Source of the DNA: Heliocidaris erythrogramma
Lineage: Eukaryota; Echinodermata; Echinoidea; Camarodonta; Echinometridae
Length of the DNA: 64,000 nt
Direction: 5' to 3'
Assembly (NCBI GenBank): GCA_025617745.1
Contig: CM046873.1
Coordinates: forward strand, 24,783,547-24,847,546
The notes below the pieces were generated by a model. It had not been told where the DNA came from. It did not search any database and worked only from the letters and a program-made list of their open reading frames with translations. A program made the position numbers and the translations under genes. Position 1 is the first letter of the stretch. Each line of letters starts with the position of its first letter. Of the stretch, positions 1 through 64,000 are shown piece after piece.

Positions 1-55
1 GTATATGAGCCGCCATCAAGACACATATGTATGGAAGCGCTGGAATCTCATCTTT

Positions 56-813
56 ATACCCCCGCCAAACGAAGTTTGAAGGGGATATTATAGGAATCAG
101 TCGATGGTTGGGCGGGCGGTCGGTCGGTCCGTTGCAAATCTTGCGGATCGAACTACTTCCTCAGTTTTTGACCGAAAGTCATGAAATTTGGTAGACACAT
201 TGGTCTTGGTGGGAAGATGTGCAAGACATATTTTTCGGATGTGTCGGAACTGTGTTGCCATGGTAACGGCATATTTATGGAAGAAAATCAAGGAAATACC
301 TTGCGGATCGAACTACTTCCTCAGTTTTTTGGTGTTCTTGGTGGGAAGATGTTTTCGGATGAGTCTGAATCTGCGTTGCCATGGTAACGGCATATTTATG
401 GCAGAAAATCAAGGAAACACCTTGCGGATCGAACTACTTCCTCAGTTTTTGACCGAAAGTCATGAAATTTGGTACACACATTGGTCTTGATGGGAAGATG
501 TGCAAGACATTTTTCGGATGAGTCGGAATCTGCGTTGCCATGGTAACGGCATATTTATGGCAGAAAATGAAGGGAACACATTGCGGATCAAACTACTTCC
601 TCAGTTTTTGACCGAAAGTCATGAAATTTGGTACACACATTGGTCTTACTGGGAAGATGTGTACAACATATTTTTTTTTATGTGTCGGAAGCTGCGTTGC
701 CATGGAAACGGCATATCTATGGCAGTAAATCAGGGAAAAATCTTTCGGATCGAACTACTTCCTCAGTTTTCGACCAAAAGTCAAGAAAGGCTGTTGTCAC
801 GGGGCGGGGGTAT
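56..813. mobile_element. TIR-bounded element with ~160-bp tandem repeat core
   Basis: The ends carry a perfect 11-bp inverted repeat, ATACCCCCGCC at 56-66 and GGCGGGGGTAT at 803-813. Between them lie five copies of a roughly 160-bp unit, with the landmark AACTACTTCCTCAG at about 151, 311, 432, 591 and 753; the second unit has lost about 40 bp. Each unit carries CCATGGTAAC or a close variant. Just inside the left end, CAAAC-GAA-GTTTG can form a small hairpin. The layout matches the element at 56061-57445. Open frames across the array simply follow the repeat and are not genes. The superfamily is unresolved. Confidence 0.6.
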
Positions 814-861
814 TAATCATCATCTTCAGTGATATTTCTAGTTTTCATCGTTACATTCAAA

Positions 862-1152
862 ACAGAGTCAGGATCCAGCAATATTCAGCCGCAGGTTATC
901 CGTTGTCAAGACCGTGGTCAAGACCATAGAATCTTAGCCCTGTGATTGGCAAGCGAGCCATCTGTAACCAAGTGTGCGTTGAATGAAACATTGCGCAACC
1001 TGTTGCTTCATCCTTGCGCAAACATGCGCATAGCTGTTGCCTGGCTGTGAGAAAACATCTTGCGTGGTGGTAACCAATCAGAATGCTGGAATTGACTTTT
1101 TTAAAGACCAAGTGTGTACATTGGTTACATATTGCTGGATCCTGACCCTGTC
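862..1152. mobile_element. Palindromic MITE-like element
   Basis: ACAGAGTCAGGATCCAGCA at 862-880 is inverted as TGCTGGATCCTGACCCTGT at about 1133-1151, giving roughly 22-bp imperfect terminal inverted repeats around 290 bp of non-coding DNA. I could not identify a clear target-site duplication. No gene is seen in 814-1500. Confidence 0.5.
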
Positions 1153-3606
1153 ATGAAGTGCACATTAATGTTATTTCAATCTTTGGAAAGTACAGAAAAT
1201 GCCCTTTACGCTCATGTCAAATTTGCCCTGGCTCACAATAAAACTATGGTTGTTTTGGCCAGATTTATATTTCATTTCATTTCCATTTTTTGTCATAAAA
1301 GGAACACCATTTTTTTTTACCAATTTCGTCTTTTATTTTGAACACAATAAAAGCATGTCACAAATCTGTGATCCCTCTTCTTTTATTTGATGTATAACTC
1401 ATGGCAATTGGTGAATGATAAGTAGTCTATTCAATAGTTTGCAAAAGAGATGTTCCTGGCTGTTCTTGCTCATTATGTATTCATCAGGCCCCTAAAGCTC
1501 CGCCATCTTGTCGGGGTCCATTAGAAGGCCGGATAAGCACCGTTGCATAATTCATGAGCGTAAATGCATGATTCATTTTGTAAGATGCTCCCCGAGAGTA
1601 GCGTGTGTTTGTATGTGGTATGAAAACAAATTCGCACATCAGCTTGGGCATGCGCAGTAAGAAAGGTCAAATTCAGTAATATATGCATTTATGGTAATGT
1701 ATTCATTGCTTCAACGCAACAGATTCGGCGAATCAGCGATGGCAATTTCTAATTATGACAGATGGGGCTCGGTCAATGCACTTTAATTGTAATCGATCTC
1801 CAAATCAAAATCTATCGCTTTGCAAATATGTAAACAAGTAAATAAAGCTTTAAAATGTAACCGGACGGGACCGAATCAAATGTAATCATGAACAAAGATA
1901 ATGTAAAAATAATGTGAAGTATTTGACACGTCGCCAGTGGCAAAAGTCTCTTTTCTTGTTGATATACTTAATACCCGTGAATGTATTCATTAAATATGCG
2001 TTAAGTATAATGATAAATAAATACATAAATAAATACATAAATAATACATGCATAATGAATAAAAAACAAAGAAGTTATCTTTCAAAGTAAGATTTTTTTC
2101 AGGGATGGTTTTCTTAATAAGAAGGATAATCTTCATTTGGGGTGTGGCGGTGGGGTCCTTTAGTTAATTGAGGTTTTTTTGTACCATTTTATTTAGACTT
2201 GATGTTAATGTAATTTTGTTTTTATGTTGGCAATTAAATAAAAGTGTACGTTTATTCTCTTTTTTAAGGGATTTTTTTTTATTTGTCAGGAATAATCAAA
2301 TTACCGGGAAGAAGTATATGTTCTATATTAACGTTTACTTTGCATTTGTGAGTAAAATTTATGTTGCCATTCCTTTCCAGCTTTCATGCCTGTAAGTCAC
2401 CACTCAATCACATGTCTTACAATACCATCCATTTACTTCTACTTATGATTAACCATTAGCGTCAGAGCTTATTGTCTTCACTCTTCCTTTCATTTCAAGC
2501 AGGAGTGTCGCTAGAGCATTTTGAATGGGGAGAGGTGGGGCAATACTAACCGTGCCGAAAAAAAAAAAATCCCACAAATTTTCAATAATGAACAAAGAAA
2601 ATGGAAGTTCTATTAGTTTTATATATTTTTTGACATGCCAAAATACCGACAGTTTGAAAATTACAAATATTAAGGTGTATTACCCTCCACCACCCTAGGG
2701 GTGCATCCAGGATTTTGTAAAAGATGGGGCACACGTTGCAGAAAATTCTCTGACAAGTTGAAAAAGAAAAAGGGGGGTACAATCTTGGAGTTGTATACTG
2801 AAGGTATGCCACTTTGTATCAAGGGGGCATGGGCTGCAAGCCTTCTCTCTCTGCCTCCACCCACCCCTACCCCCTCCAGCGATACCACTGCTTTTACTCT
2901 CATTTTGTATCTTTCTCATTCCTTTTAGTATAAAGGTCACTCTAGCTTACCTTTCACAGAAATTTTAAATTTCACATTTCTAGTTATGGAACCCTCCCAC
3001 TTTGAATCCTCTCATACATAAAAGTATATCACATGAACATTATCACTGAAAGGAGAATTTTGAATTTGACAAGCTCTAAAAAAATGTAAATATTTAAGGC
3101 AACTAGATGACTTTTCATCTCCTTAACATAAGAGAGATAAACTAAATCTTTTTGTTGTTGTTATTGTTGTCTATTTAATAACAATAAATATCAATTAAAA
3201 TAACAAGTTTATAATTAAACAAAAAATAATAATGAAAATCTTTGCAGACGTCTAAATTTTCACATCACATATAATTGAATGAATATTCAGGTTTTTTTCA
3301 ACAGTTTTCAAGAAATATTCATGACAACCGCTTCATTCTATTATACTGTTGCTGGTCACAAACATAATTCAAATCTAGGTTTGGTTAAATTTCATTCAGC
3401 TGAAGGCACTTATTTGTTAGGCTTTCAGCAAATGCAATATTCCAATAGAAATCCTCCCAATCAGAAACCATTGTTAGGGATATCAGTTTTGTTTTATTTT
3501 TGAATGAAAGCCTCACCTTCATTACATGTCTCCACTTGTGAGACTGCTGATTAATGAGGACCTTACAAAAATACATATTGAGCTAGTATAATATTAAATT
3601 GAAAGT
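1153..3606. other. AT-rich intergenic DNA, no gene seen
   Basis: No convincing coding region. It holds a T-rich low-complexity stretch near 2165-2300 and an ATAAATAAATA run near 2010-2045. About 2695-2730 (TGCATCCAGGATTTTG) resembles the end of the hAT-like family seen at 25225 and 47161. The block 1495-1545 is similar, inverted, to 6700-6765. Confidence 0.5.
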
Positions 3607-4035
3607 TCACCCTGATTATAAGTTGGTTTTATAAGAAGCAGAAAACTTAAAGAAACAGATCAGTGAAGGTTTGAGCAAAATATGATACGACATAAGAAAC
3701 TAGTATTTTTTGAAGTTGTAATCAATCAAAGATAAATTGGCAACTCTGTGTCGTATCTTGTGAGCTCCCATTTGCACTGTACCCCAAAAATCATTAATTT
3801 CCATCTAAAGAAAATATTCAAACATACATGGAATGCACCTTAGATATGTAATCATTGCTCATACAATTTTTTTTTACAAAACCTGTAGGAAAAAATCTAT
3901 TCCTTCATCAGAAACTAAGAAAATGGAAATTTATGAAATTTTCTGTACGGAGCAAATGGGAGAGGAGCTCAAACCTCCACTGATCTGTTTAATTTTTCTG
4001 CTTCTTTTATAACCAACTTAATATCAGGGTGGACT
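3607..4035. mobile_element. Palindromic MITE, ~430 bp
   Basis: About 70 bp at the left (AGTTCACCCTGATTATAAG onward, ending near GGTTTGAGC) is repeated inverted at the right (GCTCAAACC to TATCAGGGTGGACTT). TAAATTG occurs just outside both ends and may be a 7-bp target duplication, although a few extra bases sit between it and the right end. No coding capacity. It lies directly downstream of the candidate minus-strand exon at 4036-4159. Confidence 0.6.
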
Positions 4036-4159
4036 TGCCTGCTAAATTGTATGAGTTTATTTTTTGAACAGTTTTTGAACATCCACTGCTGGCATCTGAA
4101 GCACATGGTATCATGACAAGGTAGATGTCTATGAAGAGCTGTAGTGGTATACCGTAAGT
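4036..4159 (-). other. Candidate minus-strand exon with RING-like half
   Basis: On the minus strand a strong pyrimidine tract ends in CAACAG at 4160-4165, a good 3' splice site. In one frame the following sequence reads LPCHDTMCFRCQQW, resembling the second half of a RING finger (C-x-H-x2-C-x2-C) but with Asp where His is expected. The exon runs into the MITE at 3607-4035. A second exon-like segment (about 5174-5271, minus) is bounded by TTTTACAACAG and ACAG/GTAAGT, but its reading frames contain stops unless translation starts inside it. Together these may be a decayed gene or a non-coding transcript. Recognition is weak. Confidence 0.22.
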
Positions 4160-4169
4160 CTGTTGAATG

Positions 4170-6169
4170 AAAAGAGAAAATAGAACAAATTAAAAACTAC
4201 TAAGGACGTACACAATATGACAGGACTGCAATGTGCCAGATATGTGTATATGCATGACTGAAACAGAGTAAATAAAGCTTGATAAAAAGCTATTTTACCC
4301 ACATTCATTAAAATCAAGTTCTTTTGTAAGCATGAAAATGGGAATGATGAATATCCTTTGAAAAAAATTCCCATATTTGACTAAAAATTCTTCTTTTACA
4401 GGTCAGAGGGAATGAAATTACAATTATTTCAAATAACTTGCTTCCTCCTCTACAAGTTGTGTACTAGTGATATATTATATATTTTTTATATTCATGTATT
4501 AAAAAAAAAATTGTTGTGGGGGGGGGGGGGGGGGGTGGGGGGATTACCAAATTTAATTGTACACAGTATAGGCCTACCTCTCCAAGCTTGAGCAGGTCAG
4601 TATTATTATATTTGCTCTTTGTTCATCTCTCCTGATTGTGTATCTCAATATTCTTTCACCATCCATTGTAAAGAATCATGCTGTGTAAAAAAAAGGATAA
4701 ATAAATAAATTTATAAGTATATGAAAGTAATTTAGAGGTTCACGAGATATATTTCGCAGAAAAACTTGTACTCCACTAATTCTTATTTTTTCGATCTTCT
4801 TAAACATCTAGATTCATGTAGAAATGTACATCTAATTTAGATCATAGATTAAAGCTCAAAAGAAACCGTTTTCATAGAATGTATTGTGAATAAATGTGCA
4901 ATCTTCTCCTTCTCCATGCTTACACACAATGGTGGGCTTTGTTAGTAATGGTTTCAAATAATGTTTACATAGTTTAAGGACAAGCTATCAAAATATCAAT
5001 GGGAACTAGGGAGGGTATCTGTAATATGATTTTAACGAACACTTTCAGGGACCCCTGGAAGCCCTAATTGCTTTTATATTTAATGTTATTGTTTCCTGTT
5101 AAATTGATTTGAATTACGTAGTAAGCATATACAATACTCATGAAAGATGAATGAAAATGTTCTGTAAACTTACCTGTAATTTAGGAGGGCTAAATTTCTG
5201 CTTCATCATGTACGGTCAACAGTTGTCGCAATGTTTGAATAACACTTCTTGGGTTCCTTTCCATTTAGATCTGTTGTAAAACAAGAAAGAAGAAAACACA
5301 GTTGTAACTTTTTTTTTGGTCTTTCTAATTGATACATGTCATAGTTACATTGATAATAATTATTTTTATCACGCAAATACATTTGTAAATTCCAATCCAT
5401 TATTTGTAATAGGTAAAAATTCAATATTCATCAGCTGTCTTATATTTATTTATTAAGGTGCATTCAAGCTTTATAAGATTCTTGGAAAGAAAAAGAAACA
5501 ACCTCTGCAACTTATAGTGTGTCTGAAATTTTCAAAAGGGTCCATAAACTGGCTTAATTTACACCAGACTGAAATTTTGCCCAAAATACATTTGCCTACC
5601 CCCCCCCCCCCCCCCATTAAAAAAAATCAGTCTATCGGACTAATATTTAACTTCGTCAGTTAATTGACCAAATGGCATGAACTGAACCAAGTATGATAAT
5701 AGATCCAAGTCTTTTGAGAACGAAAACAAAGTCAGGCACGAAAGTGAAGTTGAACAGAGTCTACATCCATCTTAATTTCTTATCAAACATGGTTACTTTG
5801 AATTCGTTCCCCAAACACAGCTTTAGCCCTAGGCCTAGCTAAGTGAGTCTACATCTACTCAAGATACGGTACTATTCTTCAGACTTCGGTTTATGGAATA
5901 AAATGTCAACAATTATTGTGAGTTGAAAACAGTAAATCCCACCATACAGTCGCACAGTCACACTCAGTCTCCAAATCTATTCTAACCGTACGTTTAATAG
6001 ATCCAAGATCCCAAGGCCAAGTTGGACTAACTACTATACACTTGTGTGCAGCATATAGATGAACAACATGAGGAAAAACTTATGCAATAGTCTATCATAA
6101 TTCAAAGAGTTGACTAACGTTATATCTAGATCTAGATCTAGGCCTACTTAGATCCAATATTTCTTGCTT
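4170..6169. other. Intergenic DNA with homopolymer tracts
   Basis: No coding region supported. A long poly-G run lies at about 4518-4541 and a poly-C run at about 5599-5615. The only structured piece is the splice-bounded minus-strand segment at about 5174-5271 described with the previous exon candidate. Confidence 0.45.
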
Positions 6170-6530
6170 GCATGCACTGCATTTTTGACGCTGTCGAAAT
6201 AGCCACCGCGCCGGTGGCTGGAACTGACCCGGGACTGCCTGGGTAGCTGTCATGAGCCGCAGCGTGTGAGGACAGCCATCTCCGTGTCAAACTACCTCTC
6301 GACGATAAATTTAGAACTGTAATTTCGAAAGAAAATTGTTTCTTTTCTTTTTCAACACAACTCTTGTAAATCCTTTTAAATTGTAGAGAAATTATTATAG
6401 ATCACCTAGAATAGTACAACTAATTGTTATTAATGAATTAAATTATATAATTTACTCGCAATTTGAGCTCTACTCACCTTGTACTTTTGAACTAAAATCT
6501 CTCATTTCGTGCGGGTGACGTCATTGCATA
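6170..6530. promoter_or_regulatory. Locally GC/CpG-rich island-like stretch with a CRE
   Basis: 6190-6300 is clearly richer in GC and CpG than the surrounding AT-rich DNA. A perfect CRE palindrome TGACGTCA lies at 6516-6523. It could be the promoter or first exon of a minus-strand gene leading to the exon candidates at 5271 and 4159. This is inference from composition and position only. Confidence 0.2.
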
Positions 6531-7029
6531 TAATCTGCATAATTAATTGATCTTGAGTGACGAATTTGAGGTCAAAAAAATTAACATAACCCTGATCGAT
6601 ACTATCGAAATAGATACATATTCATAACATAGCATCCAATCAAAGTCTCACAATAAAATGACAAGCGCAAGAAAAATTAATAATGCAACAGCTATTATCG
6701 ATATCACGGCGATAACGGGTGCTTATCGTCCTTTCTAATGGTCCCAAGAGGCGTGGCCTAATTCCATTCGCGTAATGATTTACGCGCGTGCTGCTTTCCG
6801 TCTAGTAAATCTATAATACGTCTATGGTATTCATAGTCAGGCAGAACTGGAAATAAAATAGCGCGCTTTTAGGGGACCTGCGGATTGGCTGTATACGTTG
6901 AACACATACGATCATAATATGCGTACGTGCGTGCAGGCCAGGTACTTTTTTTCCCCCACCGGCGACCGTGCTTTCATGAAGACCAATCGGAACCGTTTCC
7001 CGACCCTGCGTCATGAATATTCATGAAAA

Positions 7030-7185
7030 AATGCGAAATCTGCCTAGGCTTGGTTACAAAAAAAAAAGACGCTGCCAGGCCGTGCCAGGCCGAGGGTTGC
7101 GTAATCCCAAAGTCGTACGGGCAAGGAACTTCGGGGTCACGCCATCTCTCGGCCTGGCAACAGTAGTGGGATATCGCGTATATTG
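7030..7185. repeat. Start of duplicated module block, copy in module 1
   Basis: The segment around 7095-7185 (GCGTAATCCC ... CGGGGTCACGCCATCTC ... GGGATATCGCGTATATTG) is closely matched at about 59070-59160. In module 4 this block runs straight into DNA matching 8385 onward, so about 7186-8383 is extra in module 1. Confidence 0.6.
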
Positions 7186-7216
7186 CACTGGCCAGTGGTA
7201 TTATCATAATTAAGTA

Positions 7217-7640
7217 CATGTGGAGCACACCTGAAAGGAATGGAGCACACCTACATTGCGGGTGAAGGAAATAACTATTCAAGTACGAAACATTAAAATA
7301 ACTATTATAATAATCAACTTCATGTGGAGCACATCTAGAGGGAGTGGAGCACACCTGCAGTGCTGGTGAAGAAAAAACTCTTCTTATTTTCAATGATTCA
7401 AATAGGAAACATTATTAAAATAACCATCAAAATCAACTTCATGTGGAATGCATCTAGAGGGAGTGGAGCACACCTGCAGTGCGGGTGAAGAAAAGACTCT
7501 TCTTATTTTCAATGATTCAAATATGAAACATTATTAAAATAACCATCAAAATCAACTTCATGTGGAGCGCATCTAGGGGGAGTGGAGCACACCTGCAATG
7601 CGGGTGAAGAAAAGACTCTTTTTAATTGCACTTTAGTTCA
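7217..7640. repeat. Tandem repeat, four ~120-bp units
   Basis: The unit begins near CATGTGGAGC and carries GTGGAGCACACCTGCA, GGTGAAGAAAA and AAACATTATTAAAATAAC. Copies start at about 7217, 7320, 7440 and 7559; the last three are nearly identical. It lies within the module-1-specific 1.2 kb. Confidence 0.75.
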
Positions 7641-7776
7641 CAGTTGCAATTGATATCAATCTCAAATCAGTTGATATTGATATCATTTCTTTAATGTAGA
7701 TCTACCCTACCTTCCTGAGACAGCACATGTATGCAAATACACAGCCGAAAAGTTTCTGGCGGGTCTTTCGCGAGGT

Positions 7777-7830
7777 TGACGTCATGTTATGCATATGCAA
7801 TACCTACCAACCTACCGTAGCATGACGTCA
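7777..7830. promoter_or_regulatory. Two perfect CRE palindromes, 46 bp apart
   Basis: TGACGTCA occurs at 7777-7784 and 7823-7830. Each is followed by a related A/T-rich tail (ATGTTATGCATATGCA and TGATACGCATATTCA), so the pair is an imperfect direct repeat. CREB/ATF-type factors bind this palindrome. A regulatory role here is unproven. Confidence 0.25.
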
Positions 7831-8061
7831 TGATACGCATATTCATTACCTCTCTCTTGGTGTGCTGCAAATGAGACACCCGTGTACTACAGGAGAATTA
7901 TTATACCAGAATGAGAATGCAGCTGTGAATGAAATGTGAATCGGATTCCTTCGTAGGCAATAAATAACCTCCACTGGGCAGTGTCTATTCTCCTGGGCAG
8001 GGTTTCATCAAACGGTCATAAGTACAAGTTCGCCGACATCCCATTGAAACGCGTGTATCAG

Positions 8062-8383
8062 AATAAGCCAGTTCGGGGTTAGCGCATGGTACAAATGACC
8101 CAAAATATCCACAGATATTTTAGACATGGAGGGTCCCTTTATGTGCACTTCAGAAAAATAACTCTGGGAGTGATAGAGGTGCCTCATGAATAGCTTTTGT
8201 TTCCCCCTTTAAAAAGAATACTTCCACCTGGATATCATGGAATGCACCATTAGTGCATAATTGAATAATGATTACATGACATTCATGAGCACATATCGAA
8301 TATTGGTGTCAGTGGGTTTTAGAATTTGGTACAGATGACCTTTATCTGCTCATGCTCAGATTGCATCTCCGAAGTGGCTTATT
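8062..8383. mobile_element. MITE with 15-bp terminal inverted repeats
   Basis: AATAAGCCAGTTCGG at 8062-8076 is matched by CCGAAGTGGCTTATT at 8369-8383 (one mismatch when inverted). A lone left end of the same family, CCAGTTCGGAGTTAGC, lies at about 37374. No coding capacity. Confidence 0.55.
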
Positions 8384-8727
8384 GGGGAGGTTGCTCTTTC
8401 AAAAAATTGTTTAGAATCTGAAGCAGCCCGCAATGTGTCATGTAACAAATTTTGGCAGTTTTCTATTACCTCATTTAAGATAAAGCTGTGACATTACTTT
8501 CATTCTGCAGAAATACTCTGTACGCATGTATGTATTTAAAAAAAGTACTTAATCCATACTGTGATGTCCCTTTCATCAGAATAGACCCCTTCATGTTATT
8601 GATTTATTTCAAGAATGAAATTCATTTTGTTTTATATTCCATATTATTGTCAGTTGTGAAAAGGTATTTCATGTTAATCAACGTAGATATCAAGGTATGT
8701 GTGTCATAATTTTGAGATTAAATTCAG

Positions 8728-9157
8728 TGAAGTAGCAGCGATACTTTTCATGGTGGAGAAACTGAATAGTAGGTTTAGTTCTTCAGGGTTACACCATGTA
8801 ATGTAATGTAATGTAATGGGAGTTATCATTCAGCGAAAATCAGGAACTTGATCTTTATTCAGAGAAAACAATAGCACCGCCATGTACTTTCTGTGTGCAG
8901 GATAATTATAGCGCCACCAGTGACCAGAATGAGAATGCAGCCGTGAATGAAATGTGAATCAGATCCCTTCGTAGGCAATATATAACCTCCACTGGGCAGT
9001 GCTCTATTTATTCTCCTGATGACGATCAGAGCATACTGATCGAAACGTCGAGAACCACAGAGCTCTTAGCGCAGCTCAACAGCCCTTTTCAGGGTTCTTC
9101 TTCTTTGAAAGATTACATGGTGTAACGATGAAGAACTAAACCTACAATTAAGATTAA
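8728..9157 (+). mobile_element. Retroposed element carrying a hammerhead-like motif
   Basis: Module 4 (near 59525) lacks this ~430-bp segment. In module 1 the segment is flanked on both sides by AGATTAAAT, a plausible 9-bp target duplication. Inside, TAGGTTTAGTTCTTCA near 8770 recurs inverted near 9130-9146, a TAATG run lies at 8797-8818, and a 115-bp stretch (about 8917-9014) also occurs at 7907-8000. The segment at 9011-9054 fits a hammerhead ribozyme. It may be a SINE or a non-autonomous Penelope-like element. Confidence 0.5.
9011..9054 (+). ncRNA. Candidate hammerhead ribozyme, type with minimal stem III
   Basis: Stem I pairs TTCTC (9011-9015) with GAGAA (9050-9054). The core CTGATGA is at 9016-9022. 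Stem II pairs GATCAG (9024-9029) with CTGATC (9036-9041) across an AGCATA loop. GAAA at 9042-9045 is followed by CGTC, so cleavage is expected after C9049. The single deviation is an extra C at 9023 between the core and stem II. ACGT would be a palindromic stem III usable only between two molecules. Small dimeric hammerheads of this kind are known from Penelope-like retroelements; activity here is inference. Confidence 0.45.
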
Positions 9158-9159
9158 AT

Positions 9160-10323
9160 TTGCATGGAGGTTGTCGATCGAAGATCTCATTGTAGAAGCA
9201 TAAATAGCGTGTATATTCATTATCCGACTACACGTGTGCTCCTTGGTCATGTTGGTTTTAAATGCGTTGCAACTTTGGCTTCTTTTTATTTGTGTTGTAA
9301 TGGTGGTTTAGCTTTCAGGAGAGCATTATTATTTTCTGTCCTTTCTTATGTTATTAATGACCGTTAAATTTTTGAATTGTTTAAGAAGGGTGGATGAATA
9401 TATTTTTTAACATGTTTTTCAACTTTATATTTCATATATGATTTTTCACCTTATGAATAACGCTGACATATTTCCCCTTTACCGAGTATATCGTTATTTT
9501 ATACAGTGTGAATGCTGAATTATTTCATTCGTAAAAGCAATCACTTAAATGTTATGTAACATGATATTGTGTATAATTGTGCAATGTGTGTCTGTTAAAT
9601 CTATATTGAATGACGTCACATGAAGCAAGCAGAGCCAAGATCGGGAGAAAGACTGAGGGAATATAACATGTTTGAATAGTTTGACAAAAGTCCATTATTC
9701 CGGGGGAAAACGAAGGCAGCATCGCAACGCGTAATAATCAATTATAAGAAGAATTACTAGCATTGAATGTGCCCTTTATTTTTTCCCCATAATATGATTT
9801 TTACAAATGCCGCTAGTCCTAGTCCGCTAGATCTGTGTGTAGGGTTAGTGAGGGGAGGGTGTTGGTGAGAAAGCGAAGGGTTTATATTTTTTCTACAAAT
9901 TATATTAATTTGTTCAATAAATCATTTGAAATTATTACATAAGTGGAGGTAGGTAAATTTATTTGAACCAATTGTGTTAACCACCACCTTTACCAATCGG
10001 GTCGAGACCGCAAATATGTTTGTACAGTATTTGTATATTGATACTCAGCCTGTCACTAGTTCGATGAAATTTTGCTTAGGATTTCGAAGTTGAATCGTGG
10101 TGTTGATTCATAATAATGTTTACAAAATACTACAAGGTATTAATCATAATTATCAAAATCGCATGAGAGTAGAAAAGGTGTAAAGACTGAGTCTTCTGTC
10201 GGGGCAGTGATGAGAATAAAGCAGAAAATGGATTACATATAGGAGAAATGGACAGAATGAGAGAGAGAGGGAGAGCATAAATGGGAAGGGGAATTAGAAA
10301 AGAAAGACGAGAGAGGAAGAGAT

Positions 10324-10356
<33 letters not shown>

Positions 10357-10850
10357 AATGTAGTGGAAAAAATAAAACACTATGATTGACCCTGCAAAGT
10401 ATTTTGTGTATAAAGTTTCAAATCATATTCAACAATGTTGCATGTACGTCTGTAGTTTGGCAGTGTAGGCACTTGTAATAATGACCCTCTGTCAATGTAA
10501 TAACAAAGCCTAACCTGAAATCGGAAATTTCGCAATGGTGTCAAGCACTGGATTAGGTATTGAAGGATCTGCAGCCCCCTTTTTAACTACTAAACATAGG
10601 ATGAGGGAGAGGGAGAGAGGGACAAATACAGAGACAGACAAACAGACAGACAGAGAGACAGAGACAGACAAACAGACAGAGAGGGGAAGGTAAAGAGGGG
10701 GAAGGGAATAAAGATGGCGATGAAGGCATAGGAAATGATGGCCCCCCTTCCTAACCCTCCCCTCCTCCCTGGCTTTAGTGAGGATTATTTTCTGGACCCC
10801 CCCCCCCCCCCCCCCCCCTCCATCCCATCCCATAGAATAGAATGATCTTT
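9160..10850. repeat. Module block upstream of exon 1, copy 1
   Basis: Non-coding DNA repeated at 43335-44735 and 59540-61725. Shared landmarks are GGTGTTGGTGAGAAAGCG, TTAACCACCACCTTTACCA, a GA-rich microsatellite (10255-10360 here) and ATCGGAAATTTCGCAATGG followed by a second GA/CAGA tract (about 10595-10690). Open frames on the minus strand here are low-complexity Ser/Leu runs from the GA tracts, not genes. A further CRE palindrome lies at 9611-9618. Confidence 0.7.
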
Positions 10851-10852
10851 TA

Positions 10853-10953
10853 ACCTCCAAATGGCGGACTATGGTAGAAAAAAATATATTATATATATAT
10901 ATATTACGACTGACCTTCAACTACCGACCCTCAACCCCCCCCCCCCCCCCCCT
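10853..10953 (+). promoter_or_regulatory. Conserved promoter-like block of module 1
   Basis: CCAAATGGCGGACTATGG (about 10857-10874) and ACTGACCTTCAACTACCG followed by a poly-C run (about 10908-10952) lie just upstream of the exon 1 remnant. Both motifs and the poly-C are kept at 44739-44820 and 61728-61806. The ATGGCGG core resembles a YY1 site. Conservation across modules and position before exon 1 support a promoter role; no transcript evidence exists here. Confidence 0.4.
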
Positions 10954-10984
10954 CTAAAAAGAATGAATTTGACGAAGAAGAAGA

Positions 10985-11016
10985 ATATAAAACGTTAAAT
11001 TCCACTAAAACTTGAG
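10985..11016 (+). pseudogene. Truncated non-coding exon 1 remnant of TRIM-1
   Basis: The sequence ACGTTAAATTCCACTAAAACTTGAG with donor GTAAAG at 11017 matches the 3' end of exon 1 in modules 3 and 4. About 170-190 bp of exon 1 present in those copies is missing here, and the donor is weaker (GTAAAG rather than GTAAGC or GTAAGG). TRIM-1 at 22485 may therefore use another first exon, or be poorly expressed. Confidence 0.4.
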
Positions 11017-11331
11017 GTAAAGTGGCTAATTAAATGTGTGTGGAGTCTATAATCTTTAGAACGCATAAAGAGCAGTAGCCGTAAATTAAAATGTGTGTGG
11101 TTGCAAAAACTTACAATCTATTTCTCTCTATCTGTCTATGTATATGATTACAGATTGCTACATGATACCTTTCAGGCATGTATGTCTATGTTCTCATTTT
11201 GTGTATAAAGGTGTGTTGTATCTTTTTTCAGAGTGTTATTCACTGATTCTTTCATATCGCCTGTAAGTTATGTTGTTAATAGGATATAGACCTAATATCA
11301 TCTTATGTATCAACCGTCACCATTTTATTTA

Positions 11332-11452
11332 CACCACAGTCACACCGCCAAACTGACCCACACCGACTCCAAACGGTCCGATTCTTGACCATTGGCGGCA
11401 ATGTTATTTTCTTTTTCGGTCTGTTGTCGGTCTTATTTGTGTCACTGTGGTA
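11332..11452. mobile_element. Short MITE, ~120 bp, shared by modules 1 and 4
   Basis: ACCACAGTCACACCGCC at the left and GTGTCACTGTGGT at the right form a roughly 13-bp imperfect terminal inverted repeat. The same element sits at the same place in module 4 (about 62354-62474), so it was present before the duplication. Confidence 0.5.
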
Positions 11453-12299
11453 TAGGATTGTCTAGCCTCATTTTATGCACACCTCCTCATTCTTATGCTA
11501 GTTATAAATGAGATGGTTTGATTGTCAGTCATTTATATATCAGAGTTTCACGCTCGTTACCTACGATCCGACATTTTGTGGCGATATTATGTTACGCCTA
11601 TGAGGGTGAGGTACTGTTTGGTCCAGGGGTGAAGAAAAATATGGACTAGTGTCAAATGTTGACCACGGAGCAACTGTCACAAGAAAATTATATTGCACAT
11701 TTTGTTGTTGCTTATTTCCCATGCCTTGTATGCATCTTTCAGGTACTAGGAATAAATAATTGTAACAATTTTTTTTCTCCAACAGGGGCTATGAAATACA
11801 AGTCATGCTTCTTTAATAGACTCCTCAACTGATGTTTTCCTTTACAATTATAATGTTTACAATATAAAAATTGTCGCTTTATCAGTGTAGACATTGAATT
11901 ATGTTCTGTTATATCTATGATCAATTCATATATTCGTAATGTCCCTGTTTTTAATTTTCATATGTACTATTTTAAAAAAGTGTAAAAGATATACATGTTT
12001 GTGAAAATCAATAATCATTGAAAATTTGAAAATTTGAAATATCAATCAAATGTAAATTATATCCTATTTCTAAAAAATGACAAATAATTAACCAGCTTAT
12101 ATATTGTAATTAGTTGACAAAAACAGGAAGATCGGCATCGTTTGTAATATTGTGTAAATATACCATTTTTTCCCCTCATTTTTATTTCCTAAGGTTAGGA
12201 ATCTGAATGTGATTGCCATTAGAGTTCGATCACAATCTTTACTGATGTAAATGAAATGGAAATCTTTAAACTATATCCTTATTCCTAGTCCAACAAAGT

Positions 12300-12930
12300 C
12301 TAATGCCTTTTGGAAGTTTCCATATTCGAAATGGTATTGAAAACGATTAAATGATGACAAGAAATAGATGTCATAGGAGAAATGGAGTGGCAGAGAGACT
12401 GAAAGAGAGAGAGAGAGAGAGCGCAAGAGAAAGGGTGAAAGAAAGAGAGAGCGAGTAAGGGAGAGAGAGAGGGGGGGGGGGGGAGAGAAAGAGAGAGTGG
12501 GAGAGAGCGGGAGACAGACATAGATAATCTATTGAGACCGGGCATTGCAGGGAGAGAGGTAAAAGTGCTTATACTCTGTATCCAGTCATATTATGTAAGA
12601 AATAATTATGTACACTGTGAATATAAAACAAAGCTATGAAAATGTCACAACCTCAAATAATTGTGATATCGAGTGGAATAATCATTTCCAATATTTACAT
12701 TCGTGGCAACACCAGTGTTTAAAGATAATACGTGTATCAAAAAGCAAAGAATTAATAAAAAAATAATGGGATGATGTCGCGCATGAAGGTAAATTGAATT
12801 CAATTCATTGATGGAATTTGCAAAAAGAGAAGAAGATAATATTATATCATTCAAACGATACGTATAGCTGTTATACATGAAGGGCAGTTGGTGCGGATTG
12901 TTCGATGAATCGCCATGCATGTTTTAAAAA
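12300..12930. repeat. Single diverged copy of the satellite unit plus GA tract
   Basis: A GA-rich tract (12395-12510) is followed by GGCATTGCAGGGAGAG, AATAATTATGTACA, GATGTCGCGCA and ATATCATTCAAACGA. These landmarks occur in the same order in the unit amplified at 27600-34302. The unit starts again at the right edge of the window (63960 onward). It appears to be the unexpanded form of the satellite. Confidence 0.6.
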
Positions 12931-14160
12931 TATAGAACCTATCTATCTCTTCTCTCTTTCTCTTCCTCCTGTGTTTTTTTTTCTAATTCCCTTTCCTGTC
13001 ACCCTTTTCTTCCTCTCCCTCTCCCTCTCTAATTAACTCGTTCACTCTACCAATACTCTTATAACCAGTTACTACCAAATATAAAATAACATAATATGCA
13101 TAGGCTTCTTTGATTCATTTTGGCACTTATACAAATCTCTCTTTTCTGTGATACTTATTCTTTTTCTTTATTTGGTAAAAATCTCAACAACAAACCCACC
13201 TGATTATGTATATAATGACTCGATTAAATCCAGTAATTAACCACTTTGCTTGAACAATGATGCACACAATATTTACATCCATATTACTGTACTAGTCGGG
13301 ACAAATGTCGACTTTCAACTGCGAATTAACAAAAAAAGAAAAGAAAAATAGCGGTCCTGGCGGTATGTGCCGACAGGGGGCGCATGTGTCACTACGTGTG
13401 GTAGCAATGAAGAAAATTGCATGCCATAAACTAAATGTTTGCAAGATAATGCGATCTATTTAAAGTTATAAATGACAAAATGATAATGGTGAAAAGCGTT
13501 TCATCAACATCTGAAATACGTAATTTAAAAGCGAACTTTAATGAATAAATGTGCTGATTAATCGCGTTTTCAAACAAACTTTTGCGACATATATCATAAT
13601 ACTTTTTTAATGATTTGAGTGTTTATCAATGTGCAGACACCTTTTGATCATAATTAGAACAGTTATATTTTATCATACAGCACATTTGTTGTCTTCAGAT
13701 GATCGAAGTAGAAGAATATGTTATTCTGATCCAAATGTTAGAGGGGGAGAGAGATGACAGCTAGAAATAAAAAGAGAGTTAGTCTAAAATAATCCAAATC
13801 AGACACTATTTTTATAAATAGGGACACATAAACACAAGCAAAGATAATAGGAGGAGATGAGAAACAAAGACATGAACGTGATAGATTTCATTTCACATAA
13901 TTTCCCTCGCACATCAACCCTTAACAATAATTGCTATTTTCGTTTTCACACTGACTTTAGCACGCCTGAAATCGAGTGGACCTTTGTTAAAAGAAGTTCA
14001 ATGTACATTATTTTCTTTTACCCAGATGTACAGAGATATGCTATGAATTGTACCCACGGCCATGTGATATCTTAAAGCGCATTAGTGTTATGACAGAGCA
14101 TGGAGCATGGTAAACGTGACAATATGTCTAAATGCCTGGTCGGTATCAAGGTTCTTTTTT
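12931..14160. repeat. Module intron block, copy 1
   Basis: Non-coding DNA with matches elsewhere: 13020-13075 resembles 34610-34670, and 13575-14155 matches 46025-46615. Landmarks are TTTGCGACATATATCATAAT, a GAGAGAGATGACAGCT stretch, and TAGCACG followed by GAAATCGAGTGGACC. Module 3 joins the end of this block directly to DNA matching 20998 onward, so 14166-20997 is extra here. Confidence 0.6.
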
Positions 14161-14942
14161 TATACGTTTATATTTAGATTTTTAGATTTAGATTTATTTT
14201 ATTTCAATTCTTTTCTTTTCAGCAATCAACATACAAATCAATAATAATATAAATACAAATCAGTAATAATGAACACACAAATCAACAAGTAATCATCATA
14301 AATATAGTGTATGGGTAACATGAATAATAATATTACTCATCAGAATCAATTTAGATAATAAAATGATTTAAATACATGTACATAGTTATTCAAGTGTGTG
14401 ATTTAAAGTAAGAAAAGAAATGAAAAAAGAGACCAGCAAAAGAAGCAGAGCTTGTACAAAACGCTGGCCCCTGGAATGATTACACTGTAAAATATTTCAA
14501 CAAAAATAAATACGGGAAGCCGTTATTTTTTAATTTTTTTTTTTTTAAGCACATACAAAATTTTAATAAAAAAAAAAAAAAAATGTTTTTCAAGTGTATT
14601 ATTGTTTCCAGCGTATCAATTATTAATTAATTATTTCGAGTTCATTAATCATTTTGGCAGGAAACTGTAGGCAATTGTAAGCAATTATACATGAAGGATC
14701 CACAAGGAAGTGAAATAAAGGCCAAAAGCGCAACACAAAACAAAACAAAACAACAAAACAGAAAAATCCAGCACAAACACTAAACAAACAACAAACAAAC
14801 AATAACAAAGGATAAAGTGACAGGAGCGGATGGGGATGGGGGTGGAGGAAAAGTTAAAGGTCGAGTTGTGTATTTTTTTAATAAACACTATTATACTTAT
14901 CGTTTTAAATACATATACAAAAAGATTATTGAGGGGTTGGTT

Positions 14943-15384
14943 TTAGTGTGTATAAAAAGCAATAAAAGACTTTTTTAGTTTTAGTTTAAATATGCCTAGG
15001 CTTAGGCTTTCTTTCGTGTTCAGAGGAAGGGAGTTCCAAAATTTGGGAGCAGTAAATATAAAAGTATTCTGTGCGAGTGCTGTACGAGTTCTGGGGAGGT
15101 GATAAAGATTAATTTGTCTGGTGGGATAGTGATGGATTTCATTATTTGCTTGAAATATATTATTAAAAACGTTGGGTAGTTCTCCTTTGTGAAACTGATA
15201 AATAAGTATGGCAAGATTTAATCGATAAATGTCATAAATTTTGAGAATATTATTAGTATAAAAAAGACCATCAGAGTGGTGTCTATAATGTACATGACTT
15301 ATGATCCGCATAGCTTTTTTTGTAGTAATAGAATTCTATCTAATAGGCATGCCGCGCTGTTCCCCCATGCAAGAATTCCGTAGT
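14943..15384 (-). pseudogene. LINE ORF2 C-terminal region
   Basis: The minus strand continues from YGILAWGNSA through LDRILLLQKKAMRIISHVHYR-like sequence to HYPTRQINLYHLPR and FWNSLPLNTKES, ending at 14943. The pattern (R-x-T-R ... FWNSLP) is usual downstream of RT in CR1/L2 LINEs. Only the MITE separates it from the RT domain. Confidence 0.8.
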
Positions 15385-15388
15385 TTAA

Positions 15389-16014
15389 AGGACAATTAAC
15401 CCCACGTGATATTCTAGATGCACCTATTGTCTGCTACGTCTTTCCATGGAGGCTGCCATTTTGTGCATGACACGGATCATTAGGTACCATATGCATTGAT
15501 AATAGCCTACCTTTACAACAGATACGTCGCTTTGTTCTGATTGTATTACGATTGTTATTGGCCATGGGCCTAGATAATTGACGACCCATGAGTTCTAATA
15601 GCCATCCTGTAAAGCAGATTCCTCGCTTTGTTTTGGTATTGTTACGATTGTCTCCGTCCTTGACGTATATTTTTTATGAAGTATATTTTTTATGAACAAA
15701 TTAAGACCTTTTAAAAAATATATAAAACTAAACTTACATTTCAGAATATGTGACTTTATCTAATATATATTTGTCCTCTAAAAATCAATTACAAGTTAAC
15801 GATGAAGGAAATTTTACTTGGGATGAAAAATATGTTCGTGTACACATAAAGTAATGGCAGCCCCCTTATTATTGCTAGCAGACGATAACTTGGCTGGAAA
15901 ATAGTGATTTATATCTATATCCTGTGTTTTTACATGAAATTGCATGTATCAAATAAGAGGCATATACTACACCATTCAAAATAAGCTAATTCATACGCTT
16001 AGGTTAATTTCCCT
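15389..16014. mobile_element. 626-bp MITE with TTAA target duplication inside the LINE
   Basis: TTAA is duplicated at 15385-15388 and 16015-16018. The ends AGGACAATTAACC and GGTTAATTTCCCT form 13-bp inverted repeats with two mismatches. Removing the insert and one TTAA leaves an unbroken LINE reading across the joint (minus strand, LPYLNYGILAW), a motif typical of LINE C-termini. TTAA targets are characteristic of piggyBac and Kolobok transposases. No coding capacity of its own. Confidence 0.85.
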
Positions 16015-16019
16015 TTAAG

Positions 16020-17382
16020 TAGGGAAGAACTAACGTGAAGTATAAAGATTTAAGAATATTGGGGGGAAATGTCCATTTTAGTTTGTTGATTATATTTCTT
16101 GAAATAACCTTACATAATTATGTTATCAATGTGATGTTTCCATGAAAGTTTGTCATCAATTAGTATTCCTAAAAATTTTGTTGTAGTAACCTGGTGTATT
16201 CGAATGTTATTTATTAAGATTGGGTAAGGTAGATGGTTAAATGTATTACTAAATAGCATATAATTGGTTTTTTCTAGATTTAAGGACAGTTTATTAGCTT
16301 TAACCCAAGTCATAACTGAATTCAGATCAGAATTGACAAGCCGACAAAGAGTTTCTAAGTTTTTGTGTGAAAGGAAAAGATTGGTGTCATCTGCGTACAT
16401 GATAAAGGAAAATAAATTCGATGATCTAGGGAAATCGTTGGTGTATAAAATAAATAACAATGGGCCAAGAATGGAACCCTGAGGTACACCACAAGTAATA
16501 TTTCTTAGGTCTGACATATTATTTTCAATGGAAACATATTGTTGGCGTTCATATAAATAGTTACAAAACCAGTCTAAAACGATGCCTCTAATTCCATAAT
16601 GGGACAGTTTATGTAAAAGAATTCTGTGGTCTATCGTATCGAACGCTTTAGAAAAATCTAAAAACATTCCTATTGTGTGAGTACCATCGTCAATAGAGGT
16701 AGCAACTTTGTTGATGAAAGACAAGATTGCATGTGATGTACTATGACTTTTTCTAAAACCAAATTGACAGTCGTGTAAAATTTCATTCTGCTTTAAAAAA
16801 TCTACTGTTCATGAAAAAACAAGTTTTTCTAATATTTTGGAAAATGTAGTCAATAAAGATATTGGCCTGTAATTTGATAGTACAAGAGGATTGCCTTTCT
16901 TGAAAATGGGTATTATTTTAGCTAATTTCATTCTATTTGGAAAAACGCCTGTTCTCAAAGACAAATTACAGACATAAGTAAATGGTTCAATAATACATGA
17001 AATAATTTTCTTCGTAATGAAATTATCAATACCATCGTGCCCGCAACTACGTTTAAAATATCAAGAATTTCACCTTCAATTACAGGAGCAAAAAACATAG
17101 AATTATAGGGTTAGGGTTTTGTAAGTAATCAAGAAAATTTTTATCACTGTCGGGTATCTTGCTAGCTAAATTTGGGGCCAACTCCACAAAATATTTATTA
17201 AAGTAATCTGAGATTTCTTGTAAATTGTTAACAGTGCTATCACCAGTTTGTATCTTAGAAACTGTGTCTTTTCTATCATGTTTATTTAAAACTTCATTGA
17301 TTATTTTCCATGTGCATTTTGCATCTTTTTTACAGTGAATAAATTGGCGGGAAAAATAATTTCTTTTTTCTCTACGTAATAA
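16020..17382 (-). pseudogene. LINE reverse transcriptase, broken
   Basis: Fragments on the minus strand give the RT domain in order: KIIPIFKKGN, SNYRPISLLTTFSKILEKL, FGFRKSHSTSHA, DFSKAFDTIDH, GVPQGSILGPLLF, the catalytic MYADDTNLF, and FLGILID. The longest clean piece is 16110-16724 (204 aa). A TGA at 16809-16811 and frameshifts near 17050 and 17100 break the frame. The coding sequence is interrupted by the MITE at 15389-16014 and resumes at 15384. Confidence 0.85.
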
Positions 17383-18585
17383 TCATGTCAGTGTATTTTT
17401 GTAATTTAAATATTTAGATTTGGAACTTTCAGTCGGCTTCGCTTTGTATTTTAAATAAAGATTATTTTTCCTATTTATAGATCTGAGTAAGCTTGCCGTA
17501 ATCCAAGGCGATTTGGGGGTTCTTTTTCGACTGCGATGATTTATTTTTCTAATCGGGATACATTCATTAAATAAAGTAGTTAATTTATCCGTAAACTCAT
17601 CAAAACAACTATTAACTTCAGTAATATTATATAAACTACTCCAATCCAGTTCATCTAATCTGTTTTTGAGAGTGTTAATATTGCGTTCGGAAAAATTCCT
17701 AGAATAAATTTTAGAGGGTTGTTGAGTTTGTTGTAAAATGGGGAAGTTCGCAAATATTGGGAAGTGATCCGTGATATCGGAGACTACAACTCCAGCTTGT
17801 GGAAAAGGATGCATGTTTGTAAATATGTTGTCAATTAGCGTGGAAGATTTATCTGAGATACGAGTTGGTTTAGATATTAGTGGTACAAATGATGATGAGA
17901 GGAGCGTTCCATAAAATTCATGAATAAATGCATCAGAGTCGTATTTCAACAGATTGGCATTAAAATCTCCCATTAAAAAACAATCCTTACCACGTAGGAT
18001 AGGGTTTGAGATAATGTTTTGAATGTTTAACAAAAAATCATTGTGACTGGAATTGGGAGGTCTATATACTATTCCAATCACGATATTTTTTCTACCTACA
18101 AAATCAATTTCAACAAAAATTGTTTCAATCGAATCATTAATTTTGTTTAAAGGAGTTATATTATTAAAATTGAAATCAGAAGAAATATACAAAGCCACCC
18201 CTCCTCCAGATCTGTTGGGTCTATTATTCACTATTAGATCATAACCACGGAGAGAGTATAATGAATGAGGTGTGTCAGAGAGCCAAGTTTCTGTTAGGCC
18301 AATTACGGAGCAATTTAACCTAAACCTGTCAAGAAGATTACGTAAGGAATCAAAATTACTATTCATGCTTCTGATGTTAGTGTGGAACAAAGAAAAAACA
18401 GTCTCATTAAGGTTTGAGAAGTGAGAAACAACTTGATTTTCAGTGTAGTAAGTATTTAGAGCAGTGATCATATGATTGACAAAATTACTATCGGGATTGA
18501 TATAATGGGAATGCAGCAATGTTTGAAAAGCATCTAAAAATTCGTCATTGGTTAAGTCATAGCCAGGAATGTCATCAACCGCCAT
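17383..18585 (-). pseudogene. LINE endonuclease domain (400 aa, stop-truncated)
   Basis: This is the N-terminal part of a LINE ORF2. It encodes an exonuclease/endonuclease/phosphatase-fold nuclease that would nick target DNA for reverse transcription. Visible motifs in order: HTNIRSMNSNFD, LTETWL, GGGVALYI, VYRPPN, GDFNANL and SDITDHFPIF (the SDH-x-P-type active-site motif). The frame ends at a TGA followed in the same frame by LLRREKRNYFSRQF, so the stop is an acquired nonsense mutation, plausibly from CGA. The start at MAVDDIPG is the first Met of the open frame and may not be the native start. Confidence 0.85.
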
Positions 18586-18700
18586 GGATCAAGATAATCA
18601 TAACCGTTAAGATGTAAATCGTAAGAAAAATTGAAAGGGTTGGGGACTGGGGGAGGGACAACCTGTCACAGCGTACAAAACAACATACAGACAATAGAGT

Positions 18701-19656
18701 GAAATAAAATAACATCGTAAGAAATAAACAGGAAACAGAAACACATGAACAAGAAAAAAGTAGAAAAATAAACAATATCAAGTAAAAAAAAGAATTGAAA
18801 AGGAAATTATAAAAAAAGAGAACTGGCCATAAAACCCTTCGAGGGAGATGTAAAAAGTAATACCTTGCACATAAAAAAATACTTAAGAACAGACAGCAGC
18901 TAAAAAAAAAAGTGTAAGAAAAAAGATGAAAAGAGAAGCAGCCCCATGTTGAGCTATACTAAAAAGATTACAATAAAATACTTTTCAAAGAAGGCATGAG
19001 ATAACATCCTGTTTGTTTTTTTTTTTAAGAAAACAAGAATACTTAAAAGAATAAAGTAAAATGCTTTTCAAAAAGAAACGGGAAAACATCTGTTTTAAAA
19101 GAAATGAAGAAGGAAGGAAAGAAATATAAAAAGAAGGAAAGGATTATCTTTTTATCATGTTTATCCTTGAGTGGTACCTGCGTTTCAACAAATTTTATGT
19201 GTTTAAAGATAAAGTTTTTGCAGAGAATGAAAAAAAAACCGAACAAAAACCTAACGCTACTGATAAACAATAATGGGCCTGTAACGTAATTGTCGAGTTC
19301 AAACAAAACAATAAATATATTGGTTCAAGTAAATAGGATAATAATATATACAACATGTAACATAGGTGTTTGAACATAGATATGCAAATTTTGAACTGGC
19401 CTAAATTTAAATTACAATATGTTACAGACCCAGACATTTGATAAGATTAGTTAGTCGCAAATCCATAGAGTAATTCAGTTGACAGTTTTAATGCATTTTA
19501 CACATTGCAGATTATACGGTTTTAATAATGCAATATAAATATCCAGGTTAGGAAATAGGAAGTCTTTATTCTGTAAATATTTTATCGAATATTCTGAATG
19601 ACCAAGTAGTTATCAATAGGTTTGCAACCTTAAAAGATATAGGTAATTGCATCATC
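18701..19656. other. Non-coding, A-rich; possible LINE 5' region
   Basis: The plus strand is rich in A and GA, and no ORF1-like protein is seen on either strand. The boundary between LINE and host DNA could not be placed. Confidence 0.3.
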
Positions 19657-19900
19657 GTAACACTATGAACACGGTGAACAAAGAAGCGTACAACCCATGC
19701 CGCCCCCCACCGTACCACTCACAACTGCATCGGTCAACAAAAGAACATCCATTCACTGCTATCCTGTAAAAATATGTAGAACAGGTGTCACATAATAGGA
19801 GTGAAGGGACGTCCCTTTTCTTACCAGAGCCACTGCGGAGGGCACAATGAGGAGCTGCATAAATTGCCCGCTCTCTTCGTCACCGTGTTCATAGTGTTAC
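19657..19900. mobile_element. 244-bp MITE with perfect 21-bp inverted ends
   Basis: The left end starts GTAACACTATGAACACGG and the right end is its exact inverse (CCGTGTTCATAGTGTTAC). The perfect match extends to 21 bp, suggesting a recent insertion. The interior is non-coding and no clear target duplication is seen. Confidence 0.7.
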
Positions 19901-20865
19901 TGGTGTAAAATAATAACATTACATTAGATCACAAAGAAAAACAGTCATTCGAGCAGCGAATTGAAGCTTCAAACAACTTTTCAACTGACAATGAACAGCT
20001 AAAAATAGTAGAAGGATGATAAAATGATTTCCAGAAAAAAAACGGGGTTATAATACATATAACCAAGGTAACACTTAATAAACATGACTAACGCATTCGT
20101 AGTCTTGTTAATCAACATTTCAATAATGCGCATCCGAAATTCGTTTAAACTTTATGTGATGTTTAAAAAAAAAAAAAAACCCACTGTAAATGTGGATGAG
20201 AATATCATCAGCTGATCACGGTGTTGATTATCACCCGATATATAAAGAAAGGTTGGTATTATACAAGCTTGATTGGTCATAAAACTTATCAGATATTCAT
20301 CAAAAGAGTATCATATTTCGCCACAAACTATATAAATATATTATTCTGAAGATGGTTATTAGCTGAATCATAGGGGAATATGAAAAGTTCTGTAATCAAT
20401 TGCACATAGAAATAATGTATACACATCTATAATTTATTCTAGTATTGATGAAAACGCTACCCTGTTTCGGGTTAATCACTGGAAAAATCTTCATGATTCC
20501 TAATACACTACCAATATAATATAATATAAGATTGTTAATACAAATAGTTAATATTTATTATTTGCGATCTAGTGCACAAAATTTCTTCGACTTTTGGGAC
20601 AACAATCATGACAAAGTTATGGATAGAGTTTTAGCGTTTACATATATTTAATTTGTGAAAGACATTTGTTATTCAGTATTAAGATTGACGTGTAACCAAT
20701 TAGCACTGGGGTATGACACCCAGGGATGTACGAATCCAACTTGCTGATGATCATTCGAGCGATGGTAACAGGAATTAAAGGAACCAAAGACACAAAATAT
20801 AGGGGACCTTTTTCTCCTTTCTCCTAAATTATATGAAAATCAAGAGAAATGAGTTGAATTTATAT
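19901..20865. other. AT-rich DNA, nothing recognised
   Basis: No gene or strong repeat seen. An A14 run lies at about 20166-20180. It is part of the stretch present in module 1 but absent from module 3. Confidence 0.4.
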
Positions 20866-20869
20866 TTAC

Positions 20870-21038
20870 CGACGGCAGTCATTCTTTCCATGTATCCCAG
20901 GTATCTTCCCTGCTGCGTTTTGTCTGGAGGATGACTTTTGTTTTGACGACTTTGATACGTGTCATCAACTTCGATTCTTTCCTGAGCTTGAAAGCAATAG
21001 ATGGATATTATGACAAGAATTATGACAAGAATTAACAT
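20870..21038 (-). CDS. Candidate signal-peptide first exon of unknown secreted protein
   Basis: The minus strand starts at an ATG (21036-21038) and reads MLILVIILVIISIYCFQA, a classic hydrophobic signal peptide with a plausible cleavage after Ala18. A polar segment follows, to about residue 56. A donor CG/GTAAAT ends it at 20870. I recognise no family and find no second exon. In module 3 (46620-46660) only the start of this exon survives, fused to unrelated DNA. It could be a real small gene, a relic, or chance. Confidence 0.3.
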
Positions 21039-21039
21039 T

Positions 21040-22470
21040 AAGCATTGACTTCAAACACTTCGGAAACAACAAAATAAATCCAGAGAGAATGGTATCATAC
21101 TCTAATCAATCAAGCTTTTTTCCGCCAAATGCAAATAAACAAAAATCAGTTTATAACTGTTCAACATGTCCACGCATTTCAAACCGTGAAAAGCCCCTAA
21201 CTAAACTTCATATCCTACAAATTTCATATTTACCACTAATATTGCATTTGGTCATGTTTAACGATAAAACATGATCTTTAATTTACTGCAACCGCAATAT
21301 ATCCTACATACCATTCTTTTCATTCGTACAATAATACAGAAATCTGTAGACGATGACATGTCACACAATGTCATGCTCAAGTAGGTACACCGAATGATCG
21401 AACTCGAAATCTATTGAAAGGATCGTGGTAAACATGTTTTGTATGATCAGAACACAGTAAAAAGAGCAAACTACATCGATGGCAAGCTGATATGTTCATT
21501 GTATATGGACAGTACTGGTCGACTGTGCATTGATGGTATACTGCTATTATTACAACACTTCCGCTAGCACTCCGGGACCCATGATTTTTAGCAATAAGGT
21601 AATTTGTTTGTATTTTGTTATACGAGTAAGTATGTATAACATTAGTGAACATTCTATGAACTGAGTAAACTGTTATATAGTTAACTGGTTAAGATTAGAT
21701 AAAATATCATTGTATACCAGAAAGCTGGAGTTATTCTAAGATTATTTCATAGGTATACCTATCGATATACTGGCAGCAAAACGCGGATTGTAGATACCCG
21801 CACAACGTGCACAACAATGTGTGTTTTAGGATTATAGGCCTATAGTTGGGTAGTGGGTACAACTCTCATTTCTTCATGCATGAGCACATCATTGGGGGTG
21901 GGGGCGACACATGCCTATGCCTCCCTTATTTTAAGGGTAGCATGTCTTTTTCCCCGGACAAATTCATAAAATCATATTCCACTGGGGAGAGGATTGATAA
22001 TAATGTTATTGACATCTGATACCTCCCCTCCCCACTCTTTTTCCACGCTACTCATGCCAAACATACCTGATATCAAGACTTCCAATTTTTGAGGAAATAA
22101 ATAAATCACAATCTATTCTTTCAATGGTAGGCACTAGACATATTATAGTTGAGACAAAACAATTGTTTTGTCATTTGAAATATTTATCATAGAGATATCA
22201 GATAGAACATTATCGTTATATATATCTATGGACACCCATCTGAATAGAATTCTTTCTCCAACGGAAAGAAAAACACACAACAAAAGTATACTCTTAAGGG
22301 CTGTGTCACAGTATTTTGATAGTCTGTGAAAACGATATTTTCACTTCCTTTCAGTTTTCTTCTTTCCCCCTTCCCCTTCCCAGCACGTACCCCTTTGGCA
22401 AATCTAGAGGGCAGCCACCCATGATCTTACCAACGTAATTGAATCCTCACTGAGTTTTGGCAATTGTTTT
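21040..22470. repeat. Module intron and upstream flank of TRIM-1
   Basis: 21040-21440 matches 46660-46905 plus 52870-53030, which shows where the 6-kb element entered module 3. 22125-22470 matches 53765-54165 before TRIM-3. 21455-22125 has no match in module 3 and holds nothing recognised. Confidence 0.6.
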
Positions 22471-22482
22471 GATTCCCATTAG
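22471..22482 (+). promoter_or_regulatory. 3' splice acceptor before TRIM-1 coding exon
   Basis: The tract TTGTTTTGATTCCCATTAG ends in AG at 22481-22482, two bases before the ATG. The same tract precedes TRIM-3 (AG at 54178-54179), and an equivalent one precedes TRIM-2 (TTCATTGCCCTAG, AG at 41238-41239). This implies a spliced 5' leader exon with an intronless coding exon. Confidence 0.6.
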
Positions 22483-22484
22483 AC

Positions 22485-24314
22485 ATGGCTTCAGACATAG
22501 CTTCAGTGATCCAGGGCCTTGAGTGTTCCCTGTGCTTCAACCTTCTAGAAGAACCTAAGCTTCTATCTTGCACTCATTCATTCTGTGAGAAATGCCTTCA
22601 ACAACTCCACCACTCTCAGGGAAAGGGCGTTGACCTTTTATGTCCCCTCTGTCGTCAGATCACTCACATTGCCAACAAAGACGTGCTCAGTCTTAAAACC
22701 AATGTTCCTCTGAAATCATTGATCGGAGGCGTGAAGACAACCAGGAAGATATGTACTGTCTGTGACCCGGAAGCTAAATCTCCAGCAGTGCACTACTGCC
22801 AGGAGTGTGATGAGTGCATGTGTGATGCGTGTCTGAAAGGTCACGGTAAGTTCAGAAAGAATGTAAGTCACGTAGTAGTCAGCATGAACGACATCAAAAG
22901 CGGGAAGGTAAAAGTCAAGCAGATCTGCCATAAGCATCCAGGAGAAGAGAGGTTATGGGTGTGCACATCCTGTAAGGTCTCTATCTGCTTCAGATGCCGC
23001 ATGCTCGACCACAACGGATCAGATCACGTGATTCAAGAAGTGGAAGACTTCAAGAAAAACATGAAGGGTGAGATTCAATCTCTGCAGAAAAGAGGGATGG
23101 AGAAAATGGAGAAAATCAAGTCGTACACAAAGGTGGTCCGAGAGGAAACTGCGAAGGTTGAAGCCATCATTGCCGAGAGAGAAGCTGATATCGAAACGGC
23201 ATTCGAGGAGACACTCCTCTTATTGAACGCGAAGAAAAATGCTCTACTCAGTCAGTGCAAAGAACAGAAAAAGAAACTAAAAGAAGAACTTTGCAGAAAT
23301 GGTAAGAATGAAGATGAGTTAATAACTCGTCTAAATAGTGCGTGTGAGTTGGTTGGTAATGGTGTAAGAGCATTGCTTGAGGGTGAGGCATTGGTGGTAC
23401 ATAGCAATCTTTGTAGGGAATTACAGGCTATGATAGATAGGGATGATCCTGATGAATCGAAACCAAAACAGGTTACAATTCAAGCGGAAGGCGTGACATT
23501 TACCCGATGCATTCTTGATGATGAACATAATATAGGGATGTTAAACATGAACGACTGGGTACTTGAAAAGGTAGCCGAGTGTAGCATTTCTAAGGAAGAA
23601 CCTTGTTGGATGGCCCCAACTAAATATGGTAAGATGTTAGTGGGGTATGATGGGTTTGAGGCTGATGGTATCGATGAGTTCACTGTCAGTGGTTCACATA
23701 AAACAGTGCTGAAGGATGTGAGAGTGGGAGGTGTGTCTGTCTTGTCTGATGGTCGCTATGTTGTACGTGATTGCGATGAGAAGATCTCTCTCTACTCCTC
23801 TGACTGGAACAAACTTGATACCAAAGAGTTTAATATGAAGGATAGTGATGACTATGGTGGCATGGATGTAGATAAATGTAACAACATCTATGTTGGGTAT
23901 TATAAAGCTGAGACGATACGTGTGTTCACACCAGAGGGTGGGGCACCGATTCGGGAGATCCCCTGCCATGGCTATAGACCCAACAAGATATGTACAATGA
24001 ATCACAGTAACATGCTGGTTGTTAGTGATGGATACACTGTTCGAGTGATCGATCAACATGGTACAGTGAAATATGTCGTCAAACAGGAGGATTACAATGC
24101 ATGTCCTGCTGTCCTGCATGATGATAGCATCCTGATTGGATGGAAGAAGGATGGTCTTGTGAGTATTGATCTGTACACAAACCAACTGAGACATGTGAGA
24201 ACAGTCATTAGTGGGCTGGAGTGCCCAAGTTATGATTGGGATTTGAGAGAGTTCTCATCAGGGGAGATCGCGTTTTGTGCCAAATCCAAATTCTATGTGT
24301 TACGTAAATGCTAG
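22485..24314 (+). CDS. TRIM-1: RING/B-box/coiled-coil E3 ubiquitin ligase, 609 aa
   Basis: Predicted TRIM-family RING E3 ligase. RING C3HC4: C14, C17, C29, H31, C34, C37, C53, C56. B-box 1 around residues 90-129 (C90, C93, C105, C108, C113, C116, H120, H129). B-box 2 is complete: C148, H151, C160, C163, C168, C171, H176, H181. A charged coiled coil follows at about 186-300. Residues ~370-609 form repeated beta-strand segments resembling an NHL-like propeller; no PRY/SPRY motif is seen. The whole protein lies in one exon and ends in LRKC. The ATG is the first codon after the acceptor and is kept in TRIM-3. AATAAA lies at 24508-24513. Compared with the paralogues, residues ~385-392 have an insertion (YDGFEADG in place of YGDGG). 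Exon 1 is truncated in this module (11016). Function is inferred from the family; substrates are unknown. Confidence 0.93.
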   Translation: MASDIASVIQGLECSLCFNLLEEPKLLSCTHSFCEKCLQQLHHSQGKGVDLLCPLCRQITHIANKDVLSLKTNVPLKSLIGGVKTTRKICTVCDPEAKSPAVHYCQECDECMCDACLKGHGKFRKNVSHVVVSMNDIKSGKVKVKQICHKHPGEERLWVCTSCKVSICFRCRMLDHNGSDHVIQEVEDFKKNMKGEIQSLQKRGMEKMEKIKSYTKVVREETAKVEAIIAEREADIETAFEETLLLLNAKKNALLSQCKEQKKKLKEELCRNGKNEDELITRLNSACELVGNGVRALLEGEALVVHSNLCRELQAMIDRDDPDESKPKQVTIQAEGVTFTRCILDDEHNIGMLNMNDWVLEKVAECSISKEEPCWMAPTKYGKMLVGYDGFEADGIDEFTVSGSHKTVLKDVRVGGVSVLSDGRYVVRDCDEKISLYSSDWNKLDTKEFNMKDSDDYGGMDVDKCNNIYVGYYKAETIRVFTPEGGAPIREIPCHGYRPNKICTMNHSNMLVVSDGYTVRVIDQHGTVKYVVKQEDYNACPAVLHDDSILIGWKKDGLVSIDLYTNQLRHVRTVISGLECPSYDWDLREFSSGEIAFCAKSKFYVLRKC

Positions 24315-25216
24315 ATATCAAACTATTTGCAAAAAGCGATGCCAACAAATTTAGACGGATAAATTCACTTTTTATTACCGAGAGAGACCTTGAAATGAAT
24401 AGTGTCACTTAAAAAACACAATAATCCACTGATCAAAACATGGTTTGCAGGAAAGTTCTAGACATTATGCATTTCTTAAACATCATATTTAACTTGTATA
24501 AAAATTCAATAAAAAACGGTTTATCTGACAACATGTCTCAAAGCAGAAACTGAATTGCCTATTACAGGGTCAAATAACAGTCAAAATGCAAGATACATGA
24601 ATTGCACATAGAATATTGGTATAAAATGTTGTTAGTAACAATCATTAAACATTCCACTTGTACACTAATACATACTTAATACGTATTAGTAATAGTTGTA
24701 GCAATTATTCTTATAAAATTGATGGTATGGATTGTCCATTATCTTTGCTGTCCATCACATAATTGAATCTACTATTGAAAACTACTGCCAACAAATCCCC
24801 GTGTTAAACCTTCGACAATTTTTTTTTTCAATATCAAATTTTGATAGTCATTTTTCACAGTTTTAGTTTAGTGTGGTTGGGTGTGTTGATTTCCATCATA
24901 TAATCTTATAGGGAAAAAGGAAAAGAGTATTTGAAAGACAAGCTCAGTACATATAATGTGCTAGTGATGATTATGTACATGATAACACGTTGTTACCTAT
25001 GATACATTGCAGATAATTATGTACATGTTATTGGTTTGTAAACTAATCAGTGCTGTATCTATTTCAGATTATTCAATAAATTCACTGACTCTGTCACATC
25101 GTCAGTGGGTTATTTCATTTAAAGGGTATAAGGACCCATTCTGATTTCATATAACCATCATCACTTTTAGAATGAGATTGTCTAACTTCATTAAGTACAC
25201 CTACTCATTCGTAAGT
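24315..25216. other. TRIM-1 3' flank
   Basis: 24315-24900 matches the flanks of TRIM-2 (43070-43340) and TRIM-3 (56000-56058 plus 57483-57960). A polyadenylation signal AATAAA lies at 24508-24513; the equivalent in the other two reads AATACA. No other gene seen. Confidence 0.6.
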
Positions 25217-25224
25217 TGTTAACT

Positions 25225-25359
25225 CAGGGGCGGATCCAGGATTTTGTATAAGGGGGGGGGGGGGCACACAAATGCAGGATTGTCAAATTTGGGAAACTGC
25301 TTGGAGGGAGATCCGTATTTGTTTGGTCTCGCCAGCCCTCCAAAAGTCGATCAGTGGGG
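25225..25359. mobile_element. hAT-like MITE fragment
   Basis: The left end CAGGGGCGGATCCAGGATTT matches the family of the complete element at 47161-47410. GTTAACT occurs at 25218-25224 and again at 25360-25366, so it may be a target duplication. The right inverted end is not recognisable. Confidence 0.4.
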
Positions 25360-25559
25360 GTTAACTGGTTAAGGGTTAACTCTATTTATTGCGAGCCCTG
25401 AATATATCAAATTATATAACATTACGTCAAACTGGATATCATTGATATAAACAATGCAATAGAGAATCATAATAGGACTAACATGAGACAAATCATATAA
25501 CATAGTATATCAAATTGAAATATTATATTGATATAAACAATGAGTAGGTCAAAACAATA

Positions 25560-27300
25560 ATTCAAGGATTCAAAATTCACCACGGGTATTTATGATGGAT
25601 TTGAAATATTTTACAAAGCAATCACTTGCATTTTCATTGTCCAATTTCATGATTTTTACAAGTTTCTCTTCCTTATTAAAACCTTTGAATGCTTCATATA
25701 TTTCAGTCATTTCTGTAAAAAATGTATTTCTTTCAGTACTAAATCTCGTACACCCCATTATAGTGTGAAGTTCATCTCCAACTTTTCCCATATTACATTC
25801 GTTACAAATTCGTAGATGAGAGGGGATTTTTTTCCGGTTTCTATTGGTAGATTGTGTGAGCTGATTCTAAGTCGATATATATTTTGGCGTAGTTTGTAAT
25901 TTTTAACATGGGACAAGTATTTTTCAGTGTTCATATCCTGCTTGAATAATCTATATGTTCTAAGTTTATTTTTTTCATTACCATGTATACAATCACTACA
26001 TAAATCCATCTTGAACTGACATTCAATAAATTCATCATTTTCATTTCCATTTTTTCAATTGACTGCTTTTCTTATTGACACCTAATATATTTCTTAGCCA
26101 TTGCAAATGAACATTTTCTATTTTATTCTTTAAATATATTCTAGAGTTCCCCTTCGTAACTTTCCCCCCAGGGGGGTCACTCACCACTGTATGTGCTACC
26201 CACGCGCGTCCACACACTTCAAAATTAGACCCTTAATGGCGTATCGCGCGAGGTCTAATTTGCACCTCTATACGGCGTCACATCAGAAAAACATACCCTA
26301 AATGACGTCAACACGCTCATCACTCCATCCAAAAATACCCTAAGTGGCGTATAAATTATCAAGGTACCAAGTACAATACCCTTAATGGCGTTTGAAATAA
26401 ATAACCCCAATTAAACAGGCAAGCAACAAAATAAGACTTCTACAGTTTGAACAGGTAAACATGATTTACTCACATTTCTTTTGTCACATTTCTTTGATTA
26501 TCGTTTACTCAAATAAGTAGGAGACCTGTTTCCTTGATCTTGATTTTGTACCCTAAATGTCAAATTTGAAATTTGTGAAATGGTACTCTAAACTGATTAT
26601 CACAACAATTCATTTTGTACCCTAAATGTCGAATTTGAAATTTGTGAAATGGTACTCTAAACGGCGATTGAAGTTGAAAAACAGCCCTTTTTTAAGGAAG
26701 ACGTCGACGACGCCTTAAGCCTGAAAACAGACCCTTTTCGACGTTTTTTGTTGACGAGCGTGGGTAGCACATAATGTGGTGAGTGACCCCCCCCCCCCCT
26801 GGGGCTTTCCCTAGCTTTTCAAAATCAACAACAAAGGCTCCCCACACCTCTGATCCATATAAGAGTACAGGCTTTACTAAAGAATCAAATACATGTAGAC
26901 GGTTAGCTATTTAGATATTTAGAAGGCAATATCCAAATGATTTCAATAATTTGAATATAACCCTTCTTGATTTATCCGCTAAATTCACCAAGTAATGTGT
27001 CAGTGAAAGTAGCGCAATTATTAATGCTAAGTTCTAAGTATGCTACCTGCTTAACAACTACATTTTCATTATTTATCATAAAATGATGGTGTTTTAACAT
27101 GTGTCCACCTTTGGTACAGATCAATATCTTTGTCTTTTTTATGTTTACTTCTAATAACCATTTACTGCAGTATCCATTAAGTCTATTTAATAAGGTTTGC
27201 ATGACATTTTTTTTGTCTTTGATATTAATACTATTGACATTGCTAAGAATAATGAAGCGTTTAATATCATCGTAAAATGTCTTTAAAAGAAGAGACAAAA
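25560..27300 (-). pseudogene. LINE relic: RT palm remnant and C-terminal region
   Basis: On the minus strand 27298-26972 reads FYDDIKRFIILSN (a decayed version of the catalytic YADD box), then LLNRLNGYCSKWLLEVNIKK and TKILICTKGG. Sequence near 26820-26900 reads DSLVKPVLLYGSEVWGAF, and near 26060-26130 it reads NVHLQWLRNILGV. 26009-25758 and 25791-25570 give KLRTYRLFKQDMNTEKYL, RLRISSHNLPIETG and DELHTIMGCTRF. This is a non-LTR element distinct from the one at 14166. It is truncated at the 5' side, frameshifted, and split by the MITE at 26167-26804. Confidence 0.75.
26167..26804. mobile_element. 638-bp palindrome-ended MITE inside a LINE relic
   Basis: Ends CCCAGGGGGGTCACTCACCA and GGTGAGTGACCCC...CCTGGGG are inverted, and the homology continues through GTGCTACCCACGC. 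CTTTCCC flanks both sides (26160-26166 and 26805-26811), a 7-bp target duplication. The interior holds repeats of ACCCTAA-N-GGCGT type and a duplicated segment (26545 and 26613, AATTTGAAATTTGTGAAATG). No coding capacity. Confidence 0.7.
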
Positions 27301-27600
27301 ATTACCAACTTGTGATCGATTGCAAATACTAAGATCAGAATTATCTGTAAAAATTAGGGTTTATATTTTTTCATTCGTTATGGGTGAGGCTAGGAAACCG
27401 AATGCCATTGTGTTATATCACAATTTTTGGTACCGTAGCTAACATTAATATTTTGAACATATTATATCCTTAATTGTAGTCCAGCTAAGTTTAGTTTTTG
27501 CTTATATTTTTCTGCAGTTTAACTAGAACGCACGGTCGTTTACAGTGTATACAACATTCGAAAATGAACGTGATTAAAAGTAGTAAAAGAATACGACGAG
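27301..27600. repeat. Left flank of the satellite, module-derived
   Basis: GAATGCCATTGTG-type sequence near 27395 aligns with GAATGTGATTGCCATTAGAG at 12205 and 63708, so the satellite sits in the same module context as the single unit at 12300. Confidence 0.4.
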
Positions 27601-30600
27601 TATGGAATACTTTTTTATGTGAAATGGCAAGAAAGAGAGAGCACGGGAGAAATTGAGAGGCAGAGAGAGGGAATGAAAGGTAGAGAGAAAGAGAGAAAGA
27701 GAGAGAGAGGGAGAGAAACGTGGGCTAGAGACAGGGCACTGCAGGGGACGGGGAAAATGGGGAGGTGAACAAATATTATGTTCATACACTGTACAGTTTA
27801 TACATGATTAATGTAACAAATAATTATGTGCATTGTGAATATGAAAATTACATGACAATTTTACAACATCAGTGTGTGATGCATCTAGTGAAATAATAAT
27901 TTCTAATATATACATTCATTACAGCACTACTGTTTTAAACATAATTTGTGTGTTTAAAAAATGATAATCATTGGTTGTTGTCGCGCAGGTAGATGAATTG
28001 AATACACTGAATGGTTGGAAGTTTACACAAAGTCAGAAGCACATATATCATTCAAACGTTTCTTGAAGAGAGAAAGAGAGAGAGAGGGAGAGAAACGTGG
28101 GCTAAAGACGGGGCATTGCAGGGGACGGGGAAAATGGGGAGGTGAACAAATATTATGTTCATACACTGTACAGTTTATACATGATTAATGTAACAAATAA
28201 TTATGTACATTGTGAATATGAAAATTACATGGCAATTTTACAACATCAGTGTGTGATGCATCTAGTGAAATAATAATTTCTAATATATACATCCATTACA
28301 GCACTACTGTTTTAAACATAATTTGTGTGTTTAAAAAATGATAATCATTGGTTGTTGTCGCGCAGGTAGATGAATTGAATACACTGAATGGTTGGAAGTT
28401 TACACAAAGTCAGAAGCACATATATCATTCAAACGTTTCTTGAAGAGAGAAAGAGAGAGAGAGAGGGAGAGAAACGTCGGCTAGAGACAGGGCATTGCAG
28501 GGGACGGGGAAAATGGGGAGGTGAACAAATATTATGTTCATACACTGTACAGTTTATACATGATTAATGTAACAAATAATTATGTACATTGTGAATATGA
28601 AAATTACATGACAATTTTACAACATCAGTGTGTGATGCATCTAGTGAAATAATAATTTCTAATATATACATTCATTACAGCACTACTGTTTTAAACATAA
28701 TTTGTGTGTTTAAAAAATGATAATCATTGGTTGTTGTCGCGCAGGTAGATGAATTGAATACACTGAATGGTTGGAAGTTTACACAAAGTCAGAAGCACAT
28801 ATATCATTCAAACGTTTCTTGAAGAGAGAAAGAGAGAGAGAGGGAGAGAAACGTGGGCTAGAGACAGGGCATTGCAGGGGACGGGGAAAATGGGGAGGTG
28901 AACAAATGATAATCATTGGTTGTTGTCGCGCAGGTAGATGAATTGAATACACTGAATGGTTGGAAGTTTACACAAAGTCAGAAGCACATATATCATTCAA
29001 ACGTTTCTTGAAGAGAGAAAGAGAGAGAGAGGGAGAGAAACGTGGGCTAGAGACGGGGCATTGCAGGGGACGGGGAAAATGGGGAGGTGAACAAATATTA
29101 TGTTCATACACTGTACAGTTTATACATGATTAATGTAACAAATAATTATGTACATTGTGAATATGAAAATTACATGGCAATTTTACAACATCAGTGTGTG
29201 ATGCATCTAGTGAAATAATAATTTCTAATATATACATCCATTACAGCACTACTGTTTTAAACATAATTTGTGTGTTTAAAAAATGATAATCATTGGTTGT
29301 TGTCGCGCAGGTAGATGAATTAAATACACTGAATGGTTGGAAGTTTACACAAAGTCAGAAGCACATATATCATTCAAACGTTTCTTGAAGAGAGAAAGAG
29401 AGAGAGAGGGAGAGAAACGTGGGCTAGAGACAGGGCATTGCAGGGGACGGGGAAAATGGGGAGGTGAACAAATATTATGTTCATACACTGTACAGTTTAT
29501 ACGTGATTAATGTAACAAATAATTATGTACATTGTGAATATGAAAATTACATGACAATTTTACAACATCAGTGTGTGATGCATCTAGTGAAATAATAATT
29601 TCTAATATATACATTCATTACAGCACTACTGTTTTAAACATAATTTGTGTGTTTAAAAAATGATAATCATTGGTTGTTGTCGCGCAGGTAGATGAATTGA
29701 ATACACTGAATGGTTGGAAGTTTACACAAAGTCAGAAGCACATATATCATTCAAACGTTTCTTGAAGAGAGAAAGAGAGAGAGAGGGAGAGAAACGTGGG
29801 CTAGAGACAGGGCATTGCAGGGGACGGGGAAAATGGGGAGGTGAACAAATGATAATCATTGGTTGTTGTCGCGCAGGTAGATGAATTGAATACACTGAAT
29901 GGTTGGAAGTTTACACAAAGTCAGAAGCACATATATCATTCAAACGTTTCTTGAAGAGAGAAAGAGAGAGAGAGAGGGAGAGAAACGTGGGCTAGAGACA
30001 GGGCATTGCAGGGGACGGGGAAAATGGGGAGGTGAACAAATATTATGTTCATACACTGTACAGTTTATACATGATTAATGTAACAAATAATTATGTACAT
30101 TGTGAATATGAAAATTACATGGCAATTTTACAACATCAGTGTGTGATGCATCTAGTGAAATAATAATTTCTAATATATACATCCATTACAGCACTACTGT
30201 TTTAAACATAATTTGTGTGTTTAAAAAATGATAATCATTGGTTGTTGTCGCGCAGGTAGATGAATTGAATACACTGAATGGTTGGAAGTTTACACAAAGT
30301 CAGAAGCACATATATCATTCAAACGTTTCTTGAAGAGAGAAAGAGAGAGGGAGAGGGAGAGAAACGTCGGCTAGAGACAGGGCATTGCAGGGGACGGGGA
30401 AAATGGGGAGGTGAACAAATATTATGTTCATACACTGTACAGTTTATACATGATTAATGTAACAAATAATTATGTACATTGTGAATATGAAAATTACATG
30501 ACAATTTTACAACATCAGTGTGTGATGCATCTAGTGAAATAATAATTTCTAATATATACATTCATTACAGCACTACTGTTTTAAACATAATTTGTGTGTT

Positions 30601-33600
30601 TAAAAAATGATAATCATTGGTTGTTGTCGCGCAGGTAGATGAATTGAATACACTGAATGGTTGGAAGTTTACACAAAGTCAGAAGCACATATATCATTCA
30701 AACGTTTCTTGAAGAGAGAAAGAGAGAGAGAGGGAGAGAAACGTGGGCTAGAGACAGGGCATTGCAGGGGACGGGGAAAATGGGGAGGTGAACAAATATT
30801 ATGTTCATACACTGTACAGTTTATACGTGATTAATGTAACAAATAATTATGTACATTGTGAATATGAAAATTACATGACAATTTTACAACATCAGTGTGT
30901 GATGCATCTAGTGAAATAATAATTTCTAATATATACATCCATTACAGCACTACTGTTTTAAACATAATTTGTGTGTTTAAAAAATGATAATCATTGGTTG
31001 TTGTCGCGCAGGTAGATGAATTGAATACACTGAATGGTTGGAAGTTTACACAAAGTCAGAAGCACATATATCATTCAAACGTTTCTTGAAGAGAGAAAGA
31101 GAGAGAGAGAGGGAGAGAAACGTCGGCTAGAGACAGGGCATTGCAGGGGACGGGGAAAATGGGGAGGTGAACAAATATTATGTTCATACACTGTACAGTT
31201 TATACATGATTAATGTAACAAATAATTATGTACATTGTGAATATGAAAATTACATGACAATTTTACAACATCAGTGTGTGATGCATCTAGTGAAATAATA
31301 ATTTCTAATATATACATTCATTACAGCACTACTGTTTTAAACATAATTTGTGTGTTTAAAAAATGATAATCATTGGTTGTTGTCGCGCAGGTAGATGAAT
31401 TGAATACACTGAATGGTTGGAAGTTTACACAAAGTCAGAAGCACATATATCATTCAAACGTTTCTTGAAGAGAGAAAGAGAGAGAGAGGGAGAGAAACGT
31501 GGGCTAGAGACAGGGCATTGCAGGGGACGGGGAAAATGGGGAGGTGAACAAATGATAATCATTGGTTGTTGTCGCGCAGGTAGATGAATTGAATACACTG
31601 AATGGTTGGAAGTTTACACAAAGTCAGAAGCACATATATCATTCAAACGTTTCTTGAAGAGAGAAAGAGAGAGAGAGGGAGAGAAACGTGGGCTAGAGAC
31701 GGGGCATTGCAGGGGACGGGGAAAATGGGGAGGTGAACAAATATTATGTTCATACACTGTACAGTTTATACATGATTAATGTAACAAATAATTATGTACA
31801 TTGTGAATATGAAAATTACATGGCAATTTTACAACATCAGTGTGTGATGCATCTAGTGAAATAATAATTTCTAATATATACATCCATTACAGCACTACTG
31901 TTTTAAACATAATTTGTGTGTTTAAAAAATGATAATCATTGGTTGTTGTCGCGCAGGTAGATGAATTAAATACACTGAATGGTTGGAAGTTTACACAAAG
32001 TCAGAAGCACATATATCATTCAAACGTTTCTTGAAGAGAGAAAGAGAGAGAGAGGGAGAGAAACGTGGGCTAGAGACAGGGCATTGCAGGGGACGGGGAA
32101 AATGGGGAGGTGAACAAATATTATGTTCATACACTGTACAGTTTATACGTGATTAATGTAACAAATAATTATGTACATTGTGAATATGAAAATTACATGA
32201 CAATTTTACAACATCAGTGTGTGATGCATCTAGTGAAATAATAATTTCTAATATATACATCCATTACAGCACTACTGTTTTAAACATAATTTGTGTTTTT
32301 AAAAAATGATAATCATTGGTTGTTGTCGCGCAGGTAGATGAATTGAATACACTGAATGGTTGGAAGTTTACACAAAGTCAGAAGCACATATATCATTCAA
32401 ACGTTTCTTGAAGAGAGAAAGAGAGAGAGAGAGGGAGAGAAACGTCGGCTAGAGACAGGGCATTGCAGGGGACGGGGAAAATGGGGAGGTGAACAAATAT
32501 TATGTTCATACATTGTACAGTTTATACATGATTAATGTAACAAATAATTATGTACATTGTGAATATGAAAATTACATGACAATTTTACAACATCAGTGTG
32601 TGATGCATCTAGTGAAATAATAATTTCTAATATATACATTCATTACAGCACTACTGTTTTAAACATAATTTGTGTGTTTAAAAAATGATAATCATTGGTT
32701 GTTGTCGCGCAGGTAGATGAATTGAATACACTGAATGGTTGGAAGTTTACACAAAGTCAGAAGCACATATATCATTCAAACGTTTCTTGAAGAGAGAAAG
32801 AGAGAGAGAGGGAGAGAAACGTGGGCTAGAGACAGGGCATTGCAGGGGACGGGGAAAATGGGGAGGTGAACAAATGATAATCATTGGTTGTTGTCGCGCA
32901 GGTAGATGAATTGAATACACTGAATGGTTGGAAGTTTACACAAAGTCAGAAGCACATATATCATTCAAACGTTTCTTGAAGAGAGAAAGAGAGAGAGAGA
33001 GGGAGAGAAACGTGGGCTAGAGACAGGGCATTGCAGGGACGGGGAAAATGGGGAGGTGAACAAATATTATGTTCATACACTGTACAGTTTATACATGATT
33101 AATGTAACAAATAATTATGTACATTGTGAATATGAAAATTACATGGCAATTTTACAACATCAGTGTGTGATGCATCTAGTGAAATAATAATTTCTAATAT
33201 ATACATCCATTACAGCACTACTGTTTTAAACATAATTTGTGTGTTTAAAAAATGATAATCATTGGTTGTTGTCGCGCAGGTAGATGAATTGAATACACTG
33301 AATGGTTGGAAGTTTACACAAAGTCAGAAGCACATATATCATTCAAACGTTTCTTGAAGAGAGAAAGAGAGAGAGAGAGGGAGAGAAACGTCGGCTAGAG
33401 ACAGGGCATTGCAGGGGACGGGGAAAATGGGGAGGTGAACAAATATTATGTTCATACACTGTACAGTTTATACATGATTAATGTAACAAATAATTATGTA
33501 CATTGTGAATATGAAAATTACATGACAATTTTACAACATCAGTGTGTGATGCATCTAGTGAAATAATAATTTCTAATATATACATTCATTACAGCACTAC

Positions 33601-34302
33601 TGTTTTAAACATAATTTGTGTGTTTAAAAAATGATAATCATTGGTTGTTGTCGCGCAGGTAGATGAATTGAATACACTGAATGGTTGGAAGTTTACACAA
33701 AGTCAGAAGCACATATATCATTCAAACGTTTCTTGAAGAGAGAAAGAGAGAGAGAGGGAGAGAAACGTGGGCTAGAGACAGGGCATTGCAGGGGACGGGG
33801 AAAATGGGGAGGTGAACAAATGATAATCATTGGTTGTTGTCGCGCAGGTAGATGAATTGAATACACTGAATGGTTGGAAGTTTACACAAAGTCAGAAGCA
33901 CATATATCATTCAAACGTTTCTTGAAGAGAGAAAGAGAGAGAGAGGGAGAGAAACGTGGGCTAGAGACAGGGCATTGCAGGGGACGGGGAAAATGGGGAG
34001 GTGAACAAATATTATGTTCATACACTGTACAGTTTATACATGATTAATGTAACAAATAATTATGTACATTGTGAATATGAAAATTACATGGCAATTTTAC
34101 AACATCAGTGTGTGATGCATCTAGTGAAATAATAATTTCTAATATATACATCCATTACAGCACTACTGTTTTAAACATAATTTGTGTGTTTAAAAAATGA
34201 TAATCATTGGTTGTTGTCGCGCAGGTAGATGAATTGAATACACTGAATGGTTGGAAGTTTACACAAAGTCAGAAGCACATATATCATTCAAACGTTTCTT
34301 GA
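27600..34302. repeat. Satellite array: 377-379 bp and 189-191 bp units, ~20 copies
   Basis: Measured from the landmark GCAGGGGACGGGG, units start at 27741, 28118, 28497, 28874, 29063, 29440, 29817, 30008, 30387, 30764, 31143, 31520, 31709, 32086, 32465, 32842, 33033, 33411, 33788 and 33977. Fifteen steps are long (377-379) and five short (189-191, starting at 28874, 29817, 31520, 32842 and 33788). All short units share one deletion joining AACAAAT to GATAATCATTGG. Diagnostic variants (ACATGA/ACATGG, TTCATT/TCCATT, CGTGGG/CGTCGG, GAATTAAAT, ACGTGATT) define unit types that recur every 2646 bp over part of the array. Each unit has a GA tract. Non-coding. Confidence 0.95.
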
Positions 34303-35937
34303 TTTAACGAAACACTCCACCCCCCCCCCCCCCCCCCCCACCTCCCCTCTGTCCTCCGTCACGGCCCTTAACATGCCTGCGTAGGGCAGGGAGGGGTGTG
34401 GAATGATCAATGAACAGCTAGTGTGTTTTAATTATAAATGCATGATATTTCTCTCTCTCTCTCTCCCTCTTGCTGTTTTTTGTTTTGTTTTGTTTGCCTC
34501 TCTGCCTTCCCCTTTTCTCTTTACTCCTCTCTCTCTCTCTCTCTCTCTTTGTTTCTCTCTCTCCCTCTTGTCTTGCTTTTTTTATCTGTCCCTTACAAAC
34601 CCCTTCCTCTCCGTCTTCCTCTCTAATTAACTTTCACTTTACCAATACTCCTCTAACCAGTCACTACCGAACCAAACATAAACCATCATACATACCTTTA
34701 ATTCATTTTGGCACTTTTAATATAAATCTCTCTTTTCTGTGATAGTTATGATATCAAATGGTCTATTGTACATGATGGAAATCTATTACGAAACCCCACA
34801 AAACTGTTGAATGAACAACTCATTCCTCCTTTTTTGTAAAAATCTCTACACAACACCTGATTTGTTGTTTATATTGTCTTGTTTGAAGCCATTTTAACCG
34901 CTTTGCATACACATGCCTTACTCTTCACATCCATATTACTATATTGGTCTTCTTTCTGCATAAAACATGCACACACGTATATTTCATCGTTTGAGCTACA
35001 TTCAACTATAAAACGGTACAAAAGTCACGCTGTCTACTTTATTTTTTGATCTTATCTGCTTAACTTCAAGAAGCAATGGATTTTTGCATTTGTTACATTT
35101 AGCACATCTGTGCATGGTTTATGAGTTAAACCAACCAAACTAATAAACTAATAAATTCAGATAGGTTAAGTTTTTATATTTAATGAAAATAATGCTTTAC
35201 AATTCTGGTACATTTTGAGAAAAAAATGAAGCATCGACCTACATATCATTTGTATAATAATCCAGCCAATACACTTTTATTTGTAAGAAAACATTGTTGT
35301 CCTCACTTTTTATTTAACATTATTAGATCCATTCTAATAAAATCAATAATGAAATTCTTTTCATTAATTCTTAAATAGCTCTATTTTAATATCGAAACAA
35401 CATCTGCATCCGGCCTCAAAACCTAATACTGACGACATGATGACCATTGCAGAATAGTTCATGGGTACGTTGAAAGCTTTAAAAGATATTTCTCGTACAT
35501 TGCCTTGCACATTCTCTTTCATTTTCCTGATTTTTAAATGATATTATAGCTGTGTGGTTATTGTAAACAATTTGTTTAAGTTTTAGACAAATATTTAAAG
35601 GAAGCAGAAATAGGCAATACATTTATATTTCCTAAAATTCTTCAGTGCAGCTGTGTGGCACAACGAAGTCAATAACAATATTGGACTACTCTAGCATTGC
35701 ACACGTCACGAGATGTCCACAATTGTTCTTTCAGTACGATATATACATATATATACATGTACATATATAAAGGCATCTATTGTATGTACCATATCATCAG
35801 GCTTTTCCTGTAAATATTTTCAAAAACCTTCAAAAAAATATTATGTGAGGGTTAACTTCACCCATGTAAAGTATTACAATCAGGAAAATGAAAGTTAATG
35901 TGCATGGTAATTTTCTAGCAAAAGGTATAAAATATAT
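34303..35937. other. Satellite right flank, no gene
   Basis: A poly-C run (34320-34339) and CT-rich microsatellites (34450-34570) come first. Then CTCTCTAATTAACT and ACCAATACTC (34620-34660) match 13027-13060 of the module intron. The rest is AT-rich with nothing recognised. Leu/Ser-rich frames here are microsatellite translations. Confidence 0.5.
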
Positions 35938-36074
35938 GGGTTTTTTTTTTTCATTTCTTTATAATTTCGATAAAATTTTTCATCCTACCATTGCTTCCCT
36001 GTTTGACTGAATATTCCACTTGTAAGCTATTACGCTTTGTTAGTGCATAATAAAATGATGCACATTGAAGTAAA
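35938..36074. repeat. Direct repeat, left copy (137 bp)
   Basis: GGG-T(n)-CATTTCTTTATAA through GCATAATAAAATGATG is repeated nearly identically at 36931-37066. The two copies bracket a MITE and a Tc1 fragment, so this looks like a tandem duplication with its breakpoint in the T-run. Confidence 0.75.
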
Positions 36075-36086
36075 CAAACACAGAAC

Positions 36087-36235
36087 TGGTCCCCGTTTCA
36101 TAAAACTTGTTATCAGTAACAACTGCCACATTGCTATGACAAATTCGCTCTCAGCAAATCAGACTGAAGGATTTCAGTAGCGTATAACAGTTATTGTAAC
36201 TTGTTATTGATAACAAGTTTTATGAAACAGGACCC
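36087..36235. mobile_element. 149-bp palindromic MITE
   Basis: CGTTTCATAAAACTTGTTAT near 36094 is inverted as ATAACAAGTTTTATGAAAC at about 36210-36228. The inverted ends total about 28 bp with few mismatches and begin GG(G)TCC. Confidence 0.7.
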
Positions 36236-36419
36236 TGGACATTAAATAAAAGATACCCTTGGCAAGCATTGAGAAGGACAGAAAAATATTCCATGAAAAT
36301 GTCTGCATCAGTACTAAAATCACCCATAATAAAACTCAAATCAAATATATGGCATATTTACACATAATCGTATGGCACAAATGACAATATGTTCATCAAC
36401 TTATCAATAACATAATATA

Positions 36420-36930
36420 CTGAACTACAAAAGAAACGTCGCACATGTATGTGTTTGAAACTGTTTTATTTATTTAATGACACATATTGTTTATTCAAGA
36501 GTGAAAACTGAGAAAATGTTTTGCTTTGTTTTGATTAACAAGTACAGATGTGCAATAACGACTCTCGTCGTTGATAGCGCCAGTTCTGACGTTGTTGGGC
36601 CCACAGGAGACGTTCCCGACGATGTCGAACGGTGAGGATAGGGCCCCGAGCAGGACGCCGACAAGACAAGTTGAAGCTTCTCAGCCGACGACGAACAGTT
36701 GCTGCAGAAATGGGTCTGTTGTGTGTGCCAATAGTCTGTAGCGCCATTTCTGTTGCTCTGCGGAAGCGATACTGCAAGTGGTCCCGGTGAAGATGGCGAT
36801 CTTGACGTGCTGTTGTCACCCTGGGACGACCACTGCGCTGACGATCGTTGGTGTTGTTGGTTGCATAGTATCGCTCCCGCAGTCTCTGGACTGTCCGAAG
36901 GCTGCATTGAAGTCGTTGGCAATGACTCTA
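36420..36930 (-). pseudogene. Tc1-type transposase fragment (N-terminal HTH)
   Basis: The minus strand reads VQRLRERYYATNNTND, SGRPRVTTARQDRHLHRD, PISAATVRRRLRSFNL and RHRRERLLWAQQRQNW, the second helix-turn-helix region of Tc1-family transposases with its GRPR motif. A frameshift lies near 36895, and the catalytic DDE part is deleted. The 3' inverted end CTGAACTACAAAAGAAACG starts at 36420 after a TA. The 5' end is cut off at the direct repeat starting at 36931. It cannot encode an active enzyme. Confidence 0.8.
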
Positions 36931-37066
36931 GGGTTTTTTTTTCATTTCTTTATAAAGTTTGATAAAACTTTTCATCCTACCATTGCTTTCCTGTTTTACT
37001 GAATATTCCACTTGTAAGCTATTACGCTTTGTTAGTGCATAATAAAATGATGCATATTGAAGTAAA
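36931..37066. repeat. Direct repeat, right copy
   Basis: Second copy of the segment at 35938-36074. It begins at the same GGG-T(n) point and immediately abuts the truncated Tc1 fragment. Confidence 0.75.
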
Positions 37067-37507
37067 ACACATCATTAAAACTACTAACTTTTCCATAGTC
37101 AATTTGAGGAGAGAAAGTTGTCAGATGGCAAAAATGAATAAAAGAGTGATGTCGTTTTGGCTACAATATGTACGCAAGTATATCTTTCAAAACATTTATA
37201 AGACTGATAGAACTCTACTGTCCAAAATCCTTAAATCCTTTCACAAAAGTAGAGGGAAGAATTTATTAAAGAAAAAAAAATGTAGCAATTAAAATAATAT
37301 TTTTTATTTTAACAAAAATCTGGAGGATTTCCAGCATAAATAGAATTCTAAGACATTATCATGTTAATAGACCAGTTCGGAGTTAGCACATGTCACAAAT
37401 GACCCCAAAGAGATAATCAACATTTAAAGCTTTGTTCAAACTTTTTTTTTGGTAGTAACCACAATCCTGACAGTATTGTGATAGTTCCTGTCCTCCATAC
37501 ACTCCAA

Positions 37508-37908
37508 ACGCGTAGCCAGGATTTCATTTTAGGGGGGGGGGGGGGTTGTCAGAACGCGAAGCGTGCGAAATTGGTGATGAGCACGCAAAGCGTACTCCCC
37601 ACGGGGGTGTGTGCAATTTTGTAGCACCTTTTTTTCAGGCGGAAAGTTAGTTCAAAGCCCAGACTGCTTTTCAATTATTTGGGCGCAATAATGCACTGTA
37701 ACAGCGGTGGGTGGAGGGAGGGGTGCACTTTTCACCCCCCCCCCCCCCCGCGCGAAAGCTCTGATGTTTTAACAAATTTGAGAAAAGATAACAGCTCGAA
37801 AACGTCGAAGTTTTAGCAAATTTTGATTCACTTTTTCCGTCTCGCTATTTTTAAGGGGCTGAATAGAGGGGGGCAGTGCCCCTAGCCCCCTCCTTGGCTA
37901 CGCCTATG
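37508..37908. mobile_element. MITE with GCGTAGCC ends
   Basis: GCGTAGCCAGG at 37510-37520 and CCTTGGCTACGC at 37892-37903 are inverted. Subterminal G-runs (about 37533-37546) and C-runs (about 37735-37749) are typical of this repeat type. No clear target duplication and no gene. Confidence 0.5.
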
Positions 37909-37915
37909 CTTAGCC

Positions 37916-39510
37916 TCCATTCCAAGAAAAAAAATATTCATTCACATTTTGCTCATGTGCTCACTGCGAAAGCCATTAAGGAAGAATGCAGACATTTTCT
38001 ATTTCTTTCTAAATCCATCTTTTTACAATACCATAGAGTAAATTACCCAGGTTCAATTGAACAAAGCTCCTAGATTCATTACTGCATTAACTACAATATA
38101 CTTTTACAAGTGTATGTACAAGGTATGAACACAGCAAACACATCTTCTGCGAGTCTCTCTCGCATGTAGAAATATAAATATCAGGATCACGTTTGGTAGG
38201 TTTTGAATAACAACCAACGCAAAAAAATATGAAAAGATATTCACTAGAAATTTTTGCTTGTTCTTCCTGAGTTAGTAGTGGAAATATACACTACAAAAAG
38301 CACTGAATTCTCCTTACAAAATTCAGCCGGGGAAATTCACACAATTGCTATCACCCGACACAATTTGCCAAAATAGACATACAAAAGGCGATAGTAGGGA
38401 AATGTATTATACTACATGTATCATAATAATGAAATCACAGCAAAAAAAAAAAAAAAGAGACATTATCAAATCTATCAAAACTATTAATCTGTTAAAGCAG
38501 TGAGAATGTGTATCGTCATTACATCGCCCCCTTCCTCGCGCCTTTCTAATTGGTTCCAAAATGTATAAAAAATAAGAAATATCCCGTTCGTGTTATAGCG
38601 CATACGACATTATGATATAACTTCTCTATGTGCTTCCAAAGGACTTTGGATGGCTTTAGCTCTGGCAACCGTAGAGCTCAGACATTCAATGGATAAATCC
38701 TACCAGGTACCCACCTTCTACTCCTGGGCCGAGTGTGGAAAATGTGGATGAATGTCTTGCCAAAGGACGTTAGTGCTGCGACAGGTATTTGGACCGTGTA
38801 CCCTGTGGTTCACAGTCCTGAGACCACTAGACCACAACACCTCTACTGCATTATGCTAATGACATTCATTTCTTCATACCTGATAGTTGACAATAATGAT
38901 AAGAGAGTAAATCACTCTTTACGCTGTGACTTTGTGTGTAATTGTGTAAACATGATCACGAATACATTTCCTACCGTCATAATTATCATGTCCATTCATT
39001 ACTATGTTAATGGCTTCCTGAAGCATCCGTATACAGTTATTAGATACGCCGTCTGGCAGAATCGTATTCAGTGCCTCCACCCCCTTGATTTTTTGTATTT
39101 TCTTAATGCTGAGATTTTCCTTAAAAATGGAATATATTGAACTTTATAACTGGCCAAAGATCACACAACAATATTCATTCACACTGTGTTAAATGCAAAA
39201 AACTGCTATTAAATTACCATTCCTTCACTATTCCATTTTTGTATATCTATCAGTAATCTCTATAACAATGTGTTTTGTTAACCTTTATATTTTTTTTCTT
39301 ATGTGGCCACATTACTGGCTCTCTGCCACTAATATTACCAAAGCGGAAATCTTTATTCAGTGCGTTACGTGCAAACGGAAATGTTGCCTCGACATTGATG
39401 TGACACGCTGTAAAGGGCAGATGGGGGAAAAGTGCCTCCCCCTCCACCCCCCCCCCCCACTTGACAAGCCAGAAAAAAAAAGATGGGAAAGGGAATTTCA
39501 AAAAGGTGAG

Positions 39511-39545
<35 letters not shown>

Positions 39546-39884
39546 TGTCTGATATTCCCCTCCTCGTTCGAGATTCATTTATCAGCACCAGTGTCCACCC
39601 TCGTCATCCCCGAAAAAATAATAACGCACACACGCAACATCCAATACGCCTGCACCCAAGTTACGCAACTGATCACTTAACTTCAAAAGGGGCGGACCGG
39701 GGAAAATGACCGTGGGAATTTCGTTGCGACAGGCCCACTCTACCTACTATCCATCGGCCCTCTCACCATTTACCACCCGACTATGAAACAAAACATTTAC
39801 ATGATCTAGTGGCCGTACGGCATAGCTCACACACCACCCGATAAAATGCCGCCAGCAGCCCGCCCCTGTCATTCACACAAACCA
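37916..39884. other. Upstream flank of the TRIM-2 exon 1
   Basis: No supported coding gene. 38630-38850 resembles a dispersed repeat. Very long poly-C runs lie at about 39448-39460 and 39511-39545. 39560-39884 is richer in GC than the surroundings and precedes exon 1. Confidence 0.4.
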
Positions 39885-40036
39885 AATTCTAAACCTTCGT
39901 TTTTATCCGAAGGGGAAGTAAAGAATAATTTCATATCCTCAACATCAACGAACATTATAGGACTAAGGTGGAACTTGTACTGACGAGAATAATATTTGAG
40001 CAGGCGTGTTGGCTCAACATTGAATCTAAAATATAG
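39885..40036 (+). other. Predicted non-coding exon 1 of TRIM-2
   Basis: Aligned with 45730-45881 in module 3: CGAAGGGGAAGT, ACATTATAGGACTAAGG and TTGTACTGA keep the order of CGGAAGGGGAAGT, ACATGATAGGCCTAGG and TGTACTAAA. It ends ATATAG/GTAAGT (donor at 40037). The acceptor before the TRIM-2 ATG is 1.2 kb downstream. The 5' limit is a guess. Confidence 0.45.
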
Positions 40037-40686
40037 GTAAGTTCATTTATTGCCTGGCACTGAAATCGCTGGAAAGACTTTAGAAAGAGTTAGATAGGAA
40101 TCATTGTCGAAAACGAATTATAGCCTGATATACGGTCTGTGGTGCAATTATTGTCACGTCCGAAGTCTGGTTCATGGAATGGCGAATGTTTCCTGTTTTC
40201 TGTTTAGTAATAAACTCTTTTGCATGTCACAGTTTAAGGTATATAGGGGCCTATATATCAAATATAAAGGTCCCATCATTTTGATAATTTACAATAGGCG
40301 CAAGATCCTTTACGATGTAGAACTACAGCCGTGGCATAAATTTTGGTTGTTCCGTCATTACTCGAATGGGTTTGGAAATGGATACGAATGCCTGACGTTA
40401 ATGTGATCAGTCACTTAAAAGTGAAGAATAATGTCTTATCAATTTTGAAAGCACATGGATCATGACAAATAGACGGGAGAAATTCAACGGAATATTGGTA
40501 TAGATAATATGTTACCAATGATTTTGAATGTCATTGTTAAGGTATTTAATGTTGGAACCAACTTTCACTATGGTCATGTGTTTCCAATGGCCTCATTTAG
40601 TTTATATATCCAGCATTTCAAAATCACACAGTCATTGCCGAGGTGATGATCAGTTTCCCATAGCAACGCGCTATTGAAAACTTTTG

Positions 40687-41133
40687 TTTACCCCATACAG
40701 TCAGACTTAACTTCGAAAAACCGAGCACAAGTATATACTCCGAAAAACGGCGTATGGATATAGAGCCCTCATCGCTCAGTGCGAGGCAGTGTGTAGAAAA
40801 GCATAGGGAAAATCTTGCAAAGTCAACCTGCCAATGATATGTATATTTACAAAAATAATGTTGTGTGTCAATTACTTTCAAACCCCTTGAATGATTCGTC
40901 ATATAAAACTAACTTTCAAATTACAAAAATTTGAAATAAATATCTCCGCAGCATTATTTCTAAAAATATATTATCAACAGCAGGTCGACATTGCACGATT
41001 TCCCCCATGCTTTTTGTACAAAATGTCTGGCACTGAACGATGAGAGCTCTACATTCACCTAGCTGTATACGCCGTTTTCGGAGTATATACCTATGCTCGT
41101 TTTTCCGGGCTCTGACTCTCTGGCTGTGACTGC
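40687..41133. mobile_element. Palindromic MITE in the predicted TRIM-2 intron
   Basis: About 75-90 bp of inverted arms: GTATATACTCCGAAAAACGG at 40731-40750, and CCGTTTTCGGAGTATATAC inverted at about 41071-41089, with outward and inward extensions including GATGAGAGCTCT. CCATAC flanks both sides (about 40692 and 41132). Confidence 0.6.
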
Positions 41134-41248
41134 CATACCCTCTGTCATATATTCGATGCGTTACTGCATTCCATCGCAATGATAATAACATTTTGTTCAG
41201 GAACTTAGCTAAGATTGAAATTTTCTTTCATTGCCCTAGACTGACATC

Positions 41249-43069
41249 ATGTCTGCAGAGGCTTCACTACTGATCCAAGGTCTCGAATGTTGCTTGTGCC
41301 TCAACCTTCTGAAAGAACCCAAATTACTTTCTTGCACTCATTCATTCTGTGAGAAGTGCCTGCAGCACCTTCACTATTCCCGAAAGAAAACCACTGAATT
41401 ATCCTGTCCACTGTGCTCTAAGGTCACTCGATTAGATTCAGGAGGCGTGCCTAGTCTGAAGACCAATATCCCTCTCAATTCCATGATCGGAAACCTGAAG
41501 ACTACCATGACGATTTGTACTCTATGTGACCCCGAAGCCAGATCCGCAGCATTACAATATTGCCAAAGATGTGGGGACTACTTATGCTTGACTTGTCTGG
41601 AAGCACACTCGAAGTTCAAGAAAACAGCCAGTCACGAAGTGGTCAGCATGGATGATATCAAGAGCGGGAAGGTGAAAGTCAAGCAGATGTGTCCTAAGCA
41701 TCCAGGTGAAGAGAAGTTATGGGTGTGTACATCATGTAAGGTTGCTATCTGCTTTAGATGCCGAATGCTTGACCACAACAGATCAGATCACGGGGTTCAA
41801 GAAGTGGAAGACTTCAAAAAGAGCATGAAGGATGAGATCAAATCTCTCCAGAAAAGAGGGATGGAGAAAATGGAGAAAATCAAGTCGTACACAAAGGTGG
41901 TCCGAGAGGAGACTGCGAAGGTTGAAGCCATCATTGCAGAGAGAGAAGCTGATATCGAAACGGCATTCGACGAGACACTCCTCTTATTGAACGAGAAGAA
42001 AAATGATCTACTCAATCAGTGCAAAGAACAGAAAAAGAAACTAAAAGAAGAACTTTGCAGAAATGGTAAGAATGAAGATGAGTTAATAACTCGTCTAAAT
42101 AGTGCGTGTGAGTTGGTTGGTAATGGTGTAAGAGCATTGCTTGAGGGTGAGGCATTGGTGGTACATAGCAATCTCTGTAGGGAATTACAGGCTATGTTAG
42201 ATAAGGATGATCCTGATGAATCAAAACCAAAACAGGTTACAATTCAAGCGGAAGGCGTGACATTTACCCGATGCATTCTTGATGATGAACATAATATAGG
42301 GATGTTAAACATGAACGACTGGGTACTTGAAAAGGTAGCCGAGTGTAGCATTTCTAAGAAATTACCTTGTAGCATGGCCCAAACTAAGTATGGTAAGATG
42401 TTAGTGGGGTATGGTGATGGTGGTATCGTGGAGTTCACTGTTAGTGGTTCACAGAAAACAGTGCTGAAGGATGTGAACGTGTGGCGTGTGTCTGTCTTGT
42501 CTGATGGTCGCTATGTTGTACGTGATTGGGATGAGAAGATCTCTCTCTACTCCTCTGACTGGAACAAACTTGATACCAAAGCGTTTAATATGAAGCATAG
42601 TGGTGACTATGGTGGCATGGATGTAGATAAATGTAATGACATCTATGTTGGGTCTTACCTTGCTGAGACGATACATGTGTTCACACCAGAGGGTGGGACA
42701 CCGATTAGGGAGATCCCCTGCCATGATTATTTTCCGTACGAGATATGTATAACGAATCACAGTAACATGCTGGTTGTTAGTGATGGATCCACTGTTCGAG
42801 TGATCGCTCAACATGGTATAGTGAAACATGACGTCACAAAGGAGGGTTACAGGGCACGTCCTGCTGTCCTGCATGATGATAGCATCCTGATTGGATGGAA
42901 GAAGGATGGTCTTGTGAGTATTGATCTGTACACAGACCAACTGAAACATGTGAGAACAGTCATTAGTGGGCTAGAGTGCCAGAGTATTTACTGGGATTTG
43001 AGAGAGTTCTCATCAGGAGAGATCGCGTTTTGCGCCGATTCCAAATTATATGTGTTACGTAAATGCTAG
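41249..43069 (+). CDS. TRIM-2: RING/B-box/coiled-coil E3 ubiquitin ligase, 606 aa
   Basis: Paralogue of TRIM-1 with the same architecture: RING (C14, C17, C29, H31, C34, C37, C53, C56), B-box 1, B-box 2, coiled coil and C-terminal NHL-like region ending YVLRKC. Single exon after the acceptor CCCTAG (41238-41239), with the ATG ten bases later. Its RING and B-box 1 are the most divergent of the three (MSAEASLLIQGLECCLCLN). By contrast, about 42055-42360 is almost identical in DNA to TRIM-1 23290-23595. In the propeller region it follows TRIM-3 (YGDGGI, KDVNVWRVSVL). This mosaic points to gene conversion. Exon 1 is predicted at 39885-40036. It should act as an E3 ligase; the target is unknown. 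Confidence 0.93.
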   Translation: MSAEASLLIQGLECCLCLNLLKEPKLLSCTHSFCEKCLQHLHYSRKKTTELSCPLCSKVTRLDSGGVPSLKTNIPLNSMIGNLKTTMTICTLCDPEARSAALQYCQRCGDYLCLTCLEAHSKFKKTASHEVVSMDDIKSGKVKVKQMCPKHPGEEKLWVCTSCKVAICFRCRMLDHNRSDHGVQEVEDFKKSMKDEIKSLQKRGMEKMEKIKSYTKVVREETAKVEAIIAEREADIETAFDETLLLLNEKKNDLLNQCKEQKKKLKEELCRNGKNEDELITRLNSACELVGNGVRALLEGEALVVHSNLCRELQAMLDKDDPDESKPKQVTIQAEGVTFTRCILDDEHNIGMLNMNDWVLEKVAECSISKKLPCSMAQTKYGKMLVGYGDGGIVEFTVSGSQKTVLKDVNVWRVSVLSDGRYVVRDWDEKISLYSSDWNKLDTKAFNMKHSGDYGGMDVDKCNDIYVGSYLAETIHVFTPEGGTPIREIPCHDYFPYEICITNHSNMLVVSDGSTVRVIAQHGIVKHDVTKEGYRARPAVLHDDSILIGWKKDGLVSIDLYTDQLKHVRTVISGLECQSIYWDLREFSSGEIAFCADSKLYVLRKC

Positions 43070-44495
43070 ATGTCAAACTATTTTTGAAAAAGCAATGCCA
43101 ACAAATTTAAACAGATAAACTTCACTTTTTTCCCAAGAGAGGCCTTGAAATTAATATTGTCATATAAAAGCATCATAACCCACTGATCAAAGCATGGTTT
43201 GTAAGAAATTTCTTGACATGCATTTTTCAACATCATGCTCAATTTAATTAAAAATTCAATACAACATGTTTTACCACACGACATGTCTCAAAACATAAAA
43301 TGAATTGCCCATTATAGGGTCAAATACAATTCAAAATGCAGGGGGAAGGTGTTGGTGAGAAAGCGGATGATTTATAGTTGTCTACAAAATCATTTGTTGA
43401 TATTACTGGAGGTATGGACATTTATTCGAACCAATTGTGTTAACCACCACCTTTACCAATCGTGTCACTATCACAAATACATTTGTATTTGTATTTTATG
43501 CTGATACTCATCCTGTGACTAGTTTGATGAAGTTTTACCTTTTACCATTATGACTTCGAAGTTAAATCTTGGAGTTAATTCATGGTAACTTTTACAGTGT
43601 TCAAAAAAAATACTGAAAGGTATTAATCATAATTATCAAAATCCCATGATAATAATAAAGGTGAAAATTAAAGACTGATGAGAATAAAGCAGAAAATGGA
43701 TTGCATAGGAGAAATGGACAGGAGGAGAGAGAAGGGAAGAGCAAAAATGAGAGGAGGAGATAGAAGTGAAAGAAGAGAGAGAGATAGGGAGAGAGTGAGG
43801 GAGCCAAATAGTGCTTATTGTATGTCTATACTTAGACAATGTTAGAAAAGTAACGTAGGATAAATAATTTGTCATCATTAGTTTACTTTATGTGGGTGGT
43901 GGCTGAAATTATGCTTTTGAGTTGGTCTGTAAACATAACAAGGAAAATCATGTGTCGTTTTATATCCTGTTCATGCTCTTGTTTTATTAAATGATATTTA
44001 TGGTAGGGAACCTGAATTACAAGCTTTACTTCCCAAGGTTTCCTCTACAATACAGCTAGTATTTATTTACTTACCAACTGCAGTGTAAATTTCATTTTGT
44101 TTTAAAACCGAATTTATGTGTCAGATTTCATTCTTAATTAATGTGTATGGGGGTTTTTTCCATGCTCATAATAATTTTGTAAACTGAAAGTCTTTGTAAA
44201 TTATTAGCTGATATTATGAAAATAAATGAAATGAAATTAAATTAAATGTAAGATGTAGTGGAAAAATAAATACTTTGATTGAACCTGCTAGTATTTAATG
44301 TATAAAGTTTCCAATCATATTCAGTATTGTTCCATGTATGTCTGCCATTGGAATTCACAAATCGGAAACATACATATATGTAGTAACAAAGCCTAACCTG
44401 AAATCGGAAATTTCGCAATGGTGTCATGCACTGGATTAGGTAGTGAAGGATCTGCAGCCCCCTTTTTAACTACTAAAAATAGGATGAGAGAGTGT

Positions 44496-44529
<34 letters not shown>

Positions 44530-44735
44530 GAGACAGACAGAGAGAGACAGAGATAGACAAACAGAGAGGGGAAGGTAAAGAGGGAGAAAGGAATGGAGAT
44601 GGTGATGGAGGCATAGGAAAAGATGGCACCCCATCCTAACCCTTCAGTTGCTCCCTGGCTTTAGTGAGGATCATTGTCTAGACCCCCCTCCATCCCACCG
44701 CGATCAAAGTAGATAGACAGACAGCAGTCACTGAT
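43070..44735. repeat. TRIM-2 3' flank joined to module 3 upstream block
   Basis: 43070-43338 matches the 3' flank of TRIM-1. Near 43340 it joins abruptly to the block matching 9845 onward (GGTGTTGGTGAGAAAGCG), so this is a duplication breakpoint. GA tracts lie at 43720-43800 and 44490-44555. No gene seen. Confidence 0.6.
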
Positions 44736-44820
44736 CTTTTAACCTCAAAATGGCGGGCTATGGTAAAAAAAAAATTACGACTGACCTTCAACTACCGTCC
44801 CTCAACCCCCCCCCCCCCCC
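44736..44820 (+). promoter_or_regulatory. Conserved promoter-like block of module 3
   Basis: AAAATGGCGGGCTATGG, ACTGACCTTCAACTACCG and a poly-C run, in the same order as at 10857-10952 and 61728-61806. In this module the tRNA-bearing palindrome was inserted between this block and exon 1. Confidence 0.4.
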
Positions 44821-44852
44821 TCTAATAAAAAATGAATTTGGCGAAGAAGAAG

Positions 44853-44883
<31 letters not shown>

Positions 44884-44892
44884 GATAGATAT

Positions 44893-45291
44893 ATATTGTG
44901 AGGAAATAACATATACAACAGCTTTGGCAACTCTCGTGGAAATATATACAATGCGAAAGGAAATGAAAGAATAATGGTTGCGTAACTTAAATCAAAGTTC
45001 CCCAGAGCTGTCCTCCGTTTTTGAAATTTTTTGCAAAGGCTGAAAAAATGTGTCCGCTGACCCGTCTCCGTGGTCTAGTGGTTAAGGCATTGGCGTTCTA
45101 AGCCAACGACCCAGGTTCGATTCCCGGCGGAGACATTTTTTCAGCCTTTGCAAAAAAAATAAAAAAGGGAGGACAGCTCTGGGGAACTTTGATTTAAGTT
45201 ACGCAACCATTAATCTCTCAGTTCCTTTCGCATTCTGTATATTTCCACGAGAGTTGCCAAAGCTGTTGTATATGTTATTTCCTCACAATAT
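44893..45291. repeat. Long inverted repeat with a tRNA gene at its centre
   Basis: Left arm 44893-45050 and right arm 45134-45291 are about 158 bp each and highly similar when inverted (TGTGAGGAAATAACATATAC outermost; GCAAAGGCTGAAAAAATG innermost). The 83-bp centre is almost entirely the tRNA gene at 45064-45134. Modules 1 and 4 lack this DNA at the equivalent place; it entered an AT microsatellite upstream of TRIM-3 exon 1. A transcript through it would fold into a long duplex with the tRNA as its loop. Confidence 0.9.
45064..45134 (+). tRNA. tRNA-Arg(UCU)-like gene
   Basis: 71 nt, no intron. Acceptor stem GTCTCCG/CGGAGAC is perfect, and the D stem is GTCT/AGGC. Anticodon stem TTGGC/GCCAA closes the loop GTTCTAA, giving anticodon TCT with T33 and A37. 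The T stem CCAGG/CCCGG has one A-C mismatch around TTCGATT. Box A TGGTCTAGTGG and box B GGTTCGATTCC are intact. T6 at 45136-45141 is a good Pol III terminator. The D and T arms look more like tRNA-Glu/Asp than typical animal tRNA-Arg, so charging identity is uncertain. Confidence 0.8.
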
Positions 45292-45469
45292 TGTTAATAA
45301 TTATTCTAATGTATACATGTATCTCAAAGCATTCGCTTGCATCCAGCTGAGGCACGCGGCTTGTCTCTGTTCAAACTCACCTGGCCCCGACAACGGAATT
45401 AATTAATAAGGTTGAAGATTTGTCAATCTGTCGGTCAATTGAATCTGGTGTCGCCGAAACCACTGACCC

Positions 45470-45540
45470 GTCTCCGTGGTCTAGTGGTTAAGGCATTGGC
45501 GTTCTAAGCCAACGACCCGGGTTCGATTCCCGGCGGAAAA
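45470..45540 (+). pseudogene. Second tRNA-Arg(UCU)-like copy, broken acceptor stem
   Basis: Same body as 45064-45134, with a perfect T stem CCGGG/CCCGG, but the 3' acceptor side reads CGGAAAA instead of CGGAGAC, giving two mismatches. Boxes A and B are intact and T7 follows. It carries only the right arm of the palindrome downstream (about 45541-45640), so it is a partial copy of the same unit. Confidence 0.75.
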
Positions 45541-45689
45541 TTTTTTTCAGCCTTTGCAAAAAATTTCAAAAAGGGAGGACAGCTCTGGGGAACTTTGATT
45601 TAAGTTACGCAACCATTATTCTCTCATTTCCTTTCGCATTATATATAGATATATATAGATACAACCAAGACAAATCCTACCCCATACAG

Positions 45690-45881
45690 CTCTTTATTCC
45701 AAGAACGAACATGCCGAACCTGCCCTATTTTTTTCATCGGAAGGGGAAGTGAGGAAAACACTTCCCAACACCACTGAACATGATAGGCCTAGGCAGCTAC
45801 ATGTACTAAAGAGACTGATATCTGTAAAGGAGTCGCATAGAGGTTGTTGTGGCTTAACGTTGAATTCCACTAAAACTTGAG
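45690..45881 (+). other. Predicted non-coding exon 1 of TRIM-3
   Basis: CATACAGCTCTTTATTCCAA through TTGAATTCCACTAAAACTTG is conserved at 61854-62037 and in part at 39885-40036 and 10985-11016. It ends CTTGAG/GTAAGC (donor at 45882). The matching acceptor lies at 54178-54179, making an 8.3-kb intron that contains a 6-kb transposon. The 5' limit is uncertain. Confidence 0.5.
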
Positions 45882-46907
45882 GTAAGCTGTTATATTACAT
45901 TTATGTAGAGTCTATAATCTTTAGAACGCATAAAGAGCAGTAGCCGTAAAATAAAATACGTGTGGTTGAAAAAAAATTACAGTCTATTTCTATCTATCAG
46001 TCTATGTATATGAATTCAAACAAAAAATTTGCGACATATATCATAATATTCGTTTTAATGATTTGATTGTTCATCAATGTGCAGACACATCTTGATCATA
46101 ATTAGAACAGTTATATTTTATCATACAGCACATTTGTTGTCTTCAGACGAAGTAGATACATATGTTATACTGATACAAAGGTTAGAGGGGGAGAGAGATG
46201 ACAGCTATAAATAAAAAGAGAGTTGGTCTAAAAATAATGCAAATAGACACTATTTGTATAAATAGGGACACATAAACACAAGCAAAGATAATAGGAGGAG
46301 ATGAGAAACAAAGACATAAACATGATACACGAGAAAAGATTTCATTTAACATAATTTCCCTTGCACATCAACCCTTAACAATAATTGCGATATTTTCGTT
46401 TTCACCCTGACTTTAGCACGGCTGAAATCGAGTGGACCTTTGTTAAAAAAAGTTCAATGTACATTATTTTGTTTTACCCAGATGTACAGAGATATGCCAT
46501 GAATTGAACCCATGGCCATGTGATATCTTAAAGCGCATGAGTGTTATGATAGAGGTTAGGAGCATGGTAAACGCGACAATATGTCTAAATGCCAGGTCAG
46601 GTATCAAGGTTCTTTATTTTATACATAATGGATATTATAACAAGAATGAACATTCAGCATTGATTTCAAAAACTACGAAAACATCAAAATGTATCCAGAG
46701 AAAATGCTTTCATACTCTAGATTTTTTTCCCCAAATGCAAATAAACAAAAGTCAGTTTAAAACTATTCAGTATGTCCACGCATTTCAAAACCTGAATAGC
46801 ACCTAACTAAGCTTCATATCCTACAAGTTTCATATTTACACCTATCTTTAATGCCATATTTATGATACAACATGATCTGTGATTATACGCAACCGTAATA
46901 TATCCTA
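45882..46907. repeat. Module intron block, copy 3
   Basis: Matches 11017-11150, then jumps to DNA matching 13575-14155, so the part holding the satellite unit is deleted here. From about 46625 it matches 20998-21300. No coding gene. Confidence 0.6.
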
Positions 46908-47160
46908 CACTAAAAAAAGTAAAGTGCTAAAAAACAGGTGCTGCCCAAGGAGACGCACCTTCCGTGCTACCTAAAGTGCTATATTTTGTGGTGCAGAAAA
47001 AAATGGGTGGTAAAACAAGTGCTGAGTCAAATGAACCAATGAGGCCATTGAATCAGCATCTGGAGAGCTTTGGCAAATTTTCATATCACTTGCATTTTGT
47101 TGGAAGAAACCACACATTTTTGAGGTTTTTCTCTAATTCAGATAATATTGTCTCGGTCAG

Positions 47161-47410
47161 CAGTGGCGGATCCAGGGGGCACTTCCGGCCCGTGCCCCCC
47201 CCCCCCCCTTTAGAGTGAAAACCTTTTTTTTTCTTGTCAGAGAATTCCCCCCCCCCCCCCCCGAGCGAATTTTGGAGTTCTGGCGAAAAAAAATATTGTC
47301 GCACCCCCCCCCCCCCTTCCCTTTTCGAGAAGCTGGCAAGACCCCCAAAATACGGGTCTACCTTTTCCAAAGGTAGACCCCCTTATACTAAATCCTGGAA
47401 TCCGCCCCTG
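47161..47410. mobile_element. 250-bp hAT-like MITE nested in the foldback element
   Basis: TCGGTCAG is duplicated exactly at 47153-47160 and 47411-47418, the 8-bp target size of hAT transposons. Ends CAGTGGCGGATCCAGG and CCTGGAATCCGCCCCTG are inverted with small differences. The interior is dominated by C-runs; proline- and glycine-rich frames here are artefacts. Confidence 0.85.
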
Positions 47411-50400
47411 TCGGTCAGTGTCTCAGATAGAAAAAAGAGAAAAATGATTCAGAAATTGGTCAGTGAGTTTGTGATCATTGATAATTTACTATCTTTTATG
47501 ATTTACTAACCACTTTTATATACTTTTAAATAAGAATTGTACGGAATCTCATGTAATGCGCACTGTATATGTGCTATTTAGAACCTGTTCATGTATAGTG
47601 TAAAGTTAATTGTGACAAGTAACACCTGCACTGGTGCTAAATCAGCACTACTAGTGCAGTTACTATACCGATCACTTGAAAAGTGCTGAAAATAGCTCTC
47701 CCGGTGCTAATAGTCTATGGGCCAACGTAGACCCCCCCTCCCCCCCCCCCCCCCCCTTAGGCACAATTTTTGTGATGTTTTCCTGGTATCTAGGACCCTC
47801 AGCTATCAGAATCTGCCTGTTTGCCATAGAGTTAGTGGTGGGTGTGGCCACCAGGGCCGTTACCATGGCAACGCATCAAGGAAATATAGGAATTTACTAA
47901 AATACCTAATATTTCTAATTCAGAAATTTGAAAAATGACTGGTAAGCATCTAAATATATGTATTTTGAGTTTCCTGATTGATTGAAACCAAAATCTAGGT
48001 CATTTTGAAGTCACGGTCATGTAAAAAAAATGGCCGTTACTTTGGAAACGGTGCCATAAAAAGTTTATATTTTGGAAACATATCCAAACTTATCAGTATA
48101 GAGAGGGGCCGTCTACACAATCTTAGATTATATTTTTCTATTAGCTAGGACCCTCAGCTATCAAAATCTGCCTATTTTCCATAGAGTTCATGGTGGGCGT
48201 GGCCGCTAGGGCCGTTACCATGGTAACACATAACGAAATACTGGAATTTAGAAAATACCATATATTTGTCATTTAACAGCATAAAATATATGGTAAGGAC
48301 TATAATATATGTATTTCAACCTACCCCACTGATTCCAACCACAATTAGAGTCATTTGAAGTCATGGGCGTGTAAAAAAAGGGCCGTTGCTATGGAAACGG
48401 TCCTACAAAATTCTGACTTTTGTGGAAAATATCTATGATTTATCAATACAAAATAGAAAACAACTGTCTGCACAATCTTAAATCATGTTTTTCTGTTAGC
48501 TAGGACCCTCAGCTCTCATATTCTTCCTATTTTACATAAAGTTGGTAGTGGGCGTGACCACTAGGGTTATTACCATGGTAACACACCAAGGAATGGAATT
48601 TTAGAAAATAACATATATATCTGTAATTCAATATCACAAAAACAAATTGTAACCATCTAACTATATGTATTTTTGGGTGCCCGTTTGATTGGAAGTAGAA
48701 TCAGAGATATTGGAAGTCACCGTCATGTCAAAACATGGCTGTTGCTATAGAAACAGTATGATAATAATTGAATATTTCTGTAACTAATCAACACAAAACA
48801 AAGAATAAGTGTATGTACAGCCTAAAATGGTGTTTATCTGTCAGCTAAATCTGAGTCATTGGAAGTCACCAACATGTCAATACATGGTTGTTTCCATAGA
48901 AACGTTATGGTGAATTAATAAATATTAGTGAAAAAATCTGTAACTATCCAATGCACTTTATAAAGTAAGGGTTTCCACAACCTGAAATGATGTTTTTTCC
49001 CCTGTTAGTCAAAACAGGGTTGTTGCCATGGTAGATTTTTTGTTATTACACAGCAGCAATTATGTTGCAAAGACATTTTGTAACTGTTCGTCGTGTTTGG
49101 ATAGCTCCGGGCAAGATGTGGGTGTCCATGTGGGGGACCGTTGCAGTAACAACAGCTGATCCTAACTGGTTAGCTGTACATGAGTAGTTATGCATCCACC
49201 TCTACTATGTCTTAGCGTTGGGAGGGAGGCAATGGAGGCTTAATAGATAGATTCATCTCAGCCACAGAACCTTATGTATTCATAAGATGATAAACTTGTC
49301 GGTCTTTAGGGAAACCTGTCTACTTGAAATAAATCTGAGGAGATTGGAATAGAAGTTAGAATTTTTTCCCCTAATCCTACCCACACGAAATCTGAATGTT
49401 CATTAAGGATTAACAGCATGACCAAGGTGGTCTAGGATTTGGATTTCATCAGAACAGGGCTAAAGAATTGAACTTTGGGTGCTTCATCGTAGATCAAGTC
49501 CAGGACTAAAGTGATGTTACCTGCCTGGATTTTTTATTTGCTAGAAGGTATTCAAAAAGTCACTGAGAAGGCCTGTGGTGCAATTGCAGCTCAGCATTCT
49601 CACGACTTGCATGATTGGGATACATGTATATTATCCATGGACTTGATGTGTTGGGGACCATAAGACCTATAAGTTTACATATTGGTTGCCCTTACAGGTA
49701 AGCTGCAGTTCTCTTGGCTTTAGAGGAGATATGGCCAATAGTTTGTGAGATGGTTCCTCTAATACTATCTTGCCTTAAACATGATTGGATAAAGGATGGG
49801 GTATATTTAGCAGAGTTTAGTGGCTGAAATAATGTTGTGAAATTAGTGAACACCAGTGGGTTTGTCTATCTTTTACAGCTTTACTTGAACTGCTACGGTT
49901 AGGATGAAGATGATGAGTGAATCCTCACTTCACCATCGAGGGAATTCAAATTTACTTAGTATAGTTTGGTATGTACATGTAGTTCTGAAGTCTGTCAATG
50001 CCTTATTGTATCTGTTCATCATGATAACTCTGATTGATGGGTAATCCGCAATCTCATCCAAAGTAGCAGGTGTTGCTGCAAGAGGAATTCTTCTGAAAAT
50101 GTTCGTACCTTTATCCAAAGGATGCTCTCTAACTTCTGATTCCTAATGGCATCCATTTATAGAACTCCTTGCAGGGGGAAAGTGGAATACATGTAGCTCT
50201 CATGTCAACAAAGTGTGGACACTTGTGTACCTCAGTCATCATTTCACAGACGACCGTGAACTCAATACCGACACATTAATTGCAGTTAGCAGTACAGTCA
50301 GAAATGAACTTTATAAAAATAATATCATCACCAACATTATCTTTCGTGTTGTGAAATCACAGAAATATGCAATTTTTTTCTAAATATAGATTTCTCGATC

Positions 50401-50824
50401 ATAATCTGCCTTAGCAGCGACCATATTTGGATATGATCATTGTCTTAAATGATCAACATTTTCAATGCAATCATTCAGGCTGCTTGCTATGGAGATATGT
50501 AGCCTTGCATCTATTTGAACATTTGCATCTTCGTTTATCATAGCAAGTGTCCTACCAGGCATGAACTTGAGACCTCCAACCTGGAAAATATTCTTGATCT
50601 GGATTTGAACCAATAGGACAGTTACAAATTTATGAACTCAAGCACTTGTTTATAATTCATTATTTAGGTACATAAATATCCCTTTCTTAAAAGTCAATAT
50701 TAACTTTCTTATTCTTTTCCTTTGGCAATGACATATTTTTATATGGCTGACCTAAATTCATCCGGCTTTTGATTGTAATTAAAGGCGCAGCTTCAATTAG
50801 ATGCCTACATTGTACTTCGTTACA

Positions 50825-50985
50825 TTACAAATACATGGTGGAAGCACTGTGGTATATTGGTGAAGGTTTTTCAATCTCATACGAGAGCTCTTGGATTCGA
50901 TCCTTGATCGGTGCTTACATCCCTGGGCAAGGTGTTTGCCCACATTTGTTTTGCTTGACCCAGATGTACAGTGTATGAAATGTGT
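50825..50985 (+). mobile_element. tRNA-related SINE-like segment
   Basis: GTGGTATATTGGTGAAGG and GGATTCGATCC resemble Pol III boxes A and B with tRNA-like spacing. GGGCAAGGTGTTTGCCCACA and TGACCCAGATGTACAGTG follow, resembling the body of tRNA-derived SINEs. It lies in the centre of the foldback element. Confidence 0.4.
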
Positions 50986-53319
50986 ACAAGGCAATGATAG
51001 TTGCAGGGCAGTAGTAATATTACTGATGCGGTTATCCTGGTTAAGTAAGATCAATTTATTATAATCTATTATTCTAAAACTCTGATGTTTGTTGGTGCCT
51101 TACCATGGTACCTACTAGGAAGCTTTCAATTATGATAGCTGAGGGTCCTAGCTGACAGATAAACACCAATGTAGGCTGTACATACACTTGTTCTTTGTTT
51201 TGTGTTGAATAGTTACAGAAATATTGAATTTTAATCATACTGTTTTCTATAGCAACAGCCATGTTTTGACATGACGGTGACTTGCAATTAATGACTCTGA
51301 TTCTAGTTGCAATCAAAAGGGCACCCCAAAATACATATAGTTAGATGGTTACAATTTGTTTTTGTGATATTGAATTACAGATATATAGTATTTTCTAAAA
51401 TTCAATTCCTTGGTGTGTTACCATGGTAACAACCCTAGTGGTCACGCCCACTACCAACTTTATGTAAAATTGGAAGAATATGAGAGCTGAAGGTCCTAGC
51501 TAACAGAAAAACATAATTTAAGATTGTGCAGACAGTTGTTTTCTATTTTGGATTGATAAATCATAGATATTTTCCACAAATATCAGCATTTTGCGGGACC
51601 GTTTCCATAGCAACGGCCCTTTTTACACGCCCATGACTTCAAATGACTCAGATTGTGGTTGGAATCAGTGGGGCAGCTTGAAATACATATATATTAGAGT
51701 CTTTACCATATATTTTATGCTGCTAAATGACAAATATACGGTATTTTCTAAATTCCAGTATTTCGTTATGTTACCATGGTAACGGCCCTAGCGGCCACGC
51801 CCACCATGAATTCTATGGAAAACAGGCAGATTATGAGAGCTGAAGGTTGTAGCTAACAGAAAAACATGATTTAAGATTGTGCAGACAGTTGTTTTCTATT
51901 TTGTATTGATAAATCATAGATATTTTCTACAAATATCAGGATTTTGCGGGACCGTTTCCATAGCAACGGCCCTTTTTACACGCCCATGACTTCAAATGAC
52001 TCAGATTGTGGTTGGAATCAGTGGGGCAGCTTGAAATACATATATATTAGAGTCTTTACCATATATTTTATGCTGCTAAATGACAAATATACGGTATTTT
52101 CTAAATTCCAGTATTTCGTTATGTGTTACCATGGTAACGGCCCTAGCAGCCACGCCCACCACCATGTGAAACAAGCAAATAATGATAGCTGAGGGTCATA
52201 ACTAATATAAAAACATTATCAAAGACTGTGCAGACACCTTTTTCTTTCTATTTTGTAATGGTTAGTTATAGATTTTTTCACAAATAACAGCTTTTTGTTG
52301 GACCGTTTCCATAGCAACGGCCTTTTTTGACACGCCCATGACTTTAAATGGCTCAGATTGTGATTGCAATCTATCAGGCAGCTTGAAATACACATAATGG
52401 GATACTTACCATATTTTTTATAGCTATTGAATTACAAAGATGCAGTATTTTCTAAGAATCCAGTATTTTAAAATAAATATATTAGGATGCTTACCAAGTA
52501 TTTTTAGATTTGTGAATTGGAATTATATGACTTTTCCTAAAATTCATATTTTTCTTGATCCGTTACCATGGTAACGGCCCTGGTGGCCACACCCACCACC
52601 AACTTTATGGCAAACAAGCAGATTCTGATAGCTGAGAGTCCTAGCTAACAGAAAAACATCATTTAAAATTGTGCCTAAGGGGGGGGGGGGGCCTTTTCGG
52701 TTTCTGGCCCATGGACTATAAAGACAGCACCCTTTATAGTGCAAAATAAGTAGCACTTTTTGGGGTGCTGTGACAAATATTAGCACAGACTGTGCTGCCC
52801 CGATGGGAGCACCAAAAAGGTACTGAATATAGCCCACGTGCTAAAACAGTACTTCAGTTTTTAGTGTCTACATACCATTCTTTTTATTCGTGCAATACAT
52901 ATCTTTTTAGAAATCTGTACAGGCGATGACGTCACGCAATGTCATGCTCAAGTAGATACACCGAATATTCCATGTAGAAATTTAGTGTAATCATGGTGGT
53001 AAACATGTTTTGTATAATCAGGACACAGTAAGTAGCGAATTTGAGATTACCTAACTTTTCTGATAAATGTTGGCGAAAATCAGGGTTTGCCTATGCCATT
53101 TGCGACATTTAACGATTTATAGCGATATTTTAGCGATATTAAACGACAATTAGCAACATTTTAGCGAATGCTTGCGAAAATGTTTGCGAAAGGCAGTTGG
53201 CGACTATTAGCGACTGTAAGCAAATGTTAGCGACAGCTTTTGCGAAGATTAGCAACTATCTGCCAATCCTTTGCCACTATTTGTGAATAACTCCTGGGAA
53301 AGTACCAGGCGAATTTGGT

Positions 53320-53340
53320 CCCAACCCTATAAAAGGTTGA
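53320..53340 (+). promoter_or_regulatory. TATA box of the Harbinger-like remnant
   Basis: CCCTATAAAAGG centred at about 53330, preceded by the GCGA array and followed about 65 bp later by the ATG at 53396. Spacing is typical for a Pol II core promoter. Confidence 0.4.
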
Positions 53341-53395
53341 GCAAACTCGACCAGCATTCAGATTTCTTCTGACCGCAGTCGAAGGAGTATTCAGT

Positions 53396-53638
53396 ATGGA
53401 TATCCAGAATATGGAAATGAATTTCTGCCAGGAAGAGGCCCAACGTTATGCTGTCCTGAAAGAGTTGTTTTGCTTGGTTGCTGTTACAGCTGGCGTGCAA
53501 CGAAAGCGAAAGAAAGAACATGAAGAAAAAAAGGAAAGGAAAAAGAAAAGAAAGATTGTTTGGGTTAGAGAGTGGTTGCTGCAGAGATTTCTGTCCCCCG
53601 CGGGGTCTTTGCTCTCCTACCTTGCTTTCTCGCCATGA
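53396..53638 (+). pseudogene. Truncated Harbinger-type transposase N-terminus (80 aa)
   Basis: The frame starts at the first ATG about 65 bp after a TATA box and contains a lysine/arginine-rich run followed by WVREWLLQRF. This resembles the basic stretch plus WVRPWL-type motif found at the N-terminus of PIF/Harbinger nuclease-transposases. The catalytic DDE region is absent, as only about 80 residues remain. It could instead be a short unrelated protein. Confidence 0.35.
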
Positions 53639-54181
53639 CGATATGGCACATTTCTCTCAATAGGCCGGTTTTATATAGGAACCATATGGTCATGTGGTCG
53701 CTAGCATATTGACGAATGAAAAAGAACTTCAGCGACACCGGTTTACAACCGTTTGCAAAGGCTTACGACACTAGACATTTTACAGTTGAGACAAACGATT
53801 GTTTTAACTTTTGAAGACCTAGATTAGGTCTGCTTTGATACATTTAATCATAGAGATTATCAGATTTGATATAAAATATAGTTACGTATCTATGGATAGC
53901 CAGCCGAATAGAATTATTTCTTCAACGAAAAAGAACTAGCAACAATTTAATTATACTCTCTAAGGCTGTGTCACAGTATTTTGATAGGCTGTGAAAACAA
54001 TATTTTTACTTCCTTTCAGTTTTCTTCTTTTCCTCCTTCCCCTTCCCACCCTTTGGCAAATCTAGAGGGCAGTCGCCTTCATGTGCCCCTTTCCACCCCA
54101 TTTCCTGATAACGCCACCCCTGCTCTTACCAATAATTACATCTTAACTGAGTTTTGGTAATTGTTTTAATTCCCATTAGAC

Positions 54182-55999
54182 ATGGCTTCAGACATGGCTT
54201 CAGTGATCCAAGGCCTTGAGTGTTCTCTGTGCTTTAACCTTCTAGAAGAACCTAAGCTTCTGTCTTGCACTCATTCATTCTGTGAGAAATGCCTTCAACA
54301 ACTCCATCACTCTCAGGGAAAGAACATCAAAATCGTATGCCCCATCTGTCGTCAGATCACTCAAATTGGCAACAAAAACGTGTCCAGTCTTAAAACAAAT
54401 GTTCCTCTCAAGTCCATGGTCGGTGACGCGAAGACAACCAGGAAGATATGTACTATCTGTGACCCGGAAGACAAATCTCTGTCAGTGCACTACTGCCAGC
54501 AATGTGGAGATTTCCTGTGCCAAGCGTGCCTAGATGCCCACGGGAAGTTTAAGAAGACGGCGAATCACATCGTAGTCAGCGTGAGTGATATCAAGAGCGG
54601 GAAGGTGAAAGTCAAGCAGATATGTCGGAAGCATCCAGGAGAAGAGAGGTCGTATGTGTGTACATCCTGCAAGGTGTCTATCTGCTTCAGATGCCGCATG
54701 CTCGATCACAACGGATCAGATCACGGGGTTCAAGAAGTAGAAGACTTCAAGAAGAACATGAAGGATGAGATTGAATCTCTCCAGAAAAGAGGGATGGAGA
54801 AAATTGAGAAAATCAAGTCGTACACAAAGGTGGTCCGAGAGGAGACTGCGAAGGTTGAAGCCATCATTGCCGAGAGAGAAGCTGATATCGAAACGGCATT
54901 CGACGAGACACTCTTCTTATTGAACGCGAAGAAAAATGCTCTACTCAATCAGTGCAAAGAACAGAAAAAGAAACTAAAAGAAGAACTTTGTAGAAATGGT
55001 AAGAATGGAGATGAGTTAATAAATAGTGTAAATAGTGCATGTGAGTTGGTTGGTAATGGTGTAAAAGCATTGCTTGAGGGTGAGGCATTGATAGTACATA
55101 GCAATCTGTGTAGGGAATTACAGGATATATTAGATACGGTTGATCCTGATGTATCAAAACCAAAACAGGTTACCTGTCGTGCAGAAAGTGTAACATTCAC
55201 CCCATGCAAGCTTGACGATGAACATAATCTCGGGAGGATCACTGGAAAAGACTGGTTACTTGAAAAGGTAGCCAAGTTTAGCATTTCTGAGAAAGAACCT
55301 GGTAGCACGGCCCCAACAAAGTATGGTAAGATGTTAGTGGGGTATGGTGATGGTGGTATCGAGGAGTTCACAGTCAGTGGTTCACAGAAAACAGTGCTGA
55401 AGGATGTGAACGTGTGGCGTGTGTCTGTCTTGTCTGATGGTCGCTATGTTGTACGTGATTGGGATGAGATCTCCCTCTACTCCTCTGACTGGAACAAACT
55501 TGATACCAAAGCGTTTAATATGAAGGATAGTGATCACTATGGTGGCATGGATGTAGATAAATGTAATAACATCTATGTTGGGTATTACTTTGCTAAGACG
55601 ATACGTGTGTTCACACCAGAGGGTGGGGCACCGATTAGGGAGATCCCCTGCCAGGACAATACTCCGTACGAGATATGTACAATGAATCACAGTAACATGC
55701 TGGTTGTTAGTGATGGATTCACTGTTCGAGTGATCGATCAGCAGGGTACAGAGAAACATGACGTCACAAAGGAGGGTGACAGTGCACGTCCTGCTGTCCT
55801 ACATGATGATAGCATCCTGATTGGATGGCAGAAGGATGGTCTTGTGAGTATTGATCTGTACACAAACCAACTGAGACATGTGAGAACAGTCATTAGTGGG
55901 CTGGAGTGCCCAAGTTATTACTGGGATATGAAAGAGTTCTCATCAGGGGAGATCGCGTTTTGCGCCGATTCCAAACTCTATGTGTTACGTAAATGCTAG
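54182..55999 (+). CDS. TRIM-3: RING/B-box/coiled-coil E3 ubiquitin ligase, 605 aa
   Basis: Third paralogue, same layout: RING (C14, C17, C29, H31, C34, C37, C53, C56), B-box 1 (~90-129), B-box 2 (~148-181), coiled coil, and C-terminal NHL-like region ending YVLRKC. The N-terminus is nearly TRIM-1 (MASDMASVIQGLECSLCFN). Residues ~330-370 are distinct from both others (CRAESVTFTPCKLDDEHNLG), and ~375-430 match TRIM-2. One codon is missing in RDWDEISLYSS compared with DEKISLYSS. The acceptor ATTAG (54178-54179) lies two bases before the ATG. Exon 1 is predicted at 45690-45881, with a tRNA palindrome just upstream. Expected activity is RING-dependent ubiquitin transfer; substrates are unknown. 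Confidence 0.93.
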   Translation: MASDMASVIQGLECSLCFNLLEEPKLLSCTHSFCEKCLQQLHHSQGKNIKIVCPICRQITQIGNKNVSSLKTNVPLKSMVGDAKTTRKICTICDPEDKSLSVHYCQQCGDFLCQACLDAHGKFKKTANHIVVSVSDIKSGKVKVKQICRKHPGEERSYVCTSCKVSICFRCRMLDHNGSDHGVQEVEDFKKNMKDEIESLQKRGMEKIEKIKSYTKVVREETAKVEAIIAEREADIETAFDETLFLLNAKKNALLNQCKEQKKKLKEELCRNGKNGDELINSVNSACELVGNGVKALLEGEALIVHSNLCRELQDILDTVDPDVSKPKQVTCRAESVTFTPCKLDDEHNLGRITGKDWLLEKVAKFSISEKEPGSTAPTKYGKMLVGYGDGGIEEFTVSGSQKTVLKDVNVWRVSVLSDGRYVVRDWDEISLYSSDWNKLDTKAFNMKDSDHYGGMDVDKCNNIYVGYYFAKTIRVFTPEGGAPIREIPCQDNTPYEICTMNHSNMLVVSDGFTVRVIDQQGTEKHDVTKEGDSARPAVLHDDSILIGWQKDGLVSIDLYTNQLRHVRTVISGLECPSYYWDMKEFSSGEIAFCADSKLYVLRKC

Positions 56000-56060
56000 A
56001 TGTCAATCTATTTTTGAAAAAGCGATGCCAACAACTTTAGACAGATCAATTCACTTTTAT

Positions 56061-57445
56061 TGTATCCCCCGGCAGTATGCCGGAGGATACTTTGGATTCA
56101 GCAGCGTTTCACCGCCGCCGCCGCCGCGTCACATTCTTGTGTGCGCTCTAGCGGTCACATTTCTCGCCGAATTTCTTTCAGACTTCCTGTGGACGTGTAT
56201 CTTGGTAAAATCTGGACCCCTACTGTTTCTGGTGATGCTGCCCCCAGTGTTCCGTCTTTTATAGGGTAAAAGGCCATATTTTGGGGGATAGTTTGTGTGC
56301 GCTCTAGCGGTCACATTTCTCAACGGATCTTGTTCAAATTTTGTATGAAGGTGTCTCTTGGTAAAATCTGGAACCCTTTAGATTTTGGTGATGCTGCCCC
56401 CAGTGTTCCGTCTTTTATAGGGTCAAAGGTCATATTTTGATAGATGTCTTGTGTGTACTCTTGTGTGCGCTCTGGCGGTCATATTTCTCAACGGATTTCG
56501 TTCAAATTTTGCATGAAGGTGTCTCTTGGTGTAATTTAAAAACCTATAGTGTTTGGTGATGCTGCCACCAGTGTTCCGTCTTTTATAGGGTCAAAGGTCA
56601 TACTTCAGGGCATGGCGTGAGTGCACTCTGCAGGCCACATTTCTCAACGGATTTTGTTCAAATTTTGTATGGAGATGTATCTGGGTATAATCTACACATG
56701 TTTAATTTTTGGTGATGCTGCCCTCATTTTTCCGTCCTTTATAGGGTCAAAGCTCATTTTTCCATTTCTTGCACTCTTACTTCTGCATTTCTCGACGGAT
56801 TTCGTTCAAATTTTGCATGAAGGTGTCCCGTGGTGTAATCTAAAAACCTGTACTATTTGGTGATGCTGCCACCAGTGCCCCGTCTTTTATAGGGTCAAAG
56901 GTCATACTTCAGGGCATGGCGTGAGTGCACTCTGCAGCCACATTTCTTGATGGATTTCTTTCAAATTTTGTATGGAGATGTATCTTGGTATAATCTACAC
57001 ATCTTTACTGTTTGGTGATGCTGCCCTCATTGATCCGTCCTTTATAGGGTCAAAGGTCATTTTTCCATTTCTTGCACTCTTACTTCTGCATTTCTTGATG
57101 GATTTCGTTCAGATTTTGCATGAAGGTGTCTCTTGGTGTAATATAAAAACCTATAGTTTCTGGTAATGCTGCCACCAGTGTTCCGTCTTTTATAGGGTCA
57201 AAGGTCATACTTCAGGGCATGGCGTGAGTGCACTCTGCAGGCCACATTTCATGTATTTCTTCCGAATTTTCTATAAAAATGCATTATACTCTAATCTGCA
57301 CAAATCGTTTTGGTAATGCTGCTCCTAGTGTTGACAATATTCCGGGCCACTGGCGGCAATTTCTACACCATCCTTTTGTTTGAGGGAGGGGATGGGGGAG
57401 GGTCTTTGTCCCTCCTTCAAATCGCTGCCGGTGCCGGGGGATACA
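56061..57445. mobile_element. TIR element with seven ~155-bp tandem repeats
   Basis: Perfect 14-bp inverted ends TGTATCCCCCGGCA (56061-56074) and TGCCGGGGGATACA (57432-57445). The left end can also form a hairpin with TGCCGGAGGATAC. The core unit contains CGTCTTTTATAGGGT, at about 56253, 56409, 56577, 56733, 56881, 57036 and 57184 (spacings 148-168). The TRIM-1 and TRIM-2 3' flanks are uninterrupted here, so it inserted after duplication; a further ~37 bp (57446-57482) is also extra. Layout as in 56-813. Confidence 0.75.
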
Positions 57446-57482
57446 TTTCGCATTGCGCGGCACCAGCAATGCACATTTCTAG

Positions 57483-58408
57483 TTTCCAAGGGAGACCTTG
57501 AAATTAATAGTGTCATTTAAGAGCACCATAACCCACTGAACAAAACATGGTTTGCAAGAAATTTCTAGACATTATGCATTTTTAAACATCATACTCAATT
57601 TAATTAAAATTCAATACAAAATAGTTTACCTCACCACATGTCTCAAAGCATAAACTGAATTGCCCATTATAGGGTCAAATACAATTCAAAATGCAAGTTA
57701 CATGAATTGCACATGGAATAAAAAATTGGTATAAAATGTTGCTCATACTAACAATTAAACTAATTAAACATTCAATATAACTTTATGCTAATACATCCTT
57801 AATAGGTCTTATTAATAGTAGTAGCAATTATTCTTAATATACCCCAGTTCATGGTATGGACTGTCAATTATCTTTGCTGTTCGTCATATTAATAATGAGT
57901 CTGCTACTGAAAACTATTGTCAACAAATCCTTGTGTTAAACCTTTCACATTTTTTTATTTCTCAGTTTTAATGTAGCGTGTGTGGGTATGAACGCATGTG
58001 TGCGGTTGCCTGTGTGCGTGTTCGTGTGTGTTTCTGTGTGCGTGTGTGAGGGTGAGGGTGTGTGTGTAAGTGTACCTGCGAAATTTTAACAGAACTACAA
58101 TTACTGAAATATCTAACGCGCTTTTACAATTACCAATTGTCACAACGATTATTGTTTTATTTTTGCATCAGAGATAGGAGTCTGTTGTGTGTTTTTTTTT
58201 TGGTTCATTCTGGTTCCCTTAGAATCATCGGCTCATAGACACTCATCAATTCACGGGAACAAGGTAAATATGTCTCTAAGAAGTAGCTGGGAATTAAAAT
58301 ATATTTCTTCCAAACATGTATTTGACCATACTCTCTCTATCTCTCTCTCTCTCTCTCTCTTGCTGGTGCTCTATTTACATAATTTATATACAAAATATTC
58401 TCAATTCC
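57483..58408. other. TRIM-3 3' flank and microsatellites
   Basis: 57483-57960 matches 24380-24860. Then come a TG-rich stretch (57975-58075) and a CT run (58330-58362). No gene seen. Confidence 0.5.
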
Positions 58409-58409
58409 A

Positions 58410-58925
58410 GTAGTCATGAACTAGGTAAAGTGCTTTTTGTGAAAAGAATCGCATCATATCTGCATCTAACCTCCCCCCCCCCACCCCTAACCTTCCAGTA
58501 CTCATGAACTACATAAAGTGCTTTTTGTGAAAGGAATCGCATCATATCTGCATCTAACCTCCCCCCCCCCCCCCCCCCCCCCCCTAACCTTCCAGTAGTC
58601 ATGAACTAGGTAAAATGCTTTTTGTGAAAGGAATCGCATCATATCTGCATCTAACCTCCCCCCCCCCCCCCCCACCCCCCCCCCTAACCTTCCAGTAGTC
58701 ATGAACTAGGTAAAATGCTTTTTGTGAAAGGAATCGTATCATATCTGCATTTAACCTCCACCCCCCGCCCCCCCCCCTCCCCCCCCCCCCCCCCTCCCCG
58801 CCGAGTCTTTATATAACTGATTGTATGTAGGCCACATATGTGTCTCGTAAATACCGTATAAACATGTATTATAGAAAATGTTTCCCTGGACAAAGTAGGC
58901 CTATCCATGAACTATGTAAAGTATG
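58410..58925. repeat. Tandem repeat with poly-C cores, four units plus a fragment
   Basis: Units start at CATGAACT near 58415, 58503, 58600 and 58700 (88-100 bp apart) and share GAATCGCATCATATCTGCAT followed by a variable C-run. A diverged fifth copy lies at about 58907. Length differences are mostly in the C-runs. Confidence 0.8.
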
Positions 58926-59029
58926 TTTTGTGAAATGCATTGCATCAAATCTGCATCTTTAAACCTTCCCCTGTCTCTATTCGATTGTCTAGGCCTGCAA
59001 TTAGTTCAGATTCTGAAATTTTCCCTCAT

Positions 59030-61494
59030 AACGCGATCTCCCACTAACCGCAACCAGGGCTGGCCGACGATGGCGTAATCCCAAATTCTTATGGGCGAGG
59101 AAATTCGGGGTCACGCCATCTCTCGGCCTGGCACCAGCAGTAATGGGATATCGCGTATATTGGGAAGATTGCTCTTAAATAAAATCGTTTAGAATCTGAA
59201 CTAGCCCGCAATGTGTCGTGTAAATATGGTATGAAAATGCATTCCTTTGTAAACAAACTTGTTGGATGATAGTTTTCTATTTCTTCATTTAAGATAAAGC
59301 TGTGACATTACTTTCATTTTGCAGAAATACTCTGTACGTATGTATGTATTTTTAAAAACTACTACTTTATTCGTACTATGATGTCCCTTTCATCAGAATA
59401 GACCCTTCATCTTATTGATTTATTTCAGGTATTACACTCAAATTGTTTTATATTCCATATTATTGTTAATTGTGAAAAGGTATGCCATGTTAATCAAGGT
59501 AGATATCAAGGTATGTGTGTCACATTGTTAAAATTAAATTTGCATGAAGGTTGTTGAAGAATTTTATTGTAAAAGCATAAATAGTGTGTATATTCAGATA
59601 TCCGACTATACGTGTGCTCTTTGATCATGTTAGTTGGTAAATGTGTCCAAACTTTCGCTCCTTTTTATTGATGTAATGGTGGTTTAGCTTTCATGAAAGC
59701 ATTATTATTTTCTGTCACAAACTGCCTTTCTTATGTTATTAATGACTTAACTTCTTGTATTGATTGAAAAAGGGTGGATAAATAAATAAAATTAAGTGAG
59801 GGGAGGGAGTTGGTGAGAAAGCGGAGGGTTTATATTTTTCCAAAAATTATACTAATTTGTTCAATAAATCACATGATATTATTACTGGAGGTAGGTAAAT
59901 CATATGATATTATTACTGGAGGTAGGTAAATTCATTTGAATTAATTGTGTTAACCACCACCTTTACCAATCGGGTCGCTACCACAAATATATTTGTATTT
60001 GTATATGATGTCGAGCAAAGATGGATACACACGATAAAGGAAATGTTCAAATTCGGCTCTGATCGTATAAACATCGGGCCATTCGTGAGGGCATCTTAAA
60101 CCATCGTATGACCGCCGGTGAAGTTTCTCAGGCTCCTGCAGAAACTTCGTGAGCGGCGGCAAAATCTTTGTGTGATCATCGGTGCCATCGGGCATTTTTC
60201 AGCTCACGAAGAAACAAGCAGAGCCTAAGAACTCCACCGGCGGTCATACGATGGCTTAAGATGCCTTCACGAATGGCCCGATGTTTATACGATCAGAGCC
60301 GAATATGAACATTTTCTTTATGGTGTGTCCATCTTTGCTCAATTTCGGGACAGTGTGACGCCTGCAATTATCCGATCAGCAATTGAATTTCCATCTCGTA
60401 CGGTCGGCTGAAGGTTTTATACCATCGGGAGGTCACGTGACGCCTTCATGACCTAGTTCGAACGCATCGTACTCTCATTACGACGTCGTGTAGCCATTTT
60501 GTCGCCTTCGTGTTTCCTTCGGGTAAACTTTTAATAAAAATTCACATCTTCGTATGTGGTTCTAGTGCCATCATGTGACTTTCTGTAGGCTGCTGATTGG
60601 CCAACTTCGCGCGAATTGAAAATTCCATATTCGTATGGCCATCTTGTCGCAAGTTCGGGACAGTGTGACGCCAGCAGTATGATACTCGGCCTGTAACTAG
60701 TTCGATGAATTTTTGCTTTTTACCAGTAGGTTGGTTCTTGGCAGCTTTTACAGTGTTTACAAAATACTACGAGGTATTAATCATAATTATTAAAATCGCA
60801 TGAGAATAGAAAAGGTGTAAAGACTGAGTCTTCTGTAGGAGCAGTGATGAGAATAAAGCAGAAAATGGATTGCATAGGAGATATGGACAGGAGGAGAGAG
60901 AAGGGAAGAGCAAAAATGAGAGGGAGAGATAGAATAGAAAGAAGAGAGAGACAGACACAGAGAAAGAGAAAAGTGGAGAGGGTGGGGAAGACGAATAGTG
61001 CTTTCTGTCTCTCTATAAGTAGACAATGATGACAAAATAAATAATTTGTCATCATTTTGTCTACTAATGGGGGGGGGGGGGGGGTGGTGGCTAAATTATT
61101 TTCTTCAGGTGCCGTTTGTTGATCTGTAAACATAACGACAAAAATTATATATTATGTAAGATGTAGTAGAAATATAACCTACACCAATGTGCACTGCGTT
61201 ACATAATGAACAAGAGGCGTCTTCCGCTTAAAATGCTATGATTAACCTTGCAAAGTATTTTATGTAGAAAGGTTCCAATCATATATTCAGCAATGTTGCA
61301 TGTACGTCTCTAGTTTGTCAGTGTAGGCACATTTAATATTGACTCTCTGCCATAGGAATTCCGAAATCGGAAACATACATACATGCAGTAACAAAGCCTA
61401 AAGCCTGAAATCGGAAATTTCGCAATGGTGCCATGCACTGGATTAGGTAGTGAAGGATTAGCAACCCCTTTGCTAAACTAGGATGAGAGGGAGT

Positions 61495-61526
<32 letters not shown>

Positions 61527-61725
61527 CAGACAGAGAGTAGAAGGTAAAGAGGGAAAATGAATAAAAATGGTGATGGAGGCATAGAAGAAGATGGCACCCC
61601 CTGCCTAACCCTCCCCTGCTTAACCCTCCGCTGCTCCTTGGCTTTATTGAGGATCATTGTCTGGACCCCCCCCCCCCCCCCCTTCCATCCCACCGCGATC
61701 AACGAGGATAGAATGATCTTTTAAC
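59030..61725. repeat. Module 4 upstream block
   Basis: 59070-59160 matches 7095-7185, 59165-59770 matches 8390-9380 without the hammerhead element, and 59795 onward matches 9845-10850. It includes a palindromic insert at 60013-60340, GA tracts (60895-60975, 61490-61535) and a poly-G run (61070-61084). No coding gene. Confidence 0.7.
60013..60340. mobile_element. Large palindromic MITE in module 4
   Basis: GAGCAAAGATGGATACACAC at the left is inverted at the right (GTGTGTCCATCTTTGCTC), and the ~140-bp arms run inward through CGTATGACCGCCGGTG. A second piece with GGGACAGTGTGACGCC at 60356 and again at about 60658 extends the insertion to about 60677. Module 1 (10040) lacks all of it. Confidence 0.7.
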
Positions 61726-61727
61726 CT

Positions 61728-61806
61728 CCAAATGGCGGACTATGGTAAAATGTTAATTTTTACGACTTACCTTCAACTACCGACCCTCAAACGCCCCCCC
61801 CCCCCC
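61728..61806 (+). promoter_or_regulatory. Conserved promoter-like block of module 4
   Basis: CCAAATGGCGGACTATGG, CTTCAACTACCGACCCTCAA and a poly-C run, as in modules 1 and 3. TATATATAAA at about 61840-61849 lies just before exon 1 and could be its TATA box. Confidence 0.4.
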
Positions 61807-61849
61807 TCTGAAAACATAAATTTGAAGAAGAAAATATATATAAACCCCA

Positions 61850-62037
61850 CACAGCTCTTTATTCCAAGTACGAACATGCCAAACGTGCCCTTAACACCTA
61901 CCCATTTTTTGTTCCCAACACCACTGAACATGATAGGCCTAGGCAGCTACATGTACGAAAGAGACTGATATCTGTACAGGACTCGCATAGATCTGAGGTT
62001 GTTGTGGCTAAACGTTGAATTCCTACTAAAATTTGAG
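61850..62037 (+). other. Predicted non-coding exon 1 of a fourth TRIM gene
   Basis: CACACAGCTCTTTATTCCAA through CTACTAAAATTTGAG matches 45690-45881 closely and ends at donor GTAAGG (62038). By analogy the coding exon should lie downstream, past the right edge of the window. Confidence 0.5.
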
Positions 62038-64000
62038 GTAAGGTGGTTAATTACATGTGTGTAGAGTCTATAATCTTTAGAACGCATAAAGAGCAGTATC
62101 CGTAATATAAAATGTGTGTGGTTGCAAAAAAGTACTATTTTTATCTATCTGCATGTCTATGTATATGATTACAGATTGCAGCATGATACATTTGAAACAT
62201 GTATGTCTATGTTTTCATTTTGTGTATAAAGGTGTGTTGTATCTTTTTTTCAGAGTGTTATTCATTGATTCTTTCATATCGCCTGTAGGTTATGTTGTTA
62301 ATAGGATATAGACCTATTATCATCTTATGTATCCACCGTCACCATTTTATTTACACCACAGTCACACCGCCAAACTGACCCACACCGACTCCAAACCGTC
62401 CGATTCTTGACCATTGGCGGCAATGTTATTTCTTTTTCGGTCTGTTGTCGGTCTTATTGGTGTCACTGTGGTATTGGATTGTCTAGCCGAATTTTATGTA
62501 CACCTCCTCATTCTTATGTTAATTATAAATAAGATGGTGTGATTTATATTTCAGAGTTTCACCCTCGTTACATACGATCCGACATTTTGTGGCGATATTA
62601 TGTTACGCCTATGTTGATGGTTAGGCACAGTTTGGTCCAGGGGTGAAGAAATATATATATATAATATATATAAATAGTGTCAAATGTTGACCACGGAGCA
62701 ACTGTCACAAGAAAATTATATTGCACATTTGTTGTTGCTTTTTTCATGCCTTGTATGCATCTTTCAGGTATTGAGAATAAATAATTTTAACAATTTTTTG
62801 TTAAAATGTGCTGTTTTCCTTTAAAATTATAATGTTTACAATATACAAATTGTCGCTTTATCAGTGTAGACATTGAATTATATTACCTATGACCAATTCA
62901 TATATTCCTAATGTCCCTGTTCTTAATTTTCATATGTACTGTTTTAAATAAGTGTAAAAGATATACATGCTTGTGAAAATCAATAATCATTGAAAATTTG
63001 AAACTTTGAAATATCAATCAAATGTAAACTATATCCTAAAATATACTATTTCTAAAAAAATGACAAATAATTAACCAGCTTAGTAAACGAAGAAGCTTGA
63101 TGGGAGGAATTTTAATTTGTAAATAAGTTTTTAGGCATTTTACTATCAGGGTTAAAGATCGTATGCTCGATCTGTAATGAAAAACACAAGTCAGAAAAAA
63201 TTGGAACCAGCAGGATTCAAACCTGTCATCTACTGCTTGCCGGGCAGCGACCATTAACCAGCTTGTTATTGATTGATTGACAAAAACCGGAAGATGGGCA
63301 TCGTCTGTAATATTGTGTAAATATACGATTTTTTTTTCATTTTTATTTCCTAAGGTTATACCAACTTTCGCTTAATCCGTCTGAACCATAACCAAATCCA
63401 TTATGTTCTGTTATATCTAGTTTTCAATATATATATTTGTTATGGTCCTGTTTTTATTGTTCAGAAGTACTGTTTTCCAAAAAATGAAAAATATATATAC
63501 ACACGTTCGTGAAAATCAATAAACTTTGAATTATCAATCAAATGTAATTCATATCCTAACATATACTTGCGCTTAAACATATATATTACTTATGATTGAT
63601 TGTAATTAGTTGGCAAAACCGGAAGATCTTTATCATCTGTAATGTTGTGTGTATATACAAATACAGTGTAGTTTTATTTTCATTCTTATTTGCTAAGGTA
63701 AGGAAACTGAATGTGATTGCCATTAGAGTTCGATCGCATCCTTTACTGATGTAAATGAAATTGAAATCTTTAAACTGTATCCTTTTTCCTTCTCCTAGAT
63801 GTCATATAGGAGAAATGGAGTGGCAGAGAGAGAGAGAGAGAGAGAGAGGGAGAGGGGGAACGGGGTGAGAGAAATAGAGACTGAAGGAGAGATAGAGAGA
63901 CAGAAAGAGAGAGAGAGACAGACAGATAGACAGACAGCCGAGATAAGCTATTGAGACCGCGCATTGCAGGGAGAGAGTGCAAAGTGCTCATACTATGTAT
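62038..64000. repeat. Module 4 intron block
   Basis: Colinear with 11017-12590 of module 1, including the short MITE (62354-62474) and the GA tract (63820-63930). The start of the satellite unit (GCATTGCAGGGAGAGAG, 63960) is cut by the window edge. No coding gene. Confidence 0.7.
63082..63252 (-). mobile_element. 171-bp tRNA-derived SINE with 12-bp target duplication
   Basis: ATTAACCAGCTT flanks both sides (63070-63081 and 63253-63264), while module 1 has a single copy at about 12090. On the minus strand the element starts with GGTCGCTGCCCGGCAAGCAG and has box B-like GGTTTGAATCC; the CCGGCAA loop resembles a tRNA-Ala(GGC) anticodon loop with C at position 33. The 5' acceptor half is missing. 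Confidence 0.65.

What the first reader, a model, noticed from the sequence alone, without database searches (positions are those of the whole stretch)
44893..45640. tRNA-Arg(UCU) gene forms the loop of a ~158-bp-arm palindrome placed at a TRIM promoter
The two arms are near-identical and inverted, and the centre is little more than a complete tRNA gene with Pol III boxes and a T6 terminator. DNA just before the tRNA (GTGTCCGC) resembles the inverse of the tRNA 3' end, as if the inverted duplication broke inside a tRNA. A second half-copy (tRNA plus right arm only) follows. The block sits between the conserved promoter motifs and exon 1 of TRIM-3, where modules 1 and 4 have nothing. It may be a tRNA-carrying foldback element. 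Read-through would give a long hairpin RNA capped by a tRNA, and Pol III occupancy could affect the neighbouring gene.
Basis: partly seen in the sequence, partly recalled or inferred. Interest (0 to 1): 0.75.

Follow-up and report, generated by a model that had tools for sequence, protein, structure and literature searches.

The report
tRNA-bearing retroelement that leaves palindromes
The palindrome around a tRNA gene is one insertion of an abundant mobile repeat that carries a complete tRNA gene in its repeat unit and appears to be copied by an abundant Penelope-type retrotransposon of the same genome.

Summary
In detail: arms 44893-45057/45127-45291 (165 nt, 94%) flank a complete tRNA-Arg(UCU). 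It is neither a one-off nor a foldback DNA transposon. The 1.06-Gb genome holds 3,433 copies of the tRNA core (42-mer, <=3 mismatches) and 1,433 perfect 72-nt tRNAs. They belong to a ~406-bp unit (spacer-tRNA-arm) found truncated or in head-to-tail arrays. In 54 fetched loci, 73 of 95 outer 3'-type ends fall on two TA-containing sites of the unit, mostly running into (TA)n microsatellites; 0 of 39 5'-type ends do. Head-to-head joints number 37, tail-to-tail neighbours 9. This fits target-primed reverse transcription from both sides of a (TA)n break, so the palindrome is an insertion by-product. Paralogous TRIM modules show the empty site. The likely enzyme source is an abundant, young Penelope-like element (PLE): its fragments share (TA)n sites with the unit, its copies also pair head-to-head, and one locus is a unique PLE-unit chimera. 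The tRNA is better conserved than the spacer. No hammerhead ribozyme was found in the unit. Closest known: metazoan retrozymes, PLEs, SINEs. Why the tRNA is kept is unresolved (promoter or RNA-processing site).

The parts
44854..44892 (.). (TA)n / GATA microsatellite, left side of the target
   Evidence: only three runs of (TA)>=6 in the window, one of them here; short TA run at the paralogous empty site 61832-61844
44893..45057 (-). inverted, 5'-truncated copy of the unit: u244..u406,u1-2 (last 9 nt of the tRNA plus the arm); its 3' end faces outward into (TA)n
45054..45647 (+). second copy, same RNA sense: u171..u406 then u1..u358 (tRNA, arm, spacer, tRNA, part of the arm); its 3' end faces outward into TA/GATA repeats
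45064..45135 (+). tRNA-Arg(UCU) gene, copy 1; promoter boxes TGGTCTAGTGG (A) and GGTTCGATTCC (B); T6 directly behind (box consensus recalled, not from a call)
   Evidence: ARAGORN; RF00005 60 bits
45136..45289 (+). arm module A (u253-406), complete
45290..45469 (+). spacer module S (u1-170) plus 10 nt; completes the ~406-bp tandem unit
45470..45541 (+). tRNA-Arg(UCU), copy 2, acceptor 3' strand altered
45542..45647 (+). arm module truncated at the TA site u358, merging with TATATATAGATA
45640..45670 (.). TA/GATA repeat, right side of the target; resembles the left flank (possible target-site duplication, not resolvable in a simple repeat)
61740..61900 (.). paralogous TRIM-module sequence without the insert (empty site, short TA run)
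10870..11060 (.). second paralogous empty site

Best explanation
The block is one insertion of a non-autonomous retroelement whose repeat unit is ~406 bp (spacer S, a complete tRNA-Arg(UCU), arm A). Sense RNA of the unit, monomeric or multimeric, is copied at a break in a (TA)n microsatellite: DNA 3' ends of (TA)n anneal to TA-containing sites of the RNA (u352-359 or u404-u2) and prime reverse transcription from both sides of the break. The two cDNAs, truncated at different 5' points, are joined head-to-head, often at a few bases of microhomology. Because both carry the same 3' arm, a palindrome results, and the tRNA lies in the loop because the joint fell near it. The reverse transcriptase and endonuclease most probably come from an abundant, young Penelope-like element of the same genome. 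Shown by sequence: the unit, its copy number, the two preferred 3' sites, variable 5' ends, head-to-head joints, the (TA)n target, an empty paralogous site, and one PLE-unit chimera. Inferred: that the intermediate is RNA, that the PLE is the mobiliser, that multimers come from circular or tandem RNA, and that the tRNA serves the element (internal Pol III promoter, or an RNase P/RNase Z cutting site that releases units).
For: Dispersed family: 178 matches from 40 scored of 2,083 candidates; reversed-pattern controls 0. Tandem 406-bp arrays: in L025 seven consecutive units differ from the first by 0-2 bases. Ends over 54 loci, 67 chains: of 95 3'-type outer ends 41 are at u349-361, 32 at u401-u4, 22 elsewhere; of 39 5'-type outer ends 0 are in those windows. 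The windows are 23 of 406 positions, so about 5 of 95 would be expected if uniform. 55 of the 73 clustered ends pass a strict (TA)n flank test. Joints: 37 minus-then-plus (head-to-head), 25 of 37 with 2-14 nt overlap, against 9 plus-then-minus neighbours. The TA sites are nearly self-complementary, yet none of the 39 5'-type ends starts there, which argues for a single-stranded sense RNA template. Empty site. PLE link: in L018 the unit is fused to a PLE-type endonuclease ORF, a junction found once in the genome at <=3 mismatches, while L036 has another sequence upstream of the same motif; that endonuclease stretch has 3,582 candidates, 150 of 150 scored at 98-100% identity, and among those 150 all 6 opposite-strand pairs under 3 kb are head-to-head (counted by eye); PLE pieces lie at the same (TA)n stretch as a unit in L018, L035 and L044; 136 PLE 3' regions run into TA-like repeats; 6 of 27 GIY-YIG hits on C1-C3 lie within 10 kb of a known unit against 0.47 on average by shifting, 0 of 5000 shifts reaching it (within 5 kb: 3 of 27 against 0.23, 14 of 5000); three of the six are one cluster beside one unit.
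Against: The unit shares no 3' sequence with the PLE that I could see except TA, so the PLE link is circumstantial and rests mainly on one chimera plus shared sites and architecture. Of 2,137 PLE 3' regions (23-mer, <=2 mismatches) only 136 (35-mer, <=3 mismatches) run into TA-like repeats at that place; where the others end was not seen, and L036 does not run into TA there. 22 of 95 3'-type ends lie elsewhere; several look like later inserts at TTAA, not all were explained. 18 of the 73 clustered ends fail the strict TA-flank test, and 24 of 39 5'-type ends have no (TA)n flank by that test. Nine plus-then-minus neighbours exist: 7 in five loci with longer chains or neighbouring inserts, most with two 3' ends facing at the usual sites across a short or TA gap; 2 in the near-copies L056/L057 unexplained. 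Target-site duplications cannot be measured in a simple repeat. The GIY-YIG score of the chimera's endonuclease is below the Pfam cut-off (18.6 bits, E 0.0024; cut-off 22.6), and other PLE-like pieces of L033 and L044 gave no Pfam hit, so naming them PLE rests partly on recalled motifs. A LINE could make similar 5' inversions by twin priming (recalled). No transcript data.
Confidence: 0.74

Rival explanations
1. The unit is a LINE-dependent, tRNA-derived SINE-like element, and the palindromes are ordinary 5' inversions by twin priming with a LINE enzyme that uses (TA)n.
For: Preferred 3' sites, variable 5' ends, 5' inversions with microhomology; a tRNA is present; LINE-type reverse transcriptase stretches occur in the window and, scoring below the Pfam cut-off, near two units (L050, L063).
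Against: The tRNA is internal to a tandem unit and closed by T6, so it is not a 5' head; arrays of at least 7 seamless units; both outer ends use the same 3' sites; the reverse-transcriptase element found fused to a unit and sharing its (TA)n sites is PLE-like. The LINE in the window has no (TA)>=6 run near it. LINEs of the rest of the genome were not surveyed.
Confidence: 0.13
2. Satellite or extrachromosomal DNA of the unit is patched into broken (TA)n sites by template-dependent double-strand-break repair, with no reverse transcription.
For: Microhomology at joints and TA annealing at the outer ends; tandem arrays exist.
Against: The TA sites are nearly self-complementary, so with a DNA template both strands should be copied; in the sample only the sense is (73 of 95 3'-type ends on the sites, 0 of 39 5'-type ends). 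Copy number in the thousands; one fusion to a retroelement ORF.
Confidence: 0.06
3. A tRNA-carrying foldback element or TA-targeting MITE (DNA transposon) with the arms as terminal inverted repeats.
For: The window copy alone looks like this: long arms, TA at both ends; microsatellite-associated MITEs exist (PMC8449440, search listing and abstract start only). A few loci share or nearly share a centre (L007/L008; L004/L009/L012).
Against: 30 of 67 chains have one orientation with variable 5' ends; two alternative 3' ends; most palindrome centres differ from locus to locus.
Confidence: 0.03
4. A TRIM-type LTR element with a tRNA in its LTR (Helenus), whose tandem copies look like arrays.
For: Helenus carries tRNA-like sequence in LTRs and forms tandem arrays in one fish family (PMC10886601, passages).
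Against: No fixed LTR-internal-LTR structure seen: 5' ends are scattered over the unit and inserts sit in (TA)n. PBS and PPT were not scanned, and 4-bp duplications cannot be judged in (TA)n.
Confidence: 0.02

Closest known systems
Metazoan (non-LTR) retrozymes
   Same: Small non-coding units (150-300 bp in PMC7761336, 170-400 nt in PMC11722881; passages), tandem copies, no RT of their own, suggested to depend on LINEs or PLEs
   Different: No hammerhead found: no ribozyme among the Rfam hits in an L025 stretch of just over three units at E<=10 and no CTGANGA core; a tRNA gene occupies each unit instead; a candidate autonomous partner is visible here
Penelope-like elements (PLEs)
   Same: 5' truncation, partial tandems, head-to-head inverted terminal copies, microhomology joints (PMC3846280 passages; PMC8969392 passages)
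   Different: 406 bp is too short for an RT plus GIY-YIG ORF; the unit would be a non-autonomous client
tRNA-derived SINEs (general description recalled)
   Same: tRNA moiety with Pol III boxes, thousands of copies, probably reverse-transcribed
   Different: Complete tRNA of 65.5 bits with its own T6, internal to a tandem unit, (TA)n 3' junction, two-sided insertion
Helenus TRIMs (tRNA in LTR)
   Same: tRNA sequence inside a short non-autonomous retroelement; tandem arrays in one family (PMC10886601)
   Different: No LTR architecture seen, variable 5' ends, (TA)n target

Membership tests
Metazoan retrozyme | type I hammerhead ribozyme in each unit | tested here: not met
   (unit of L025 only); the genome-wide RF00163 search did not complete
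Metazoan retrozyme | short non-coding unit in tandem copies | tested here: met
   406-bp unit, at least 7 in a row
Metazoan retrozyme | circular RNA in tissues | not testable with these tools
   needs RNA
Penelope-like element | RT plus GIY-YIG ORF | tested here: not met
   by length: 406 bp; no domain scan of the unit itself was run; the unit-PLE junction of L018 occurs once
Penelope-like element | head-to-head inverted, 5'-truncated, partly tandem copies | tested here: met
tRNA-derived SINE | tRNA-related 5' head with Pol III boxes | tested here: not met
   tRNA present with boxes, but internal; 5' ends are scattered
tRNA-derived SINE | LINE-related 3' end | not tested
   LINEs of this genome were not surveyed; 3' ends are TA sites
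Helenus / TRIM | two LTRs as fixed ends | tested here: not met
   no fixed 5' end
Helenus / TRIM | PBS, PPT and 4-bp target duplication | not tested
   not scanned; duplications cannot be read in (TA)n
Foldback element / MITE | fixed terminal inverted repeats at both ends | tested here: not met

The most novel reading that the evidence does not exclude
A retrozyme-like selfish RNA that has swapped the ribozyme for a host-processed tRNA: multimeric transcripts are cut at each tRNA by RNase P and RNase Z, the freed 334-nt body (possibly circularised) is copied by Penelope enzymes into (TA)n, and the genome is seeded with more than a thousand intact tRNA-Arg(UCU) genes that may also alter the tRNA pool.
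Probability: 0.2. Interest if true: 0.85.

Novelty: new variant of a known kind. Interest (0 to 1): 0.6.

Why it matters
Which enzyme moves metazoan retrozyme-like repeats is left open in the passages seen (PMC7761336, PMC11722881, PMC8969392). Here a tandem, tRNA-bearing repeat shares sites, joint architecture and one chimeric insertion with a young PLE family, so the PLE-client idea becomes directly testable. It also warns annotators: the genome has 1,433 perfect copies of this tRNA-Arg(UCU), and the copies examined lie in mobile units; and long palindromes can be insertion by-products rather than foldback transposons or assembly errors.

Tried and rejected
Foldback/MITE reading, LTR/Helenus reading and pure DNA-repair capture: see rivals. 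A hammerhead or other ribozyme in the unit: looked for by Rfam at E<=10 and by core motif, none. Selection on the tRNA per copy: weak; in the 20 C1 loci, which were chosen by a perfect tRNA core, substitutions are 2.75% in the 30 tRNA positions outside the search pattern against 3.25% in S and 5.57% in A1. Unit as a natural part of the PLE: rejected because the junction is found once and L036 shows another upstream sequence. A human-type tRNA-Arg 20-mer recalled from memory gave 0 matches, which says little; the host's ordinary tRNA-Arg(UCU) genes were not sought further. Literature searches (one search failed on a term): none of the titles and abstract starts listed describes a tRNA-gene unit moved by a PLE; lists were capped and subscription journals are mostly missing. 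Craig et al. 2021 (PMC8557442) is not held and is only recalled. Organism not identified.

Full report
What is there. The palindrome, the tRNA in its loop and the second tRNA are real. Searching the window's own genome (G000, 1.06 Gb, 26 contigs; the window is C21:24783547-24847546) showed at once that the sequence is a dispersed family: 178 matches from the 40 scored of 2,083 candidates. Many matches hold only the tRNA and the right arm, some repeated at 406-bp spacing, the same spacing as between the two tRNAs of the window. The repeat unit, taken from the array in L025 (seven consecutive units differing from the first by 0-2 bases), has a 170-bp spacer S, 10 nt, a 72-nt tRNA T (u181-252) and a 154-bp arm A (u253-406). 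Spacings in other arrays vary slightly around 402-412 (listings).

Copy numbers. tRNA core 42-mer at <=3 mismatches: 3,433; arm 39-mer at <=3: 2,685; spacer 41-mer at <=3: 2,180; complete 72-nt tRNA at 0 mismatches: 1,433; spacer 41-mer at 0: 487; reversed-pattern controls 0 in each. A perfect 72-mer of the tRNA is thus three times as common as a perfect 41-mer of the nearby spacer. Two sample consensus lines differ at 10 positions, none of them in the tRNA, but both samples were chosen partly by their tRNA. Against a strong reading: in the 20 C1 loci the 30 tRNA positions outside the search pattern differ from their consensus at 2.75% and S at 3.25% (substitutions). Conservation therefore acts, if at all, on source lineages and not on each copy. 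ARAGORN finds 86 tRNA-Arg(UCU) and 7 other tRNA calls in the 54 analysed loci.

Ends and joints. I mapped 54 loci (40 fetched by place, 14 of the 24, the rest being repeats of these; L031, the window's paralogue, and the near-copies L007/L008 and L056/L057 were kept). They form 67 chains, 30 of one orientation and 37 mixed. Each outer end is 3'-type or 5'-type in the sense of the tRNA strand. Of 95 3'-type ends, 41 lie at u349-361 (GTATATAT) and 32 at u401-u4 (CAATAT), 22 elsewhere; of 39 5'-type ends none lies there. At these two sites the unit passes into (TA)n (55 of 73 by a strict test). 15 of the 39 5'-type ends also abut (TA)n. There are 37 minus-then-plus (head-to-head) joints in 32 loci, 25 of them with 2-14 nt overlap, and 9 plus-then-minus neighbours. 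Of these 9, seven are in five loci, mostly two 3' ends facing each other across a short or TA gap, as two neighbouring inserts would; two are the near-copies L056/L057. Centres of palindromic loci mostly differ; L007 equals L008, L004/L009/L012 nearly share a centre in the T arm, and L010 and L018 share a CGCCG joint, which may be microhomology hot spots.

Reading. Preferred 3' sites and scattered 5' ends, with no 5'-type end at the nearly self-complementary priming sites, are what target-primed reverse transcription of a sense RNA predicts; two-sided priming at a (TA)n break followed by joining explains the head-to-head pairs. The window locus is such a pair: inverted u244..u2 joined to u171..u358. 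[quoted passage not shown] The pre-insertion state is visible in two paralogous TRIM modules, where a short TA run (61832-61844) or a short A/T stretch (10981-10991) takes the place of the insert. L031, 264 kb away, carries the same insertion with flanks 98.8% and 97.8% alike over 1.8 and 1.7 kb, so a segmental duplication followed.

Who moves it. GIY-YIG domains are common (121 matches among 150 scored of 1,721 candidates). In L018 the unit runs without a break, at TGTTGT, into an ORF with CDARYVGRTSQRLADRIKQHVP, which hits GIY-YIG at E 0.0024, below cut-off. The same protein stretch has 3,582 candidates and 150 of 150 scored are 98-100% identical, with frames up to 858 aa. In L036 the sequence before this motif is VIYQFQCR, not the unit, and the L018 junction occurs once in the genome at <=3 mismatches. 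L018 is therefore a one-off chimera, most simply a template switch of one enzyme from PLE RNA to unit RNA. In L035 PLE 3' parts stand head-to-head beside the unit with both outer ends in (TA)n; in L044 a PLE-type RT (RVT_1 E 8e-6, under the cut-off; PLE motifs recalled) is truncated at the very (TA)n that holds the unit. Among the 150 rows, 6 of 6 opposite-strand pairs under 3 kb (by eye) are head-to-head. Six of 27 GIY-YIG hits on C1-C3 are within 10 kb of a known unit, 0.47 expected by shifting; three of the six are one cluster beside one unit, and the unit lists were incomplete. Less favourable: only 136 PLE 3' regions run into TA-like repeats at the place tested against 2,137 found with a shorter pattern; mismatch budgets differ and the other ends were not seen.

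The tRNA. It scores 65.5 bits in the L025 units, has A and B boxes (recalled consensus) and is closed by T6. A terminator directly behind it means that normal Pol III transcription should yield only the tRNA, not the ~406-nt unit, which sets this apart from SINEs (inference). A relative about 70% alike in L018 (2264-2593) keeps a tRNA-like fold with another anticodon (tRNA-Cys(aca)); by comparison one acceptor pair has changed on both sides (T-A to C-G), while two others are broken. Two roles remain: promoter for occasional read-through, or a cutting site by which RNase P and RNase Z free units from multimers, as the hammerhead does in retrozymes. The 3' ends do not distinguish them, because priming looks internal.

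Comparison. Metazoan retrozymes are short tandem non-coding units with a hammerhead, and their helper is unknown, LINE or PLE (passages of PMC7229834, PMC7761336, PMC11722881). PLEs are 5'-truncated, partly tandem and often head-to-head (passages of PMC3846280, PMC8969392). Helenus puts tRNA sequence in LTRs (PMC10886601, outline, abstract, passages). Passages of PMC10294476 on bivalve SINEs added nothing specific. The present family works like the first, is probably a client of the second, and by the features tested is a member of none.

Noticed in passing
L018:2264-2593: A relative about 70% alike with the same S-tRNA-A order, tRNA-like with anticodon ACA, also next to (TA)n: perhaps an older sister family of tRNA-bearing units.
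   Followed up: partly
L031:2980-3624; L043; L052: Inserts with GAATTAAC-like ends split units at TTAA, in L031 inside a tRNA (GGTTAA): seemingly a TTAA-targeting DNA element that hits this family repeatedly.
   Followed up: no
L031 (C21:25090500-25096000): The window insertion with at least 1.7 kb of flank on either side is duplicated about 264 kb away at 98-99% identity, probably part of the spread of the TRIM modules.
   Followed up: partly
27690-34387: A 6.7-kb satellite array of ~189-bp units, many in 377/379-bp dimers, most 300-nt copies 97-100% alike.
   Followed up: no
47743-52691: Nested inverted repeats (arms up to 244 nt, 95%) around about 2.8 kb.
   Followed up: no
L056 and L057 (C1:6994700, C1:7274500): Two near-copies of a plus-then-minus unit fragment u108-158/u111-351, the only chains with that arrangement alone; perhaps a secondary palindromic derivative.
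   Followed up: no
window:16110-18588: LINE-like ORFs with Exo_endo_phos and RVT_1 domains on the minus strand.
   Followed up: no
G000:C5:31736366-31736521: Best GIY-YIG match of the genome lies in an open frame of 2,415 aa, far longer than the PLE frames.
   Followed up: no
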